DNA of 64,000 nucleotides from Psychroflexus planctonicus. Its GTDB lineage: Bacteria > Bacteroidota > Bacteroidia > Flavobacteriales > Flavobacteriaceae. The notes beneath the pieces were generated by a model, which was given only the letters and a program-made list of their open reading frames with translations, did no database searches and was not told the origin of the DNA. The translations under genes were made by a program, and so were the position numbers. This document shows, in pieces, positions 1 through 64,000 of this stretch (position 1 is the stretch's first letter; every line of letters starts with the position of its first letter). The stretch lies in assembly GCF_014640195.1 (NCBI RefSeq), contig NZ_BMGM01000003.1, forward strand, positions 248,001 to 312,000, in the 5' to 3' direction.

Positions 1-611
1 TCAGCCCAAGAATCTCCGATTTGTAAACTCCAATCCCATTCATTCCCAATTTCATATGGAGCTTTTATATATGGAAATGGGTTTAATTCAAGTATTTTGA
101 AATAATTACTTCGAGGTGGATGAATCCATACATTTGCTTCATTTTCTATAACCCCAGACATTGAATTTGTTATTTCATCATCAAAACTATATTTTACACA
201 GGTTTGATTATAATCAGGTATATGATTGGACATTGGGTTTCCATCTGCAACAGATATTTTCACTGTTTTAATAGTTGAAGTATCAATAGAATCAGAATCT
301 ACAAAGTGCCAAATTCGACTATCGTTAGGTGCTTTTTTAAAGTACTGAATTTTATTTTCCTTTGTTATATGTTGATATTCATAAACAAACTCAGCTCCTA
401 CTTTATACACAATATTATTATGATTGTATTTATTTATATCTACCACAGTAGAATCAAATGACTCAACTGTAATACTTTCATTTTCACTAATTAAATCGTA
501 TGATGGATAGTCAACTTTTTTCGTTTCTACCTTTTCTTCAGTTTGTTTTATATCATTACAACTCAAAAATAAAATTATAAAGCCTATAAAAACATATAAT
601 CTGGATTTCAT
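1..611 (-). CDS. Partial lipoprotein of unknown function (C-terminus off the window)
   Basis: An open frame runs from an ATG at 611 leftwards through the window edge without a stop, so about 203 residues are visible and the C-terminus is missing. The N-terminus is a clear lipoprotein signal: MKSRLY, a hydrophobic run, then the lipobox LFLSC with the lipidated Cys at about residue 18. It is followed by a short Lys/Glu-rich linker. The rest is polar and Asp/Asn/Ser-rich with no motif I recognise. It lies 76 nt downstream of the haloperoxidase-like lipoprotein gene on the same strand and could be transcribed with it. The lipoprotein call is firm; the function is unknown. Confidence 0.8.
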   Translation of the reverse strand, partial: MKSRLYVFIGFIILFLSCNDIKQTEEKVETKKVDYPSYDLISENESITVESFDSTVVDINKYNHNNIVYKVGAEFVYEYQHITKENKIQYFKKAPNDSRIWHFVDSDSIDTSTIKTVKISVADGNPMSNHIPDYNQTCVKYSFDDEITNSMSGVIENEANVWIHPPRSNYFKILELNPFPYIKAPYEIGNEWDWSLQIGDSWA

Positions 612-687
612 TTATTTAATTTAAAGTTAGTTTTTCAATTTAAAATGGTAGGCAACTTATAAAGATGAAAGAAAGTTACAAATCTAT

Positions 688-2031
688 TTATGGTTTAGCA
701 TTTGTATTTAAGAAGTCAATTTTTTCGTTAACCAATTTGCCTATATTAGATCCTTGAGTAATTCCTTCAAATACAGCTGAATCGTAATGTATTCCTCCGT
801 ATACTCTACTTCTTGCGGCTTCATTTGCTGCATCCTTAAAAGAATTGAATTTTCTGGAAGGCAAGCCATAAGGAATTTCTGTAGTATCTAAAAAACCAAA
901 GTTTTCTCCAAACATATCTGTTAGGACTTCTGCTGCTGAGTTGGAAACAACAGAATGACCGCTTGTATATTCTGGAAATGGTGGTGTTTGTAAAATAGGC
1001 AGCCATTCAGAATCTATATATTTGGTAATGAGTGTTTCTGGCCTTACTAAATTACTGCGGTATTTTTCATCCCAACAACTTATAAAAGCATCTGCAATAG
1101 CAATTGAAGTTTTAGTTTGCGCATAAACCGATTTTTTAAAATCGGCTTCTGTTTCATTACATGCAATTTTACAAATACCTACCCAATGTGCACCAGGTGA
1201 TATTTTTTTATCAGCAAACATAAAATGCCCTTTATTCACTGAAACAAAGGGATTACAATCCCAAAATCTAGCGATAGCTATTTCTTCACTTTCATCTCCT
1301 GCTCCTCTAATTGTATTATTGATATTATAAACCGAAATTAACTCTTTATAAAATTTAGAACCCGGTTCTAGTGAAAACTCAGGAGGTGGCACAGGCTTAA
1401 ATTGTGAAGCTGAATCTAAAACAAAAGGTCTAAGTTTATTCCAATGTGGTTCAATTCCTTTCATATAAGCCGGTGGTGTAGGTTGCCAAACAGATGGATC
1501 TTCAGAAAATATATTATAGTCTGGCATATTTCGCGTTTCAACATAACCGTCCATTTGCATCCAATTGATAATTTGCTCAGCCACTTGAATACCATGTTTT
1601 TTGGATACTTCAAATTCAACAGGATTGATTTTCTTCCATTCTAGATATAAACTGTCTCGATAGTTGGTGATTATTTCTTTAGAAAAAACTAACTCACTAG
1701 AAACATTGATATACGCAATTAATGATGCTAAATTTAAATTTAACTGGGCTTGAACTGGAATTGCCTCGTAATTTTGTAAGCCGTTTAGTTGATTTGTAAG
1801 CGGAAAATATTTTTCACTTTTATCACTAAAGGTCTGGTAAGCTGCAATATTTGGATAAACGTAAATTCTACTAGCTACAGGAGGAGAAAAAATATCATGC
1901 ACCATAACTTCAGTAAGTTTATCTATTGCATGATGATAATGCTCTCTCTCTATTTTAATAGACTGTTTGTTTTCTTGACAAGCTAGTAAGCTTAAAAAAA
2001 GAAATATTGAAATGGAAAAATTAATTTTCAT
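688..2031 (-). CDS. Vanadium-dependent haloperoxidase-like (PAP2 superfamily) lipoprotein
   Basis: The 447-residue protein begins with a lipoprotein signal (LSLLAC, Cys18), so it is probably anchored on the outside of a membrane. Its C-terminal half carries all three parts of the vanadate/phosphate pocket shared by vanadium haloperoxidases and PAP2 acid phosphatases: K323-x6-R330-P331, S357-G358-H359, and R409-x5-H415. The mature length and the long helical N-terminal half fit bacterial haloperoxidase-like proteins better than small PAP2 phosphatases. Sequence alone cannot say whether it oxidises halides or is a phosphatase. The start of the ASPIC/FG-GAP lipoprotein gene's stop codon lies only 28 nt upstream on the same strand, so the two are almost certainly one transcript. 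Confidence 0.82.
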   Translation of the reverse strand: MKINFSISIFLFLSLLACQENKQSIKIEREHYHHAIDKLTEVMVHDIFSPPVASRIYVYPNIAAYQTFSDKSEKYFPLTNQLNGLQNYEAIPVQAQLNLNLASLIAYINVSSELVFSKEIITNYRDSLYLEWKKINPVEFEVSKKHGIQVAEQIINWMQMDGYVETRNMPDYNIFSEDPSVWQPTPPAYMKGIEPHWNKLRPFVLDSASQFKPVPPPEFSLEPGSKFYKELISVYNINNTIRGAGDESEEIAIARFWDCNPFVSVNKGHFMFADKKISPGAHWVGICKIACNETEADFKKSVYAQTKTSIAIADAFISCWDEKYRSNLVRPETLITKYIDSEWLPILQTPPFPEYTSGHSVVSNSAAEVLTDMFGENFGFLDTTEIPYGLPSRKFNSFKDAANEAARSRVYGGIHYDSAVFEGITQGSNIGKLVNEKIDFLNTNAKP

Positions 2032-2059
2032 AGTGCTTAAAATTCATCAAAACAAATAC

Positions 2060-5000
2060 CTACTTGTAAGAATAGGATTTGACTTCATCATTATTTGATA
2101 TGATAATTAGTAAGTTAAAGTCTTTCATTTGTATTGTTTCCATTTTTTTAATTTGGGAATGAAAAGGATCTATTCCTAATTCGGAAATCCAATTGTATTC
2201 ATTTTTATTTTTTACTAATAAACCTTTTAAAGAAACATACTTACCATGATATGTATTCATTTTATTTGAATTACCACCGAGTATAAAATGTTTTTGTTGG
2301 TCTACTTCCATTTCTAAAAAACTATTGATAGGTGCTAATTGAAAATCTTTTGGAAATGGAACAAATTTGGTGAATTGTCCATTTTCATTTAGTAAATATC
2401 CGGAAGCTAATTCTTCAACTGTAAACTGGTCTGCATTAGAAATTGCATCTTTTGTAACTACCTCTTCAATTGTTTTGCTAGCAAAGCTTTTATGGTCTAC
2501 AAATCGCTTACTGATGATATTCATTTGAGCCGAAAGCTCGTCTTTGGAATTTAATGGATAATATTTTCCATTTCTATTATATGCTAAAATACTTTCTTCC
2601 TTCCCATTATTATCAAAATCTGAATGAAACATTTTTAATGGTCCATCAAAATAAAGGTTGAATTTTGTATTTAAGCCCCAATTTCCTAAGAGTAAATCTT
2701 GGTCGCCATCTTCATCTATATCAAATAACATTGAAGTTTGCCAAAGTCCGTTGAGTTCTTCTGGCAGATTCATCTCTGATAGATTTCCATTAGAATTCAT
2801 GTAAACATAAGGTCTATCCCATTCTGTAGTAATAATTAAATCTTTTTGTCCATTTCCGTTTACATCATGCCATTGAGCATCTGTAACTTTAGATTGAAGT
2901 TTAAAGTTTTTGTCTTTTGTAAAACTACCGTTACTGTGATTGACTAAAATATAGGAATCTACCATTTTGCCAAAATTACCTAGCTCAGCATAATTACCTA
3001 CAAATATATCTTGATCTCCATCATTATCATAATCATAAACAGCAATAGAAGTAGTAATTAGATTATTATCAGGTATTAAGCCTTGGCTTTTAATGTATTT
3101 TCCATTTTCATTTACGTACAATCTATCATTTCTAAAATTAGCATCTTCATTGGCTCCAGATGCTACGTATAAATCTAAGTCTCCATCCTTATCTACATCT
3201 AAAAATACAGCTGAATTGTCTTCAAATTTAAAGTCTTCTTCAAATTCTGGTTGTTCAGAAACTTGAAAACTCACTCCATTGTTTATTAGTAATTGTGCGG
3301 GTTTCCCTGCCGCACTACCTATAAAAAGGTCTTGGTAACCATTATTATTTACATCTCCAATTGCAAAAGCGGGTCCTAAGGTAGAAACTTGATATGGAAT
3401 AAGTTTTTCTTCGGCAAAATCATTATAGTTATCTTCTTTATGCACAAAATCTATACGATTTGTTTTAGTGAACATCCTGTTTTGTTCTGTTTCATCTTGG
3501 TAATTAAAAAAAGATTCTCCTTTTTTATAATCAATAGTAACTGTAGAGTTTATTGTTGGTTGTTTGAGTGTAACCACTTCATTATTTGGCCAAATTACTT
3601 GAATTGAATCTACAGATGTATTTGTACCTAATCCAAAATGTAATTTTCCTTCAACTGAAGACAAAAAGCCTCTGGACTTAAATAGTTGTTTAAATTGTGA
3701 AGTCCCACCAGAGTAAACGCTTGCTTTGGCACCAATTCCTTCTTTATTTTTTGCAGTATAGCTAAATTTTAAGTTGATGTAATTGGATTTTTTGTTTGTT
3801 GTATTTTCAAAAATAGAAGCGTTTTTATTGAAGTTATTGGTTACTAAATCTAAATCTCCATCCAAATCTAAATCTACATAAATAGCTCCATTAGAAAGCT
3901 GTGGCTCATTTTTAATCCAGGTTCCTGTTTGATTTGTAAATGTTTCAGAATTTCCTTGAAAAATTTCATTTGCCACATTACCACTCGGCATTTGATCTAT
4001 TGAATTGAATAACCACTTAAGACCTTCATTTTCACTTCTTCCTTTAAATGCACTTGAAACGTATTTTTTAAAGTCTAAACTATTTGGTCTTCTGAGAATT
4101 CCATTAGAAATAAATAAATCTTGATGCATATCGTTATTGTAGTCTGCAAATAAAGCAGCCCAACTCCAATCTGTATCTGCTATTTGATGATAAAGTGCTT
4201 CTTCACTAAAATAATCACCATTGTGATTGACTTGAAGCATATTTCTAGAAAACTGATCTTTATAACCTAGTTTTTTAAGGTAAGCTTGCATGTTGAACAT
4301 AGCATCATCTCCTTCTGTTTCTTTCAAAAGTTTTTCTTCTTTTGGAAGCATGTCTAATGTAATCAGGTCTTGGAATCCGTCTTTATTTATATCTGCGGCA
4401 TCGCTTCCCATAGAAAACCTACTAATAGTTGTAAATGCTTCACCTAAGCGTTCAGAAAAAGTACCATCTTGGTTGTTGATGTAATAGTAATCGTCTTCAT
4501 GAAAATCATTACAAACATAAATATCATCCCAGCCATCGTTATTAAAATCGGCTATACTTGCACTTAAACCATAACCGTTAACACCTCCAAAAATGTTAGC
4601 TGATTTGCTTACATCTATAAACTTACCATTGTCATTTTTTAATAAAACATCTCCTACGTTTGGAACTCTGTTATTCCTTAACTCTGCTTTTCCATGAGAT
4701 AAATTGGTGTGCACAGCATGATTTACAATGTACACATCTAAATCTCCATCTTTGTCGTAATCAAAAAAATATGCTTGAGTTGAATAACCTTTAAAATCAA
4801 GTCCGTAGGATTTAGCATCTTCTGTAAATGTACCATCTCCGTTATTGATGAAAAGCTCGTTATGGCCTGTAAAGTCTAATAGTCCTGAAACAGCACAGAC
4901 ATAAATATCAAGTAAACCATCATTATTGATATCTACCATTGTAACTCCAGTGTTCCAACTTGAATTTCCGCTAATCTCAGCTTTTTCTGAAATATCTTTA

Positions 5001-5317
5001 AAATTTAAATTCCCTTTATTTAAAAAAAGTTTATTGTCACCCATATTAGACACAAAAAACAAATCAGGTAATCCATCACCATTAATATCACCTGTAGCTA
5101 CACCGCCACCATTGTAATAATAAATATAATTAATGATGCTGTGCTCTAAATCTTCATAAACCATGTTACTAAAAAATAAACCACTCTGTTCTGCAGGTAG
5201 GTCATTAAACAAGTAATTTTTCTTTTGAACGGGTATATTTTGTTCTTTATTCTCGTCGGCACAACCGAAAAGAATAAGAGTAATTAACAGTTTAAGGCAA
5301 ATTTGTGCTTTGATAAT
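2060..5317 (-). CDS. Large ASPIC/UnbV and FG-GAP (VCBS) repeat lipoprotein, non-ATG start
   Basis: This long surface-type protein is built from FG-GAP/VCBS beta-propeller repeats. Thirteen calcium-loop motifs of the DxDxDGxxD kind are visible (for example DINGDGLPD, DYDKDGDLD, DIDEDGDQD), and an ASPIC/UnbV domain sits at about residues 526-595, ending in the HFGLG and IQVIWPN motifs. The first ATG/GTG/TTG in frame is a TTG at 5212, which would remove the signal. Upstream in the same frame there is a complete lipoprotein signal, MIKAQICLKLLITLILFGC if the ATT at 5317 is read as Met, bounded by a TAA at 5345-5347. A TAAATTTG promoter element at 5339-5332 puts the transcript start just ahead of that ATT. 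With this start the protein has 1085 residues. It probably binds ligand or glycan outside the cell. It heads the operon with the haloperoxidase. Confidence 0.85.
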   Translation of the reverse strand: MIKAQICLKLLITLILFGCADENKEQNIPVQKKNYLFNDLPAEQSGLFFSNMVYEDLEHSIINYIYYYNGGGVATGDINGDGLPDLFFVSNMGDNKLFLNKGNLNFKDISEKAEISGNSSWNTGVTMVDINNDGLLDIYVCAVSGLLDFTGHNELFINNGDGTFTEDAKSYGLDFKGYSTQAYFFDYDKDGDLDVYIVNHAVHTNLSHGKAELRNNRVPNVGDVLLKNDNGKFIDVSKSANIFGGVNGYGLSASIADFNNDGWDDIYVCNDFHEDDYYYINNQDGTFSERLGEAFTTISRFSMGSDAADINKDGFQDLITLDMLPKEEKLLKETEGDDAMFNMQAYLKKLGYKDQFSRNMLQVNHNGDYFSEEALYHQIADTDWSWAALFADYNNDMHQDLFISNGILRRPNSLDFKKYVSSAFKGRSENEGLKWLFNSIDQMPSGNVANEIFQGNSETFTNQTGTWIKNEPQLSNGAIYVDLDLDGDLDLVTNNFNKNASIFENTTNKKSNYINLKFSYTAKNKEGIGAKASVYSGGTSQFKQLFKSRGFLSSVEGKLHFGLGTNTSVDSIQVIWPNNEVVTLKQPTINSTVTIDYKKGESFFNYQDETEQNRMFTKTNRIDFVHKEDNYNDFAEEKLIPYQVSTLGPAFAIGDVNNNGYQDLFIGSAAGKPAQLLINNGVSFQVSEQPEFEEDFKFEDNSAVFLDVDKDGDLDLYVASGANEDANFRNDRLYVNENGKYIKSQGLIPDNNLITTSIAVYDYDNDGDQDIFVGNYAELGNFGKMVDSYILVNHSNGSFTKDKNFKLQSKVTDAQWHDVNGNGQKDLIITTEWDRPYVYMNSNGNLSEMNLPEELNGLWQTSMLFDIDEDGDQDLLLGNWGLNTKFNLYFDGPLKMFHSDFDNNGKEESILAYNRNGKYYPLNSKDELSAQMNIISKRFVDHKSFASKTIEEVVTKDAISNADQFTVEELASGYLLNENGQFTKFVPFPKDFQLAPINSFLEMEVDQQKHFILGGNSNKMNTYHGKYVSLKGLLVKNKNEYNWISELGIDPFHSQIKKMETIQMKDFNLLIIISNNDEVKSYSYK

Positions 5318-5331
5318 GTAATATTTTAAGA

Positions 5332-5339
5332 CAAATTTA
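5332..5339 (-). promoter_or_regulatory. Putative -7 element (TAAATTTG) of the FG-GAP/haloperoxidase operon
   Basis: On the minus strand this reads TAAATTTG, matching the Bacteroidota -7 consensus TAnnTTTG. It ends 14 nt before the proposed ATT start codon. No TTG stands at the expected -33 distance, so the call rests on the -7 box and its position. Confidence 0.4.
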
Positions 5340-5347
5340 AAAATTTA

Positions 5348-5723
5348 AGTCAAGCATCACACCTAAACATTAACAATATTTTTAATAATTTACGGCAATA
5401 TTATTTAACTGTTTTCGGATATTTCTCATCACCTTAGACTCAACATAATAAAATTTTGTTGCTGAACAACTTAAAGTTAGCCATTTAATGAATTACTAAT
5501 GAACATAAATTAAGATTTGATTAACTTCAGATATATTAAATTAGTTAAATTTATGTGAATTAAAAATAAGGATATGCAAATTATAAAATTAAGATTTTTG
5601 TAATATGATAACACTACGACGTGTTCTAATCCTTATATCAAAAGCTTTATTAAACTTAGAAGTATTAAAAGCAGGAACGCATTATATTTCAATTCACTTA
5701 AGACACTGACTAATTATGATATA
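5348..5723. other. Gene-free stretch
   Basis: AT-rich DNA between the FG-GAP gene promoter and the terminator of the sulfide:quinone oxidoreductase gene. I see no coding frame with a credible start, no RNA gene and no strong repeat. It is probably only upstream regulatory DNA for the FG-GAP operon. Confidence 0.5.
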
Positions 5724-5760
5724 AAAAAAGCAAAATCAACTTATATCAATTTTGCTTTTT
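5723..5760 (-). terminator. Rho-independent terminator, downstream of sqr
   Basis: GCAAAAT (5730-5736) pairs with ATTTTGC (5749-5755), extended by A-tract/T-tract pairing on both sides, around a 12-nt loop. It begins 12 nt past the sqr stop codon, and the minus-strand T tract is the complement of 5723-5729. Confidence 0.75.
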
Positions 5761-5771
5761 AGTTTCATTTA

Positions 5772-7028
5772 TTACACGTTTTCTCCCTTCATCATTTTAT
5801 TCCAGTAAAGATAAGGCAACCCGTATTTTTTAAGCATCCACAAGCGCCAGTGTTCTTTAGCAGAATTAAAGACCAACATTTGTTTAAGTTTAGGGTCGGG
5901 AGTAAAATTGCCTTCATAATCAAACTCTGCTAGAGCCATTTTTCCGTAGCCAGTAACTAATGGGCAAGACGAATATCCTTTGTAACTTTTATTGTTGGCA
6001 GGTTTATTATTCATCATAAACATTACATTTTCTACTACTACAGGCACTTGTTTTCTAATTGCTGCTCCAGTTTTTGCAGTTGGTAAAGCAGCCACATCGC
6101 CTAATCCGAAAATATTAGGATACGTATTATGCTGTAGCGAGTTAATGTTTACATCTAACCAACCATCTTCATTAACTAAATTAGAATCTGACACAAACTT
6201 GGGTGGAGCTTGTGGTGGAGCCAAATGAAGCATATCAAAAGGAACTTCAATATTGGTGATACCAGAAATTTTCTCTCCAATTTCTTTACTCTCATTGGTT
6301 ACACATTGGTTTTCATCGTCTCCAACATATTGAAAGGTGATTATCTTTTTATCAGCATCAACTTTTTTAGGAGCATAAAAAGGTTTGAAGTGTATTCCGT
6401 AACGCTCTACTACTCGCGTTAAGGTATCTCTAATAGGCTTAACTCCAAATAAAACGGAACCTGGAGTAGCAAAAACAACACGAGCATCAATTTTATTTTT
6501 CTTAAAATAATCTGCAGCTAAATATGCAATTTTCTGTGGAGCTCCGCCGCATTTTATAGGTGTTGTAGGCTGTGTAAAAATAGCATTTCCATCTTTAAAG
6601 TTTTGAAGCACTTCCCAAGTATGTTTCGGATCGGTATAATTACTACAAACTACCCCTTTTCCTAGCGCATCTTTTAAACCTTCAATTTTTTCTGGAGCCA
6701 TTACTAATCCCGGTGCTACTATTAAATATTCATAAGAAATTTCTCCACTTTTTTGAGTTACAAGTATGTTTTCATCAGCTTTAAAAGCAGTTGCATAATC
6801 TTGTATCCAATCAGCACCATTAGGAATTAATTCTTTTATTGGTTTACCGGTATCTTTAAAATTGTAAGTTCCCGCCCCGACAAGCGTCCAAGCAGGTTGA
6901 TAGTAATGAGTATCTTTTGGATCAATTATTCCTATACTTAACTTCTGATTTTTTTTCAATAATTGTGCAGCCGTCATTATTCCTGCTGTTCCTGCTCCAA
7001 TTATGAGTACTTGATAATTTGGTTTCAT
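5772..7028 (-). CDS. sqr: Sulfide:quinone oxidoreductase (SQR), FAD-dependent
   Basis: SQR oxidises sulfide and passes the electrons to the membrane quinone pool. The 418-residue protein starts with the FAD-binding dinucleotide fold (GAGTAG at residues 11-16). The segment DPKDTHYYQPAWTLVGAG is characteristic of the mitochondrial-like SQR group. Three cysteines stand in family-typical places: C128 (VVCSNYT), C160 (PIKCGGAPQKI) and C355 (SSCPLVTGYG). C160 and C355 correspond to the redox pair. The second FAD motif, NIFGLGDVAALPTAKTGAA, is near residue 305. It is a monocistronic unit with its own terminator and a TATATTTG promoter box just upstream. A sulfide-detoxifying role is the usual inference in heterotrophic flavobacteria; no thiosulfate- or persulfide-handling partner lies beside it. 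Confidence 0.85.
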   Translation of the reverse strand: MKPNYQVLIIGAGTAGIMTAAQLLKKNQKLSIGIIDPKDTHYYQPAWTLVGAGTYNFKDTGKPIKELIPNGADWIQDYATAFKADENILVTQKSGEISYEYLIVAPGLVMAPEKIEGLKDALGKGVVCSNYTDPKHTWEVLQNFKDGNAIFTQPTTPIKCGGAPQKIAYLAADYFKKNKIDARVVFATPGSVLFGVKPIRDTLTRVVERYGIHFKPFYAPKKVDADKKIITFQYVGDDENQCVTNESKEIGEKISGITNIEVPFDMLHLAPPQAPPKFVSDSNLVNEDGWLDVNINSLQHNTYPNIFGLGDVAALPTAKTGAAIRKQVPVVVENVMFMMNNKPANNKSYKGYSSCPLVTGYGKMALAEFDYEGNFTPDPKLKQMLVFNSAKEHWRLWMLKKYGLPYLYWNKMMKGENV

Positions 7029-7050
7029 CTCTATAAATTTATAAATTGAC

Positions 7051-7058
7051 CAAATATA
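7051..7058 (-). promoter_or_regulatory. Putative -7 element (TATATTTG) of sqr
   Basis: Minus-strand TATATTTG, a full match to TAnnTTTG, lies 22 nt before the sqr ATG. No matching -33 TTG is visible at 19 bp. Confidence 0.45.
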
Positions 7059-7186
7059 GAAGTTGAAATGATTGAAATTTGTAACTTTAGTTACATAAAA
7101 TGTTAAAGCTTAGAGATTTTGTAATTTATTGATGTTTAAATTACGAAAGCCAAAAGAAAGAAATGCTATTAATGAATATTTTATTT

Positions 7187-7870
7187 TTAAGTATTCATAA
7201 TAAAATTAGTTGCCATTTGAATATGTAAATCTGTTGTTGATAATACAGGTAGCTCCGTTTGAACATCTTTCAACAAAATGGGAAGTTCGGTACATCCTAA
7301 AATTACAGCATCTACTCCCCTATTTTTAAATGCTATAATTTGCTTCACATAAAAATCTTTGGCTTCCTGTGTAAATTTACCTTGAGTTAATTCTTTAGAA
7401 ACAAAGTAATGTGATTGTTGTACTTCCTTTTCATCTGGTATACAAACTTGTAAATCATGCTTTTCGGCTATTCTATCTTTTAAAAAAGCCTTAGTCATAG
7501 TAGGTTTGTTTCCTAATAGGCCCAGTTTTTTATATCCCATTTTTTTGGCTTCTTCTGCTGTTGCATCAGCAATATGTAAAATTGGTACATTTATTTTTGG
7601 CTGAACAAAATCAGCTGCCATGTGCGGTGTATTAGCACAAATCAAAATTGCTTCTGCTCCTGCTTTAATGAGTTTTTGAGATACTTCTAAATATTTTTGT
7701 TGTATATCGTTTAGAACTTGCTTTCGCATAATATCGATATTGATAGAATACAACAAAAGCTCTGGATTAGAAGCGCTGCCAATTTCTTTACTTACTTGGG
7801 TGTTGATTTCTCTATAATATTCAATTGTAGAATGCCAAGAAGTACCACCTATAAGTCCTAAAGTCTTCAT
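7187..7870 (-). CDS. Amino-acid (aspartate/glutamate family) racemase
   Basis: The protein belongs to the Asp/Glu racemase superfamily, which interconverts L- and D-amino acids without a cofactor through two active-site cysteines. Both are present in context: ICANTPH about a third of the way in and LGCTELP near the C-terminus. The N-terminus KTLGLIGGTSW is the usual family start, so I prefer the ATG at 7870 (227 residues) over the ATG at 7888, which would add six unaligned residues. It resembles the YgeA/broad-specificity branch more than the MurI glutamate racemase. The substrate is not certain. It stands alone, with 0.6 kb of non-coding DNA upstream. Confidence 0.8.
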   Translation of the reverse strand: MKTLGLIGGTSWHSTIEYYREINTQVSKEIGSASNPELLLYSINIDIMRKQVLNDIQQKYLEVSQKLIKAGAEAILICANTPHMAADFVQPKINVPILHIADATAEEAKKMGYKKLGLLGNKPTMTKAFLKDRIAEKHDLQVCIPDEKEVQQSHYFVSKELTQGKFTQEAKDFYVKQIIAFKNRGVDAVILGCTELPILLKDVQTELPVLSTTDLHIQMATNFIMNT

Positions 7871-7888
7871 ACTACTATTTTTGTTCAA

Positions 7889-8507
7889 GTTACTTTTTTT
7901 TAATTGATTGCAAAATGAGTTTAATCAGGAAAGTTGGTTTTCATTGCACCACACAAATTATAGCTTTAGATAGTTTTTTTGCTGTTTTTTAAATATATAT
8001 AATTATGACCCGTTGTGCATTTTGATAACATTCTGTCAAATCGAATGAATTTAACGTTTAAAATAGTGATCCCGAAGTATCGGGAGTATCAAGAATAAGA
8101 ATTTTTGGATATGAATTGGTTCTCAAAACGATTTTTTTATCAAAAAATCAATACCAATGACATTTTTATTTAATTTGTCTATTTTCTGATATTATCAAAA
8201 AGGTTTACTGGTTTTACTATTAATGAATAAGTTTGATTGAAATTTTTTCCCTACAAGGGAAATGCCGAAAGGCAAAGGGTGTTTTAGTATGTTAGTTTAT
8301 ACCCATTTCTTAGCCTTTCATCAATGGAAGGGAAGAAGATGATACATAGTTTAGATTAAAAAATTTTCTAAGGCTTAATCCTGTCTGAGTGAAAAGGCAG
8401 ACCTGAATGCTACAAGTAAGCTGACATTGTGCTATCTATTTTAACTCAAAATACAAAACTGGTAATTATATTTTTAAATCTACATCCAAGTAATAAATTA
8501 AAGCATT
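7889..8507. other. 0.6 kb gene-free stretch with small hairpins
   Basis: No credible gene is seen. It holds a 6-bp hairpin TCCCGA-agta-TCGGGA (8070-8085), and a tandem pair TTCCCT-aca-AGGGAA (8247-8261) and TGCC-GAAA-GGCA (8263-8274). A weak stem GTCTG/CAGAC lies at 8383-8402. This looks like decayed repetitive DNA; a small RNA cannot be excluded. Confidence 0.4.
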
Positions 8508-9266
8508 CTAACCCAACCAAACTTTAAAGTCTTTAACGCGTTCCCTACTCACTATTAATAATTCATCAAAAGCAGTGAACAATTCAACTTTTAAACGCGA
8601 ATTAGAATAACTGATAATTTGCTTAATTGCGGAATGCTTCACAATAAACTTTCTGCTGATTCTGAAAAATTCCTTGGGGTTTAAATAAGCTTCTAACTGA
8701 TCTAAGGAATAATCTACAACATAGGATCTACCTTCTGCATGTAACACATATGAAGCTTTGTTACTACTGTAAAAAAGAGCGATTTCATCTGTTGTAATGC
8801 TTTTTAAATTGCGACCTACTACAACAGAAAAACGTTCTTTATACGCTCTGGAATTAACTTGATTATTCAAGAAATCCTGCAACTTATTCAAATCTATTTT
8901 ATTACTTAATTTTTGCTGTCTGAATTTTCTTATGGCAAAACTCAATTCTTCTTTGTCAATGGGTTTCAATAAGTAGTCAATACTGTTTAATTTAAAAGCT
9001 CGCAAGGCGTATTCATCATAAGCAGTGGTAAAAATAATTGGACAAGAAATAGCTACTTCTTCAAAAATTTCAAAAGACAAACCGTCGCTTAATTGAATGT
9101 CTAAAAAAATTAAATCTGGAGCAGGATTGTGCTGAAACCAACTAACCGCAGATTTTACATCATGAAGTTGAGTTTTACAATCCAAAGAATTATCAACTAG
9201 CAATCTAGCTAGCCTTCTCGCGGCTGGCTTTTCATCTTCAACAATTACACAGCTTAATTTTTCCAT
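8508..9266 (-). CDS. LytTR-family response regulator
   Basis: A 252-residue two-domain regulator. The N-terminal receiver domain has the acidic pair E10/D11, the phosphoacceptor D56 in LIFLDIQLSDG, the switch Thr in FTTAYD, and the Lys in LLKPID. The C-terminal half (about residues 145-252) is a LytTR DNA-binding domain with the FFRISRKFIV segment typical of the family. The sensor kinase gene ends 3 nt upstream, so the two form a classic LytS/LytT-type pair. Targets cannot be read from this window; the neighbouring genes are not obvious members of the regulon. Confidence 0.9.
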   Translation of the reverse strand: MEKLSCVIVEDEKPAARRLARLLVDNSLDCKTQLHDVKSAVSWFQHNPAPDLIFLDIQLSDGLSFEIFEEVAISCPIIFTTAYDEYALRAFKLNSIDYLLKPIDKEELSFAIRKFRQQKLSNKIDLNKLQDFLNNQVNSRAYKERFSVVVGRNLKSITTDEIALFYSSNKASYVLHAEGRSYVVDYSLDQLEAYLNPKEFFRISRKFIVKHSAIKQIISYSNSRLKVELFTAFDELLIVSRERVKDFKVWLG

Positions 9267-9269
9267 AAC

Positions 9270-10289
9270 TTAATTGCTTAATAAAGGTAAATGTACTTGA
9301 AAAGTACTTCCTTTTTGCTCCACTTTTACTTTTCGATTAGTAAACAATTGGTAACGACTTTCAATATTTTTTAAACCAACACCTTTTCGCTTAGAAAGCT
9401 GCTTTTTGGGCTGATAAGAATTTTCTACTACCAACATTTCATCTGCAATATAAATTCGTAAATGAAGAATTTGTGTAGCACTAATTTTATTATGCTTTAC
9501 GGCGTTTTCTAAAACCAATTGCAACGAAAGCGGCACCAAGTAATATGCTGTATTTGTTGCTGTTTTAAAGTCAACAGAAATACTGTCTTCAAAACGCATT
9601 TTTAATAGGTTTACATAGGTTTCGGCAAAATTGATTTCTTCCACTAAAGCAATTTTTTCTTTTTCTTTTTGATCCAAGACATAACGGTATATTTTTGAAA
9701 GTCCTGTTGTAAAATCTTGAGCTTTTTCAGGAGATTCTTCAATTAAAGATGTCAATACATTTAAACTATTGAATAAAAAATGTGGATCCAATTGGTCTTT
9801 TAAAGCCTTCAATCTTGCAGATTTTTCTGAAGAAATAACTTGTTGCTCCCTGATTTTAGATTCTTGCAAAGCTTTGTAAAAATAAAATAAATGAAAAATA
9901 AGTGTGATTAAAAATGCAATGAGCATAGAAAAAATATAATTCTGAATGTGCTCAATCCTTAAAAAATTTGCAAAGCTATAGCCTTCTATTACCACAATAT
10001 GAAAAACCCTTGCTAAAAAAAAAGAAAGTGTAGATATCACTACAGAACCAATAACACCCATAAATATCATTTGTTTTGGATGTTTCTCCCAAGAATTTTT
10101 TGTGTTTAAAAAGTAAAAATAGATAATATTAGCTACACCAATAATTACTGCATAACTGTAGTTAATTAGAATCTGCTTCCACTGCCATAAAAATTCTTGA
10201 TCAAATCCCATGGCCATGAAATTGATAAAGTGAATTAATAACGCGATACCAACCGTAATAATTAAGTAAATAATTAATTTTCGTTTCAT
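9270..10289 (-). CDS. LytS/YehU-type sensor histidine kinase
   Basis: This 339-residue membrane kinase has about four transmembrane helices in the first 140 residues, a short coiled coil, and then the His_kinase domain with phosphoacceptor H170 in QLDPHFLFNSLN. The ATP-binding part has the N-box LVLENAVKHN and the GVGLKNIESRY glycine motif. There is no extracytoplasmic sensor domain, so the signal is probably sensed in or at the membrane. It is the first gene of a two-gene operon with the LytTR regulator. Members of this kinase class are widespread in Bacteroidota and the stimulus is usually unknown. Confidence 0.9.
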   Translation of the reverse strand: MKRKLIIYLIITVGIALLIHFINFMAMGFDQEFLWQWKQILINYSYAVIIGVANIIYFYFLNTKNSWEKHPKQMIFMGVIGSVVISTLSFFLARVFHIVVIEGYSFANFLRIEHIQNYIFSMLIAFLITLIFHLFYFYKALQESKIREQQVISSEKSARLKALKDQLDPHFLFNSLNVLTSLIEESPEKAQDFTTGLSKIYRYVLDQKEKEKIALVEEINFAETYVNLLKMRFEDSISVDFKTATNTAYYLVPLSLQLVLENAVKHNKISATQILHLRIYIADEMLVVENSYQPKKQLSKRKGVGLKNIESRYQLFTNRKVKVEQKGSTFQVHLPLLSN

Positions 10290-10548
10290 AATTTTTAATT
10301 TGAAGGCAAAATGCTTCGAATAGACTAAAATAGAAAATCATTTGTACTGACTTGTTGTATTTTAAGGATGAGTTGTGCTATTTCTAAAAATCAACCTTAA
10401 TTAAGAATATTACCATCATTAAAAAACAAATTTTGGAATAAACTTTATTCCCTAAATGCTACTTGACTACATAATTTTAAATTTGTTGTGTAGTATGCAT
10501 CAAGTTATTATATTTCAACTTTTATTAGGAACCTTAACATTGAAAAAA

Positions 10549-12666
10549 ATGTCTGAAGAAGCAAACAAAGATTTACGTCAAGAAGAAACAAATCGAAAGG
10601 AAGAAAAATCTGCCAAATCCCCTGAACCCAAAAAGGATTTAGCAGAAAAGAATGTAGAAGAAACTTCTGAAAATCAAAAAGATAAAACAGATTCTGCAGT
10701 TGATAAAAATGTGGAAGATGCAACAGAAAAAGAAGTTGTTTCTGATGAAAACAAAGTTGTAGACCAAGCTGAAAATAAAGAAGTTCAAGTTGAAGAAAAT
10801 CAAGAAGAAGCTGAAACATCTGTTGAAACTGAGCAAGTAAATGAAAGAAGTGAAGCTTCTGAAAAAAAGGAAGAAGATAAAAAAGTAGAAGACGAACTTG
10901 ATGAAGCCAACGCAGAAGATGCAGAAGACGAAGATGTATCGCAACGCCACGGCATTGAGATGAAAGATTACGAAAGCATGTCTTTAGACGAATTGGTTAT
11001 TGAATTAGAAAGCCTACTAAGCAAAGAGAAAATTCAAGCCATTCGCGACCATGTTACCAATATAAAAATTGAATTTGATAAAAAATTCAATGAAATAGTA
11101 GAAGAAAAGAAAGAAGCTTTTATTGAAGAAGGCGGAAATATAATAGACTTTCAGTACGCATCTCCTGTCAAAAAGAAATTCAACTCCATTTATTTCGACT
11201 ATCGAGAAAAGAGAGATAATTACTACAGCCAATTAAAAAAGAACCTCAACCAAAATTTAAACGAACGCCTTTCTATTATAGAAGAATTAAAAAACATGAT
11301 TGGCTCTGGCGAGAGCATGAATTCTACTTTTAAACAGTTCAAAGATTTACAAGAACGTTGGAAAAATGCAGGTTCTGTACCTAAATCTGATTACAAGCAG
11401 GTTTGGCAAAATTACCATTTTCATGTAGAGCGTTTTTATGACTTTTTGCATCTGGACCGAGAGTTCAGAGACATGGATTTTAAACACAATTTAGATCAAA
11501 AATTAAAACTGATTTCCCGTGCAGAAGAGCTTGCCAATGAAGACGATATGAATCGTGCTTTTAGAGAGTTGCAGTTGCTTCATAAAATGTGGAAAGAAGA
11601 ATTAGGTCCTGTAGCTAGAGAATATCGCGAAGACATTTGGGAAAAATTCAGCAAAGCAACACAAGTTATTCATGATAAAAGACAAGCTTATTTTGATGAA
11701 TTAGACAAAGAGCGTGAAAAAAACTTAGCTGTAAAAAATGATGTAATTGAAGAAATTAGAAAAATTGCAGATCAAGAAGTAACTTCACATCAAGATGCGC
11801 AAACTAAAATGAAGCACATTGAAAAGCTTCGTGAAATATTCTTTAAAGCTGGGAAAGTACCACGCAAAGATATGGACGATGTTTGGGATGCGTTTAAGAA
11901 AAACACAAGAAGCTTCAATAGAAAGAAAAATGCGTTTTACAAAAATTTAAAACGCGAACAATTTGAGAATCTTGAGAAAAAGCAAGAATTAATTAAAATT
12001 GCTGAAGAAAACAAAGACAGTGAAGATTTTGATACGGTTACGCCGCTGATGAAAAAAATCCAGGATCAGTGGAAAGAAATTGGTCACGTACCCAGAAAGG
12101 ATAGCGACAAAATTTGGAAGAAATTTAAGAAAGCTTGCAACCATTACTTCGACCGTTTACATGCACAGAAAAATGAAGACTTAGACGAAGAATTTAAAGC
12201 CTTTGTAGCTAAAAAAGACTTGATCAACAAACTGAAGTCTACCAAATTAAAAGACGATAAAGAAGCTGATTTAAAAACTTTAAAGGAGTTTATAAAAACC
12301 TGGAGCGAAATTGGTTCTGTCCCCCAAAACAAGCGGTATATTGAAGGTAAATTCAATAGAGCTTTAGATCAACTTTTTAAGAAAATTGGTGTTGAACGAC
12401 AAAAAGCAGAATTGCTTAAATACGAAACACGCTTACAAGATTTAGATGAAGGCTCTGACAGAGATGTAAATCGGGAAGTCTTTTTCTTACGCAAGAAGAT
12501 TGATGAAACCAAAGAAAACATCAATCAGTTTGAAAATAATTTACAGTTTTTTAGCTCCAAAGATGAGTCTAATCCGTTAGTAAAAGAAGTAATGGATAAA
12601 ATTGAACGTTATAGAGAAGAGCTGGAAATGTGGAAAACCAAGTTGAAAAAAATTAATGAATTATAA
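10549..12666 (+). CDS. DUF349 coiled-coil protein
   Basis: The frame is open from 10456, but the upstream part encodes an unlikely hydrophobic leader. The ATG at 10549, giving MSEEANKDL and 705 residues, is the credible start. The first 125 residues are a very acidic Glu/Lys/Asp-rich disordered region. After that come repeated helical units of about 70 residues, each with a W-K-x-x-G-x-V-P-K/R core (RWKNAGSVPKSD, KAGKVPRKD, QWKEIGHVPRKD, TWSEIGSVPQNK), which define DUF349. A cytoplasmic structural or nucleic-acid-associated role is usually suggested, but no activity is established. The methyltransferase gene begins 3 nt after the stop codon, so they share a transcript. Confidence 0.85.
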   Translation: MSEEANKDLRQEETNRKEEKSAKSPEPKKDLAEKNVEETSENQKDKTDSAVDKNVEDATEKEVVSDENKVVDQAENKEVQVEENQEEAETSVETEQVNERSEASEKKEEDKKVEDELDEANAEDAEDEDVSQRHGIEMKDYESMSLDELVIELESLLSKEKIQAIRDHVTNIKIEFDKKFNEIVEEKKEAFIEEGGNIIDFQYASPVKKKFNSIYFDYREKRDNYYSQLKKNLNQNLNERLSIIEELKNMIGSGESMNSTFKQFKDLQERWKNAGSVPKSDYKQVWQNYHFHVERFYDFLHLDREFRDMDFKHNLDQKLKLISRAEELANEDDMNRAFRELQLLHKMWKEELGPVAREYREDIWEKFSKATQVIHDKRQAYFDELDKEREKNLAVKNDVIEEIRKIADQEVTSHQDAQTKMKHIEKLREIFFKAGKVPRKDMDDVWDAFKKNTRSFNRKKNAFYKNLKREQFENLEKKQELIKIAEENKDSEDFDTVTPLMKKIQDQWKEIGHVPRKDSDKIWKKFKKACNHYFDRLHAQKNEDLDEEFKAFVAKKDLINKLKSTKLKDDKEADLKTLKEFIKTWSEIGSVPQNKRYIEGKFNRALDQLFKKIGVERQKAELLKYETRLQDLDEGSDRDVNREVFFLRKKIDETKENINQFENNLQFFSSKDESNPLVKEVMDKIERYREELEMWKTKLKKINEL

Positions 12667-12669
12667 GCT

Positions 12670-13344
12670 ATGGCAAATGTAAATTTGCAAACTTCTAAAT
12701 GTCCGCTTTGTGAAAACGAAGCGGACTATTTTTTGACATTTGAAACCAAACTAGGTAACCGAAATTACTATGCTTGCTCAAATTGCGCTTCAATTCATTT
12801 AGATAAAAAAGAATTATTAGCTTTTCAAGAAGAAGAACGTCGTTATGCTATGCACAACAATGATGTGGAAGATGAACGCTACCAAAAATTTGTATCGCCT
12901 GTTTCTGAACAGATTATTAAAGATCAGAATACAAATGCTATTGGTCTAGATTACGGATGTGGCCCTGGACCAGTGATAACGCATGTACTAAAAGAAAACG
13001 GCTTTAAAAACATCAAACTCTATGATCCTTACTTTTATCCTAATGATGAATTACTAAGCCAAACCTATCAATTTATAATTTGCTGCGAAGTAGTCGAACA
13101 TTTTAGCAACCCAAAAAAGGAATTCGAAAGAATTAAAAAACTACTTGACCCAAATGGGAAATTCTACGGAAAAACAGAATTGCTTTACGAAGCCTTAGAC
13201 GCAGAAGATTTTAGAAAATGGTGGTACAAAAACGATCCTACACATTGTTTTTTCTATAGTGCAAAAACACTGCATTACATAGCTGAAACATTTGAGTTTA
13301 AACAATTAGAAATCCAAGATAAGTTTTTTGTGCTGACTAATTAA
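12670..13344 (+). CDS. Class I SAM methyltransferase with N-terminal zinc ribbon
   Basis: The 224-residue protein opens with a CPLC...CSNC four-cysteine knuckle (residues 11-39) that probably binds zinc, followed by a SAM-dependent methyltransferase domain. Motif I is GLDYGCGPGP near residue 95, and CCEVVEHFSNP is the usual post-II motif of the Methyltransf_23 type. A WWYKNDPTHCFFYS segment near the end recurs in this family. The substrate is unknown; such enzymes methylate small molecules or sugars. It is co-transcribed with the DUF349 gene. Confidence 0.8.
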   Translation: MANVNLQTSKCPLCENEADYFLTFETKLGNRNYYACSNCASIHLDKKELLAFQEEERRYAMHNNDVEDERYQKFVSPVSEQIIKDQNTNAIGLDYGCGPGPVITHVLKENGFKNIKLYDPYFYPNDELLSQTYQFIICCEVVEHFSNPKKEFERIKKLLDPNGKFYGKTELLYEALDAEDFRKWWYKNDPTHCFFYSAKTLHYIAETFEFKQLEIQDKFFVLTN

Positions 13345-13430
13345 GTCTCATTATTTATGTTTTGTTGAGTAAACTCAATCACTATGTGCTTAAAGTCCAT
13401 AGGTTTGATTGCAAACTGAAAGTCTGTTTT

Positions 13431-13486
13431 GCCACCAATACACTAATGGATAAAGTACAAACCACATTTATTCGTGTATTCGTGGC
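13431..13486. repeat. Imperfect inverted repeat, family of the 51.2 kb repeat
   Basis: The left arm GCCACCAATACACTAAT (13431-13447) pairs with ATTCGTGTATTCGTGGC (13470-13486) at 15 of 17 positions across a 22-nt loop. The right arm matches the right arm of the repeat at 51216-51257 at 16 of 17 bases, so both belong to one dispersed palindromic family. The short open frame crossing it (13362-13565) is not credible. Confidence 0.6.
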
Positions 13487-13587
13487 GCTTAATAAGCTTT
13501 TAGAAACTAAAGCGGATGAACTAAAGTGCGAAATTTTAACTAAATTTGAGAACAATAAAATTTAGCTTTTGTTAGAACTCCTAACTA

Positions 13588-15003
13588 TCAAAAATTTTGC
13601 AGATCGTCATCATCTACTCCTAAGATTCCTAAAACTGCTTTATAGGCTTTTGTTTGTGTAATGTCAGGAAAAATAATCGGCATTAATTCTATGTAGGCTG
13701 GCGATGCTGAAAAAGCTTCTCTAAAATGATCTAAAGCTTCTAGAGATTTCCCTAAGTGCAATTGAATAGCAGCCAAACGGTACAAAAGTTCATGATTGTT
13801 TTGAAAGAAGATTAAACCTTCAATAGCAATTTCTTCGGCTTCATCCCATAAACCTTCAGAAACCATCAAATCGGTATGCGAAGTGTAAAAAGAAAGATCA
13901 AATTGGCGAATATCATTGATTTTCCCGTGTGCTGTAGAAACTTCTTTTTTTAATCCCAATTTGGAACAAATTAAGGCGTATTTTTTCCAATACAATTCAT
14001 TTTCTTCATCGATGTGCAAGGCTTTATTGATGTAATGTAAGGCTTTTTCAAAGTTGTTTTGTTCAATGAAAAATTCGGTTAAAGCCAACCAGCTTCTATC
14101 CATTAACGGATCTTCATGAACCGCTTTCTTAAAGGAACGCAATGCATTATTAGTGTCTCCCATTTTTTGGTAACACTTGCCCATTCTGTAGTAAGCAAAA
14201 GCAGTTGGATCATCAATTTGAAGTGTAACTTGGTACAATTCTACCGCTTCAGGAAAACGTTTCATTTTTTCTAAAATCTTGGCTTTCTCTAAATAAGCAC
14301 CTACAAAATATTCATCTGAAATAATGGCATATTCAAAACAGTCTAAAGCTTCAACTAATTCGTTTTCTTCAGCATATAACAAACCCAATTGATGCCATGC
14401 AATCTGGCAATACGGGTTTTCGTCTATAAATTTATTCAAAAAAACTTTTGCTTCTTCGCGTTGATCTAAAAATTCAAAACAATACACAATGTTGTATAAA
14501 GTAGCGTAATCATCAAAATCTTCACTTAAACTTTTAATGAAGTTCTCTTTTGCTTCTTCGTATAATTCCAGCATTAAATATTCCATTCCAATTAAATGGT
14601 AAATATCTTCAGCATCATCGGTTAATGCGGCTGCTTGTTTTAAATTTGATATGGAAGCTAGGTGATTGTCTTGTTTGGAATACACATTGGCAATGAGAAC
14701 AAAAACTTCATCGTTTGTGGGTTCCAATTCTTTCAATTCATTCAGCAATTCTAAAGATTCATCATGTTTTTCTTCAAACATGAGTAAATCTGCTTTCAAC
14801 AATAAAAGAGTTGGGGTATTGGGATGCTGTTCCAATCCAATTTTCATGGCCTTTTTAGCCAATCCAATTTTACCCATATCTAAATAGTAAGATATGATAT
14901 TTTCAAAGTCTTGGGTATCAAAAAATAGGACTTCGTTGGTCTTGAGCATGTGCTCAAACTTTTGAATAGGAAATTCAAATTCTTCGTGGTTACCAAAATT
15001 CAT
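13588..15003 (-). CDS. Tetratricopeptide repeat protein
   Basis: A 471-residue protein made almost entirely of TPR units, about eleven to twelve helix pairs with the usual small-residue/Tyr/Ala spacing (for example YYRMGKCYQKMGDTNNALRSF). It has no signal peptide or transmembrane segment, so it is probably cytoplasmic and acts as a protein-interaction scaffold. It is very acidic at the C-terminus (DDDDLQNF). It is transcribed alone or with the aminotransferase and OstA-like genes upstream on the same strand (80-nt gap). No specific partner is apparent. Confidence 0.85.
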   Translation of the reverse strand: MNFGNHEEFEFPIQKFEHMLKTNEVLFFDTQDFENIISYYLDMGKIGLAKKAMKIGLEQHPNTPTLLLLKADLLMFEEKHDESLELLNELKELEPTNDEVFVLIANVYSKQDNHLASISNLKQAAALTDDAEDIYHLIGMEYLMLELYEEAKENFIKSLSEDFDDYATLYNIVYCFEFLDQREEAKVFLNKFIDENPYCQIAWHQLGLLYAEENELVEALDCFEYAIISDEYFVGAYLEKAKILEKMKRFPEAVELYQVTLQIDDPTAFAYYRMGKCYQKMGDTNNALRSFKKAVHEDPLMDRSWLALTEFFIEQNNFEKALHYINKALHIDEENELYWKKYALICSKLGLKKEVSTAHGKINDIRQFDLSFYTSHTDLMVSEGLWDEAEEIAIEGLIFFQNNHELLYRLAAIQLHLGKSLEALDHFREAFSASPAYIELMPIIFPDITQTKAYKAVLGILGVDDDDLQNF

Positions 15004-15083
15004 ATGTGCAATTTAGGTTTCATTAGCTAATGTACTAGCAAAATGAATACTTTTTTAAGTTTATGAAAACAGTTTTCAACAAT

Positions 15084-16289
15084 TTAATTAACAATTGAAC
15101 TCTGTTTTGCTGTTTTTATTTCAATTAAGCATTCCAAAATAATGGAACAACCTAACTTTATTTCTTCTTCGGTAATGGTTAATGGTGGCGAAATTCGAAC
15201 TGCTCGCTTTTCAAACAATAACCAAAACAAAATCAATTCTTTTTCTTTAGCCATCAAAACCAATTGATTAGCTATTTCTGCATCTTCAAAAATAAGGGCT
15301 AACATCAATCCTTTGCCACGAATTTCTTTGATGAGTTCATGCTGTAAAAGTCGTCTAAAAAGCTGCTCTTTTTTTGGAATTAGATCAATAATGTTTGACG
15401 TGGTTAATTCTTTCAGTGTAGCTAAAGCTGCCGCCGCAATAACTGGATTTCCACCAAATGTGGTTATATGTCCTAATTTGGGTTTATCGCTAAGTAAATC
15501 CATCATTTCAGTTGAAGCTATAAAAGCACCTACAGGCAAACCTGATGCCATTCCTTTTCCTATCACTAAAATATCTGGAACAATATTGTAATGTTCAAAA
15601 CCAAAGAGTTTACCCGTTCTGCCAAATCCAGGCTGAATTTCATCTAAAATAAGCAAAGCGTCCACTTCTTCACAGCGTTGTTTTACTTTTTGCAAGTAAT
15701 TATTTGTTGGTTCAATAAACCCAGCACCACCTTGAATGGTTTCTAACACAACAGCTGCCGTTTTGTTGGTTATTTGCTGCAAACAAGAAGTTTGGTTAAA
15801 TTCAAGATGAGTAATATCTCCAACTAAAGGTTTAAACACTTCGGTGCGTTCTTGGTTGTCCATCAAACTTAAAGCACCATAAGAATTGCCATGATAGGCA
15901 TTTTTAGCAGCGATTATTTGACTTCTGCCAGTTGCTCTTCGCGCTAATTTCATCGCTCCGTCTATGGCTTCAGTTCCACTGTTAACCAAGTAGGTTTTCT
16001 GTAAATTTTTAGGTAAATGATGTGCCAATAATTTGGTAAATTCTACCGCAGGTTGCTGAATGTATTCGCCATAAACCATAACGTGCCAATACTTATCTAT
16101 TTGCTCTTTTACTGCGTTAACCACTTTTGGGTTTCGGTGTCCTAATCCGCAAGCAGAAACTCCGGCCACAAAATCCAAGTGTTTTTTGCCGTCTGTAGTG
16201 TATACAAAACTTCCTTCTGCAAAATCTACTTCCATGGCTAATGGATGTGGTGTAGTCTGCGCTTGATATGTGAAAAAATCTGCTTTCAT
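15084..16289 (-). CDS. Class-III PLP aminotransferase (acetylornithine/4-aminobutyrate type)
   Basis: The 401-residue protein is a fold-type I, class-III aminotransferase. Hallmarks are the NSGTEAIDGAMKLARR phosphate-binding segment, LILDEIQPGFGRTG with the Asp that contacts the pyridine nitrogen, and the PLP lysine in VIGKGMASGLPVGA. HITTFGGNPVIAAAA completes the signature. Resemblance is to the acetylornithine/ornithine/aspartate aminotransferase family. The exact substrate is not decided by sequence, and no arginine-biosynthesis genes are beside it. It follows the OstA-like gene by 5 nt, suggesting one operon. Confidence 0.85.
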   Translation of the reverse strand: MKADFFTYQAQTTPHPLAMEVDFAEGSFVYTTDGKKHLDFVAGVSACGLGHRNPKVVNAVKEQIDKYWHVMVYGEYIQQPAVEFTKLLAHHLPKNLQKTYLVNSGTEAIDGAMKLARRATGRSQIIAAKNAYHGNSYGALSLMDNQERTEVFKPLVGDITHLEFNQTSCLQQITNKTAAVVLETIQGGAGFIEPTNNYLQKVKQRCEEVDALLILDEIQPGFGRTGKLFGFEHYNIVPDILVIGKGMASGLPVGAFIASTEMMDLLSDKPKLGHITTFGGNPVIAAAALATLKELTTSNIIDLIPKKEQLFRRLLQHELIKEIRGKGLMLALIFEDAEIANQLVLMAKEKELILFWLLFEKRAVRISPPLTITEEEIKLGCSIILECLIEIKTAKQSSIVN

Positions 16290-16294
16290 CAGCT

Positions 16295-18100
16295 TTACTC
16301 TTTTTTGTTTTCGATTTTTTCTAACTGTGGTTTCTCTTTAGGTTTATCTTTAGTTTGTGGTTTAATGGAATTTTTTTCATTTTTATTAGCTGATTCATCT
16401 TCCTGTTTCCCTTTTATATTCTTTTGCTGAAAGGTAGAATTAGAATTATTTATTGGATTTTCTGAAGAATTTGTATCATCAAAAAAGGCATCTTCAATTT
16501 CTTGTGCTTTTAATCCTTGAATAGGGACTAATTCAAATGCCTTCCTATCTTTAAATAAATCAGCTTTACTCCTAATCATTTCATCTCCGCGCCAATTAAA
16601 ATTCTTTAATTTTCTTGCGTTAGGTGGAAACTCTTCTTCAGGCATCAAATCGCTTTCTACTGCATTGTAGTAATACACATCCTCAATATCATTGTCCTTC
16701 ATTAGCAATTTAATGGTAGCAGACAAAGCTTTATCAATTCCCACTAAAGTGCCATCATCTTCCCGAACGTAATAAATGGTTTCTGTATTTTTAATAAAGT
16801 TGACTTCTTCAATATCGTTTTCATCGTTAAACAAAGCATACATTTCCTTTCCTTTCACTTGATTGTAACCTTCAATGCTATCTTTCATAACCATAAAAGC
16901 ATCATAAAATACTTTCAATGAATCTATTTTTTCGGTTTCTTGATTAGAAATTAAATGAATAGTGTCGCCTGTTATTTGGCTTTCTTCCGCCCAAAGAATT
17001 GGATTGGTAATCATTTTTGTTAAACCAGAAGCTTCTCCACTCCAAATGGAATCTGCTTTTCCACTCAGGTCTGTTTTGTAAATTCTAGCATCTTTAAAAG
17101 CACGAATAATCCTGTTTTTCTCTGGTCCTGTAATCATTAAAACATCGCTAGCGATGTGTACTGAATCTTTGTCCTGCTTGGTGGAAGCAATTGGATTTTT
17201 GGTGATAAACAAAGAATCCAAATCTTTGTACACTTCTGCATAATGGCCTTTTACAACCGATTGATTCAATGTATCGGTCACCACGATATTGTTGGTTGCC
17301 GAAGCAAAATTATCTGCTCTTCTAAAGTAAATACTATCGCCAACCACATTTCTACTGTCGTAATCAATTTTAGCATTTTTGGTAAAATATCCTTCGTCTA
17401 GCGTTGTATTGTAAAAACCACGTTCGCAATATACTTTGCTGGTTTCACCAATAATTGTAGATGGTCCATACAAATAGGCATGACCCGATTCTGGATAAAA
17501 ATCAAGAATTTCAGTATTCATTTTATATTCAGGATTGGTAACCACAACATCATCTCTAAAAGCGTATTTGTCACGCTCCATAAAATACCTGCCTACAATA
17601 CTATTAATGGTACTTGAAGAATCTTTTACCATGCCACCGCTTCGGTAAAAACTTTCTTGTTTTATCCTGTTAAAAAATAAGGAATCGGTTGTTAAGACGT
17701 TACTCGGTGAAGTCAAAACTACATCTTCACTTGCAAATGCAAATTGCGTCATTCCGTCGTATTCTGCATATTTACTAGTAAGATTTATGGTATCGCCTTG
17801 ATTCATTTTTACATTTCCAAAGGCTCTAAAAAAGTTTTGTTCTTCGTAAAAAATAGCTTGGTCGCACCAAACTTTAATGCCTTCGTGAATAAAATAGACT
17901 TGTTTCTCTACTCCTGTAAATATAAAAGCACCTGGATAGTTTTCTTGATCCATTCGGGTTCGGTCACTATCGTATTTTATTTTTTGTTGGGCTGAAATAA
18001 ATAACGGAAAAGCAAAGCATGCTACACAAAACCAATATCGAAGATTCAACCTAAAACTGAATAAATTTATCAAGCGTAAATTTTTGACAAAAATAAGCAA
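16295..18100 (-). CDS. OstA-like protein, LPS-transport (LptA/OstA) family
   Basis: A 601-residue exported protein. A signal peptide precedes the mature start at FISAQQKI. Residues 50-480 consist of short beta-strand repeats of the OstA/LptA jelly-roll type (AEYDGMTQFAFASEDVVLT and similar). The C-terminal 70 residues are a Lys/Glu/Asn-rich tail. Proteins of this kind in Bacteroidota are linked to lipopolysaccharide transport to the outer membrane, though most LptA proteins are far shorter (about 180 residues). The frame has no ATG: the codon at 18100 is TTG, and two more in-frame TTGs follow at L10 and L18. The true start is therefore uncertain by up to 17 residues. It is divergent from htpG, sharing 129 bp. 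Confidence 0.75.
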   Translation of the reverse strand: MLIFVKNLRLINLFSFRLNLRYWFCVACFAFPLFISAQQKIKYDSDRTRMDQENYPGAFIFTGVEKQVYFIHEGIKVWCDQAIFYEEQNFFRAFGNVKMNQGDTINLTSKYAEYDGMTQFAFASEDVVLTSPSNVLTTDSLFFNRIKQESFYRSGGMVKDSSSTINSIVGRYFMERDKYAFRDDVVVTNPEYKMNTEILDFYPESGHAYLYGPSTIIGETSKVYCERGFYNTTLDEGYFTKNAKIDYDSRNVVGDSIYFRRADNFASATNNIVVTDTLNQSVVKGHYAEVYKDLDSLFITKNPIASTKQDKDSVHIASDVLMITGPEKNRIIRAFKDARIYKTDLSGKADSIWSGEASGLTKMITNPILWAEESQITGDTIHLISNQETEKIDSLKVFYDAFMVMKDSIEGYNQVKGKEMYALFNDENDIEEVNFIKNTETIYYVREDDGTLVGIDKALSATIKLLMKDNDIEDVYYYNAVESDLMPEEEFPPNARKLKNFNWRGDEMIRSKADLFKDRKAFELVPIQGLKAQEIEDAFFDDTNSSENPINNSNSTFQQKNIKGKQEDESANKNEKNSIKPQTKDKPKEKPQLEKIENKKE

Positions 18101-18152
18101 TCTTTTCTAGATACTAGCCTGCTTCAATTTTGTTTAAACCTAAATCAAAATT

Positions 18153-18173
18153 TGTCAAAATGTCAATTTGTCA
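18153..18173. promoter_or_regulatory. Three TGTCA direct repeats at 8-bp spacing upstream of htpG
   Basis: TGTCA occurs at 18153-18157, 18161-18165 and 18169-18173, exactly 8 bp apart, in the divergent region between the OstA-like gene and htpG. Being in front of a heat-shock gene, they could bind a stress regulator. I do not recognise a named motif, and no TAnnTTTG box is clear for htpG. Confidence 0.35.
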
Positions 18174-18229
18174 CATTAGTTGTAGTGGTATTCAATTTGA
18201 TTTACACTAGGAAATTCAAAATATAAATT

Positions 18230-20119
18230 ATGGCAACTGGAAATATTAATGTATCTGTTGAAAACATCTTTCCGCTGATTAAGAAATTCTTATACAGCGA
18301 TCACGAAATCTTTTTAAGAGAACTCATCTCGAATGCTACTGATGCAACGCTTAAGCTAAAACACTTGGCACGAATTGGTGAAGCTAAAATAGAAATTGGC
18401 AAACCCACTATTGAAGTGAAAATCAATAAAGAAAATAAAACGCTTCATATTATAGACCAAGGAATTGGTATGACAAAAGATGAAGTAGAAAAATACATTA
18501 ATCAAGTGGCTTTCTCAGGAGCAGAAGAATTTTTAGAAAAATACAAAGATTCTGAAGCAAAAGACAGCGGAATAATCGGTCATTTTGGACTTGGTTTTTA
18601 TTCTGCTTTTATGGTAGCCAATAAAGTTGAAATTTTTACTAAATCTTGGAAAGACGAACCTGCTGCACATTGGACGTGCGAAGGAACAACCGAATTTACA
18701 TTAGAAGACCACGACCGAGCTGAGCGCGGAACGGAAATCGTGCTTCATATCAATGACGATGAAAAAGAGTTTTTAGAAGATAGCCGCATCACAGAATTGT
18801 TGAACAAGTACAACAAGTTCATGCCAATTCCAATTAAGTTTGGAACCAAAGAAAAAGAGCTTCCACTTCCTGAAGATGCTAAAGAAGACGAAAAGCCTAA
18901 AAAAGTAACGGTAGATAACATCATCAACAACCCAAATCCGGCTTGGACAAAACAGCCAGCTGATTTAGAAGAAGATGACTACAACAACTTTTACCGCGAA
19001 TTGTATCCGATGCAATTTGAAGAACCTTTATTCCACATTCATTTAAATGTAGATTATCCATTTAACTTGACTGGAATTCTGTACTTCCCAAAATTAACTC
19101 AAGATTTAGCGGTACAAAAAGACAAGATACAATTATATCAAAATCAGGTGTTTGTAACCGATAATGTAGAAGGAATTGTTCCTGAATTCTTAACCATGTT
19201 GCGTGGTGTAATCGATTCGCCAGACATTCCGTTGAATGTTTCACGTTCGTATTTGCAAGCTGATGGTGCGGTAAAGAAAATTTCGAACTACATTACCAAA
19301 AAGGTAGCAGACAAATTGAAATCTTTGTTCAATAACAACAGAGCCGATTTTGAGAAAAAATGGAATGACATCAAAGTAGTGATTGAATACGGAATGCTAA
19401 CCGATGATAAGTTTTTCGAAAAAGCAGAAAAATTTGTCTTGTATCCAACGGTTGATGAAACCTATTTTACTTACGAAGAGTTAGAAGCCAAAATAAAAGA
19501 CAACCAAACTGACAAAGACGATAAGTTAGTGGTTCTGTATGCTTCAAATAAGGAAGAACAACACAGCTATATTGAAGCAGCCAAAGACAAAGGTTATGAA
19601 GTATTACTTTTAGATTCGCCAATTGTTTCGCATTTAATTCAAAAAATTGAAGCCAACAAAGAGCAAAAAGTCAGTTTTGTACGTGTAGATTCAGAACATG
19701 TTGACAAGTTAATCGACAAAGGTGAAGAAGCTACTTCAAAGCTAAATGATGAAGAAAAAGAGAAGTTAAAAACAGCTTTTGAAACTCATATAACGAAAGA
19801 AAAATACACTGTACAATTAGAAGCCATGGATTCTAAAGCGGCACCGATAACCATCACCGAACCTGAATTTATGCGTAGAATGAAAGAAATGCAACAGTCT
19901 GGCGGTGGCGGTATGTTTGGCATGGGCAATATGCCAGAAATGTACAATTTAGTAGTGAACACAAATCACGAATTAATGGCGGACATCCTTCAAAAAGAAG
20001 AAGGAGAACAAGCTGCTTTAATCAACCAAAGTTTAGATTTAGCTTTGCTGTCTAAGAACTTACTTCGTGGGGAAGCACTGACCAAATTTGTAAAGCGCAG
20101 CTACGAGATGATTAAGTAA
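18230..20119 (+). CDS. htpG: Molecular chaperone HtpG (Hsp90)
   Basis: A 629-residue bacterial Hsp90. The N-terminal GHKL ATPase domain shows FLRELISNATDA with the catalytic Glu, DQGIGMTKDE, and GHFGLGFYSAFMVA. The middle domain has the conserved NVSRSYLQ arginine segment that contacts ATP phosphate, and a C-terminal dimerisation domain follows. Length is typical. It acts as a cytosolic ATP-driven chaperone. A strong terminator follows it, so it is a single-gene unit. The stretch of TGTCA repeats upstream may be its control region. Confidence 0.97.
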   Translation: MATGNINVSVENIFPLIKKFLYSDHEIFLRELISNATDATLKLKHLARIGEAKIEIGKPTIEVKINKENKTLHIIDQGIGMTKDEVEKYINQVAFSGAEEFLEKYKDSEAKDSGIIGHFGLGFYSAFMVANKVEIFTKSWKDEPAAHWTCEGTTEFTLEDHDRAERGTEIVLHINDDEKEFLEDSRITELLNKYNKFMPIPIKFGTKEKELPLPEDAKEDEKPKKVTVDNIINNPNPAWTKQPADLEEDDYNNFYRELYPMQFEEPLFHIHLNVDYPFNLTGILYFPKLTQDLAVQKDKIQLYQNQVFVTDNVEGIVPEFLTMLRGVIDSPDIPLNVSRSYLQADGAVKKISNYITKKVADKLKSLFNNNRADFEKKWNDIKVVIEYGMLTDDKFFEKAEKFVLYPTVDETYFTYEELEAKIKDNQTDKDDKLVVLYASNKEEQHSYIEAAKDKGYEVLLLDSPIVSHLIQKIEANKEQKVSFVRVDSEHVDKLIDKGEEATSKLNDEEKEKLKTAFETHITKEKYTVQLEAMDSKAAPITITEPEFMRRMKEMQQSGGGGMFGMGNMPEMYNLVVNTNHELMADILQKEEGEQAALINQSLDLALLSKNLLRGEALTKFVKRSYEMIK

Positions 20120-20140
20120 ACTTGCTTTAAATAACTATTT

Positions 20141-20177
20141 AAAAAGGAGTTTGAATTTTGTTCAAGCTCCTTTTTTT
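20141..20177 (+). terminator. Rho-independent terminator of htpG
   Basis: AAAAAGGAGTTTGAA (20141-20155) pairs with TTCAAGCTCCTTTTT (20161-20175) with one G-T wobble and a 5-nt loop, and is followed by T residues. It begins 21 nt after the htpG stop. Confidence 0.88.
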
Positions 20178-20239
20178 ATTTCATTTCACATTTGCGCATA
20201 CAATTTAAAATTACAATATTTGACTTTCAATTCCACACT

Positions 20240-21058
20240 ATGAAATTTAGCAGTAAAATCTTCGCTTTAATACTATTAGCCAATATTGTTTTAGCTTGCA
20301 ACAACTCCAATTCTTCAAAAGAAAAAAGTACCGAGCAAAAAGAAACCACAAAGTCTAAAACAACAGAACAAGTATTTTTAAGCAGTGTTGAAGACATTCA
20401 TAAAAAAGAAAAATTTTTCAGTGAAGATATTGTGAGTTACCAAATTACTTACCAATTTGGTAATTTAAAAGATGAATTAAAAGTAAGAGCAGCAACTGAT
20501 TTGAGCCTGATAGAAATAACATCAAAAAACTTTGGGAAATCATATTACAACGGAAAAAATATTCTCATCGATGCCATGGCGAACATGGGTGATCGAGAAG
20601 CCAAAAGAAACTTTCAGTTAGTGTTTTTTTATCATGCTTTTTTTCATTTAGACGAAAATGAATATGTACTTTCCCCAATTCAAGAAACTACTTTTTTTGA
20701 TGGTAATTTCAAACAAATTCATACTAAAAATGAAGCTTTTCATACCGCTTTTTTTCCAAATGAAGTAAGCTTTCTAGTAGAAGGAAGAACCAATATGATG
20801 AAAGGGCTTCAAATGAAGACTTCACTTTTAGGAAATAATAGAACTGCTCAAAATATTCATTTGCATTACGACCGATTTATAACGGTTAACCATATTCCTG
20901 TTTCCTTAAATTGGAAGTTTTATCCAGAAAATAATTTTGAAGAAAAAGCTATTTTAGGCGAAGCACAAATCACAAAAATTAAATATTATTCAGCAGAACA
21001 GCTTCAACTTTCTATTCCTGAGAACACCAAAAAAATTAAAAATTCACCTATTCTGTAA
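20240..21058 (+). CDS. Hypothetical lipoprotein
   Basis: A 272-residue lipoprotein. The frame opens at 20192, but the ATG at 20240 gives a textbook signal, MKFSSK followed by a hydrophobic run and IVLAC with the lipidated Cys at residue 20. A Ser/Lys/Thr-rich linker follows. The remaining 230 residues contain many aromatic and Asn residues and look like beta-sheet, with no domain I can name. It lies between htpG and thrS, but its own stretch is bounded by the htpG terminator and the thrS promoter, so it is probably transcribed separately. Confidence 0.75.
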   Translation: MKFSSKIFALILLANIVLACNNSNSSKEKSTEQKETTKSKTTEQVFLSSVEDIHKKEKFFSEDIVSYQITYQFGNLKDELKVRAATDLSLIEITSKNFGKSYYNGKNILIDAMANMGDREAKRNFQLVFFYHAFFHLDENEYVLSPIQETTFFDGNFKQIHTKNEAFHTAFFPNEVSFLVEGRTNMMKGLQMKTSLLGNNRTAQNIHLHYDRFITVNHIPVSLNWKFYPENNFEEKAILGEAQITKIKYYSAEQLQLSIPENTKKIKNSPIL

Positions 21059-21076
21059 ATGCTTAAAGAATTGTAC

Positions 21077-21106
21077 TTGGTAAGCAGGCGGATATCCTTA
21101 TCTTTG
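21077..21106 (+). promoter_or_regulatory. thrS operon promoter (TTG-N19-TATCTTTG)
   Basis: TTG at 21077-21079, a 19-bp spacer, then TATCTTTG at 21099-21106: both boxes and the spacing match the Bacteroidota housekeeping sigma consensus. Transcription should begin around 21111, giving a leader of only about 14 nt before the thrS ATG. So there is no room for a long T-box or translational-operator leader. Confidence 0.7.
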
Positions 21107-21124
21107 CACAAATTTTGAAAATAC

Positions 21125-23071
21125 ATGATTAAAATTACGCTCCCGGACGGCAGTATAAAATCTTTTGAAGCTGGAACCACACCAATGGATGTGGCTAAAA
21201 GCATTAGCGAAGGTTTAGCTAGAAATGTGATTTCGGCAAAATTTAATGATCAAATTGTTGAAACTTCTACTCCACTTCAAGAAGACGGAAAATTGGTTTT
21301 ATTAACCTTTAACGATGATGAAGGTAAAAAAACATTTTGGCACAGTACGGCTCACTTAATGGCGCAAGCTATTTTAAAAATGTATCCAGGTGTAAAATTA
21401 ACCATCGGCCCAGCTATTGAAAATGGATTTTACTACGATATCGACTTTATGGAACATAAAATCAGCGATGCTGACTTTCCTAAAATCGAAAAAAAAATGC
21501 TGGAATTGGCTCGTGGAAAACATGAATTTCAATTACGCGAAGTTAGCAAAGCAGATGCTTTAGCCTATTATCAAGAAAAAGAAAACCCGTATAAAGTAGA
21601 GTTAATTGAAAATCTAGCAGATGGTGAAATTACTTTCTGCGATCATGATGATTTTACCGATTTATGTCGTGGTGGTCACTTACCCAACACTGGTTTTATT
21701 AAAGCCGTGAAACTAATGAGCGTAGCAGGCGCTTATTGGCGTGGAGACGAAAACAATACACAACTTACAAGAGTTTATGGAATTTCCTTTCCAAAACAAA
21801 AACAACTCAAAGAATATTTAGCACTTTTAGAAGAAGCCAAAAAAAGAGACCACAGAAAGTTAGGAAAGGAGTTGAAATTATTCACTTTTTCGCAACAAGT
21901 TGGTCAAGGTTTGCCACTTTGGTTGCCGAAAGGTGCTGCTTTACGCGAACGTTTAGAAAGCTTTTTGAAAAAAGCCCAAGCCGAAGCAGAATACGACCAA
22001 GTAGTTACACCGCATATTGGTAACAAAGATTTATATGTGTGTTCTGGTCATTATGAAAAATACGGAGAAGATAGTTTTCAACCCATCAACACACCAGCTG
22101 AAGGCGAAGAGTTTTTGCTAAAACCCATGAATTGTCCGCACCATTGTGAAATATACAAGTCTCAATCCTGGAGTTACAAAGATTTACCTGTTCGTTATGC
22201 TGAATTTGGCACCGTTTACCGGTACGAACAAAGTGGAGAATTACATGGCTTAACGCGCGTTCGTGGATTTACACAAGATGATGCACACATTTTTTGTACT
22301 CCCGATCAATTGGATTTGGAATTCAAAAAAGTAATTGATTTAGTCTTGTACGTGTTCAGTTCTTTAGGATTTGAAGACTTTACTGCACAGGTTTCTTTAC
22401 GCGACCCTGAAAACAAAACCAAATACATCGGAAGTGATGAAAATTGGAAAAAAGCCGAAGATGCAATTTTAAATGCAGCCAAAGAAAAAGGTTTAAACTA
22501 CGTGGTTGAAACTGGAGAAGCAGCTTTTTACGGACCTAAGTTAGACTTTATGGTTAAGGATGCTTTAGGAAGAAGCTGGCAGTTAGGCACCATTCAAGTA
22601 GATTATAATTTACCAGAACGTTTTGAATTGGAATACAAAGGAAGCGATAACGAAATGCACAGACCTGTCATGATACATCGCGCTCCTTTTGGTAGCATGG
22701 AACGTTTTGTAGCCATTTTATTGGAGCATACCGGTGGTAATTTTCCACTTTGGTTAACACCCGAACAAGCTACTATACTCTCGATCAGTGAGAAGTATGA
22801 AAAATATTCTAAAAAAGTTTTAAGTTTACTTAAAAATCACGAAATTCGCGCCATATTTGATAATCGTAGTGAAACTACTGGAAAGAAAATCCGTGAAGCG
22901 GAAATGAATAAAGTTCCATATATGATTATCATTGGTGAGAAAGAAGAAGAGAACAACAGCATTAGCATCCGAAAACACGGAGGTGAAGATTTAGGAAGCA
23001 TGTCTGTTGAAGAATTTGTAAATAGAATTAACAATGAAGTAAATGCTTCATTGTCAAAATTTAGAGTTTAA
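21125..23071 (+). CDS. thrS: Threonyl-tRNA synthetase
   Basis: A 648-residue class-II aminoacyl-tRNA synthetase. It has an N-terminal TGS domain (ITLPDGS...GTTPMDVA), the SAD editing domain with its HxxxH motif ([11 protein letters not shown]) and the CRGGH cysteine motif, then the catalytic core with motif 2 ([20 protein letters not shown]) and the zinc ligand Cys in NCPHHCEIY. Motif 3 is [18 protein letters not shown], and an anticodon-binding domain follows. Length and order are standard. It heads the thrS-infC-rpmI-rplT operon, the same order as in Escherichia coli. Confidence 0.98.
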
Positions 23072-23090
23072 CCCTAAAAAATAATTAGTT

Positions 23091-23651
23091 ATAGCTTTAA
23101 GAAGACGTAGTAATAAAAATTATTCGCCAAGAGGTCAAAAAGAAGATCCGCATCGAATTAATAAAAACATTAAAGAACCAAAACTTAGGTTAGTTGGTGA
23201 TAATGTTGAAATGGGAGTTTATCCTACCAAAGATTGTTTAAAAAAAGCAGAAGAGCTTAATTTAGATTTGGTAGTGATTTCACCTAAAGCAGATCCACCA
23301 GTTGCTAAAATCATGGACTATAAAAAGTTTCTTTATGAACAAAAGAAACGAGAAAAATCCATGAAAGCTAAAGCATCTAAAGTGGTTGTGAAAGAAATTC
23401 GTTTTGGTCCTAATACAGATGACCACGACTATGAATTTAAAAAGAAAAATGCTGAAAAGTTTTTAAAAGAAGGAGCCAAACTAAAAGCCTTTGTGTTTTT
23501 TAAAGGACGCTCCATCGTATTTAAAGACAAAGGGCAAATTTTGTTATTAAGACTAGCTCAGGATTTAGAAGACCTAGGTAAAGTTGAACAAATGCCTAAA
23601 TTAGAAGGAAAGCGTATGATTATGCTGATTACTCCTAAAAAAGACAAATAA
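23091..23651 (+). CDS. infC: Translation initiation factor IF-3, ATA start
   Basis: IF-3 binds the 30S subunit, checks start-codon pairing and prevents premature subunit joining. The first in-frame ATG (23211) would begin at MGVYPTKD and delete part of the N-domain. Upstream in frame lies [16 protein letters not shown]...HRINKNI, which matches the known flavobacterial N-terminus (usually M-A-I-R-R-R). The codon before ALRRR is ATA at 23091-23093. This gives 186 residues, 19 nt after the thrS stop. The non-standard start is the expected hallmark of IF-3 autoregulation, because the factor discriminates against its own start codon. The C-domain ([17 protein letters not shown]) is intact. Confidence 0.93.
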
Positions 23652-23681
23652 AATAAGAGTCAATACATAAATCAAGGATCA

Positions 23682-23879
23682 ATGCCTAAAATGAAAACAA
23701 AGTCGAGTGCTAAAAAGCGCTTTAAATTAACCGGAACTGGTAAAATAAAGCGTAAGCATGCGTTTAAAAGTCACATCTTGACTAAAAAGTCTAAAAAGAG
23801 AAAACTTAAATTAACGCATACTACTTTAGTACACAAATCAGACGAAGCTAACATCAAACAACAATTACGTTTAAAGTAA
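23682..23879 (+). CDS. rpmI: Ribosomal protein bL35
   Basis: A 65-residue, very basic protein with the L35 N-terminus [13 protein letters not shown] and the [20 protein letters not shown] core. It is a large-subunit protein. It lies 30 nt after infC in the conserved infC-rpmI-rplT order. Its last codons form the left arm of a strong 16-bp hairpin (23853-23891). Confidence 0.97.
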
Positions 23880-23891
23880 TTGTTGTTTGAT
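23853..23891 (+). promoter_or_regulatory. 16-bp hairpin spanning the rpmI stop codon
   Basis: ATCAAACAACAATTAC (23853-23868) pairs perfectly with GTAATTGTTGTTTGAT (23876-23891) around the 7-nt loop GTTTAAA. The rpmI TAA (23877-23879) lies in the right arm. There is no T tract afterwards, so a simple terminator is unlikely. An mRNA-processing site, partial attenuator or ribosomal-protein control element is possible. Confidence 0.6.
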
Positions 23892-23968
23892 TGGTTAAAA
23901 ATCAATTATTAACCCTGGAGTGGGCTTACAAATGCAAATAAGCTGCCTACTACAAAAAATTTAAAATT

Positions 23969-24313
23969 ATGCCAAGATCAACAAATTCAGTCGCTTCACG
24001 TGCTCGTAGAAAGAAAATCATGAAGCTAGCAAAAGGCTACTTCGGACGTAGAAAAAACGTTTGGACTGTAGCTAAAAATGCGGTGGAAAAAGGTATGCTT
24101 TATGCATACAGAGACCGTAGAAATAACAAGCGTAACTTCCGCTCTCTTTGGATTGTGAGAATTAATGCTGCAACACGTATGCACGGAATGTCTTATTCTA
24201 AGTTTATGGGACAATTAAAAGCCAATAATATCGAGTTAAACCGTAAGGTTTTAGCCGATTTAGCGGTGAATAATCCAGCAGCTTTTCAAGCAATAGTAGA
24301 GAAAGTAAAGTAA
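23969..24313 (+). CDS. rplT: Ribosomal protein bL20
   Basis: A 114-residue basic protein with the L20 signature: [27 protein letters not shown] at the start and [21 protein letters not shown] in the middle. L20 is needed for early 50S assembly and in other bacteria represses its own operon by binding mRNA. The 89-nt gap after rpmI contains an additional weak GCTTA/TAAGC stem (about 23927-23945) that might be part of such a site. A strong terminator follows. Confidence 0.97.
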
Positions 24314-24342
24314 AACATAACAGTAGACGACTCTTATAAATT

Positions 24343-24380
24343 AAATCCTGCATCAAATTGATGCAGGATTTTTTATTTTT
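24343..24380 (+). terminator. Rho-independent terminator of the thrS-rplT operon
   Basis: AAATCCTGCATC (24343-24354) pairs with GATGCAGGATTT (24360-24371) around a 5-nt loop, followed by a T-rich tail. It starts 29 nt after the rplT stop codon. Confidence 0.9.
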
Positions 24381-24397
24381 GACCAAAAGCATTTTAG

Positions 24398-25174
24398 ATG
24401 AATGACCAATTAGGAAATCCAATTCATATCAAACAAATTCCAAAACGAATTATCAGTTTAGTACCTAGCCAAACAGAATTGGTGGTAGATTTAGGAATGC
24501 GCAAAAGTTTGGTTGGAATTACTAAATTTTGTGTACATCCCAAAAGTTTAAAAAGTGAAGTTGAAATGGTAGGTGGGACTAAAAGTGTTCATCTAGATAA
24601 AATTGAAGCGCTTCAACCTGATTTAATATTATGTAATAAAGAAGAAAACACACCCGAAATGGTAAAAGCGCTTCAACAAATTGCAGAAGTTCATGTGGCA
24701 GATGTTACAACATTTTCAGATGCTTACCAACTTATTTCAGATTATGGGAAGATATTTCAACAGCAAGAAAAAGCTGAAGAATTAGTGGCTGATATTCAAA
24801 ATCAATTTACTGAACTAAGGGCAATTCAACAAAGCAAACAAGAACAAAAAGTAACCTATTTCATTTGGAAAAATCCTTGGATGGTAGCTGCAAACCATAC
24901 ATTTATCAATTCCGTTTTAAATGAATTAGGCTTAAAAAATGCATTTGCCCATCTAGAGCGCTACCCAGAAGTAGATTTACAAAATTTACCAGAAACCGAT
25001 TGGATTTTTCTTTCATCTGAACCTTTTCCATTCAAAAAAGATGATTTTTCAGCATTTGTTGATAAACGACTTAAATTGGAAGTTGTAGATGGAGAAAGTT
25101 TTAGTTGGTTTGGCAGCCGAATGAAAAAAACATTCCCCTACTTTAAAGAATTACTTGAAAAACTAAATTCATAA
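24398..25174 (+). CDS. BtuF-like helical-backbone metal/cobalamin receptor, no signal peptide
   Basis: The 258-residue protein has the fold of ABC-transporter binding proteins for cobalamin and siderophores: RIISLVPSQTELVVDLG at the start, ALQPDLILCNKEENTPE, a long linking helix and a second lobe with FIWKNPWMVAANHTFINSVL. In contrast to true BtuF it has no signal peptide. The frame begins directly with MNDQLGNPIHIKQIPKR, and the TAA-rich DNA upstream leaves no room for one. It therefore seems cytoplasmic. No permease or ATPase gene lies next to it. A role in cobalamin or metal handling is only inferred from the family; the B12-dependent mutase at the right edge is 36 kb away. Confidence 0.75.
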   Translation: MNDQLGNPIHIKQIPKRIISLVPSQTELVVDLGMRKSLVGITKFCVHPKSLKSEVEMVGGTKSVHLDKIEALQPDLILCNKEENTPEMVKALQQIAEVHVADVTTFSDAYQLISDYGKIFQQQEKAEELVADIQNQFTELRAIQQSKQEQKVTYFIWKNPWMVAANHTFINSVLNELGLKNAFAHLERYPEVDLQNLPETDWIFLSSEPFPFKKDDFSAFVDKRLKLEVVDGESFSWFGSRMKKTFPYFKELLEKLNS

Positions 25175-25193
25175 TCATTCAAATTACATTCTG

Positions 25194-25201
25194 TATATTT
25201 G
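25194..25201 (+). promoter_or_regulatory. Putative -7 element (TATATTTG)
   Basis: A full TAnnTTTG match 15 nt before the ATG at 25217. The expected -33 TTG is absent. Confidence 0.4.
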
Positions 25202-25216
25202 TATAAAATAAATTTT

Positions 25217-25771
25217 ATGAAACCGATTTGTTATTTATTTATATTCTTATTTGTTTCTGTAACTCATGCCCAGAAATGGCTTGATAATTCCTGTCCTATC
25301 GAAGAAGAAATGACAGCAACAGATATTGAAAAGGCTAATACTTCAGATTTGTTAGACATTATCATCAACCAAGAAGGAAAAGTTTTGGTAAATGGAAAGG
25401 ACTTGTCTTTTTTGAACGATGTAAAATTCAAAGAATTTATTTACACGTTTATCACCAATCCAGATGATAGTAAAGAACGTGCAAGTAGTCCTAAAAAAGC
25501 AAGTATTCAAATAAATCATTACAATCATCCAGAGCAATATAAAACTTACTTAACCTATATAAGAGAAGTATATTTTTTCTTGTGGAATAATGAAGCTCAA
25601 GAAAAATACGATTCTACTTACAACGAATTGGATTGTAAAAAAAGAAGTAAAGTTCAGAAAGTGGCACCATATCGTTTATTTGAAGCAAAAAATAGACAAC
25701 AAAATAAAAAAGATGATGAACCACGATTTATTGGTCCACCAGCTTTTGACGGTGATGTGATTGATAATTAA
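25217..25771 (+). CDS. Secreted protein with ExbD/TolR-like domain
   Basis: The ATG at 25217 gives 184 residues with a clean signal peptide (MKPICYLFIFLFVSVTHAQ). The region after it, LLDIIINQEGKVLVNGKDLS...FKEFIYTFI, resembles the periplasmic domain of ExbD/TolR energy-transduction proteins. What is missing is the usual N-terminal cytoplasmic stub and transmembrane anchor with its conserved Asp; here a cleavable signal stands in their place. The second half is charged and poorly conserved. No exbB or tonB gene is near. I offer the ExbD relationship as probable, not proven. A strong terminator follows. Confidence 0.55.
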   Translation: MKPICYLFIFLFVSVTHAQKWLDNSCPIEEEMTATDIEKANTSDLLDIIINQEGKVLVNGKDLSFLNDVKFKEFIYTFITNPDDSKERASSPKKASIQINHYNHPEQYKTYLTYIREVYFFLWNNEAQEKYDSTYNELDCKKRSKVQKVAPYRLFEAKNRQQNKKDDEPRFIGPPAFDGDVIDN

Positions 25772-25790
25772 AACATAAATTCGATAATGT

Positions 25791-25819
25791 AAAACCACCT
25801 TCAGCCAAGGTGGTTTTTT
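25791..25819 (+). terminator. Rho-independent terminator
   Basis: AAAACCACCTT (25791-25801) pairs with AAGGTGGTTTT (25807-25817) around CAGCC, followed by T residues. It ends the ExbD-like gene's transcript, 19 nt after the stop. Confidence 0.9.
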
Positions 25820-25878
25820 TGTACTTTATTATAACTTTTGTTTAACTCGAATCTTTTTTTATTAAACAAAATCAATTG

Positions 25879-25886
25879 TAATTTTG
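25879..25886 (+). promoter_or_regulatory. Putative -7 element (TAATTTTG) of the photolyase operon
   Basis: TAATTTTG lies only 4 nt before the GTG start codon of the SRPBCC gene. With the usual start point a few bases downstream, the mRNA would be leaderless or nearly so. The -33 box is not evident. Confidence 0.4.
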
Positions 25887-25890
25887 GTAT

Positions 25891-26352
25891 GTGAAAATAT
25901 ATGAAATACATACCAAACAAAGACTTCCAATAAGTAAACAGGAAGCATGGAATTTTCTTTCCAACCCAAAAAATCTTCAAAAAATAATGCCTGACAAAAT
26001 GGGTTTTGAAATTATTTCTGGAGCAAATCAAAAAATGTATACAGGTCAAATTATTCAATATAATGTTACTCCGTTGCCTTTGTTTAAAACACGATGGGTA
26101 ACCGAAATAACTCATGTTGAAAAGCCAAATTTATTTGTCGATATTCAACTATCTGGTCCCTACAAATTATGGCACCACAAACATTTTATTCATGAAATCG
26201 ATGGTGGAGTAGAAATTGAAGATATCGTACATTATGCTTTACCATTGGGATGGTTAGGCCAGTTGGTAAAACCCTTTTTAGTACAACCAAAATTGAACGA
26301 AATATTTAAAGCGAGAGAACAAAAAATGACCGAATTGTTCGGTATTCTATAA
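25891..26352 (+). CDS. SRPBCC-family (START-like) protein
   Basis: The 153-residue protein fits the SRPBCC hydrophobic-ligand-binding fold of the kind often annotated as CDP-paratose 2-epimerase-like or SulA-like next to photolyase genes. Conserved features are the N-terminal KQRLPISKQEAWNFLSNP and the C-terminal VIY-type strand with PLGWLGQL...KLNEIFKARE. The start is GTG at 25891, because the family N-terminus MKIYEIHT begins exactly there and no ATG is suitable. It is the first gene of an operon with an SDR protein (14-nt gap) and two photolyase-family genes. Ligand and role are unknown; context suggests light or oxidative stress. Confidence 0.8.
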   Translation: MKIYEIHTKQRLPISKQEAWNFLSNPKNLQKIMPDKMGFEIISGANQKMYTGQIIQYNVTPLPLFKTRWVTEITHVEKPNLFVDIQLSGPYKLWHHKHFIHEIDGGVEIEDIVHYALPLGWLGQLVKPFLVQPKLNEIFKAREQKMTELFGIL

Positions 26353-26366
26353 TAAAATAAATTGCT

Positions 26367-27065
26367 ATGAAAAAGAATATATTATTTATCGGCGGAAGCC
26401 AAGGAATCGGATTTGAAACTGCTAAACTACTACATGAAGACCACAATATTATTGTTGCTTCTAGAAGCAAAGGTAAGCTAGATGAATTAAATGTAACGCA
26501 TCATGAGTTTGATGTTACCAAGGATGATATTTCTGATTTAGATTTACCTGACACTTTAGACGGATTGGTATATTTCCCAGGAACCATTAATTTGAAGCCT
26601 TTCAAAATGATGAAACCAAGTGTTTTTGAAGAAGATTTTCAATTGAATTTTATGGGATTGGTGAAATCTACACACGCAGTTTTAAAACAACTTAAAAACT
26701 CAGACCAAGCCAGTATTGTTTATTATAGTACGGTTGCTGTTCAAACTGGAATGCCTTTTCACACCAGTGTTGCAGCTGCAAAAGGAGCTATTGAAGGTTT
26801 TGCACGTTCGTTAGCCGCAGAATATGCGCCAAGCTTTCGAGTAAACGTAATCGCACCTTCATTAACCAACACTCCGCTTGCTGATAAGTTGCTAGGAAAC
26901 GAAAAGAAAAAAGAAAAAATGGATGAACGTCACCCGTTAAAACGTGTGGGTGAAGCGGTGGATATTGCAAAAATAACCGCATTTTTGTTAAGTGAAGATA
27001 GTTCTTGGATTACAGGTCAAGTGCTTGGAGTAGACGGTGGAATGTCTTCATTGAATGTATCCTAA
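26367..27065 (+). CDS. SDR-family protein with altered catalytic motif
   Basis: A 232-residue Rossmann-fold protein of the short-chain dehydrogenase family. The nucleotide motif is GGSQGIG (residues 9-15), and a C-terminal VLGVDGGMSSL ends it like typical SDRs. At the active site S121 and K139 are present, but the Tyr of the YxxxK motif is replaced by V135 (HTSVAAAKGA). Proton transfer by the usual mechanism is therefore unlikely. The surrounding residues (IAPSLTNTPLA) are well kept, so this is a conserved variant and not a decaying gene. It sits between the SRPBCC gene and the photolyase (9-nt gap), an arrangement seen in light-response clusters of other bacteria. Confidence 0.85.
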   Translation: MKKNILFIGGSQGIGFETAKLLHEDHNIIVASRSKGKLDELNVTHHEFDVTKDDISDLDLPDTLDGLVYFPGTINLKPFKMMKPSVFEEDFQLNFMGLVKSTHAVLKQLKNSDQASIVYYSTVAVQTGMPFHTSVAAAKGAIEGFARSLAAEYAPSFRVNVIAPSLTNTPLADKLLGNEKKKEKMDERHPLKRVGEAVDIAKITAFLLSEDSSWITGQVLGVDGGMSSLNVS

Positions 27066-27074
27066 TTTGCAATT

Positions 27075-28385
27075 ATGAGTGAACAAGTAAATATTTTTTG
27101 GTTTAGAAGAGATCTGCGTTTGAATGATAATGTAGGTCTTTTCCATGCCTTACAAAAAGATGACGCTACTTTACCGGTCTTTATTTTCGATAAACACATT
27201 TTGGATGAATTGCCTAAAGATGATGCCCGTGTAAGTTTCATTTTTGATGAAATTCAAAAAATGCGCGTTGAGTTACAAGAGAAGTATGGCAGTTCCATTG
27301 CTACCTATTACGGTTATCCTGAAGAAATATTTGCTGAGATTATTGAAGATTTTAATGTAAAAGGAGTTTACACCAATCGGGATTACGAACCGTATGCATA
27401 TAAACGTGATGCAAAAATTCAAGCGCTTTTAGCAGAAAATGGAATTGAATTCCATGATTTTAAAGATCAAGTTATCTTCGAAAAAAACGAAGTTGAAAAA
27501 AATGATGGTGGCATGTATTTGGTATACACACCGTATATGAAGCAGTGGAAAAAAGAATTTGAAAAAAATTCTATTGAAGCTTATGCATCCAAAAAACACC
27601 TAAACAACACCTACAACAATACTCGATTACCCAATTTGAGTTTAAGTGATATGGGATTTGAAGCTTCTTCAATTCAGGTTCCTGACTATCACTTAGAAAA
27701 AGAGTTCTTAGAAAATTACGAAGACACCCGAAATATTCCTTCCATTAATGGAACATCTAGGTTGAGTCCACATTTGCGATTTGGCACCGTTGGTTATCGA
27801 GAAATTGTTCTAAAAGCGCTTTCAGCTAAAAACGAAACTTTTCTCAACGAATTAATCTGGAGAGAATTTTACAAAGCCATTTTGCATCATTTTCCAGAAA
27901 CACAAAGTCGTTCGTTCAAACCCATTTATGATGAAATTAAATGGAGAAATGACGAAGCTGAATTTGAAAAATGGAAAACAGGAACAACGGGTTATCCCAT
28001 TGTTGATGCAGGAATGCGACAGCTAAATAAATCAGGTTGGATGCACAATCGCATCAGAATGGTGGTGGGTAGTTTTCTATGCAAACACTTGTTAATCGAT
28101 TGGCGTTGGGGCGAAGCTTACTTTGCTGAAAAATTACTGGATTATGAAATGTCTTCTAACATTGGTGGTTGGCAATGGGTCGCTGGAACGGGTGTAGATG
28201 CGGCTCCGTATTTTCGAGTATTTAATCCGTATTCACAAACTGATAAATTTGATAAGGACAAAAAATACATCCAAAAATGGGTTCCTGAATTTGGAACTGA
28301 TGATTATCCTAAACCCATGGTAGAACACAAAATAGCAAGAGAACGCTGCTTAGAAACGTATAAGGCGGCGGTTAAGAAAAAATAG
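27075..28385 (+). CDS. phrB: Deoxyribodipyrimidine (CPD) photolyase, class I
   Basis: A 436-residue light-driven DNA-repair flavoprotein that splits cyclobutane pyrimidine dimers. The N-terminal antenna-binding domain has IFWFRRDLRLNDN. The FAD domain has GTSRLSPHLRFG, FLNELIWREFYKAIL, and the diagnostic SSNIGGWQWVAGTGVDAAPYFR. N362 corresponds to the Asn that contacts flavin N5, and W366 and W368 to the flavin-proximal and dimer-contacting Trp of the E. coli enzyme. All expected catalytic features are kept. Its neighbour downstream is a second, divergent family member. Confidence 0.93.
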   Translation: MSEQVNIFWFRRDLRLNDNVGLFHALQKDDATLPVFIFDKHILDELPKDDARVSFIFDEIQKMRVELQEKYGSSIATYYGYPEEIFAEIIEDFNVKGVYTNRDYEPYAYKRDAKIQALLAENGIEFHDFKDQVIFEKNEVEKNDGGMYLVYTPYMKQWKKEFEKNSIEAYASKKHLNNTYNNTRLPNLSLSDMGFEASSIQVPDYHLEKEFLENYEDTRNIPSINGTSRLSPHLRFGTVGYREIVLKALSAKNETFLNELIWREFYKAILHHFPETQSRSFKPIYDEIKWRNDEAEFEKWKTGTTGYPIVDAGMRQLNKSGWMHNRIRMVVGSFLCKHLLIDWRWGEAYFAEKLLDYEMSSNIGGWQWVAGTGVDAAPYFRVFNPYSQTDKFDKDKKYIQKWVPEFGTDDYPKPMVEHKIARERCLETYKAAVKKK

Positions 28386-28455
28386 AATTTAGCTGTTTGC
28401 TGTTAGGCTTTATACTTAAATCTCCAATCAGAAATTTTCAATTAGATAACTATAT

Positions 28456-29901
28456 ATGAACATCGTTTGGTTCAAAAAAGATTTGCGGCTAGATGACAAT
28501 GAAGCTTTATTTGAAGCGCTTCAACAAAATGATGCTTGTCTCCTACTCTACATTTTTGAACCCATTTTGCTCCAAGACTCACATTACAGCAAAAGGCATT
28601 TTCGATTCATCAAACAATCTTTAACCGAATTACAAAGTCAACTTCAAACCTACCAAACAAAAATACTGGTAGTTGAAGGTGAAGCGGTTGAAGTGTTTCA
28701 AAAACTAGATGACTTACATAACAACAAACAGGTTTTTTCACATCAAGAAACTGGTATTTTAAAAACCTATAAACGGGATTTACAACTTCAGGAATTTTTT
28801 AAAAGCAAATCTATTCTATGGAAAGAATTTGTTTTGAATGGAGTTTCTCGTGGGCTTCAAAATAGAAACAATTGGGTGAAACTATGGGAAAGCCATATGA
28901 ACAAAAAACCTATTCCATTTGAAGCTAAAACAAGAGATTTTATACCTATTAATGAAATCAATATCCTAGAAAATAACTTTAAAATAGTAGATTTAAAGAC
29001 TACTACCTCCAAAAAAATGCAGCATGGTGGCAGAAAGTTTGCTTTACAATACTTACAATCTTTTTTAAATGATCGGCATACAAACTACCAACGAAACATT
29101 TCCAAACCGCTAGCTGCCCGAACATCTTGCAGTCGACTTTCACCGTATATTACTTGGGGAAATTTATCCATGCGTGAAGTGGTGCAAGCAGCTGAGCAAG
29201 TACAAACCAAAAGCAAGACGGCATTAGCGCAATTTAAATCTCGTTTGCGTTGGCAAGCTCACTTTATTCAAAAATTTGAAATGGAAGATCGCATTGAATT
29301 TTCTAATTTCAATGCAGCTTTTAATGTATTGAATCAACCTAAAAACGAAAAATTGATTCAAGCATGGAAACAAGGAAAAACTGGTTTTCCGATGGTTGAT
29401 GCAAGTATGCGTTGCTTAATTGAAACAGGATTTCTCAATTTTAGAATGCGTGCTTTATTGGTTTCGTTTTTTACGCATATTTTATGGCAAAAATGGCAAT
29501 ATGCTTCATCGCACTTAGCCAGTTTATTTTTAGATTTTGAGCCTGGTATTCATTATCCACAATTGCAAATGCAAGCTGGGACAACTGGTGCACACACGCT
29601 CAGAATATATAATCCCATTAAAAATTCCTACAAACACGATCCAGACGGTGAGTTTATTTTACAATATGTGCCCGAATTGAAAAACATTCCAAAAGAATTT
29701 ATTCATGAACCTTGGAAATTGACTCCTATGGAACAAAACATGTACAATTTTGAATTGGGACGAGATTACCCCATGCCTATAGTTGATTTAGATTCAGCTA
29801 GAAAAAAAGCTTCAGATTCCATTTGGGGAATAATTCAATCGCAGAAATCGAGAGCCAATGCGAAACAAATTATTGAAAAACATACATTGCGGAAGAATTA
29901 G
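28456..29901 (+). CDS. Divergent cryptochrome/photolyase-family protein
   Basis: A 481-residue member of the same superfamily. The N-terminal domain has [13 protein letters not shown] and the FAD domain [27 protein letters not shown] and [12 protein letters not shown]. At the site where the upstream photolyase has N-x-G-G-W-Q-W, this protein reads H-Y-P-Q-L-Q-M (residues 366-372), followed by [11 protein letters not shown], which is two residues shorter. The flavin-N5 Asn is thus His, and both conserved Trp are Leu and Met. Related proteins occur in cyanobacteria and Bacteroidota, and (6-4) or signalling roles have been discussed for divergent groups. The function here is not deducible. It begins 70 nt after phrB in the same direction. 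Confidence 0.85.
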
Positions 29902-29920
29902 AAAATTAGTTTTACATTGT

Positions 29921-29939
29921 CACGGATTGCAAATCTGCA
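29921..29939. repeat. Type-A palindrome (degenerate copy)
   Basis: CACGGATTGCAAATCTGCA, one mismatch from the inverted-repeat core GCGGATT-GCA-AATCCGC seen at 32069-32087. It lies between the cryptochrome-like gene and the dipeptidase gene, the farthest copy from the transposase. Confidence 0.6.
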
Positions 29940-29994
29940 AGCTTGACTCTACTATTGAAAAAATTAATATCTTTCAATTTCTAAATTCCAAAAA

Positions 29995-30681
29995 ATGAAA
30001 CTAAAGTTTTTGACCTTAATTGTATTATTCGTCTTCATGAGTTGTTCTGAAGACAAATTAGATGTTCAAAGTCAAGTTGAAGATTATGTAGCTGACGTAA
30101 AAAAGAATCCTGATTTTAAAATGATTGATCTAAAAGAATTTGGCAAAAACTTGAAATTCGATATCCGTTATGCAACCAAAAATAACTTTACCAAAACCAT
30201 CATTTATCCTGAAGCTGAAGCTTTTGCCAGAAAACCCGTTGCTGAAGCTTTAATAAAAGCCAATGATTCTTTATTGAAACTAGGTTACAGAATTAAAGTG
30301 TTTGACGCATACCGACCATACCAAGCTACCGTAAAATTTTATGAAGTTTATCCAGATACCGATTTTGTGGCCGATCCTAAATTTGGATCTCGACATAACC
30401 GCGGTTGTGCTATCGACTTGACTTTGGTTGATGCCAAAACTGGTCTAGAAATCAAAATGCCCACTACTTACGATGATTTTACCGAAAAAGCACATCCTGA
30501 TTATGTAGATTTACCTGAAGAAATTATTAAAAATCGAGATTTACTTATCGAAGTTATGACCAACTTTGGTTTTAGCGTTTATCCAAGTGAATGGTGGCAT
30601 TTCGACTACCAAGGTTGGGAAAGATACCCATTAATGGATTTATCTTTTGAAGAATTACAAAAAACTAAAAAGTTGAAATAA
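29995..30681 (+). CDS. D-Ala-D-Ala dipeptidase, DdpX/VanX family (M15D), lipoprotein
   Basis: A 228-residue lipoprotein (FVFMSC, Cys17). The peptidase domain has the zinc-site motif SRHNRGCAIDLTL, containing H and D ligands, and the C-terminal EWWHF with the catalytic Glu and last His ligand. The upstream FDAYRPYQA contains the substrate-binding Arg. Enzymes of this family cleave D-Ala-D-Ala dipeptides. In flavobacteria they are common and located in the envelope, and are probably for cell-wall recycling rather than glycopeptide resistance: no vanH, vanA or vanRS homologues are nearby. A type-A palindrome lies upstream. Confidence 0.88.
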   Translation: MKLKFLTLIVLFVFMSCSEDKLDVQSQVEDYVADVKKNPDFKMIDLKEFGKNLKFDIRYATKNNFTKTIIYPEAEAFARKPVAEALIKANDSLLKLGYRIKVFDAYRPYQATVKFYEVYPDTDFVADPKFGSRHNRGCAIDLTLVDAKTGLEIKMPTTYDDFTEKAHPDYVDLPEEIIKNRDLLIEVMTNFGFSVYPSEWWHFDYQGWERYPLMDLSFEELQKTKKLK

Positions 30682-30775
30682 ATATATATTCAATTTGCAA
30701 TTTGCTTTACTTAAAGTTTAAGTTCTATTGATTCATATATATAATCCCTGATATTAAGCTTAAAAAATTAATAAA

Positions 30776-31396
30776 ATGTTTGGTGGTGGCGGTAGTATTC
30801 AAGGAATGATAACTAGCCTAAGTAACAATAAAAAGTTGCTTAGGTCTAAACGACTATTTCATAAAGAACATAGCTTTTTGAAGCGCAAGCAAGAATATGT
30901 TAATGCGTCTGGCAAAAAAACATCTTTAAAAAAGGCAACGAAAGAAGAATTGTTGGCGATAAGGAAAAAAGTAATAAAAGAACGAAAAAAGCAAAATTTA
31001 CTACTTTTAAGTATTTTCATTTTATTGTTGACTATAATCTCTTATTTGGCTTCAATTTCATTTAAACAGATTGATTTAAAACTTGAAGAACAAAAAAAAT
31101 CAGAATATAATAAAAAGGAAAAAGAGTTTTTATTGCTAGTGAAAGAAGGAGATGAATGGTTTAAAAAAGGAAATTGGTATAATTCAGTTTTTAAATATGA
31201 AAAAGCAATCAAATTATTTCCAGAAAACTACGATATTAGTTATAGATTAGTAAATGCATATAGTTTTCAATGTGAAAATGACTTTGAAAACTGCCAAGTA
31301 GCGAAAAAACTCTTGGATGAACTATTTTTTACCTTCCCCAACAAAAAGGAAGAATTGTTAGAGATCAAAGATAGACTGCATTTGGAGTATCAATGA
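30776..31396 (+). CDS. Hypothetical single-pass membrane protein with TPR-like C-terminus
   Basis: A 206-residue protein of unknown function. The first 75 residues are highly basic (many Lys/Arg, with a Gly-rich start FGGGGSIQGM). One transmembrane helix follows at about 77-97 (LLLLSIFILLLTIISYLASI). The C-terminal part has tetratricopeptide-like helices (EGDEWFKKGNWYNSVFKYEKAIKLFPENY). It is Lys-rich and AT-rich compared with nearby genes, as often seen in accessory genes. Remnant RAYT sequence begins just 22 nt after its stop codon. Confidence 0.6.
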   Translation: MFGGGGSIQGMITSLSNNKKLLRSKRLFHKEHSFLKRKQEYVNASGKKTSLKKATKEELLAIRKKVIKERKKQNLLLLSIFILLLTIISYLASISFKQIDLKLEEQKKSEYNKKEKEFLLLVKEGDEWFKKGNWYNSVFKYEKAIKLFPENYDISYRLVNAYSFQCENDFENCQVAKKLLDELFFTFPNKKEELLEIKDRLHLEYQ

Positions 31397-31418
31397 TAGA
31401 CTTGAAAGCAAAAGATAT

Positions 31419-31499
31419 GAAGATTATTACTTAAGTTCAGCATGGAATTATGCAGGATTAGAAAGTGAACTGAATGTAGTTGTTTTGAGCTTGTTATAA
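31419..31499 (+). pseudogene. Remnant of a RAYT 3' end (27 codons including stop)
   Basis: In one frame this reads EDYYLSSAWNYAGLESELNV and VVLSLL-stop. It matches the last 26 residues of the intact RAYT at 32319-32873 at 20 positions. No upstream part is present: the sequence before it belongs to the membrane-protein gene. A degenerate type-A palindrome follows 48 bp after the stop codon. Confidence 0.8.
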
Positions 31500-31547
31500 T
31501 GATTCTGCAAATACTGCTATTTTTTTTAGTCAATGGGAAAATGTTTT

Positions 31548-31566
31548 CACGGATTACAAATCTTAG
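31548..31566. repeat. Type-A palindrome (degenerate) after RAYT remnant 1
   Basis: CACGGATTACAAATCTTAG keeps the left arm and loses most of the right. It starts 48 bp past the remnant stop codon. A further weak copy is at about 31592-31612. Confidence 0.55.
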
Positions 31567-31637
31567 AACTAGCGTTTAAACAAAAATATAGTCGCAGATT
31601 GCAAGTAGATGCATTCTCGTAAATTCTAAATAAAAAA

Positions 31638-32045
31638 ATGATGACGGTAAAATTTAAAAAGAAAAGACGTTTGTGGTTGAATTCCATTAGTTTAATAATA
31701 GTAATTGCGTTTATCTATTCGGTATGGAATTTTTTAACAAACGACTCTAACATTTGGTTAATGATCTCATTTGTATTTCAAGTGGCGTTTTGGCTTGGCA
31801 TGATAGGGTTTCAAGCTGTAAAATATGACGATGAAAAAGTAATAGCTCAATTTGGATGGCCTAGGATTAAATACACGGATATTATTAGTATTGAGAAAAA
31901 GTTTGGCGATATTTTGATTAAATCTGAAAAAAGAGATATAGGAATCAACAAAGATGTAGCTGATGAAGAATCTTTAAATCAATTTTTAGAACATCTTAAA
32001 AAGAAAATACCAGAACCTATGAAAAATAGTTTAAATGTGTTTTAG
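31638..32045 (+). CDS. Hypothetical two-helix membrane protein
   Basis: A 135-residue protein with two transmembrane helices in the first 65 residues, and a C-terminal segment of beta-strands (KYDDEKVIAQFGWPRIKYTDIISIEKKFGDILI) that resembles PH-like domains of small bacterial membrane proteins. It is Lys-rich and has a leading MMTVKFKKKRR. No clear homologue family is recognised. It lies between two RAYT-related repeats in the accessory zone. Confidence 0.6.
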   Translation: MMTVKFKKKRRLWLNSISLIIVIAFIYSVWNFLTNDSNIWLMISFVFQVAFWLGMIGFQAVKYDDEKVIAQFGWPRIKYTDIISIEKKFGDILIKSEKRDIGINKDVADEESLNQFLEHLKKKIPEPMKNSLNVF

Positions 32046-32068
32046 GAAAAGAATTGCATTAAAATAAT

Positions 32069-32087
32069 CGCGGATTGCAAATCCGCG
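32069..32087. repeat. Type-A palindrome, perfect 8-bp stem
   Basis: CGCGGATTGCAAATCCGCG: CGCGGATT and AATCCGCG pair around GCA. It is the best copy of the type, and begins 24 nt downstream of the two-helix membrane protein gene. Confidence 0.75.
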
Positions 32088-32236
32088 AACTCTTGTGTAG
32101 TTTGTGAAAATTCGATCGCAAACTGTCATTTCGTAAAAATCTGAGTTTAGTAAGATTTTATACGGAATCTCTTCCAATGAAAACTTAAAACAAGTCGAAA
32201 TTGGCATTTTTGGAAAATTTGATAAGATAAATGATA

Positions 32237-32257
32237 GCGCGGAATTGCATTCCGTGC
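32237..32257. repeat. Type-B palindrome upstream of the RAYT gene
   Basis: GCGCGGAATTGCATTCCGTGC: GCGGAAT and ATTCC-GC pair around TGC with one mismatch. It follows the word AAATGATAG, which also precedes the other type-B copy at 33101. It lies 61 nt upstream of the RAYT start codon. Confidence 0.7.
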
Positions 32258-32293
32258 GGCTATATTAACAGTTCATTAATTTATAAAAAAACT

Positions 32294-32301
32294 TAATTTT
32301 G
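32294..32301 (+). promoter_or_regulatory. Putative -7 element (TAATTTTG) of the RAYT gene
   Basis: A full TAnnTTTG match 17 nt before the RAYT ATG. No TTG at -33 (TTC is there instead). Confidence 0.4.
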
Positions 32302-32318
32302 TTTCTATACCATTTAAA

Positions 32319-32873
32319 ATGTCAACTAAATATAAAGCAACAACATCCGAAGATGCATACTTCATCACAATGACAACTGTAGGTTGGATTGATGTATTTA
32401 CTCGTTTAAATCAAAAATACATTATTATAAATTCGCTTCAATATTGCCAGCAAAATAAAGGTTTAGAAATTTACGCGTACTGCTTAATGAGTAATCATTT
32501 GCATTTGTTTTGTAGGGCAACCAATGGAAATATTTTGTCTGATGTAATAAGAGATTTCAAAAAGTTTACTTCCAAGGAAATCATTCAAAACATAATAAAC
32601 GAACCAGAAAGCAGGAGAGATTGGATGTTAGAAAGTTTCAAAAAAGCGTGCAAGCATCTTAAACGAAACCAACAATATAAAGTTTGGCAAAACGGTTATC
32701 ATGCTGAGCATATTTTTAGCAATTCATTTATAAAACAAAAAGTGAATTACATTCACAATAATCCTGTAAAAGACAAAATAGTTACTTCACCAGAAGATTA
32801 TTACTTTAGCTCAGCTAGAAATTATGCAGGATTAGAAAATGAATTGGATGTGATTATTTTAAGCTTACTATAA
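32319..32873 (+). CDS. REP-associated tyrosine transposase (RAYT), Y1/HUH family
   Basis: The 184-residue protein is a Y1-type single-strand transposase of the RAYT group. The metal-binding HUH motif is H60-L61-H62 in AYCLMSNHLHLF. The catalytic Tyr is Y144 in VNYIHNNPVKDKIV, the segment diagnostic for RAYTs as opposed to classical IS200/IS605 TnpA. The gene is intact, with a probable promoter box. Palindromes lie on both sides: type B 61 nt upstream and type A 41 nt downstream of its stop. RAYTs in other bacteria are thought to spread REP palindromes at single-stranded DNA. No terminal IS boundaries are visible. Confidence 0.88.
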   Translation: MSTKYKATTSEDAYFITMTTVGWIDVFTRLNQKYIIINSLQYCQQNKGLEIYAYCLMSNHLHLFCRATNGNILSDVIRDFKKFTSKEIIQNIINEPESRRDWMLESFKKACKHLKRNQQYKVWQNGYHAEHIFSNSFIKQKVNYIHNNPVKDKIVTSPEDYYFSSARNYAGLENELDVIILSLL

Positions 32874-32914
32874 TTATAGATGATGCTAAATTTTAGTTAG
32901 TAGAAATGTATTTT

Positions 32915-32933
32915 CACAGATTGCAAATCCGCA
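32915..32933. repeat. Type-A palindrome following the intact RAYT gene
   Basis: CACAGATTGCAAATCCGCA, one substitution from a perfect arm pair. It begins 41 bp after the RAYT stop codon. Confidence 0.65.
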
Positions 32934-32941
32934 ATCTCACA

Positions 32942-32968
32942 AATGTAATTGTTTTGAGCTCGTTATAA
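32942..32968 (+). pseudogene. Second RAYT 3'-end remnant (8 codons plus stop)
   Basis: NVIVLSSL-stop, the same last residues as the intact RAYT and remnant 1. The DNA from 32945 to 33038 is a near-direct repeat of 31476-31570, so it is a copied 3' end and not chance similarity. Confidence 0.7.
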
Positions 32969-33015
32969 TGATTCTGCATATGATACTATTTTTTTAGTCA
33001 ATAGGGAAATGTTTT

Positions 33016-33034
33016 CACGGATTGCAAATCCGCG
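33016..33034. repeat. Type-A palindrome after RAYT remnant 2
   Basis: CACGGATTGCAAATCCGCG, starting 47 bp past the remnant stop codon, followed by GAACTC as in 32069-32091. Confidence 0.7.
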
Positions 33035-33043
33035 AACTCGAGT

Positions 33044-33062
33044 CACGGATTGCAAATCCGCG
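33044..33062. repeat. Type-A palindrome (tandem neighbour)
   Basis: CACGGATTGCAAATCCGCG, an identical 19-mer to 33016-33034 only 28 bp further on. Confidence 0.7.
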
Positions 33063-33100
33063 ATCTCACAAGTGTAGTTTGTTAAAATGATAAATGATAG

Positions 33101-33119
33101 TGCGGAATTGCATTCCGCG
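33101..33119. repeat. Type-B palindrome next to kdsB
   Basis: TGCGGAATTGCATTCCGCG: GCGGAAT and ATTCCGC pair around TGC. It is preceded by AAATGATAG and ends 3 nt before the kdsB stop codon, so it could also cap the kdsB transcript. Confidence 0.7.
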
Positions 33120-33122
33120 ATG

Positions 33123-33848
33123 CTAAAAAAACTTTCGAGCTTCTTCTAAATCTTCGGGAGTGTCAATGCCTATGCTTACTTGATCGGTTTCAACCATTTT
33201 AATGGTTTTTCCATTTTCGAGATGACGGATACATTCTATTTTTTCTGCTGCTTCTAACGGACTCATCGGTGTATGATAAAAATCGAGTAGCGCTTTTTTT
33301 CGGAAGGCGTAAATTCCAACGTGTTTAAAATATTTCACTTCAACACTTTCATCTCGATGAAATGGAATGGGTGAACGTGAGAAATACAAAGCAAAATCGT
33401 TTAAATCGGTGATTACTTTTACATTGTTGGGATTCGCTATGGCTTCGGTTTTGGTTAAACGCGTCTTTAAAGAAGCTAAATCGATTTGGTTTTGCTCGTC
33501 GTGTTTAAAAACTTCCAATAATTTAGACAATGCTTTTTCGTTGATAAAAGGTTCATCTCCTTGCACGTTTACTACAATATCTGCATCAATATGTTCAACC
33601 GCTTCTGCAATGCGATCACTACCGCATTCGTGTTCTTTTTTACTTAAAATTACTTTTCCATTAATGGCTTCAATGGTATTGTAAATTTCATCCGAATCGG
33701 TTACAATGTATACTTCATCAAATAAGCTACTATGCAAAGCCGCTTCATAAGTTCTGACAATTACAGGTTTTCCAGCTAAATCTTTCAATAGTTTACCCGG
33801 AAAGCGAGAAGCTTCAAAACGGGCGGGAATCATGGCTATTATGTTCAT
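33123..33848 (-). CDS. kdsB: 3-deoxy-manno-octulosonate cytidylyltransferase (CMP-KDO synthetase)
   Basis: This 241-residue enzyme activates KDO with CTP for lipid A-core synthesis. The nucleotide-binding N-terminus is [15 protein letters not shown], followed by the [11 protein letters not shown] and [11 protein letters not shown] motifs and the C-terminal [16 protein letters not shown]. Length is typical. It follows the RecD-like helicase gene by 5 nt on the minus strand, so they share a transcript. The RAYT palindrome cluster begins immediately past its stop codon. Confidence 0.96.
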
Positions 33849-33853
33849 AAACT

Positions 33854-35293
33854 TTATTCTTCTGGGTTGGTTTCAGCAAAAAAATCATCTTTAAATCCAA
33901 TTAAATACAATTTATCTTTTGCGCGAGTTATGGCAGTGTAAAGCCAACGTAAATAATCTTTATCTATTCCGTTTGGCAAGTAAGGTTGTTCAACAAAAAC
34001 CGTATTCCATTGTCCACCTTGCGATTTGTGGCAAGTAATGGCATAGCTGAATTTCACTTGCAATGCATTGAAATATTTGTTTTGTTTCACTTTTAAAAAT
34101 TTCTTGTATTTGGAACGTTCATCTTCATAATCTTTAATTACTTCTTGATACAAATTATTAGACTGTTCATAACTTAAAGACGGAGCATTGGCATCCAAAG
34201 TATCTAAAATTAATACTGTTTCAAATGGTTTCATATTGGGATAATCTACCATTTGCACGTTTACTTCCGCAAAGCGAAATCCGTACAACTCTTTGAATCT
34301 AAAAATCTCCAGAATTTCAACAATATCGCCATTGGCAATAAAACCTGCATCGGAATTGGGTTTTACCCAAAAGTAATTGTTTTTGACCACCATTAAAAAA
34401 TCTCCGGGAGCAATTTCGTCTTCGCGATATAAAATTCGAGCTCTAATTTGCTGATTGTATAAATTAGCTCTTTTGTTAGAACGCACAATGATTGCGGTAT
34501 CTTCATGGCCGTTGTTGTGGTAGGCATCATTTATGGCATCCATAATTTCGTAACCATCGACTAACCGAACCATGTCTGTTTTGCCTGTTAATTCAAATTG
34601 AAAACTTTCGTAAATTTCATTTTGAAGTGCATTTCTAATTAAGGTGGCATTTCGCAAAATATCACTTTCCAATTCTTGGCGAACCACTTCATCTAACTCT
34701 ACGCTTATTACTTCCATTCCAAATTGCCTAGTTAAGGTTTCTTCGCTTAAAGCTGGGCTTAGATCTGCTTTTACGGGTGGAAGTTGAGCCGTATCGCCAA
34801 TAAAAATAAGCTGGCAATTTTCACCAGCGTACACGTATTCAATTAAATCTTCTAAAAGTGAATTGCTTTTAAATAAATCTTCACCCGTTGGAATATCAGG
34901 AATCATAGAAGCTTCATCTACTATGAATATGGTGTTTTTATGCTTGTTTTGCTGGGCAACAAAGTCTACTCCGCCGCTACTTGTTTTCTTAGGATAGTAT
35001 ATTTTTCGATGAACGGTTTGCGCTTGTTGATTACTGTAATTTGAAATCACTTTTGCAGCTCTACCAGTTGGTGCCGTTAAAATTAACTTCTTTCTAATCT
35101 TCCCAATATTCTTTACCAAAGTACCTATCATAGTGGTTTTACCAGTACCTGCATAGCCTTTGAGAAGATAAATATAGTCCAAATGCTCTTCGACTATAAA
35201 CTTAGAAAGCAATTGTAAACCCAAATCTTGTTTTTGAGTTGGCGCATGCCCTAAATCTTTTTTTAGAAGTTGGTAAAATTGGTTTGAAGTCAT
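33854..35293 (-). CDS. RecD-like ATP-dependent DNA helicase
   Basis: A 479-residue superfamily 1B helicase with Walker [11 protein letters not shown] (about residues 45-54), Walker [11 protein letters not shown], a Q-rich [14 protein letters not shown] motif III, and the C-terminal UvrD_C_2 motif [13 protein letters not shown]...YTAITRAK. It is shorter than RecD2 and not part of a RecBCD operon. This short form is a common stand-alone gene in Bacteroidota. It is the first gene of the kdsB operon. Activity by homology is 5'-3' DNA unwinding in repair; the specific role is unknown. Confidence 0.88.
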
Positions 35294-35310
35294 ATAAATT
35301 AAATATTACT

Positions 35311-35318
35311 CAAATATA
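35311..35318 (-). promoter_or_regulatory. Putative -7 element (TATATTTG) of the helicase-kdsB operon
   Basis: Minus-strand TATATTTG 17 nt before the helicase ATG, in the same sequence context as the one in front of sqr. Confidence 0.45.
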
Positions 35319-35402
35319 GAAATGATTTTAGATGCATAAACTTTTATGATTGAAAAAAAGTTGTAGTTTTGCCTATATCGGTTTAAACTATCAAAATTAG
35401 CT

Positions 35403-36137
35403 ATGGTAACACTTATTATTTACATTGTAGTAGGGATATTATTAATCTTAGGTCTTGTTAAATTAATTGATAACTATCTTCCCAAAAAGCTCAGACCTGT
35501 TTTATCTATTGTTCTTACCGTATTGATTGTATTTTTAGGATACTACAATTACAAAGCCATTTATGGGCCTGTTGAATTTAACAAAGAAAAAGAAAAACGT
35601 TTTGAAAAAGTAATTGCAAAATTACAAGACATCAGAAAGTCTCAGCTAGCATATAACGAAATTACAAGAACCTACGCCCCTAGCTTCGACTCATTAGTTC
35701 GTTTTATTGATACTGCTCAATTTACCATTACCCAAAGAAGAGACACAACTTACTTAGATGAAGAGTTTAAAAAAATATATAAAGTTGATAAATATATTGA
35801 CGATTATGTGATTGACACCTTAGATTTTGTTTCTGTAAAAGATTCCTTATTTGATGGTACAGACCGCTACAAAAATATGGCGACTATTCCTTATACAGAT
35901 GGTGAAAAGTTTGAACTTAAAGCAGGATTGTTGCAGGTTAAAAACTCTAAAGTACCTGTTTTTGAAGTAAAAGCAGATAAAAAATTAATACTAGGAGATT
36001 TAGATAACGACTTGTTAATTCAGGAATTACAAACGGTTTCTGTAGACGGTGTAAATGGAAGATACATTAAAGTTGGATCCATGAATGAAGTTAGCTCAAG
36101 TGGTAACTGGCCAACTAACTATGGAAAAGCAGATTAA
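35403..36137 (+). CDS. Hypothetical membrane-anchored protein
   Basis: A 244-residue protein with two transmembrane helices at the start (residues 2-22 and 33-49), and then an extracytoplasmic or cytoplasmic soluble part with a coiled segment (FNKEKEKRFEKVIAKLQDIRKSQ) and beta-rich region. I do not recognise a family name. Its gene overlaps the DUF3822 gene by 17 nt and is probably translationally coupled to it, so it may work with DUF3822. An AGTTTTG promoter-like box (TAGTTTTG, 35364-35371) lies upstream. Confidence 0.7.
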   Translation: MVTLIIYIVVGILLILGLVKLIDNYLPKKLRPVLSIVLTVLIVFLGYYNYKAIYGPVEFNKEKEKRFEKVIAKLQDIRKSQLAYNEITRTYAPSFDSLVRFIDTAQFTITQRRDTTYLDEEFKKIYKVDKYIDDYVIDTLDFVSVKDSLFDGTDRYKNMATIPYTDGEKFELKAGLLQVKNSKVPVFEVKADKKLILGDLDNDLLIQELQTVSVDGVNGRYIKVGSMNEVSSSGNWPTNYGKAD

Positions 36138-36954
36138 TTTAAATACAACTTATACCCATTTAATATCCATTTTGATTACTCAAAATGGATATTCTTTTTT
36201 TGTTTTAGACAGAAATATACATCAAGTTATAAATTATAAGTCTGAGACCATTTTACAAGCCTCTGCTAATTCAGTTTTAGAAAAGATTGATGAAGAGTTG
36301 AAAAAAAATTGGAAAAAGGAATACCCTAATGCAGAAATTAAAATTTGTTATCATCATTCTTATTTTGCTATTGTTCCATCAGAAATTTATAGCCCTGAAT
36401 TTACTAGCGATTACTTAAAATTCAACACACAATTATTCCCTAACGATAGTATCTCTGAAGAAGAAATAGAAAAACTAAGTGTGCATATTCCTTTTGTTCC
36501 TTATATTAATATTCACAACGAATTACTAGATGTATACAATTTGGTAGAATTTACACATAGTATACATTCAAGTATTGAATGGGCTGAAAAACTCTGCAGA
36601 AATCAAAACGGAGAACATGCTTTTGCCTTTGTTCAAAAAGATTCTTTTGTGTTGGTTATTTTCAAAGATAAACAGCTTCAACTAGCAAATTATTTTGATT
36701 ACGTTACAGCTGAAGATTTCACTTATTACTGTTTATTTGCTATCGAACAATTTCAATTGGATAGAGAACAGATGCATTTTTCTATGTTAGGTGATGTTTC
36801 AATTGAAAGTGAAATACATCATTATATGTATACTTATATCAAAAATTTAGTGCTCATTTCATTTGAAGAACTACACTTTAAAGTTGATGTAAACTCAGAA
36901 CAAAGTAACTTTTTCAATACAAATCCATTTTTAGCTTTACAATTATGCGAATAG
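36121..36954 (+). CDS. DUF3822-family protein
   Basis: A 277-residue protein matching the actin-like-fold family DUF3822, which is restricted to Bacteroidota. Its usual position directly before rsmD is kept here. The ATG at 36121 (MEKQINLNTTYTH) is preferred over the more upstream ATG at 36085, which lies within the preceding gene and adds residues without family similarity. It overlaps the upstream gene by 17 nt and rsmD by 10 nt, so all three are coupled. Function is unknown. Confidence 0.75.
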   Translation: MEKQINLNTTYTHLISILITQNGYSFFVLDRNIHQVINYKSETILQASANSVLEKIDEELKKNWKKEYPNAEIKICYHHSYFAIVPSEIYSPEFTSDYLKFNTQLFPNDSISEEEIEKLSVHIPFVPYINIHNELLDVYNLVEFTHSIHSSIEWAEKLCRNQNGEHAFAFVQKDSFVLVIFKDKQLQLANYFDYVTAEDFTYYCLFAIEQFQLDREQMHFSMLGDVSIESEIHHYMYTYIKNLVLISFEELHFKVDVNSEQSNFFNTNPFLALQLCE

Positions 36955-37484
36955 TTTCCGGAAAATTAAAAGGTAGAAGAATAATAGCTCCTAAGAAGTT
37001 ACCTGTTCGACCAACTACTGATATGGCTAAAGAAGCCTTGTTTAATATTTTGAATCATCGTTTTAGTTTCAAACATATTCGGGTAATTGACCTATTTTCA
37101 GGTATTGGTTCCATTTCTTTAGAATTTGCTTCACGGGGAACAGAAAATATCACATCGGTTGATAAAAACTTTAACTGTGTGAAATTTTTAAGTCAAACAG
37201 CTGAAGATTTAGGAGTAGAACTACAAGTTATAAAAGCCGATGTGTTTGAGTTTGTTGCTAAAAACAAATTAACAGCAGACATTGTTTTTGCCGACCCACC
37301 TTACGATTTAGAAACGGAAACTTTTATAAAGTTAGTTGAAGAAATCTTAAAGCCCGAAAATGAAGTTGAGTTGTGTATTATTGAACATTCTAAACACATG
37401 GATTTATCCGAAGGCCTTTTGTATCAAGAAACTCGTAATTACGGTGGATCTTCATTTTCATTTTTTGGTAAGGAAGAAGAATAA
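36945..37484 (+). CDS. rsmD: 16S rRNA (guanine966-N2)-methyltransferase
   Basis: A 179-residue SAM-dependent methyltransferase that modifies G966 of 16S rRNA. It shows the N-terminal MRIVSGKLKGRRI signature and RPTTDMAKEALFNIL, SAM motif I VIDLFSGIGSISLEFASRG, and the catalytic DPPYDLE motif. The length is standard for RsmD. It is the third gene of the operon with the membrane protein and DUF3822. It converges on the NlpC/P60 gene with only 6 nt between the stops. Confidence 0.95.
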   Translation: MRIVSGKLKGRRIIAPKKLPVRPTTDMAKEALFNILNHRFSFKHIRVIDLFSGIGSISLEFASRGTENITSVDKNFNCVKFLSQTAEDLGVELQVIKADVFEFVAKNKLTADIVFADPPYDLETETFIKLVEEILKPENEVELCIIEHSKHMDLSEGLLYQETRNYGGSSFSFFGKEEE

Positions 37485-37490
37485 TACTCA

Positions 37491-38240
37491 CTAAATACTT
37501 TTAATCACCCGTAAATTGTGTGAGTAGGTTTTGTTTTCAGTATTGAAAATTCCGGTGTGGTCTAAGCGGTCAATTCTCACTTTTCCATGAGCATGAATAA
37601 TGTAATTATCACCTAAGACAATTCCAACATGAATAATACTTCCTTCTTCGTTATCAAAAAAAGCTAAATCGCCAGGTTCACTTTCTTCAATGAAACTTAA
37701 AGCTTCACCTTGTTTAGCTTGTTGAGAAGCATCGCGTTGCAAAGCATATCCGCAAATGCGATAAACCATTTGTGTAAATCCGCTGCAATCAATACCAAAA
37801 GGAGTTTTCCCGCCCCACAAATACGGAGCATTTAAATAAAGTAAGGCAATTTCTGCTATTTTCTCTTTCTGAAAAGTCTTGGAATTAAAAACCTGACCTT
37901 CAAATTGATGCTGCAGAATATTTGTAGCTGCAATGTTAGAGCCAATAGGAATTGGAATAAGTTGGTTATTGGCAGTTTCTACAAATTCAATTAAGTCTTG
38001 TGAGCAATTGAAGAATCTTTTTTTAAGTTCATTAAAATCATTTTCTTCGATTGGAAAGGCTTGTTTAATATCTATCCAGCCTTCGTAAGTATCAAATGCA
38101 ATACGGATTTGAATCCAATTTTTTTGGTTAGAAATAATTTCAAAAATATCTCCGTAAATTAACTGAGTTACCAACTCTGCACGATCGTTAGCTTCTGCTC
38201 GAACGGGCACAATACTCAAGGGACATAAACCGTATTGCAT
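37491..38240 (-). CDS. C40 (NlpC/P60) peptidase with SH3-like domain
   Basis: A 249-residue enzyme that probably cleaves cell-wall peptides. The N-terminal half is a bacterial SH3-like region (VTQLIYGDIFEIISNQKNWIQIR...YEGWI). The C-terminal half is the NlpC/P60 domain with the catalytic Cys in GIDCSGFTQMVYR, the His in IIHVGIVLG, and a third polar residue in IHAHGKVR. No cleavable signal peptide is obvious, so the export route is unclear. The thiolase gene ends 14 nt upstream. Confidence 0.9.
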   Translation of the reverse strand: MQYGLCPLSIVPVRAEANDRAELVTQLIYGDIFEIISNQKNWIQIRIAFDTYEGWIDIKQAFPIEENDFNELKKRFFNCSQDLIEFVETANNQLIPIPIGSNIAATNILQHQFEGQVFNSKTFQKEKIAEIALLYLNAPYLWGGKTPFGIDCSGFTQMVYRICGYALQRDASQQAKQGEALSFIEESEPGDLAFFDNEEGSIIHVGIVLGDNYIIHAHGKVRIDRLDHTGIFNTENKTYSHNLRVIKSI

Positions 38241-38254
38241 CTAATATTTATAAG

Positions 38255-39427
38255 TTAACGTTGCAATACTAAAGCTGAAGCACCACCACCACCATTGCAA
38301 ATGGCAGCTGCACCAATTTTAGCATTGTTCTGTTGTAAAACATTTAGCAAAGTAATTAAAATTCTTACACCTGAGCAACCCAATGGATGACCTAATGAAA
38401 CGGCACCACCATGAATATTTACTTTGCTACTATCTAGGTTTAAAAGTTTCATATTGGCTAAGCCTACCACAGAAAAAGCTTCGTTAAACTCAAAATAATC
38501 AACATCATTTTGTGTAATTCCAGCTTTGCTTAAAGCTTTAGGTAATGCTTTTGCTGGTGCAGTTGTAAACCATTTTGGTTCTTGAGCCGCATCTGCATAA
38601 CCGGTAATGCTTGCTAAAATTTCTAATCCTAAAGATTCAGCTTTTTGCTTAGACATTAAAATCATTGCTCCTGCTCCATCATTAATTGTAGAAGAATTAG
38701 CTGCTGTGGCTGTTCCATCTTTAGAAAAAGCTGGACGTAAAGATGTTACTTTATCTAACTTAATATTCTTAAACTCTTCATCTTCTCTCATAATAATAGG
38801 CTCACCACGTCTTTGTGGAATTTCAACAGGGACAACTTCGTTATCAAATTTTCCTGATTTCCATGCGGCTGCTGAACGTTGGTAAGATTCTATAGCAAAC
38901 TCATCTTGTTCTTCTCTAGAAATCTTGTGTTCTGTTGCACATAAATCTGCGCAAACTCCCATAGCTTGTTGGTCGTAAACATCTACCAAACCGTCACGTT
39001 GCAAACCATCTATCAACTCAGTTGAACCGAATTTTTGACCTTTACGTAAATGAACATAGTGTGGTATTAAACTCATGTTTTCCATACCACCGGCAACAAT
39101 TACTTCTGCATCGCCTAAAGCAATAGATTGCGCTGCTTGCATAACTGCTTTCATTCCGCTAGCACAAACTTTGTTTATAGTAGTACAGGGTGTATTATCA
39201 GAAATACCGGCTCCAAGTGCAGCTTGTCTTGCTGGAGCTTGACCGTTATTAGCTTGAACTACGTTACCCATTAAAACTTCATCGACTTCACTCGGGTTTA
39301 AATTTATTTTATCTAAAGCGCCTTCTATAGCTATTGAACCTAATTTTGTGGCTGGTATAGAAGAAAGACTTCCTAAAAAACTACCAATTGGAGTTCTTGC
39401 TGCGCTAACAATTACAACTTCTTGCAT
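38255..39427 (-). CDS. Acetyl-CoA C-acyltransferase (thiolase)
   Basis: A 390-residue thiolase with the acyl-accepting C88 in INKVCASGMKAV, HGGAVSLGHPLGCSG with the active-site His, and ICNGGGGASALV with the second Cys near the C-terminus. It condenses two acetyl-CoA or cleaves 3-ketoacyl-CoA. The sequence is nearer the acetoacetyl-CoA (AtoB) type than the long-chain FadA type, but this is not certain. It is divergent from the 7TM-HD gene and co-directional with the NlpC/P60 gene. Confidence 0.9.
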   Translation of the reverse strand: MQEVVIVSAARTPIGSFLGSLSSIPATKLGSIAIEGALDKINLNPSEVDEVLMGNVVQANNGQAPARQAALGAGISDNTPCTTINKVCASGMKAVMQAAQSIALGDAEVIVAGGMENMSLIPHYVHLRKGQKFGSTELIDGLQRDGLVDVYDQQAMGVCADLCATEHKISREEQDEFAIESYQRSAAAWKSGKFDNEVVPVEIPQRRGEPIIMREDEEFKNIKLDKVTSLRPAFSKDGTATAANSSTINDGAGAMILMSKQKAESLGLEILASITGYADAAQEPKWFTTAPAKALPKALSKAGITQNDVDYFEFNEAFSVVGLANMKLLNLDSSKVNIHGGAVSLGHPLGCSGVRILITLLNVLQQNNAKIGAAAICNGGGGASALVLQR

Positions 39428-39639
39428 AATACTTCAATTTTTATTTGCTGCTAATTTACTCAAATTAAACCATTGTTAAAATGAAGTTTTCAAATAAATA
39501 AGGCTTTTATTGTTAATTCTTCTTAAAGCAAGCTGATAACTAGTCTCATATTGCCATATCCATAATTTTTAAATATAGAATTTTAAAAACAAAAGATGCA
39601 GTATAAAACAAAATTAAGCGGCTAATTTGAATATTTTTC

Positions 39640-39647
39640 TAACTTTG
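39640..39647 (+). promoter_or_regulatory. Putative -7 element (TAACTTTG) of the 7TM-HD-cmk operon
   Basis: A TAnnTTTG match ending 6 nt before the ATG at 39654, so the transcript would be nearly leaderless. It overlaps the upstream frame that a TTG start at 39627 would need, which supports the ATG. Confidence 0.4.
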
Positions 39648-39653
39648 AATTTA

Positions 39654-41705
39654 ATGGAATATTTTAAACAATTCAGCAATCAGTTTTATAAATATCAAGG
39701 CTTGATTTACAAAGTCTTTTTATTTGCTTTAAGTACATTTTTAATTGTTTACTTTTTTCCAAAAGGTGCGCAATTTAAATACGACTTCACAAAAAATCAG
39801 GTATGGCAGTACGACGACTATTATGCGCCATTTAGTTTTGCTTTATACAAGTCTGACCAGCAAATTGAAGATGAAAAAAAAGAGATTGAATCTAACCACA
39901 TTCCTTATTTTAAAGTAGATATAGGCATTTGGAACGAATTTGATAAGAAACTACAAAATGCTAAATCAACTATTCCGGATAGCATTTTACCTTCAAAACA
40001 AGACGAAATTTTCAATTTTGCAAAAGCGTATTTTGATGAAGTTTATCAAGTTGGAGTAATTGATAACGAAAAACAATTCAATAACAACCAACTTGTTTTT
40101 CTAAAAAAAGGAAACCTAGTAACTGAAACACTTTACGGACAATTTAGCCAACGTAAAAATGTAAAAAGAAATTACAGATCTCAAATTGAAAATTCAAATC
40201 TAAAAGAATTTGAAGAAGTACTCATTGATTTAATAGAAGAATATCCAGCCAACATAAGTTTCGACAAGAGTTTTACACAAAGGAAGTTAGATAAGAAGTT
40301 CGATGAAATTTCATATACGGAAGGTTTAGTTAAAGAAGGAGAAAAAATAATTAATAATGGCGAATTAATCGATGCGGATAAATACAAAAAACTAGACTCG
40401 TTAAGAGAAGAATTCAAGCGAAAAAACATCAGTCAAAATCAGTATTTGTTTGTAAGTCTTGGATATAGCTTGTTAGTAGCTTTGGCCTTATTAATGCTTT
40501 TGTTATTTATTAAATTGTATCGCCCAAATATTTACGAAAACAACAACAAACTTACTTTCATTTTTTTCAACATTTTATTAGTAGTTGGTCTCACCTTGCT
40601 GGTAATGGAATTTTCTAACGACTATATTTATGTCGTACCCATTTGTATACTTCCACTTACGTTAAAGGTATTTTTTGATGCAAGATTAGGTTTATTTACA
40701 CACGTAATCACACTTTTAATATTGGGTTTTGTAGTCCCTAATAGTTATGAATATATGTTCTTGCACATTATTGCTGGAATTGTAACCATTCTTACTGTTT
40801 CAGAATTATACAAAAGAGCCAATTTGTTTCTTGCTGTTGGAAGAATAACACTTATTTACTTCTTTGCCTATTTGGCATTCAACTTAATTCAAGAAGCATC
40901 ATTTCAACAAATTGCATTCGAAAATTTAATTTACTTTGCCATAAATGGAATTGGATTGTTATTTATACAACCCCTAATTTATGGTTATGAAAAAGCCTTT
41001 GGACTGATATCGGATTTGTCTTTATTAGAACTGTCTGATACCAACTCAAAATTATTGAAGAGATTGTCTGAAGTTGCACCGGGTACTTTTCATCATTCAT
41101 TAAACGTTGCCAATTTAGCTGAAGCATCTGCTAATGAAGTACAGGCTAATAGTTTACTAGTAAGAGTTGGTGCGCTATATCACGATCTTGGTAAAATGAA
41201 AAACCCATATTATTTTACGGAAAACCAAAGCACTTCTGTAAATCCACATGATGAAATCTCTCCAAAAGAAAGTGCTAAAATTATAATAGACCACAGAATT
41301 AACGGAATTGAAATTGCAAAAAAACACAATTTACCAGATCGAATAATCGATTTTATACGAACACATCACGGAACTTCTACAGTATACTTTTTTTATGCGA
41401 AGGCTAAAAAGGAAAGTGAAGATGAAGTAAAACGAGAAGATTTTCAATATCCAGGACCAATTCCATTTAGCAAAGAAACAGCTATTTTAATGATGTGTGA
41501 TGCAGTTGAAGCAGCTAGTAAAAGCTTAAAAGAGCCTACCGCAAAAATTGTAGATCAGTTTGTTGAAAAAATAATTGACAAGCAAATTGAAGAAAAACAA
41601 TTCTTAAACGCAGACATCACCTTTAAAGAAATTGAAGTGATTAAAAAAGTTTTGAAAGCTAAACTGAAAAATATTTTTCACCTCAGAATTGAATATCCAG
41701 AATAA
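39654..41705 (+). CDS. pgpH: 7TM-HD phosphohydrolase (PgpH-like, c-di-AMP phosphodiesterase family)
   Basis: A 683-residue membrane enzyme. One transmembrane helix near the start precedes a large extracytoplasmic domain (about residues 50-260), then seven transmembrane helices, then the cytosolic HD domain. HHSLNVANLAEASANE supplies the first His, ALYHDLGK the HD pair, and DHRINGIEIAKKHNLP...RTHHGT the C-terminal histidines. This order matches the PgpH family, which hydrolyses c-di-AMP in other phyla. The substrate in flavobacteria is inferred. The start ATG at 39654 replaces the TTG at 39627. cmk follows by 6 nt. Confidence 0.88.
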   Translation: MEYFKQFSNQFYKYQGLIYKVFLFALSTFLIVYFFPKGAQFKYDFTKNQVWQYDDYYAPFSFALYKSDQQIEDEKKEIESNHIPYFKVDIGIWNEFDKKLQNAKSTIPDSILPSKQDEIFNFAKAYFDEVYQVGVIDNEKQFNNNQLVFLKKGNLVTETLYGQFSQRKNVKRNYRSQIENSNLKEFEEVLIDLIEEYPANISFDKSFTQRKLDKKFDEISYTEGLVKEGEKIINNGELIDADKYKKLDSLREEFKRKNISQNQYLFVSLGYSLLVALALLMLLLFIKLYRPNIYENNNKLTFIFFNILLVVGLTLLVMEFSNDYIYVVPICILPLTLKVFFDARLGLFTHVITLLILGFVVPNSYEYMFLHIIAGIVTILTVSELYKRANLFLAVGRITLIYFFAYLAFNLIQEASFQQIAFENLIYFAINGIGLLFIQPLIYGYEKAFGLISDLSLLELSDTNSKLLKRLSEVAPGTFHHSLNVANLAEASANEVQANSLLVRVGALYHDLGKMKNPYYFTENQSTSVNPHDEISPKESAKIIIDHRINGIEIAKKHNLPDRIIDFIRTHHGTSTVYFFYAKAKKESEDEVKREDFQYPGPIPFSKETAILMMCDAVEAASKSLKEPTAKIVDQFVEKIIDKQIEEKQFLNADITFKEIEVIKKVLKAKLKNIFHLRIEYPE

Positions 41706-41711
41706 AAAAAC

Positions 41712-42401
41712 ATGACAAAAAAAATTAGTATTGCCATAGACGGACACTCTTCTACTGGAAAAAGTACGGTGGCTAAACAATTGGCCAAAAAGCTAAATTA
41801 CATTTATGTAGATACAGGTGCTATGTACCGCGCAGTAACTTATTTTGCTTTGCAATCAGGATGTTTTAATGATGTTGAACTAAACGAAGAATGCTTACTT
41901 TCAAAACTGAATAGCGTTGACATTGAATTTCGAAAACAAGCAAATCAAGAACAAGGTGAAGTATATTTAAATAACAAAAATGTTGAAGAATACATTCGAG
42001 ATATGCAAGTTTCTTCTCGTGTAAGTACGGTTGCAAAACTTCCTGAAGTGCGAAAAAAGCTAGTTGAAATTCAACAAAAAATGGGTGAGAACAAAGGCAT
42101 TGTAATGGATGGAAGAGATATTGGCACGGTAGTTTTTCCTGATGCTGAACTGAAGATTTTCATGACAGCTTCAGCCAAAATTAGAGCCGAACGCCGGTAC
42201 AACGAACTCAAAGAAAAAGAAGCAAATGTAAGTTTTGAAGAAGTACTAGCCAACGTAAAAGAACGCGACGAGATTGATTCCAACAGAACACATTCACCTT
42301 TAAAAATGGCAGATGATGCTATTAAAATAGACAATTCAAATTTATCTCCAACAGAACAATTTGATCAAATTATGAAATTAGTTGAGGAGAAGATCAATTA
42401 G
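41712..42401 (+). CDS. cmk: (d)CMP kinase
   Basis: A 229-residue nucleoside-monophosphate kinase that phosphorylates CMP and dCMP. The P-loop is AIDGHSSTGKSTVAKQLAKK, followed by YVDTGAMYRAVTYFAL and the NMP-binding DGRDIGTVVFPDAELKIF. The last third is helical with RAERRYNELKEKE. It is translated from the second position of an operon with the 7TM-HD gene, and faces guaB with 3 nt between the stop codons. Confidence 0.96.
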   Translation: MTKKISIAIDGHSSTGKSTVAKQLAKKLNYIYVDTGAMYRAVTYFALQSGCFNDVELNEECLLSKLNSVDIEFRKQANQEQGEVYLNNKNVEEYIRDMQVSSRVSTVAKLPEVRKKLVEIQQKMGENKGIVMDGRDIGTVVFPDAELKIFMTASAKIRAERRYNELKEKEANVSFEEVLANVKERDEIDSNRTHSPLKMADDAIKIDNSNLSPTEQFDQIMKLVEEKIN

Positions 42402-42404
42402 TTC

Positions 42405-43874
42405 TTATCTGCTATAATTTGGAGCTTCTTTAGTAATGGAAACATTATGTGGGTGCGATTCTAGTATTCCAGAAGTTGTAATTTCTACAAATTGTGTAAT
42501 ATTTTTCATCGTTTCAATGTCTTTTGCTCCGCAATAGCCCATTCCAGCGCGTAAACCACCAATAAATTGAACCATACTTTCTACTAATTCGCCTTTATAA
42601 GGAACGCGACCTACTATTCCTTCAGGAACTAGTTTTTTAATATCGTCTTCAACATCTTGGAAGTAACGATCTTTAGAACCTTTTTTCATAGCTTCTACAG
42701 AACCCATTCCACGGTAAGATTTAAATTTTCTTCCTTCGTAAATTATGGTTTCTCCGGGAGATTCTTTAGTTCCAGCCAATAAGGAACCTAACATTACACA
42801 ATCTGCACCGGCTGCAATAGCTTTTGGAATATCGCCTGTGTATCTTATTCCACCATCGGCAATAACGGGAACGCCAGTATCTTTAATAGCTTGTGCGACT
42901 TCCATTACAGCAGATAATTGTGGGTAACCTACTCCAGCAACAATTCGAGTAGTACAAATTGAACCTGGACCAATTCCTACTTTAACAGCATCTGCTCCCG
43001 CTTCAACTAAATATTTTGCTGCTTCTGCAGTTGCAATATTACCTACAACAACATCTAATTTTGGAAAATTTGTTTTTACCACTTTTAAAGCTTCAACAAC
43101 TCCTCTAGTATGTCCGTGAGCAGTGTCAATTACTACTGCATCTACTCCAGCATTTACAAGTGCTTCAGCTCGATCTTTAATATCAGGTGTTACTCCTAAA
43201 GCAGCAGCAACTCTCAATCTTCCAAATTGGTCTTTGTTAGCTATTGGCTTCTGGGTTAGCTTGGTAATATCTCTAAATGTAATTAGCCCAACCAAGGTAT
43301 TATCGTCTTTTACAACAGGAAGTTTTTCAATTTTATGAGCTTGAAGAATATCTTCTGCTTGATCTAATGAAGTTCCTTCGGCTACTGTAACCAAATTATC
43401 TTTGGTCATAATATCTGCAATCGGACGATCAAAATCTTTCTCAAATCGCAAATCTCTATTGGTTACAATTCCCACCAACTTTTTATCCTTATCTACAATA
43501 GGAATACCACCAATACTGTGTTCTCTCATGCTGTTTTTAGCATCACCAACACTGGCATTTTTAGGTAAGGTAACTGGGTCGATAATCATTCCGCTTTCTG
43601 CACGTTTTACCTTTCTAACTTTTAGAGCTTGTTCAGCAATTGTCATATTTTTATGCAAAACCCCTATTCCACCTTCTCGAGCAATAGCAATTGCCATTCT
43701 CGACTCCGTAACTGTATCCATAGCTGCAGAAACAACAGGAACGTTAAGTGAAATGTTTTTTGAAAATTTGCTTTTAATACTAACTTCTCTAGGAAGCACA
43801 TCAGAATAAGCAGGAACTAAGAGAACGTCATCGTAAGTTAAACCTTTCTCTTTAATTTTTGAAGAATTTGCCAT
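42405..43874 (-). CDS. guaB: IMP dehydrogenase
   Basis: A 489-residue enzyme that commits IMP to guanine nucleotide synthesis. The TIM barrel is interrupted by two CBS domains (about residues 95-210). The loop motif [18 protein letters not shown] contains the catalytic Cys, and the flap [18 protein letters not shown](V)GRVPYKG is present. Length is typical. It is monocistronic, with a TATATTTG box 23 nt upstream of the ATG and a 7-bp inverted repeat in the leader. Confidence 0.97.
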
Positions 43875-43894
43875 TGCAATTACATTTAATTGCA
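43875..43894 (-). promoter_or_regulatory. 7-bp inverted repeat in the guaB leader
   Basis: TGCAATT (43875-43881) and AATTGCA (43888-43894) flank a 6-nt spacer, immediately upstream of the guaB ATG and just downstream of its promoter box. It could be an operator or an mRNA hairpin over the ribosome-binding region. Confidence 0.4.
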
Positions 43895-43896
43895 GG

Positions 43897-43904
43897 CAAA
43901 TATA
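43897..43904 (-). promoter_or_regulatory. Putative -7 element (TATATTTG) of guaB
   Basis: Minus-strand TATATTTG, full match to TAnnTTTG, 22 nt before the guaB start codon. Confidence 0.45.
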
Positions 43905-44024
43905 GCTAATAAAAGATGAATTGAAGTTAAATTAAAATGAATTAAACTTCAATGTTTTAGCTTGATTTTTAAGCCTAAAATTATTGCAAAGTTGTGTAAA
44001 TTAAAATCAACTTGTAACCCAAGG

Positions 44025-44948
44025 CTAATCTATTTCTACAATTTCAATGCGTGTTGCGTTAGAAGTTGGTTCTATTATATTTCCATAAAATTTGGCTATG
44101 TAAAAAGTTATTTGGCCACCAAGTAGGAAAATAATAACAGAATAATAAACCCAAACCAATAAAATAACCAAAGAACCTGCGGCTCCATAGGTATTACCTA
44201 AGTCCGTATTTCCTAAATAAAATCCAATACCAAACTTGCCAACTATAAATAAAATAGCGGTAACCAAAGCTCCAACCCAGGTATCTTTCCATCGAACTTT
44301 TGCATCGGGTAAAATTTTATACATTAAAGCAAAAATTAGAACCAATATGGCTTGCGACAAAATAATTTGTACAACAGATGAAAGTTTTACCGCGTAAGTA
44401 TCTAATAAAAATTCCAAGTGTGTAAAAATGACCGAAACAATGGCATCTAGCAGTAAAGAAACAATGAGAATAAATCCCATAGACAAGACCAACGAAAAAC
44501 TAAGTAACCTATTGATGATGTATTTCAAAAAACCACGCTTTGGAATTGCTTTGATATGCCAAATATGATTCATGGCATTCTGTAAACTCACAAATACTGT
44601 AGTTGCACTAAAAGCTAAAATACCAAAAGCAATAGTGCTTGAAACTACACCTGTATCGTCCATAGAAATATTTTCTAAGGTAGATTCAATAGTTGTAACG
44701 GCTTCGCTTCCAGCTAAATTTTCAACTTGTAAAAAAAGTTCTTCTTTAATTTTCGATTTTTGATAAAAAGTTGAGCCTACTTTCAATATTAAAATAAAAA
44801 AGGCAGGTAAACTAAATATGGTATAAAAAGCAGTTGTTGCTGCAAAATTAATAGAATCGTTTTTAGAAAAATCCTTTATACTTTCAACTAGTACTTTTAT
44901 GTATTTGATGTTGTATAAAAAATTTAGAATAAATTTTATTTTTTTCAT
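44025..44948 (-). CDS. YihY/BrkB-family inner-membrane protein
   Basis: About 307 residues from the ATG at 44948 (MKKIKFIL); an upstream ATG at 44984 would add a 12-residue hydrophobic extension and is less likely. Six transmembrane helices are seen, with the family signatures NAATTAFYTIFSLPAFFIL near the start, QNAMNHIWHI, and the C-terminal GAAGSLVILLVWVYYSVIIFLLGGQIT. Members were once thought to be RNase BN but are now regarded as membrane proteins of unknown function, perhaps transporters. Not clearly in an operon. Confidence 0.88.
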   Translation of the reverse strand: MKKIKFILNFLYNIKYIKVLVESIKDFSKNDSINFAATTAFYTIFSLPAFFILILKVGSTFYQKSKIKEELFLQVENLAGSEAVTTIESTLENISMDDTGVVSSTIAFGILAFSATTVFVSLQNAMNHIWHIKAIPKRGFLKYIINRLLSFSLVLSMGFILIVSLLLDAIVSVIFTHLEFLLDTYAVKLSSVVQIILSQAILVLIFALMYKILPDAKVRWKDTWVGALVTAILFIVGKFGIGFYLGNTDLGNTYGAAGSLVILLVWVYYSVIIFLLGGQITFYIAKFYGNIIEPTSNATRIEIVEID

Positions 44949-45011
44949 AAGTAAAAATAAAGGTTGCTTGTAAAATACAAACAACCCCTCAATATATTAA
45001 AATTTTAAAAT

Positions 45012-46295
45012 TTATTTAGATTTAAAAACAGGAAGCAATTGAGTTTTAACTTCACCAAAACCAATTCTTACTTCATGATTTTGGCAATAACCACGCATAG
45101 TTACCGTATCATAGTCTTCAATAAATTTACGTTCTTCGCCACCTTTTAATTTCAATGGTTTAGAGCCACGCCATGATAACTCTAACATCGAACCATACGA
45201 ATCTGGAGTTGGACCAGAAATAGTTCCACTTGCCATCATATCTCCACTATTTACAGGACAACCATTAATGGTATGGTGAGCAAGTTGCTGACTCATGTTC
45301 CAATACATGTATTTAAAATTAGAGTTGGTAACTACCGTTTCTTCTCCTTTTCTAGGCGTAATAGATACTTGTAGATTAATATCGAAACTCTTTTTACCTG
45401 AAGTTTGTAAATATGGTAGTAATTTTTTCTCTGGTTTAGGTCCTTCTACTCTAAACGGCTCCAAAGCATCTAAAGTAACAATCCATGGTGAAACAGAAGA
45501 AGCGAAACTTTTAGCCAAGAAAGGTCCTAGCGGTACATATTCCCATTTTTGAATATCTCTAGCACTCCAATCGTTAAATACAACCATTCCAAAAATATGG
45601 CTTTCAGCTTCATCAATAGGAATAGGTTGTCCTAAATCGTTAGCGTCTGTGGTAATAAATGCCATTTCCAATTCAAAATCTACTAATCGTGATGGCCCAA
45701 AAATGGGTTCGTCTGCTCCTTTTGGCAATTTTTGGCCTTGTGGTCTATGTATAGGTATTCCACTAGGAATAATAGAAGAACTTCTGCCGTGATAACCAAC
45801 TGGAATATGAAGCCAATTAGGTAACAATGCATTATCGGGATCTCTAAACATAGTACCAACATTGGTAGCATGCTCTTTACTTGAATAAAAATCGGTATAA
45901 TCACCTACGTGAACTGGCAATTGCATTTCAATTTCATCAATAGTAAATAAAACACGCGTGCAATGTTCTTTGTTATTTTTGAGTTCGTTGTTTTTTTTAT
46001 CAAAAAGTTCAGCAACTCTATTTCGAACAGCACGCCAAGTTTTTCTTCCATCAGCAATAAAATCGTTTAAGCTGTCTTGCAAAAAAATATCGTCTGTTAA
46101 TGGTATATTTTTAAAATATCCTAACTGATGCAAAGCACCTAAATCTATAGCGGTATCACCAATTCGGGTTCCGATGGTAATAATATCGTCTCGAGTTAAA
46201 AACACTCCAAATGGAATATTTTGGATAGGAAAATCTGTGTTGTCTGGAATAGCTAACCAGGTTTTTCTAGATGGATCGTTAGCGGCTAATGACAT
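45012..46295 (-). CDS. fahA: Fumarylacetoacetase
   Basis: A 427-residue enzyme that performs the last step of tyrosine/phenylalanine degradation, hydrolysing fumarylacetoacetate to fumarate and acetoacetate. The N-terminal SH3-like domain has NIPFGVFLT and the catalytic FAH domain has DYTDFYSSKEHATNVG, PVGYHGRSSSI, the metal-site VDFELEMAFI, FNDWSARDIQ and GSGTISGP-like ASGTISGPTPDSYG. Length is typical of the eukaryote-like FAH. It is divergent from glyA and shares a 116-bp control region with an inverted repeat over its promoter. Confidence 0.95.
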   Translation of the reverse strand: MSLAANDPSRKTWLAIPDNTDFPIQNIPFGVFLTRDDIITIGTRIGDTAIDLGALHQLGYFKNIPLTDDIFLQDSLNDFIADGRKTWRAVRNRVAELFDKKNNELKNNKEHCTRVLFTIDEIEMQLPVHVGDYTDFYSSKEHATNVGTMFRDPDNALLPNWLHIPVGYHGRSSSIIPSGIPIHRPQGQKLPKGADEPIFGPSRLVDFELEMAFITTDANDLGQPIPIDEAESHIFGMVVFNDWSARDIQKWEYVPLGPFLAKSFASSVSPWIVTLDALEPFRVEGPKPEKKLLPYLQTSGKKSFDINLQVSITPRKGEETVVTNSNFKYMYWNMSQQLAHHTINGCPVNSGDMMASGTISGPTPDSYGSMLELSWRGSKPLKLKGGEERKFIEDYDTVTMRGYCQNHEVRIGFGEVKTQLLPVFKSK

Positions 46296-46326
46296 ATGTG
46301 TATTATTTGGGTTGATTAATAATAGT

Positions 46327-46355
46327 TAAAACTATATTTCAAATATATAGTTTTA
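46327..46355. promoter_or_regulatory. 11-bp inverted repeat over the fahA promoter box
   Basis: TAAAACTATAT (46327-46337) and ATATAGTTTTA (46345-46355) form a perfect inverted repeat with a 7-nt spacer. The minus-strand -7 element TATATTTG (46347-46340) of fahA lies across the centre, so a regulator bound here would block or position polymerase. Confidence 0.5.
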
Positions 46356-46370
46356 GCTGAAATAACCGAA

Positions 46371-46387
46371 TACATTTGTTATTTTTG
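46371..46387 (+). promoter_or_regulatory. Two candidate -7 elements of glyA
   Basis: TACATTTG (46371-46378) and TATTTTTG (46380-46387) both match TAnnTTTG; the second lies 24 nt before the glyA ATG. No TTG box at the expected spacing is obvious for either. Confidence 0.35.
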
Positions 46388-46411
46388 AAGCTTATTTAAC
46401 GAAATAATATC

Positions 46412-47698
46412 ATGGCAAAAGACAAGCAAATTTTCGACTTAATTTCAGCAGAACAAGATAGACAAACTAAAGGTTTAGAACTTATAGCAAGTGAAAACTT
46501 TGTGAGCTCCGATGTACTGGAAGCTGCAGGTTCAGTTTTAACCAATAAATACGCCGAGGGTTACCCTGGAAAGCGTTATTATGGCGGTTGCGAAATTGTA
46601 GACCAAGTTGAAGATATAGCTAGAGAACGACTCAAAAAATTATTTGGTGCAGCTTATGCTAATGTGCAGCCACATTCTGGCTCTCAAGCTAATACAGCTG
46701 TATTTTCGATGCTTTTAAATCCAGGCGACAAAATTTTAGGTTTCGATTTAGCACATGGAGGACACTTAACACATGGTTCTTCTGTAAATTTTTCTGGAAA
46801 ATTATATCAGCCCGTTTTTTATGGAGTAAATGAAAAAACAGGCTATATTGATTACAATCAAGTTGAATCTCAAGCTAAAAAACACAAACCAAAGTTAATT
46901 ATTGCAGGAGCTTCTGCTTATTCTAGAGAAATAGATTACAAAAAGTTTAGAAACATAGCAGATCAAGTTGGAGCTATTTTATTAGCAGATGTTGCACACC
47001 CTGCAGGATTAGTAGCAAAAGGTTTATTACAAAGTCCTATTCCACATTGCCACGTAGTTACTTCAACTACACATAAAACTTTACGTGGACCACGAGGTGG
47101 AATTATTATGATGGGGGAAGATTTTGAAAATCCTTTTGGCCTAAAATTAAAAAGTGGAAAACTTAAAAAAATGTCATCTTTAATGGATAGCGGTGTTTTT
47201 CCTGGAAATCAAGGTGGTCCTTTAGAACACATTATCGCTGCCAAAGCTATTGCATTTGGTGAAGCCTTAACTGATGACTTTACGTATTACATGAAACAAG
47301 TACAAAAAAATGCTTCTGCAATGGCTAAGGCTTTTGTAAATCTTGATTATCAACTTATTTCTGGTGGAACTGATAACCACATGATGTTGATTGATCTTAG
47401 AAATAAATCTGTTACTGGTAAAGTTGCTGAAGAAGCTTTAGGTAAAGCTGGCATTACAGTGAACAAAAATATGGTTCCTTTTGATACAGAATCTCCCTTT
47501 GTTACTTCTGGGATTAGAGTAGGAACACCTGCCGTTACTACACGTGGTTTATCTGAAAGTGAAATGCCTAAAATTGTTGAATTTATCAACCGTGTAATCC
47601 AAAATCCTGAAAATGAACAAGAGCTCAAGTCAATTAAAAATGAAGTTGAAGAAATGATGAGTCACCGTCCACTGTTTGTTGATGGTGTGCATGCTTAA
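46412..47698 (+). CDS. glyA: Serine hydroxymethyltransferase
   Basis: A 428-residue PLP enzyme that converts serine and tetrahydrofolate to glycine and methylene-tetrahydrofolate. It shows [35 protein letters not shown], and the PLP-lysine motif [16 protein letters not shown]. The C-terminus [17 protein letters not shown] is represented by [16 protein letters not shown]. Length is typical. The DUF2059 gene begins 22 nt downstream in the same direction and may be read through. Confidence 0.97.
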
Positions 47699-47720
47699 AC
47701 TAAATAAAAAATACATTATC

Positions 47721-48128
47721 ATGAAAAAAATAATTATCTGTTTAGCAATTCTATTTGCTCAATTTGGAATAGCCCAAGAAGAAACATCACCAGAAATTAA
47801 GGATGCATTAAAACTAATGAAATTATCTAATGCTACTGTTGAATCTTCTTTGCAACCAATTTATAGCCAAATCCCTGAAGAAAACTTAGAAGCCTTTAAG
47901 CAGGAAATGCAACCTGTTTTAGATGAAATGTATCTTAAATTGGCAAAGGTTGCAGCTGAACAATACTCACATGAAGACATAAAAGCATTGTTGGATTTTT
48001 ATGAAACTGATTTGGGGAAAACCATGTTAGAAGGTCAAGAAGAAATTTTTCAAGCTTCGATGCAAATAGGACAAGAATTTTCTATGGAATTGATGCCAAT
48101 TTTGCAAAAATACATGGATGGTTACTAA
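47721..48128 (+). CDS. DUF2059-family secreted protein
   Basis: A 135-residue protein. The frame opens at 47676 inside glyA, but the ATG at 47721 gives a clean signal peptide (MKKIIICLAILFAQFGIAQ). The mature part is acidic and helical with the DUF2059 pattern KLAKVAAEQYSHEDIKALLDFYETDLGKTM. Function is unknown; the protein should be periplasmic. A terminator follows. Confidence 0.8.
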   Translation: MKKIIICLAILFAQFGIAQEETSPEIKDALKLMKLSNATVESSLQPIYSQIPEENLEAFKQEMQPVLDEMYLKLAKVAAEQYSHEDIKALLDFYETDLGKTMLEGQEEIFQASMQIGQEFSMELMPILQKYMDGY

Positions 48129-48155
48129 ATACTATTTATTGCAAATAGATTAAAT

Positions 48156-48191
48156 AAAAAGTCACTTTATTAATTTAAAGTGGCTTTTTAT
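48156..48191 (+). terminator. Rho-independent terminator after the DUF2059 gene
   Basis: AAAAAGTCACTTTA (48156-48169) pairs with TAAAGTGGCTTTTT (48176-48189) with one T-G wobble and is followed by more T residues. It may also serve the converging beta-helix gene. Confidence 0.8.
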
Positions 48192-48217
48192 TTCTATTTA
48201 GAATTTCATTTTTTTTA

Positions 48218-49831
48218 TTAATCTTCTTCTTCAAATTCAATAGCTTGAAATGCTCCCGAATCTGGATTTGCAACGCGATTAATTCCCAATAAATCTAATG
48301 GAACTTCTTGTGCTGTATTTGTATTTCCTAAATTGAAAGCAGCCGATTCCAAGCCAATTTGCAATTGATTTTGATTTGGATTTAAGAAATCAGGAGATTC
48401 ATTGAATACATTATCTAAGAAAATATTTGAATCTTCAAAATTGTAAAGTGGATTGTCTACATATTGATTGTTGATATCGTTAAAACGGATTAGACAGTTT
48501 TCAAATTTGTAGTTAAAGGCAGCTTCATCTACTTGATTAAAAAGCACTTCTATTCGCTCTGTACCATAAATAATACAATTACTAAAAGTTGCTTCAACTA
48601 GGTCGGCTACAAAAACTTCTTCTTGTGTTTGTAAATTATTTTCAATTAGTAAAGCGGGAAATTGTCGAAAAGAATTGCTCCAATAATTAGCAATAGTTGA
48701 ATGTTTAAAATTGTATCTACCACCTAGTGAAAGATTAACCGCCGCTTGCCCCGCATTGTTAATCACAACATTTTCAGCTTCTACAAAACCAGTTCTAGCC
48801 AACAAGCCTACGTTGGTATGGTTATAAATTTGCGTGTTTTTAAGTTGAAGCGTAGGATTATTGGTACCGTCATTAGAATCCATTAAAATTCCAACAGTTC
48901 CGTTTTTAATGGTGGTATAATCAAATATATGGTTGGTACTTCCTTGGGTTAGCCAAATGGTAGCCCATTGACCAGGGATTTCACTAAAACCTGGTTCCAG
49001 CCGATCACCTTGAAAAATAATTTCGTTTTCTAAAGCTTCTTGGTCTTGACTAATTTCGCCGTTGGCCTGTATAGTTCCGTTATTGGCTACAATCATTCCA
49101 CTATTGGCATGAAAGTGAATGCGTGCGCCAGGATCTATCGTTAAGGTTTTTCCACTTGGCACACCTGCAAAACCGTAAATAACATAAGGTTTTTCATTGG
49201 TAAAATGCAAATGTTCATCATCTAGAAAAAAACCTTCAATAAACAATTCTTCTCCTTCTTCATTCACACCTAAGGAAAGCGTTTCGGTTGTTCCATCTTC
49301 AAAACGCTCTGGGAATAAAAAAACAGCATCTTGAATTAAACTAATCAGCCTGATGTTTTGTTGGTTCATACCCGTATCAAAAGCGACTACATCTTCATAG
49401 GTAAATTGCGTACCTTGATTTGCTAAATTTTCAATATCTGCGGTAACTTCAACAAAAACAAACAAACTGTCTTTTGCTAAAAGCTCAATATTTTCGAAAG
49501 TTTTACCCGGAATTCCATCAACATTCAATCGATAGTTGGAAGCTTCTCCTTCACCGAGTTCTATTTTAGGAATATTGATGTCTTTGCTACTTCGGTTATA
49601 GACTTTAAATTGATAAGTGCTAGATGATGTATTTGTAAAAACGGTATCTAAAAACAAAGTATCTGTAGAAAACTCCAATTCTCCTGTACTGGGAACCGTT
49701 TCAAAATCGTCTCGACATGCAGAAGTCAATACAATAAAGGTAAAAAAGACGCCCAAAAATAATATTCTAAAAAGTTTGGAATTAGAGCAATTTAGTTTCA
49801 AATTGATATGTTGTTTAGTTAGGTCAATCAT
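48218..49831 (-). CDS. Right-handed beta-helix lipoprotein, unknown function
   Basis: A 537-residue lipoprotein (signal followed by FIVLTSAC, Cys39; a long charged N-terminus before the hydrophobic core is unusual). Residues 50-150 resemble an immunoglobulin-like region (STDTLFLDTVFTNTSSSTYQFKVYNRS). From about residue 220 the sequence shows short repeated strands rich in Asn/Ile/Gly (TIKNGTVGILMDSNDGTNN, VVINNAGQAAVNL), typical of a parallel beta-helix. The family is common in flavobacteria, with no known activity. Another lipoprotein, the glutamine cyclotransferase, is encoded 38 nt upstream. Confidence 0.8.
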   Translation of the reverse strand: MIDLTKQHINLKLNCSNSKLFRILFLGVFFTFIVLTSACRDDFETVPSTGELEFSTDTLFLDTVFTNTSSSTYQFKVYNRSSKDINIPKIELGEGEASNYRLNVDGIPGKTFENIELLAKDSLFVFVEVTADIENLANQGTQFTYEDVVAFDTGMNQQNIRLISLIQDAVFLFPERFEDGTTETLSLGVNEEGEELFIEGFFLDDEHLHFTNEKPYVIYGFAGVPSGKTLTIDPGARIHFHANSGMIVANNGTIQANGEISQDQEALENEIIFQGDRLEPGFSEIPGQWATIWLTQGSTNHIFDYTTIKNGTVGILMDSNDGTNNPTLQLKNTQIYNHTNVGLLARTGFVEAENVVINNAGQAAVNLSLGGRYNFKHSTIANYWSNSFRQFPALLIENNLQTQEEVFVADLVEATFSNCIIYGTERIEVLFNQVDEAAFNYKFENCLIRFNDINNQYVDNPLYNFEDSNIFLDNVFNESPDFLNPNQNQLQIGLESAAFNLGNTNTAQEVPLDLLGINRVANPDSGAFQAIEFEEED

Positions 49832-49869
49832 ATTTTATATAAGGTATTCATAACGATTTTAAAAACAGA

Positions 49870-50922
49870 TTATTTTTCAAATATTTCAACTTCAAAAAGC
49901 TTGTCCCAGTTTTTTCCTGTTACAAATAAGTTTCCCGTTTCTGGATGAACTGCAATTCCATTTAAAACGTGGTTCACCTCATCAAAATCAGATGGCTTGT
50001 TGATTAAATCACGAAATCCACGAAGATCGATAATGCCATCAATAGCTCCATTTTTAGGATTGATAATGGCCACACCATCACGTTGATATGTGTTGGCATA
50101 AATTTTTCCGTTTACCCATTCCAATTCATTCAATTGTTTGTTGGTTCCTTTGTGCGTAGTAGGTTGAATGTAGCTCAGCTCTTTCATGGTTTCGGGTTCT
50201 AACAACCAAATTTTATCGGTTCCATCGCTTTTATAAAACTGTTTTCCATCGTTGCAAAGTCCCCAACCTTCAGCACTATTGTTAAATGAAAATTTATCTA
50301 ATTCTTCAAAAGTTTCTAAATCGTAAACAAATCCATAACCTGAGCGCCATGTCAATTGATAAATTTTCCCGTCTAAAATGCTAATGCCTTCGCCAAAAAC
50401 ACGGTCTGATAAATTTATTTTTTGTAGAACTTCTCCGGTTTTATAGTCTACTTTTCGTAAACTGGATTGTTTATATTGTCCCGTTCCTTCGTATAAAGTG
50501 TCGCCTAAAAACTCTAAACCTTGCGTGTAAGCCTTCGGATCATGCGGATACGTATTTAATATTTTGTACCCCATTAGTTTGGGAGCTTTGTTATTGATGA
50601 TTTCAATTTCTTTTTGAATAGAAAATGTTTCATCTAAGTACTCAAAGTCGACTCTAATTTGATGTTTACCTAAAAGTAAGTCTGTTGAAATAGGAATTTG
50701 CAGGTTTTTACTTTCAATAAAAAAAACTTCGTCTTGTAATTTCACTTTCCCAGAAACTTCACCTTCTTTTGGTAGGACTAAGCTTGCATTTAAAGTTTTC
50801 CCAATAGGAACTTTAGTTTGATTATCTGGAAATTTTAATTGAATTTGATTAGCTAAATCTTCCTCACAAGAAACCACAGCGAAGGCTAAAAAAATGAAAA
50901 ACAGGTGTTTAAAAAGACGCAT
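49870..50922 (-). CDS. Glutaminyl-peptide cyclotransferase (glutamine cyclotransferase family), lipoprotein
   Basis: A 350-residue lipoprotein (FAVVSC, Cys19). Residues 40-110 look like an Ig-like domain. From residue 115 on it is the five-bladed propeller of plant-type glutamine cyclotransferases, with YTQGLEFLGDTLYEGTGQY, VFGEGISILDGKIYQLTWRSG, GWGLCNDGKQFYKSDGT and LNELEWVNGKIYANTY. This is the plant/bacterial type (PF05096), unrelated to the animal zinc enzyme. It would convert N-terminal Gln to pyroglutamate on exported proteins. Start ATG at 50922. It precedes the beta-helix lipoprotein in one transcript. Confidence 0.9.
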   Translation of the reverse strand: MRLFKHLFFIFLAFAVVSCEEDLANQIQLKFPDNQTKVPIGKTLNASLVLPKEGEVSGKVKLQDEVFFIESKNLQIPISTDLLLGKHQIRVDFEYLDETFSIQKEIEIINNKAPKLMGYKILNTYPHDPKAYTQGLEFLGDTLYEGTGQYKQSSLRKVDYKTGEVLQKINLSDRVFGEGISILDGKIYQLTWRSGYGFVYDLETFEELDKFSFNNSAEGWGLCNDGKQFYKSDGTDKIWLLEPETMKELSYIQPTTHKGTNKQLNELEWVNGKIYANTYQRDGVAIINPKNGAIDGIIDLRGFRDLINKPSDFDEVNHVLNGIAVHPETGNLFVTGKNWDKLFEVEIFEK

Positions 50923-50975
50923 AAAAAGTTAATTATTTAGGTTGGCTAAATTATGAATTTAATGATTAAAAACAC

Positions 50976-51005
50976 TTGTTAAGATTACTAAAGATTGTAT
51001 ATTTG
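50976..51005 (+). promoter_or_regulatory. Promoter of the SRP RNA gene (TTG-N19-TATATTTG)
   Basis: TTG (50976-50978), a 19-bp spacer and TATATTTG (50998-51005) match the Bacteroidota consensus exactly. The RNA would begin about 5 nt later at 51010, which is where the terminal stem starts. Confidence 0.75.
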
Positions 51006-51009
51006 CACC

Positions 51010-51110
51010 GGCAAGTCCTACACAACCAGCTCCTGTCGAATCCCCCAGGGCGGGAACGCAGCAAGGGTAGATGGTCGCAGCGGTGTGATGTAGGTCGCTT
51101 GCCATTTTTT
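51010..51110 (+). ncRNA. ffs: Signal recognition particle RNA, small bacterial type (4.5S-like)
   Basis: The terminal stem pairs GGCAAG (51010-51015) with CTTGCC (51098-51103). Between them are the tell-tale SRP RNA segments CCCAGGGCGGGAACGCAGCAAGGG (in pieces at 51044-51066), which form the helix-8 tetraloop region that binds Ffh. The T run at 51105-51110 after the stem completes a terminator. The length of about 95 nt is typical for the small-type SRP RNA, and the strong promoter upstream fits. Confidence 0.9.
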
Positions 51111-51215
51111 GTTTATTTTATTTTCTTCAAACAAAAAAAGACTCCATATTATTATCTATCGAGCAAAATTTATTTCACATATAACTTCCAAGGTGATGAC
51201 TGTATCTAAAAAAAA

Positions 51216-51257
51216 ATGCCACGAATGCACTAATAATTATTCGTGCATTCGTGGCAT
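51216..51257. repeat. 15-bp near-perfect inverted repeat
   Basis: ATGCCACGAATGCAC (51216-51230) pairs perfectly with GTGCATTCGTGGCAT (51243-51257). The 12-nt centre is itself largely palindromic (AATAATTATT), so the hairpin can extend. It lies between ffs and the end of purC. Its right arm is shared with the repeat at 13431-13486. Confidence 0.7.
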
Positions 51258-51286
51258 GAAATTAAAAATCTTTATTTGCCTTTAAA

Positions 51287-52240
51287 TTACTTTTCAGAAA
51301 AATACGTATCCAAGTTGCTTTGTATACGCTGATGAATATCTTCTGTATCTGCTTTTACAAATTCTTTTCCGGTGATTTTTTCGTACAATTCAATATAACG
51401 TTGAGTAACCAATTGAATGAAATCTGGTGGTAAGTTAGGTACTTTTTGACCTTCTTTTCCTTGAAATCCGTTTTCAATCAGCCATTCTCTTACAAATTCT
51501 TTGGAAAGTTGTTTTTGTTTTTCGCCTTTGTCTTGCCGTTCTTGATATCCTTCTAAATAAAAATACCGAGAAGAGTCTGGGGTGTGAATTTCATCAATCA
51601 CCACTATTTTTCCGTCTGCGGTTTTACCGAATTCATATTTAGTGTCAACTAAAATCAAACCTTGTTTTTTGGCGATTTCTGTTCCGCGAGCGAATAGTTT
51701 GTACGTATATTCTTCTAATTTTTCGTAATCTGCTTTAGTTACAATTCCGTTTTCCAAAATGGCTTCTCGGGAAATATCTTCATCGTGACTCCCCATTGCT
51801 GCCTTGGTTGTGGGCGTGATAATGGGTTTGGGAAATGCGTCATTTTCTTTAAGTCCTTCTGGTAAATGCACACCACATAAAGTCCGTTTTCCTGCTTTGT
51901 ATTCACGATAAGCATGACCGGCTAAATAACCACGAATCACCATTTCCACTTTAAAAGGAGTACATTTTTCGCCCACACTCACATTCGGGTCTGGACTTGC
52001 TGTTAACCAATTCGGAACCAAATCTGAAGTAGCTTCCAACATGTGCAATGCCAACTGATTTAACAATTGTCCTTTATAAGGAATGCCTTGGGGCAAAACT
52101 ACATCAAAAGCGCTAAGACGGTCGGTGGCTACCATCACCAATTGATTGTTGGCAACTTCATAAACTTCACGTACTTTTCCGTGATAAACAGATTGTAATC
52201 CTTCTAACTGAAGATTGGTTTTGGTTAAGGTATTGTTCAT
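51287..52240 (-). CDS. purC: SAICAR synthase
   Basis: The 317-residue enzyme joins CAIR and aspartate in purine biosynthesis. It has the long form of the family seen in Bacteroidota. Visible signatures are the nucleotide-binding [44 protein letters not shown], and the LVDTKYEFG and [12 protein letters not shown] segments that bind ATP and substrate. phoH is encoded 3 nt upstream on the same strand, so the pair is co-transcribed. purL lies 5 kb further on but on the other strand. Confidence 0.96.
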
Positions 52241-52243
52241 TTT

Positions 52244-53197
52244 TTAAGCTTGATTTTCTATGGCTTTATAAGCTGCAATAATGCGTTTTACTAATTTATG
52301 TCTAATTACGTCTTTTTCATCTAAATACACTACGCCTACTCCTTTTACATCTTTTAGCACTAACAAAGCTTCTTTTAAACCTGAGATAATTCGTCTTGGT
52401 AAATCAACTTGACCTGGATCTCCAGTAATAATGAATTTTGCATGTTTTCCCATTCGGGTTAAAAACATCTTCATTTGTGCATGTGATGTATTTTGTGCTT
52501 CATCTAAAATAACATACGCATTATCTAAAGTTCTACCCCGCATAAAAGCCATCGGTGCAATTTGAATCACTCCTTTTTCAATAAATGTTTCCAAACGTTC
52601 ATGCGGAATCATGTCCCGAAGTGCATCATATAAAGGTTGCATATACGGATCTAACTTTTCTTTTAAGTCTCCAGGTAGAAAACCTAAATTTTCACCCGCT
52701 TCAACAGCTGGTCGAGTTAAAATAATTCGTTTTACTTGTTTTTCTTTTAAGGCTTTTACCGCTAAAGCAACACTGGTATAGGTTTTTCCGGTTCCTGCTG
52801 GACCTACTGCAAAAACCATATCGTTTTTACTGGCTTCTTCTACTAATCTGCGCTGGTTGTGGGTTTGTGCTTTAATCACTCTGCCACCAACGCCATGTAA
52901 AATGGTTTTTTCAGCGGAAGCAGAAGTTTGTAATTCTTTTTCTGTTTCACTGGTAAGAATGCGCTCAATGCTATTTTCATCTATTGCATTGTATTTGGCA
53001 AAATGATCCGAAATCATTGCAAATCGTTTGTCAAATTCTTCTAGTAAATCTTCATCTCCAAACGCCCTGACCTTATTTCCCCGAGCAACAATTTTTAATT
53101 TTGGAAAATATTTTTTAATCAGTTGAATATTTTCATTGTTTTTCCCAAAGAAGTCCTGTGGACTAATTTCTGAAAGTTCGATAATAAGTTCGTTCAA
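52244..53197 (-). CDS. phoH: PhoH-family ATPase
   Basis: A 317-residue P-loop NTPase. Walker A is AVGPAGTGKTYTSVALAV, Walker B is YVILDEAQNTSHAQM, followed by TGDPGQVDLPRR and the C-terminal YLDEKDVIRHKLVKRII. An N-terminal RNA-binding-like part starts MNELIIELSEISPQDFFG. The start codon is TTG at 53197: the first residues match the family start, and the next in-frame codon stop is only 13 codons upstream. PhoH proteins are linked to RNA metabolism and phosphate stress, but the exact activity is unsettled. It is first in an operon with purC. Confidence 0.93.
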   Translation of the reverse strand: MNELIIELSEISPQDFFGKNNENIQLIKKYFPKLKIVARGNKVRAFGDEDLLEEFDKRFAMISDHFAKYNAIDENSIERILTSETEKELQTSASAEKTILHGVGGRVIKAQTHNQRRLVEEASKNDMVFAVGPAGTGKTYTSVALAVKALKEKQVKRIILTRPAVEAGENLGFLPGDLKEKLDPYMQPLYDALRDMIPHERLETFIEKGVIQIAPMAFMRGRTLDNAYVILDEAQNTSHAQMKMFLTRMGKHAKFIITGDPGQVDLPRRIISGLKEALLVLKDVKGVGVVYLDEKDVIRHKLVKRIIAAYKAIENQA

Positions 53198-53236
53198 AAG
53201 CAGAAGATTTTAGACATTATGGTTAAATTCGCACAA

Positions 53237-53244
53237 CAAATTTA
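53237..53244 (-). promoter_or_regulatory. Putative -7 element (TAAATTTG) of phoH-purC
   Basis: Minus-strand TAAATTTG, a full TAnnTTTG match, 39 nt before the TTG start. No -33 TTG at 19 bp. Confidence 0.35.
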
Positions 53245-53287
53245 CGAAAATATTCTTCGGTAAACATTACAAAATTATTATCCATTT

Positions 53288-54139
53288 ATGCCCATTATTA
53301 CACTTACTTCAGATTTTGGTTATAAGGATCATTCCGTTGCTGCGGTAAAAGCTGCTTTGTACAGTGAACTTTCCGATCTGACTATTGTAGATGTTTCGCA
53401 TGAAGTTTCTCCTTTTCATATTACTGAAGCAGCTTACATCATTAAAAATGCCTACCATAATTTCCCGAAAGGAAGCATACATTTAATCGGAGTTGATGCG
53501 GAACTTTCACCAGAAAATAAACATTTGGCTATCTTTTTAGATGGACATTATTTCATTTGCGCCAATAATGGAATTTTATCACTAATCGCATCTGAAATAA
53601 AACCAGAAAAAATTGTAGAAATCAATATACATAATAGCATAGAGACCAATTTCCCTGTTTTGGATGTATTTGTAAAAGTTGCGGCTCACATTTGTCGTGG
53701 CGGGACGCTTGAAGTCATCGGCAAACTCATTCCTGAAATTCAACAAATAAAAAACCTGGAACCCATTGTCAATGATAAACAAAATCAGATATTGGGGCAT
53801 GTAATTTATATTGACAACTACGGAAACATAGTGAGCAACATCACCAAAAAACGATTTACGGAAATTGGAAAAGGAAGGAGTTTCGTGATTTCGGCCAGAA
53901 ACATCAATTTTAATAAAGTTTATAATTCTTACAGCGAAGCCATCAATTTTAAGCTTCCAAAAGAAAAGCGAGAAGAAGAAGGCAAGAAGTTGGCGCTCTT
54001 TAATACGTCTGGTTATTTAGAATTGGCCATTTACAAAAGCAATCCGCATACGGTGGGAAGCGCGGCAAGTTTATTTGGATTGAAATTGACCAACACCATT
54101 TCCATTAATTTTGAAAACGAAACAAAATATGCTGGTTAG
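53288..54139 (+). CDS. SAM hydrolase (SAM hydroxide adenosyltransferase, DUF62)
   Basis: A 283-residue protein that hydrolyses S-adenosylmethionine to adenosine and methionine in characterised homologues, and is related to the fluorinase and chlorinase. The N-terminal ITLTSDFGYKDHSVAAVKAAL has the family Asp, IVDVSHEV the second, FICANNGILSL the third, and the C-terminal NTSGYLELAIYKSNP the typical barrel end. The residues that make the halogenases are not decidable by eye. Its final 11 nt overlap the antibiotic-biosynthesis-monooxygenase gene. Confidence 0.9.
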   Translation: MPIITLTSDFGYKDHSVAAVKAALYSELSDLTIVDVSHEVSPFHITEAAYIIKNAYHNFPKGSIHLIGVDAELSPENKHLAIFLDGHYFICANNGILSLIASEIKPEKIVEINIHNSIETNFPVLDVFVKVAAHICRGGTLEVIGKLIPEIQQIKNLEPIVNDKQNQILGHVIYIDNYGNIVSNITKKRFTEIGKGRSFVISARNINFNKVYNSYSEAINFKLPKEKREEEGKKLALFNTSGYLELAIYKSNPHTVGSAASLFGLKLTNTISINFENETKYAG

Positions 54140-54425
54140 AATTGTAAAAATGCAGTTTGAAGAAGATAAAATTGAAGTATTTAAAGCTTTATTTGAAGCA
54201 CAAAAACACAAAATTAGAAATGTAGATGGTTGCGAATTTTTAGAACTTTACCAAGACTTGAATAATAAAGAAATCTTTTTTACGTACTCGTATTGGAAAG
54301 ATGAAAAAGATCTAGAAAATTACCGGAATTCTGAACTTTTCAAAAATATTTGGGCAGCTACAAAAAAGAATTTTTGTGCAAAACCAGAAGCTTGGAGCGT
54401 TCAAAAATTAGTTAGCTTAAAATAA
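54129..54425 (+). CDS. Antibiotic biosynthesis monooxygenase (ABM) domain protein
   Basis: The ATG at 54129 gives 98 residues (MLVRIVKMQFEEDKIEVFK...). The pattern of one alpha/beta ferredoxin-like unit with VDGCEFLELYQDLNNKEIFFTYSYW identifies the ABM/quinol monooxygenase family, acting as a dimer. The substrate is unknown. It overlaps the SAM hydrolase by 11 nt and lies 4 nt before gldF, a placement common in flavobacteria. Confidence 0.85.
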   Translation: MLVRIVKMQFEEDKIEVFKALFEAQKHKIRNVDGCEFLELYQDLNNKEIFFTYSYWKDEKDLENYRNSELFKNIWAATKKNFCAKPEAWSVQKLVSLK

Positions 54426-54429
54426 ATCT

Positions 54430-55164
54430 ATGAAAGCTATTTTTAAAAAAGAAATCAATGCGTTTTTTGCCAACACCACTGGCTTTTTGGTACTCGGGAT
54501 GTATTGGGTCATCAATGTGCTATTTTTATGGTTTTTCAATTCAGACTATAATATATTGAATTCAGGAAATGCGAATCTGGTTCCGTTTTTTGAACTTTCT
54601 GCATGGATATTTATTTTCTTGATTCCTGCAATTTGCATGAAAAGCTTTTCGGAAGAACAAAAATCAGGCACTTTAGAGTTGCTTTACACCAAACCCATCA
54701 CCAAACTGAATTTAGTCTTAGGTAAATTTTTTGCCGCTTTAGCCATTACTGGAATTGCCTTATTACCGAGTTTACTTTTTGTGGCATGCATTCACTTTTT
54801 AGTGAAAAATTCCTACCAAGTAGACTTCCCCGCTATTTTTGGCTCCTATCTTGGATTGGGCTTACTCACGTGTAGTTACATCGCAATTTCTTTGTTGGCT
54901 TCGGCATTTTCAAAAAACCAAATCCTTTCCTTTAGCATCGGGGCAGTTTTGTGTTTAGCAGCATTTTTTGCTTTAGAAGGCATCAGCAACATCGCTTTGT
55001 TTGGTTCTTCCATTTATGCTATGGAATACTTGAGTTTGAGCTTTCATTACAAAAGCTTAAGCCGCGGTGTAATTGACACAAGAAACATCGTTTACTTTTT
55101 AAGTTTTACAGCATTGTTTATCGCCATTTGCATTCACCGGCTTCAAAAAACACAGGGACAATGA
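54430..55164 (+). CDS. gldF: Gliding-motility ABC transporter permease GldF
   Basis: A 244-residue integral membrane protein with six transmembrane helices, the ABC-2 permease type (SFSEEQKSGTLELLYTKPI motif near residue 80). GldF with GldG and the ATPase GldA forms an ABC transporter needed for gliding in Flavobacterium johnsoniae. gldA is not in the window. Its stop codon overlaps the gldG start by 4 nt (ATGA), showing translational coupling. Confidence 0.95.
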   Translation: MKAIFKKEINAFFANTTGFLVLGMYWVINVLFLWFFNSDYNILNSGNANLVPFFELSAWIFIFLIPAICMKSFSEEQKSGTLELLYTKPITKLNLVLGKFFAALAITGIALLPSLLFVACIHFLVKNSYQVDFPAIFGSYLGLGLLTCSYIAISLLASAFSKNQILSFSIGAVLCLAAFFALEGISNIALFGSSIYAMEYLSLSFHYKSLSRGVIDTRNIVYFLSFTALFIAICIHRLQKTQGQ

Positions 55165-56822
55165 AAAAGCAATCCTATTTTTTAGCCTATTGTGCAGTTG
55201 GATTTGTAGTGTTGAATCTGATAGCCAGTCAATTTTTTTATCGATTCGATTTTACGCAAGATCAACGTTACAGCCTTTCTGAAACCAGTGTTTCTTTTAT
55301 AAACGAAATTGAACATCCGCTTGCAGTTGAAGTTTTTTTAACGGGTGATTTGCCTTCCGTTTTCAAACAGCTTCAATTGGAAACACGTTATTTATTTGAA
55401 GAATACCAAGCTTATAATTCCAATATTAAATTCAGGTTTACCGATCCGTTAAATACCCGAAAACCAGTAGAAGAAGTTGCCAATTCGTTTTACCAACGCG
55501 GAATGACACCTGAACGTTTGAACGTTCTTCAAAACGGAAAAACCATCGAAAACTGGATTTTTCCTTGGGCTGAAGTAAAAATAGGTAGCAAGAAAATTCA
55601 AATTCCTTTATTGCAAAAAAAGTTAGGTGCAAGTAATGAAGAATTGGTAGCCCGTTCCATTCAAAATTTGGAATACCAAATCACCAACGCATTGGTAAAG
55701 TTAACTCGTGAAAAAGAAAAGAAAGTAGCCGTTTTACGTGGAAATGGTCAATTAAAAGATGCCTACATAGCCGACTATATCAAGGAATTGGGCAAATACT
55801 ATCGCATTGCTCCTTTTACTTTAAAAACCATAAAAGAACAACCCCAAAAGACCTTAACCGAGTTACAAAAATTCGATTTAATCATCGATGCCAAACCCAC
55901 ACAAAAATTTACCGAAGCAGAAAAATATTGCTTAGACCAATTTATCATGAATGGCGGTAAAGCCATTTGGTTAACCGAGCAAGTCATGGCAGAAAAAGAC
56001 AGTTTGGTAAAATCAGGCTCCATGGTTGCGTTTCCAAAGGAATTGGATACCTACGATTTGTTTTTTTCGTACGGAGTTCGCATCAACCCCACTTTAGTCA
56101 ACGATTTGTATTCCGCTCCAATCGTGTTGGCACAAGGACAAGGAAGCCAGACCCAATTCAATCCTTTTCCTTGGTTTTATGAACCTTTGGCAGATGAAGC
56201 TAGCAAACATCCTATCGTTGCAAACTTAAACGCGGTTCATTTTAATTTTGCCAATCCTATTGAGTTTTTAAAACGAGATGAAATTGAGCAAACCACTTTG
56301 CTAAAATCTTCAGACTTAACCAAATTGGAAGGAACGCCTCGAGAAATTAAACTCAATCAAATTCAAGATGAAGTAAATCCTGATGAATATAAAGCTGGAG
56401 CTCAAATTTTAGCTGCTTTGGTAGAAGGCGAATTTACTTCCTTATACAACAAACGGGTTTTGCCTTTCAAAAATGAAAATCATTTAAATAAAAGTAAGTC
56501 TACCCAACAAATTTTCATTTCGGATGGAGATGTAATTAAAAATGAAGTAATTAAAGGTCAACCACAAGAATTAGGTTTCGATCAATACACAGGAAATACG
56601 TACGGAAACAAAGAATTTCTGATGAATGCAGCCAACTTTTTACTCGGTGATGAAGCTTTAGTGAATTTAAGAACAAAATCAATAGAACTACCTATTTTAG
56701 ACCAAGACAAAATGGAAGCCAGCCAAAATGCTTGGAAAACCATTTTATTAGTTGGTGGAATTTTGGTATTAGGGATTATTTCGTTCGGCTTTAATTATTA
56801 TAGAAGAAAGCGATATGCTTAA
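55161..56822 (+). CDS. gldG: Gliding-motility ABC transporter component GldG
   Basis: The frame opens at 55128, but the ATG at 55161 (MKKQSYFLAYCAVGFVVLN) is the true start, overlapping the gldF stop by 4 nt. This gives 553 residues: an N-terminal transmembrane helix, a large exported domain with the GldG/IFT52-like core (RFTDPLNTRKPVEEVA, ERLNVLQNGKTIENW, VAVLRGNGQLKDAYI), and a C-terminal transmembrane helix near residue 535. In F. johnsoniae it is essential for gliding with GldF. Confidence 0.95.
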   Translation: MKKQSYFLAYCAVGFVVLNLIASQFFYRFDFTQDQRYSLSETSVSFINEIEHPLAVEVFLTGDLPSVFKQLQLETRYLFEEYQAYNSNIKFRFTDPLNTRKPVEEVANSFYQRGMTPERLNVLQNGKTIENWIFPWAEVKIGSKKIQIPLLQKKLGASNEELVARSIQNLEYQITNALVKLTREKEKKVAVLRGNGQLKDAYIADYIKELGKYYRIAPFTLKTIKEQPQKTLTELQKFDLIIDAKPTQKFTEAEKYCLDQFIMNGGKAIWLTEQVMAEKDSLVKSGSMVAFPKELDTYDLFFSYGVRINPTLVNDLYSAPIVLAQGQGSQTQFNPFPWFYEPLADEASKHPIVANLNAVHFNFANPIEFLKRDEIEQTTLLKSSDLTKLEGTPREIKLNQIQDEVNPDEYKAGAQILAALVEGEFTSLYNKRVLPFKNENHLNKSKSTQQIFISDGDVIKNEVIKGQPQELGFDQYTGNTYGNKEFLMNAANFLLGDEALVNLRTKSIELPILDQDKMEASQNAWKTILLVGGILVLGIISFGFNYYRRKRYA

Positions 56823-56936
56823 TATTGAAGCTTTCGCAATAAAGTATAAATTGTGAATTGCAATACAACCTAAATCAAAGATAAATCATTACTTTCATTT
56901 TAAATGAATTCAAACCAAAAATGCTATTATTTATCG

Positions 56937-56944
56937 TATTTTTG
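56937..56944 (+). promoter_or_regulatory. Putative -7 element (TATTTTTG) of purL
   Basis: A TAnnTTTG match 34 nt before the purL ATG; no -33 TTG at the expected place. Confidence 0.35.
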
Positions 56945-56978
56945 AACGCATAAAAATTAGTATCTAAATTTTCGTGCA

Positions 56979-59900
56979 ATGATTCATTTTTTTCAGTCTT
57001 CTCCTACTCAATTTTATGTAGTTTCTTCACCAAACCGTCCTGATTACGAAACCATTAAAAAACTGAAATGGCTATTTGGCGACGCTAAATTTATCGATGA
57101 AAAAACAATAGAAGGCAACTTTATCGGTCCACGAGCAGCTATGATTACGCCTTGGTCTACCAACGCCGTAGAAATTACCCAAAACATGGGAATTGTAGGA
57201 ATTGAGCGCATTGAAGAGTTTAGTCGTAATGAAAAAAATGAAGCCTTTGACCCCATGTTGTTTCAAGCTTATGCTGAATTGAATCAAGAATTGTTCGACA
57301 TAAACATTACACCAGAACATGTAAAACCCATTCTAGACATTGCAGATTACAATAAAAAAGAAGGTTTAGCCTTAAATGAAGAAGAAGTAACCTACCTAGA
57401 AGATTTAGCAAAACGATTAGAAAGACCCTTGACCGACGCCGAAGTTTTTGGGTTTTCGCAAGTGAATTCTGAACACTGCCGACATAAAATTTTCAACGGT
57501 ACATTTATTATTGATGGTGAAGAAAAAAAAGAATCGCTATTCAAATTAATAAGAAAAACTTCTGAAACTCATCCCAATTCAATTGTTTCTGCATACAAGG
57601 ACAATGTGGCTTTTGTAAAAGGGCCCGTTGTACAACAATTTGCACCTTTTCGTGCTGATGAAGCTTCCTTTTATCAAAATACAAATTTCGAATCGGTGAT
57701 TTCGCTAAAAGCTGAAACCCATAATTTCCCAACTACGGTGGAGCCTTTCAACGGTGCTGCCACGGGAAGCGGCGGAGAAATTAGAGATCGACTAGCCGGT
57801 GGAAAAGGTTCGCTTCCTTTAGCAGGAACGGCCGTTTACATGACCAGTTATTCGCGTTTAACCGAAGACAGAAACTGGGAAAAAGCATTTCCCGCACGAA
57901 AGTGGTTGTACCAAACTCCGTTGGATATTTTGATTAAAGCTTCCAACGGCGCATCCGATTTTGGAAATAAATTTGGTCAACCGCTAATTTGTGGCTCAGT
58001 CTTAACTTTTGAACACTCCGAAAACAACAAACACCTTGGTTTCGATAAAGTGATTATGTTAGCAGGCGGAATTGGTTACGGAAAAGCAAATCAAGCTATA
58101 AAAGCCATTCCCAAAGCAGATGAAGACATCGTGATTTTAGGTGGCGACAACTACCGAATAGGAATGGGTGGAGCTGCGGTATCTTCAGCAGATACAGGCG
58201 AATTTAGCAGCGGAATCGAATTGAACGCCATCCAACGTTCCAACCCCGAAATGCAAAAAAGAGCAGCCAACGCCATCCGTGGAATGGTAGAAAGTGAAGA
58301 AAACTCCATCACATCTATTCATGATCATGGAGCTGGCGGACATTTGAATTGCCTTAGCGAATTGGTAGAAGAAACGGGTGGCAAGATTGATATTGCCAAA
58401 CTTCCTATCGGCGATCCTACACTTTCTGCAAAAGAAATTATCGGCAACGAATCTCAAGAACGCATGGGCTTGGTTTTGCCAAAAGATGCCAGTTTAAAAC
58501 TTGAAAAAATTGCAGCTCGTGAGCGTGCTCCAATGTATCGAGTCGGAAAAGTAACCAACGACCATCAATTTACTTTTCAAAATTCAAAAACAGGTGAAAA
58601 ACCAATGGATTTGAAACTTTCTGACATGTTTGGTAGTTCACCAAAAACCATCATGAAAGACGAAAGTATTCAACATGATTATGAAGAAATTAGCTACGAA
58701 AAGCAAGCGCTTTATGAAGATGCAAAACAAGTGCTTCAATTGGAAGCCGTTGCCTGTAAAGATTGGCTAACCAACAAAGTAGATCGTTGTGTAAGTGGTC
58801 GTGTAGCCAAACAACAAACCTGTGGTAGTTTGCAGCTTCCGCTGAACAATTGTGGAGTAGCTGCCTTGGATTATTTAGGAAAGGAAGGCGTGGCTACTTC
58901 GGTTGGGCACTCCCCTATTTCAGGATTAATCGATCCCGTAGCGGGAGCCAAAAATTCCATAGCAGAAGCCTTGACCAATATTGTTTTTGCTCCATTAAAA
59001 GATGGTTTGCATTCCGTTTCCTTATCAGCGAATTGGATGTGGCCTTGCAAAAATCCGGGTGAAGATGCTCGACTATACCAAGCCGTTGAAGCCGTTTCTG
59101 AATTTTCCATCGCCTTAGGAATTAATGTACCAACCGGAAAAGATTCACTTTCGATGAAGCAAAAATATGCCGACAAAGAAGTGCTTTCTCCTGGAACGGT
59201 AATTATTTCTGCTGCTGGAAATTGCAATGCCATTACCAAAGTAGTAGAGCCGGTTTTGCAAAAAGAAGGCGAATTGATTTACATCAACTTATCGCAAGAT
59301 GCCTACAAGTTAGGCGGTTCATCTTTTGCGCAAATCAAAAATAAAATTGGTAAAGTAGCTCCAAGTATTCAAGATGATGCTTTTTTTGCCAAAAGCTTCA
59401 ATGCCATTCAAGATTTGATTAAAGCTGATTTGGTAGTTGCTGGCCATGATATTTCGGCTGGAGGAATGCTTACCGCTTTATTGGAAATGTGTTTTCCTGA
59501 ACCCAATCGTGGTATGGAAATCGATTTGACTTCTTTAGGTGAAAATGATTCAACTAAATTACTGTTTTCCGAAAATGCAGGCGTATTGCTTCAACTGAAA
59601 GATGAAACTGCAAAACAACAACTTCAACAACAAAATATCGAATTCTTTTCAATAGGAAATGCAATTGAAACCGCTGAGCTTCAACTGAAGAATAGCGAAG
59701 AAAGATTGAGTTTTGATATTGCTGAATACCGTGACGTTTGGTATACCACATCGCATTTATTAGACCGCCAACAAAGTGGAATAGAAAAAGCAGACGAACG
59801 ATTTGAAAATTATAAAAATCAACCACTCAAGTTTGAATTTCCAGAACATTTTACAGGAAAACTTCCGAAAATAGATGAAGCAAATCGGCCACAAGCTGCT

Positions 59901-60641
59901 ATTATCCGTGAAAAAGGTTCTAACTCCGAGCGGGAAATGGCACGTGCTTTACACTTGGCAGGTTTTGAAGTGAAAGACATCCATATGACCGATTTAATGT
60001 CGGGTAGCGAAAATTTAGAAGATGTACAACTCATTGCTGCCGTTGGTGGATTTTCCAATTCGGATGTGCTAGGAAGCGCGAAAGGTTGGGCAGGTGCATT
60101 TGCCTATAACGAGCATGCACAAACCGCTTTGCAAAACTTTTTTGCCAGAGAAGATACCTTGTCTTTGGGTGTTTGTAATGGTTGTCAATTGTTCATTGAA
60201 TTGGGTTTATTGCACACCGAAGATGCCGAAAAACCAAAAATGCTTCATAATGACAGTGGTAAATTTGAATGCAACTTTACCAGTGTGAAAATTCAAGAAA
60301 ACAATTCGGTGATGTTGAAAAACATGGCTGGAACACAATTGGGTATTTGGGCCGCACACGGCGAAGGAAAGTTCAGTTTTCCAAAAGCAGAAAGCCATTA
60401 TCAAATCGTTGGAAAGTACGGTTACGAAGGCTATCCAGCTAATCCGAATGGATCTGACTTCAATACTGCTGTATTAACCGATAAAACCGGTAGACATTTG
60501 GTAATGATGCCTCACCTGGAACGTTCTATTTTTCCTTGGAATTGGGCACATTATCCCAAAAACCAAACCGATGAAGTTTCGCCTTGGTTACAAGCATTTG
60601 TCAATGCGAAGGAATGGATTTTCGAAAAAAATAATCAATAA
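56979..60641 (+). CDS. purL: Phosphoribosylformylglycinamidine synthase (large, single-chain type)
   Basis: A 1220-residue purine-biosynthesis enzyme that makes FGAM from FGAR, glutamine and ATP. It is the long PurL form fusing the synthetase and glutamine-amidotransferase domains. FSQVNSEHCRHKIFNG (about residue 167) and DHGAGGHLN are synthetase motifs, and the C-terminal amidotransferase has the nucleophile Cys in LGVCNGCQLF and the His in MMPHLERSIFPW. Length agrees with the large enzyme of Bacteroidota and proteobacteria. It stands alone on the plus strand and converges on the fused mutase gene. Confidence 0.98.
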   Translation: MIHFFQSSPTQFYVVSSPNRPDYETIKKLKWLFGDAKFIDEKTIEGNFIGPRAAMITPWSTNAVEITQNMGIVGIERIEEFSRNEKNEAFDPMLFQAYAELNQELFDINITPEHVKPILDIADYNKKEGLALNEEEVTYLEDLAKRLERPLTDAEVFGFSQVNSEHCRHKIFNGTFIIDGEEKKESLFKLIRKTSETHPNSIVSAYKDNVAFVKGPVVQQFAPFRADEASFYQNTNFESVISLKAETHNFPTTVEPFNGAATGSGGEIRDRLAGGKGSLPLAGTAVYMTSYSRLTEDRNWEKAFPARKWLYQTPLDILIKASNGASDFGNKFGQPLICGSVLTFEHSENNKHLGFDKVIMLAGGIGYGKANQAIKAIPKADEDIVILGGDNYRIGMGGAAVSSADTGEFSSGIELNAIQRSNPEMQKRAANAIRGMVESEENSITSIHDHGAGGHLNCLSELVEETGGKIDIAKLPIGDPTLSAKEIIGNESQERMGLVLPKDASLKLEKIAARERAPMYRVGKVTNDHQFTFQNSKTGEKPMDLKLSDMFGSSPKTIMKDESIQHDYEEISYEKQALYEDAKQVLQLEAVACKDWLTNKVDRCVSGRVAKQQTCGSLQLPLNNCGVAALDYLGKEGVATSVGHSPISGLIDPVAGAKNSIAEALTNIVFAPLKDGLHSVSLSANWMWPCKNPGEDARLYQAVEAVSEFSIALGINVPTGKDSLSMKQKYADKEVLSPGTVIISAAGNCNAITKVVEPVLQKEGELIYINLSQDAYKLGGSSFAQIKNKIGKVAPSIQDDAFFAKSFNAIQDLIKADLVVAGHDISAGGMLTALLEMCFPEPNRGMEIDLTSLGENDSTKLLFSENAGVLLQLKDETAKQQLQQQNIEFFSIGNAIETAELQLKNSEERLSFDIAEYRDVWYTTSHLLDRQQSGIEKADERFENYKNQPLKFEFPEHFTGKLPKIDEANRPQAAIIREKGSNSEREMARALHLAGFEVKDIHMTDLMSGSENLEDVQLIAAVGGFSNSDVLGSAKGWAGAFAYNEHAQTALQNFFAREDTLSLGVCNGCQLFIELGLLHTEDAEKPKMLHNDSGKFECNFTSVKIQENNSVMLKNMAGTQLGIWAAHGEGKFSFPKAESHYQIVGKYGYEGYPANPNGSDFNTAVLTDKTGRHLVMMPHLERSIFPWNWAHYPKNQTDEVSPWLQAFVNAKEWIFEKNNQ

Positions 60642-60679
60642 ATTTCATAGCCCACGGTTTAAACCGTGGGCTATGAAAT
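60642..60679. repeat. 38-bp perfect palindrome between purL and the fused mutase gene
   Basis: The arms 60642-60660 and 60661-60679 are perfect reverse complements without a spacer (left arm ends GCCCACGGTTT, right arm starts AAACCGTGGGC). It fills the 40-bp gap between two converging stop codons. It can act as a two-way transcription barrier but has no T tract, and its form resembles dispersed palindromes seen in other Bacteroidota. Confidence 0.75.
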
Positions 60680-60681
60680 GT

Positions 60682-63600
60682 TTACATATTCCGTCTATAC
60701 TGACCGCCTACTTCAAATAAAGCTTCAGTAATCTGACCTAAAGAACAATATTTGGTGGCTTCCATCAATTCAGCGAACATATTTCTGTTGTTGATGGCTG
60801 CATCTTGTACTTCACCTAAATACTTGCTGGCTTTGTTTTTGTAAGCTGTGTGAAGCTTATTTAACGTATTGATTTGGAATTCTTTTTCTTCTTCGGTTGC
60901 ACGAATTACTTCTCTTGGTTTTACCGTTGGCGAGCCTTTAGAACTCAAAAACGTATTCACACCGATAATTGGGAATTCACCCGTATGCTTCAAGGTTTCG
61001 TAATGCAAACTTTCTTCTTGAATTTTGCTTCGTTGGTACATGGTTTCCATTGCGCCTAAAACGCCGCCACGTTCAGTTAAACGATCGAATTCGGTTAAAA
61101 CGGCTTCTTCAACTAAATCGGTTAACTCTTCAATAATAAACGCACCTTGAATTGGATTTTCATTCTTCGCTAAACCTAATTCTTTGTTGATAATCAACTG
61201 AATTGCCATAGCACGTCTTACCGATTCTTCTGTAGGTGTGGTAATGGCTTCATCGTAAGCGTTGGTATGCAATGAATTACAGTTGTCGTAAATGGCATAC
61301 AAAGCTTGTAAAGTCGTTCGGATGTCGTTGAAGTCAATTTCTTGAGCATGTAACGAGCGACCCGAAGTTTGAATGTGGTATTTCAACATTTGTGCTCGTG
61401 GATTGGCTCCATACTTATCGCGCATGGCTTTCGCCCAAATTCTTCTGGCAACTCTACCAATTACGGCATATTCAGGATCGATTCCGTTGGAGAAGAAGAA
61501 ACTTAAGTTAGGACCAAATTTGTTAATATCCATTCCACGGCTTAAGTAATATTCCACGTAAGTGAAACCGTTGGAAAGCGTTAATGCCAATTGTGTAATC
61601 GGGTTGGCACCTGCTTCAGCAATGTGGTAACCCGAAATGGAAACCGAATAGAAGTTTCTTACTTTATTTTCAATAAAATATTCTTGTACATCACCCATCA
61701 ATCGCAAAGCGAATTCGGTAGAGAAAATACAGGTGTTTTGTGCTTGGTCTTCTTTTAGAATATCAGCTTGTACGGTTCCACGAACCACGGCAATGGTATC
61801 CATTTTAATTTTTTGATACACCTCGGCAGGCAATACTAAGTCGCCAGTTACACCGAGCAGCATCAAGCCTAAGCCGTTGTTGCCTTCGGGTAAATCGCCA
61901 TTGTATTTGGGTCTTTCTAAACCATTTTCTTTATAAATCTGTTTGATTTTAGCTTCCACTTCTTGTTCTAAGCCATTTTCTGTGATGTATTTTTCGCATT
62001 GTTGGTCGATAGCAGCATTCATGAAAAATCCTAGTAGCATAGGTGCTGGACCGTTAATGGTCATACTTACTGAAGTCATGTGATGCGCCAAATCGAATCC
62101 TGAATACAATTTCTTTGCATCATCTAAACAGCAGATGGAAACACCTGCATTACCAATTTTTCCGTAAATATCTGGTCGGTGGTCTGGGTCGTTACCATAT
62201 AAAGTAACCGAATCGAATGCTGTGGACAAACGCTTGGCGGGTAATCCAGCACTTACATAGTGAAATCTTCGGTTGGTCCGTTCTGGTCCACCTTCTCCAG
62301 CAAACATTCTAGTTGGGTCTTCACCAGTTCGTTTAAAAGGATATAAACCAGCGGTGTATGGAAACTCGCCAGGCACATTTTCTTGCAATAACCACTTGAG
62401 TAAATCGCCCCAAGCTTGGTATTTGGGTAAAGCAATTTTTGGAATTTGTTGGTGTGAAAGCGATTCGGTATGGGTTTCAATTTTAATCTCTTTATCGCGA
62501 ACCTTGAAGCTGTAAATCGGATCTTTGTAGCGTTTTACTGTAGCATCCCATGATAATATTTTCTCCCAATTGTAAGGATCCAAATCCATTTTTACACGAT
62601 CGAATTCCTTTTTCAATAAGCTAATTAATTGTTGGTTATCTTCATTGGTAGCATTTGCTAAAGCTTCTTCATCGATTCCGTTTTTGTCTAAAACTAATTG
62701 CGTTTCCGCAGAAGACTCTAAAGTTTTGAAAATTCCATATAATCGTTGAGCGACTTCAACTTGATGATTTACTTTGCTATCGTAGCTTCTGTTGTTTTCA
62801 GAAATTTCAGAAAGATAACGTGTTCTTGCGGGTGGAATGACAAAAATTTTCTCAGACATTTCATCTGTAATTTGGTAATTGCTTTTCAGTTCAGCTTTGG
62901 TTTTTTCAGCCACTTGATCCATGATGTGTTTGTACAAAATGTTCATTCCTGGATCGTTGAATTGAGAAGCAATAGTTCCATAAACCGGAAGTGAATCAAG
63001 CTTAGCATCCCACAATTGGTGATTGCGTTGGTATTGTTTTTTTACATCACGTAAAGCATCTTTAGCACCGCGTTTATCAAATTTGTTGATGGCAACCAAG
63101 TCGGCAAAATCTAACATATCGATTTTCTCTAATTGCGTAGCTGCACCAAATTCAGGTGTCATTACATATAAAGAAACATCCGAATGATCTAAGATTTCGG
63201 TATCACTTTGACCGATTCCTGAGGTTTCTAAAATGATTAAATCGTAGTTGGCAGCTTTTAAAACTTCAACGGCTTCCTGCACGTATTTTGAAAGTGCTAA
63301 ATTAGATTGACGAGTAGCTAACGAACGCATATAAACCCGAGGTGAGTTAATGGCATTCATTCGAATTCTGTCGCCTAACAAAGCACCACCTGTTTTTCTT
63401 TTAGAAGGATCAACCGAGATAATTCCGATTTGTTTGTCTTCAAAATCGACTAAAAATCGTCTTACCAATTCATCTACCAAAGATGATTTTCCAGAACCGC
63501 CAGTTCCAGTAATTCCTAATACAGGAACTTCATTTTTGCTGGCTTTTTGTATGGGATCAAAAATTTCTTTAAACTCTTCGTGTCTATTTTCAGCCAAAGA

Positions 63601-64000
63601 AATTAAACGCGCAATGGTATTTACATTTTTTTGTTGAAGTTTTTCCGTGGTTTTTTCTGCTTCTTCAAGTTTTGGTGTTGGAAAATCAGATTGTTTGACC
63701 AAATCATTAATCATTCCTTGCAATCCCATTTCACGACCATCGTCTGGCGAGTAAATTCTTGTGATGCCGTGTTTCATTAAATCTTCAATTTCTTCGGTAA
63801 GGATTACGCCTCCACCACCACCAAAAATCTTGATATGGCTTGCTCCTTTTTCTTGAAGCAAATCGAACATGTATTTGAAATATTCGTTGTGTCCACCTTG
63901 GTATGAAGTCATGGCGATGGCATTCACATCTTCTTGAATGGCGGTATTCACTACTTCTTCAACACTTCTATCGTGGCCCAAATGAATCACTTCAACGCCA
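60682..64000 (-). CDS. icmF: Fused isobutyryl-CoA-mutase-type enzyme (IcmF: B12 domain, G-protein chaperone, mutase), partial
   Basis: At least 1105 residues are visible; the frame stays open at the window edge, so the N-terminus is missing. The visible order is: cobalamin-binding Rossmann domain ([13 protein letters not shown], residues 2-100); a G-protein domain of the MeaI/ArgK type with P-loop [12 protein letters not shown] (about 159-170) and NKFD base motif; and the TIM-barrel mutase ([26 protein letters not shown] and [14 protein letters not shown]). This three-domain order is that of IcmF, which interconverts isobutyryl- and n-butyryl-CoA. YPFKR has Phe where methylmalonyl-CoA mutase has Tyr, which also supports IcmF. 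The axial-His motif of the B12 domain should lie beyond the edge. Confidence 0.9.

Follow-up and report, generated by a model that had tools for sequence, protein, structure and literature searches.

The window analysed here, a stretch of 64,000 nucleotides from Psychroflexus planctonicus, contains a RAYT gene surrounded by short palindromes of two types (A and B) and by duplicates of the gene's own 3' end. The features of the locus were as follows.

29919-29945, minus strand: decayed type-A REP (core 29922-29938), tag AAG
31419-31545, plus strand: decayed RAYT 3' end (approximately the last 27 codons and stop) with 3' spacer, abutting the palindrome at 31549
31546-31567, minus strand: degenerate type-A REP, following the RAYT 3' fragment
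32067-32093, minus strand: type-A REP (core 32070-32086) upstream of the RAYT, perfect stem, tag GAGTT
32233-32257, plus strand: type-B REP, upstream copy with a GATAG tag whose GAT is 11-13 nt from the loop, hairpin GCGCGGAAT[TGC]ATTCCGTGC with a G-T wobble
32319-32873, plus strand: RAYT / TnpAREP of subclass 2.6 type, 184 aa, with NHLH (HUH residues H60 and H62), W123-Q124 and YIHNNP (Y144)
32913-32939, minus strand: type-A REP (core 32916-32932), tag GAGAT, two altered foot positions
32942-33013, plus strand: second duplicate of the RAYT 3' end (approximately the last 9 codons and stop, 3' spacer), abutting the palindrome at 33017
33014-33040, minus strand: type-A REP (core 33017-33033), tag GAGTT
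33042-33068, minus strand: type-A REP (core 33045-33061), tag strand GTGAGATCGCGGATT[TGC]AATCCGTGA, GAG replacing GHT
33096-33119, plus strand: type-B REP, downstream copy, GATAG tag, TGCGGAAT[TGC]ATTCCGCG, oriented like the upstream copy

The RAYT gene and the palindromes around it

An earlier note on this DNA had described an intact RAYT with HLH at residues 60-62 and Tyr144. This description was confirmed by matches to NF047646 (REP_Tyr_transpos; E 1.3e-31, 109.5 bits against a cut-off of 80) and Y1_Tnp (E 1.6e-9) and by H60, H62 and Y144, which were invariant in 12 aligned RAYT sequences and in an 84-sequence alignment; N148 and P149 of the Y---NP motif were also invariant in the latter. 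An AlphaFold model of the protein (pLDDT 93.2) had the TnpAREP fold, its top PDB match being 4er8 (E 1.2e-8, TM 0.64/0.70), a RAYT in complex with a REP hairpin. Compared with the table in PMC6006769, the NHLH, WQ and YIHNNP motifs and the length of 184 aa fit TnpAREP subclass 2.6 (RAYT group 5), and by these features the protein appears ordinary in kind. An IS200/IS605 element was also considered and did not fit, since the family model NF033573 gave 26.4 bits (cut-off 55) and no multi-copy identical element was seen in the RAYT's own genome, which contained one copy of the gene, a paralogue at 42% identity and two fragments.

We searched the whole window for GCGGATT-N3-AATCCGC with at most two mismatches and found five type-A sites (29922, 32070, 32916, 33017 and 33045; 0.11 matches expected in shuffles), of which only 32070 was exact; a sixth match was the type-B site at 33102. 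The claim of six type-A palindromes thus stood for five sites, the sixth being a degenerate copy near 31549. In three copies the sequence is ACGGATT[GCA]... and the foot pair is mismatched, being G-T when read on the tag strand and A-C on its complement, so the perfect core quoted for the type-A sites fits a single copy. Both type-B palindromes claimed were found, at 32239 (one mismatch) and 33102 (exact), with 0.05 expected in shuffles, and the third match of the type-B search was the type-A site at 32070. No further site of either type was detected elsewhere in the window at this threshold, as the earlier note had also said.

The GATAG tag was present on the type-B copies and absent from the type-A copies. 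The tag of the upstream type-B REP faces outward, its CGC foot lies 81 bases ahead of the RAYT start, and the calculated folding energy of its hairpin was -8.1 kcal/mol for the tag strand versus -5.4 kcal/mol for the other strand. The decayed type-A REP at 29919-29945 lies between a photolyase-family gene and an M15 dipeptidase-family gene. As for the RAYT 3' ends, the fragment at 31419-31545 was 82% identical over 85 nt to 32793-32877 and 85% identical over 55 nt to 32989-33043, and the duplicate at 32942-33013 was 89% identical over 54 nt to 31473-31526.

Copies in the genome and in the genus

Counted genome-wide and in relatives, as the earlier note had suggested, the stem was neither limited to this locus nor frequent in the genus: CGGATT-N3-AATCCG had 38 exact sites in the P. 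planctonicus genome (pattern control, 0), and of 26 congeneric genomes one had two copies, three had one and 22 had none. Neither of the two outcomes that the earlier note had named as refuting its reading was thus observed. All 48 own-genome copies examined, including two of type B, were located outside ORFs of at least 70 aa. Copies at other loci carried GAT in 25 of 33 cases and fit GHT in 29 of 33. In type-A copies, G replaced the tag T in 13 of 13, across five loci, and type A may therefore be a guide-switched, dispersed subfamily that would have been mobile; T had a weighted frequency of 0.96 at this position in the wobble class described below (best 80 of 385 named loci). Two of the four further type-A loci may be copies of each other. 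Ten of the 12 multi-copy own-genome clusters had a single orientation, the exceptions being the RAYT locus and L048.

Other stems were distributed differently. GCGCGAT, a second stem, occurred in 4 of 27 genomes, exactly those with one RAYT clade (L032, L061, L064, L065). CGAAGTT palindromes numbered 19 in the P. planctonicus genome, in which no RAYT of that type was found, and 18 and 12 in G015 and G023, both 79-80% complete and without a RAYT at E 1e-30; the pattern control gave one match each in two genomes. A modest number of copies (1 to 8) was present in seven genomes with the CGGATT stem, many of them on the RAYT's own contig.

Homologous gene segments were present in G012, the closest genome, and in G001; alignments of nine clusters were made against G012 alone. 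Among the alignments listed, the spacers were too diverged for a clean insertion to be recognized, and the empty-site comparison was dropped as evidence either way. We also considered L048, where two palindromes surround a 275-aa weakly ankyrin-like ORF, as REP-flanked cargo. The G012 match starts approximately 20 bp past the right palindrome and the whole L048 spacer differs from G012, so it offered no clean proof of a cassette.

Hairpin anatomy around RAYT loci

Hairpins were compared in 92 loci: 80 named loci (the best 80 of 385 confirmed), 11 genus loci (including the second own-genome RAYT) and the present locus. Of 16 genus RAYT matches, four did not enter this set: L069, whose frame is fused, and the G025 copies L070, L072 and L073. 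Eight named loci with in-frame stops (L107, L116, L125, L138, L143, L155, L167 and L172) were placed outside RAYT alignment A2 and retained in the hairpin counts. In every count given in this section up to the Mantel test, the named loci are these best 80 of 385.

Hairpins were concentrated near RAYTs, with 144 (0.93/kb) versus 19 in far windows (0.14/kb; far windows present for 78 of 81 loci) and 0.056/kb in shuffles. An inner 6-bp stem was common to both sides of the RAYT at 22 of 30 loci (permuted mean 1.9, maximum 7 in 2000 draws). With ORFs masked, hairpins combining GHT with a T-first loop occurred at 2.37 per kb near RAYTs versus 0.29 far from them, at 41/81 versus 7/79 loci; 65 and 55 of 84 rows carried a label for the trait. 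One large class had a CGC/GTG foot with a single G-T wobble, with 85 sites at 38 of 92 loci (far windows, 4 sites at 3 of 61 loci). Its loop began with T in 85/85, G-H-T (H, not G) lay 11-13 nt from the loop at 63 of the 85 sites, and the tag faced outward in 69, with outward hairpins on both sides at 16 of the 38 loci. The outward bias was weaker in hairpins lacking this foot (64/104), in which GHT was found on the T-loop strand in 62/104 and on the opposite strand in 4/96; 38 of 238 such readings, whose loops belonged to neither category, did not enter this count. The tag logo read G-H-T-R-S. GT[AG]G was absent 5' of the stem in the own-genome copies, in the locus hairpins and at the foot in the logo, as is typical of subclass 2.6. 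The conserved unit comprised approximately the tag and hairpin only, and no conserved cleavage dinucleotide was seen 3' of the hairpin, where information was low. No qualifying hairpin was found within 500 bp at 28 of the 92 loci.

Stem sequence followed RAYT relatedness, as RAYT identity correlated with stem similarity (Mantel r 0.34, 0/2000 permutations as high; best 80 of 385). The RAYT tree was built from the loci of this analysis, without published subclass 2.6 reference rows. Among the matches listed, the five nearest RAYTs (59-78% identical) all had the same stem as the P. planctonicus REPs, and GAT tags were also present at four of them, L101-L104. The distance from the upstream REP to the RAYT was 81 to 99 at L101, L102 and L104, 246 at L103 and 141 at L105, compared with 81 for type B here. 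The simplest view, that type A is the canonical REP of this RAYT, was set aside, since it is type B that bears the conserved tag and that is placed as in L101, L102 and L104. Type B is likely the positional homolog of the relatives' upstream REP, and type A probably a local derivative with an altered tag.

Proposed mechanism, alternatives and known systems

We consider it quite probable that this locus is a REPtron, made up of a RAYT / TnpAREP of subclass 2.6 type, as a domesticated single-strand transposase, and the REP hairpins cognate to it. The RAYT would bind one REP strand folded as a hairpin, reading the G-H-T guide 11-13 nt 5' of the loop, the T opening the loop and, in this clade, the single G-T wobble in the foot, by which the tag strand would fold better than its complement. 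Chemistry of the HUH motif and Tyr144 may then cleave and join the REP, and copies of approximately 25-33 nt would thus arise in intergenic spacers. Such a recognition code would be independent of the stem, leaving stem letters free to vary from one RAYT lineage to another. Several observations weigh against the REPtron reading: no empty site was recognized in G012, copy numbers are modest, type A has G in its tag although it is the commoner type at this locus, CGAAGTT palindromes occur in genomes where no matching RAYT was found, 28 of 92 loci had no qualifying hairpin within 500 bp, the outward bias is weaker in hairpins lacking the CGC/GTG foot, and 43 of 48 own-genome copies follow a gene on the tag strand, as an RNA role would equally produce. 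Since type A and type B have different tags, binding of both by one protein is plausible at most. There is roughly an even chance of a broader model, in which Bacteroidota RAYTs share this stem-independent code (GHT 11-13 nt from a T-first loop, with strand choice by G-T wobble in one large set) and a REP lineage of the P. planctonicus genome switched guide T11 to G and then reached four further intergenic loci.

Among alternatives to the REPtron, the hairpins could mark both termini of an autonomous element resembling IS200 or a TIRtron, in which case the whole RAYT unit would move and free palindromes would be decayed ends. Outward wobble hairpins on both sides of the RAYT (best 80 of 385), the triple occurrence of the RAYT 3' end with a palindrome at the present locus, and G025, with four RAYT matches of which three lie inside approximately 6 kb, are consistent with such an element. 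However, clusters elsewhere in the P. planctonicus genome consist mostly of bare units arrayed in one orientation, those of the best 60 blastn matches that fall in type-A clusters span palindromes only, and the two own RAYTs are just 42% identical; subclass 2.6 is reported to average 1.8 copies per genome with 40.7% identity (PMC6006769). We regard this explanation as unlikely.

Somewhat less likely still is a role of the hairpins at the RNA level, as stem-loops in 3' untranslated regions, as terminators or as stability elements, next to an incidental RAYT. The position outside ORFs of all 48 own-genome copies examined agrees with this, a G-T wobble would equally be a G-U pair in RNA, and the ORF on the 5' side of the tag was on the tag strand for 43 of 48 own-genome copies (clustered copies being non-independent), a count that slightly raised our estimate for an RNA role. 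On the other hand, the mostly outward orientation of CGC/GTG-foot hairpins on either side of the RAYT (best 80 of 385) makes those on one side antisense, no T run was seen directly after the listed stems, and stems track RAYT relatedness and the genome of residence. Short conserved intergenic palindromes can be operators, and these might serve a host protein or regulator as binding sites and have only been captured beside the RAYT; this is very improbable, as stems change wholesale between congeners and the tag is confined to one strand.

A short rule would allow subclass 2.6 REPs to be located by pattern searches throughout the phylum, pair each RAYT with its substrate and yield single-base predictions for binding and cleavage, and an obscure class of repeat-spreading enzymes would become testable through the tag, spacing and loop T. 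Type A would be a natural guide-switch experiment, and the type A/B pair at one locus offers a direct test of whether an altered guide alters the cleavage site.

With regard to known systems, IS200/IS605 elements (IS608, ISDra2) are fold relatives with sub-terminal hairpins, and the loop T is contacted in IS608 and ISDra2 (PMC8266576); they differ from the present RAYT in the family score and multi-copy state discussed above. REPINs and BIMEs are likewise short intergenic palindromes tied to a RAYT but form inverted doublets, whereas the clusters here mostly run in the same direction, which argued against a REPIN. The E. coli TnpAREP with GTAG REPs (4ER8, the best fold match) shares the HUH-Y1 fold and, according to PMC8266576, a strand-specific hairpin, a 5' tag and a stem irregularity. 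In E. coli the tag is GT[AG]G at the foot and the irregularity a bulge; here the tag is G-H-T, set at a constant distance from the loop, and the irregularity a single G-T pair. Hairpin choice has been worked out for RAYT groups 2 and 3 (PMC8266576), and the guide-contact region is described as non-conserved in subclass 2.6 (PMC6006769).

The closest system is subclass 2.6 itself (approximately 179 aa, NH[LIV]H / WQ / YIH[QN]NP, mostly Bacteroidetes; Quentin et al. 2018, PMC6006769), which that paper equates with RAYT group 5 of Bertels et al. 2017. The earlier note had proposed a less described flavobacterial family of a RAYT with a REP swarm. The association was borne out by the genome-wide copies and by the stem shared with the nearest listed RAYTs; the family, however, is already filed under this subclass. 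Our search for RAYTs with palindromes in Flavobacteria found no such report; other searches led to proteobacterial RAYT/REP papers, PMC6006769, PMC8266576 and PMC3733652. The GHT/T-loop/wobble rule was not found in the literature searched, which lay outside Table S1 of PMC6006769. As described in PMC6006769, subclass 2.6 genes are flanked by 'atypical' secondary structures that lack GT[AG]G and recur at other sites of the genome; length, the three motifs, phylum, flanking structures and copies elsewhere are all alike here. That description gives no consensus for the structures, whereas in many members examined here the GHT tag keeps a set distance from the loop, the loop opens with T and the foot has a G-T pair. 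The broader outcome of the analysis is this hairpin anatomy of Bacteroidota RAYT REPs.

The RAYT locus and its palindromes

The intact RAYT of the window is accompanied by two kinds of palindrome, type A (CGGATT stem) and type B (GCGGAAT stem), for which only 0.11 and 0.05 matches, respectively, were expected in shuffled sequence.

Features of the RAYT locus (window positions; palindrome strands are those of the tag, i.e., the bases 5' of the hairpin)
32319-32873, + strand: intact RAYT, 184 aa, with H60-L-H62, W123-Q124 and Y144 within YIHNNP
29922, 32070, 32916, 33017 and 33045, - strand: type-A palindromes
31549: degenerate type-A palindrome
32239, + strand: type-B palindrome, upstream copy
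33102: type-B palindrome

The AlphaFold model of the protein (pLDDT 93.2) had as its best PDB match in a fold comparison 4er8, a RAYT-REP complex (E 1.2e-8), which was also recovered by sequence with the RAYT family profile (E 4.3e-9). The type-A consensus on its tag strand (minus) was GTGAGNT-CGCGGATT-TGC-AATCCGTG-AAA, and the upstream type B read GATAG-CGCGGAAT-TGC-ATTCCGTG on the plus strand. A unit composed of the RAYT 3' end, a spacer and a palindrome occurred three times at the locus (complete at 32793-32932, remnants from 31419 and 32942), and has thus undergone local duplication and decay. In a congener, three RAYT copies within ~6 kb (G025:C1:3306493-3312118) represent a tandem amplification that resembles the decayed one in the window.

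The genome of P. planctonicus (G000) has a second RAYT (G000:C1:363008-363571; 42% identity to the window RAYT), flanked within ~210 bp by wobble hairpins (CGC/GTG foot with one G-T pair) of its own, ACGAT and ACGAA, and with a GCGCGAT palindrome ~2.4 kb away. A broken RAYT of another lineage (G000:C7:161254-161529) showed ~73% identity over 92 aa to that of Flavobacterium fluvii.

Distribution in the genome and genus

CGGATT-N3-AATCCG was found at 38 exact sites in G000 (3.11 Mb, 34 contigs), and the control pattern at none; a looser pattern (CGGAWT, one mismatch) gave 61 sites versus 22 for its control, which was thus not clean. Among 48 copies examined from 17 stretches, none lay inside an ORF (minimum length 70 aa), and for 43 the neighboring ORF 5' of the tag was on the tag strand; 10 of 12 multi-copy clusters kept a single orientation throughout. 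Type A was present at five loci (the window locus, C2:32k, C4:955, C4:259k and C13:1k), and exact type B at the window locus only. Because the first 126 bases of contigs C4 and C13 are identical, the type-A loci C4:955 and C13:1k may have been copied one from the other. When loci were aligned, conservation extended no more than about ten bases beyond either side of the hairpin, for type A (9 copies, 5 loci) as well as for other copies (12 loci), so that the repeated unit measures about 25-33 nt.

By eye, the type-A REPs (short hairpin repeats) at G000:C2:32.1-32.6k and C4:258.7-259k adjoin a longer repeat whose ends are inverted and resemble GTCATGCCG/CGGCATGAC, arranged at C2 in tandem units of ~230-265 bp. 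Elsewhere (L048:2168-3117, G000:C5:243.7-244.6k), two palindromes flank a 275-aa, weakly ankyrin-like ORF and adjoin genes for a YoeB-type toxin and an alkaline phosphatase; the match to this stretch in congener G012 begins only ~20 bp past the right palindrome.

In the genus, RAYTs were detected (E 1e-30) in 11 of 27 genomes including G000; the others were at most 46% identical to the window RAYT, and several were flanked by other palindromes. CGGATT copies numbered 38 in G000 and 2 in G012; G008, G022 and G024 had a single copy each, and the other 22 genomes none. GCGCGAT copies (G003, 15; G013, 8; G010, 2; G000, 1; 0 in 23) occurred in the holders of four RAYTs that form one supported clade in the tree, the lone G000 copy being ~2.4 kb from that clade's RAYT. 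A second REP-like family of G000, CGAAGTT-N3-AACTTCG (19 sites), is interspersed in CGGATT clusters at C1:368k, C5:158k and C14, and no RAYT of this type was found in G000. CGAAGTT also occurred in G020 (46), G015 (18), G023 (12), G024 (4) and six further genomes (one each), with its control pattern matching in two genomes; RAYTs flanked in this way were seen only in G020, G024 and G025. This distribution fits that of RAYTs less well than do those of CGGATT and GCGCGAT.

Hairpins near RAYTs and a recognition rule

The named-genome scan comprised the best 80 of 385 confirmed RAYT loci. The nearest RAYTs among these 80 were from Flavobacterium limnosediminis (78% identity), a Lutibacter MAG (76%) and Aquimarina aquimarini (69%), followed by an uncultured Flavobacteriaceae (61%) and Saccharicrinis aurantiacus (59%). 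All five had the window's stem near the gene, with GAT tags (GATAG, GATGG, GATTA) at the first four and GTT at the fifth; relative to their REP, type B has one T-A pair swapped. The shared stem had 1 to 7 copies per genome in these five, and 5 and 8 in two others.

Perfect hairpins were concentrated near RAYTs (144 in 154 kb versus 19 in 139 kb far from them; shuffles, 0.056/kb), occurring at 50 of 81 loci near the gene versus 15 of the 78 having a far window. Relaxed hairpins lay within 500 bp at 64 of 92 RAYT loci versus 6 of 60 control windows, and the remaining 28 loci, which count against the recognition rule below, had none within that distance. Where hairpins lay on both sides, the inner stem was common to both in 22 of 30 loci (permuted mean 1.9, maximum 7, 2000 draws). 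Stem similarity increased with RAYT identity (Mantel r 0.34, 0/2000 permutations, n=58), in a test that ignores shared descent.

Feet flanking a 5-bp stem were compared in 740 combinations, with the tag excluded from the criteria. CGC/GTG, with one G-T pair, was the commonest foot by loci (38; CAC/GCG is a mirror reading of the same hairpins), followed by TCG/CGA (11). In these wobble hairpins the tag had G (0.85), not-G (1.00) and T (0.96) at distances of 13, 12 and 11 nt 5' of the loop (GHT), and T was the first loop base in 85/85. Hairpins lacking this foot, read on the T-loop strand, gave 0.62, 0.99 and 0.74 at the same distances, with GHT in 62 of 104 readings versus 4 of 96 on the opposite strand. 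Against the rule, 22 of the 85 wobble sites had no GHT, and neither did 42 of the 104 other hairpins. Tags faced outward in most wobble hairpins (69 of 85) and in a smaller share of the rest (64 of 104). With ORFs masked, the density of hairpins with GHT and the loop T was 8 times higher close to RAYTs than far from them (78 in 32.9 kb versus 13 in 44.5 kb). On the RAYT tree the wobble trait required 13 changes versus 21.9 with shuffled labels (minimum 15 of 300), or, with stricter labels, 11 versus 16.8 (minimum 12). In all four REPs tried, the tag strand was calculated to fold more stably than its complement, by 1.6 to 2.7 kcal/mol.

Type A has an altered tag: position 11 was G in 13/13 copies in G000 (GAG in 11, GTG and AAG in one each), versus GHT in 29 of 33 copies away from type-A loci. 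The same position-11 change at all five loci suggests that type A spread after the tag changed, or was copied from a copy already changed.

Two further loci had unusual features. A record named Aggregatibacter segnis (Pasteurellaceae; NZ_NRCW01000003.1) contains a Bacteroidota-type RAYT with wobble hairpins, which is either a transfer or a mislabelled contig. Chitinophagaceae bacterium LY-5 has, in the 1 kb downstream of its RAYT, a direct array of seven hairpins that share one stem and are mostly spaced in 132-bp steps.

Comparison with known RAYT systems

The window RAYT fits subclass 2.6, a mostly Bacteroidetes class of TnpAREP named in PMC6006769. According to passages of that paper, structures of this subclass lack GT[AG]G, required manual inspection and have copies elsewhere in the genome, and the guide-contact region is not conserved; a tag consensus is given for class 3, and none for subclass 2.6 was found in these passages. 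For other RAYT groups, PMC8266576 describes in its Discussion strand-specific recognition via the tag, a loop base and a stem irregularity, the same three kinds of feature as in the rule found here. The kind of system is therefore known and, as far as the literature searched shows (Table S1 of PMC6006769 apart), the new part is the recognition code together with the contrast between types A and B.
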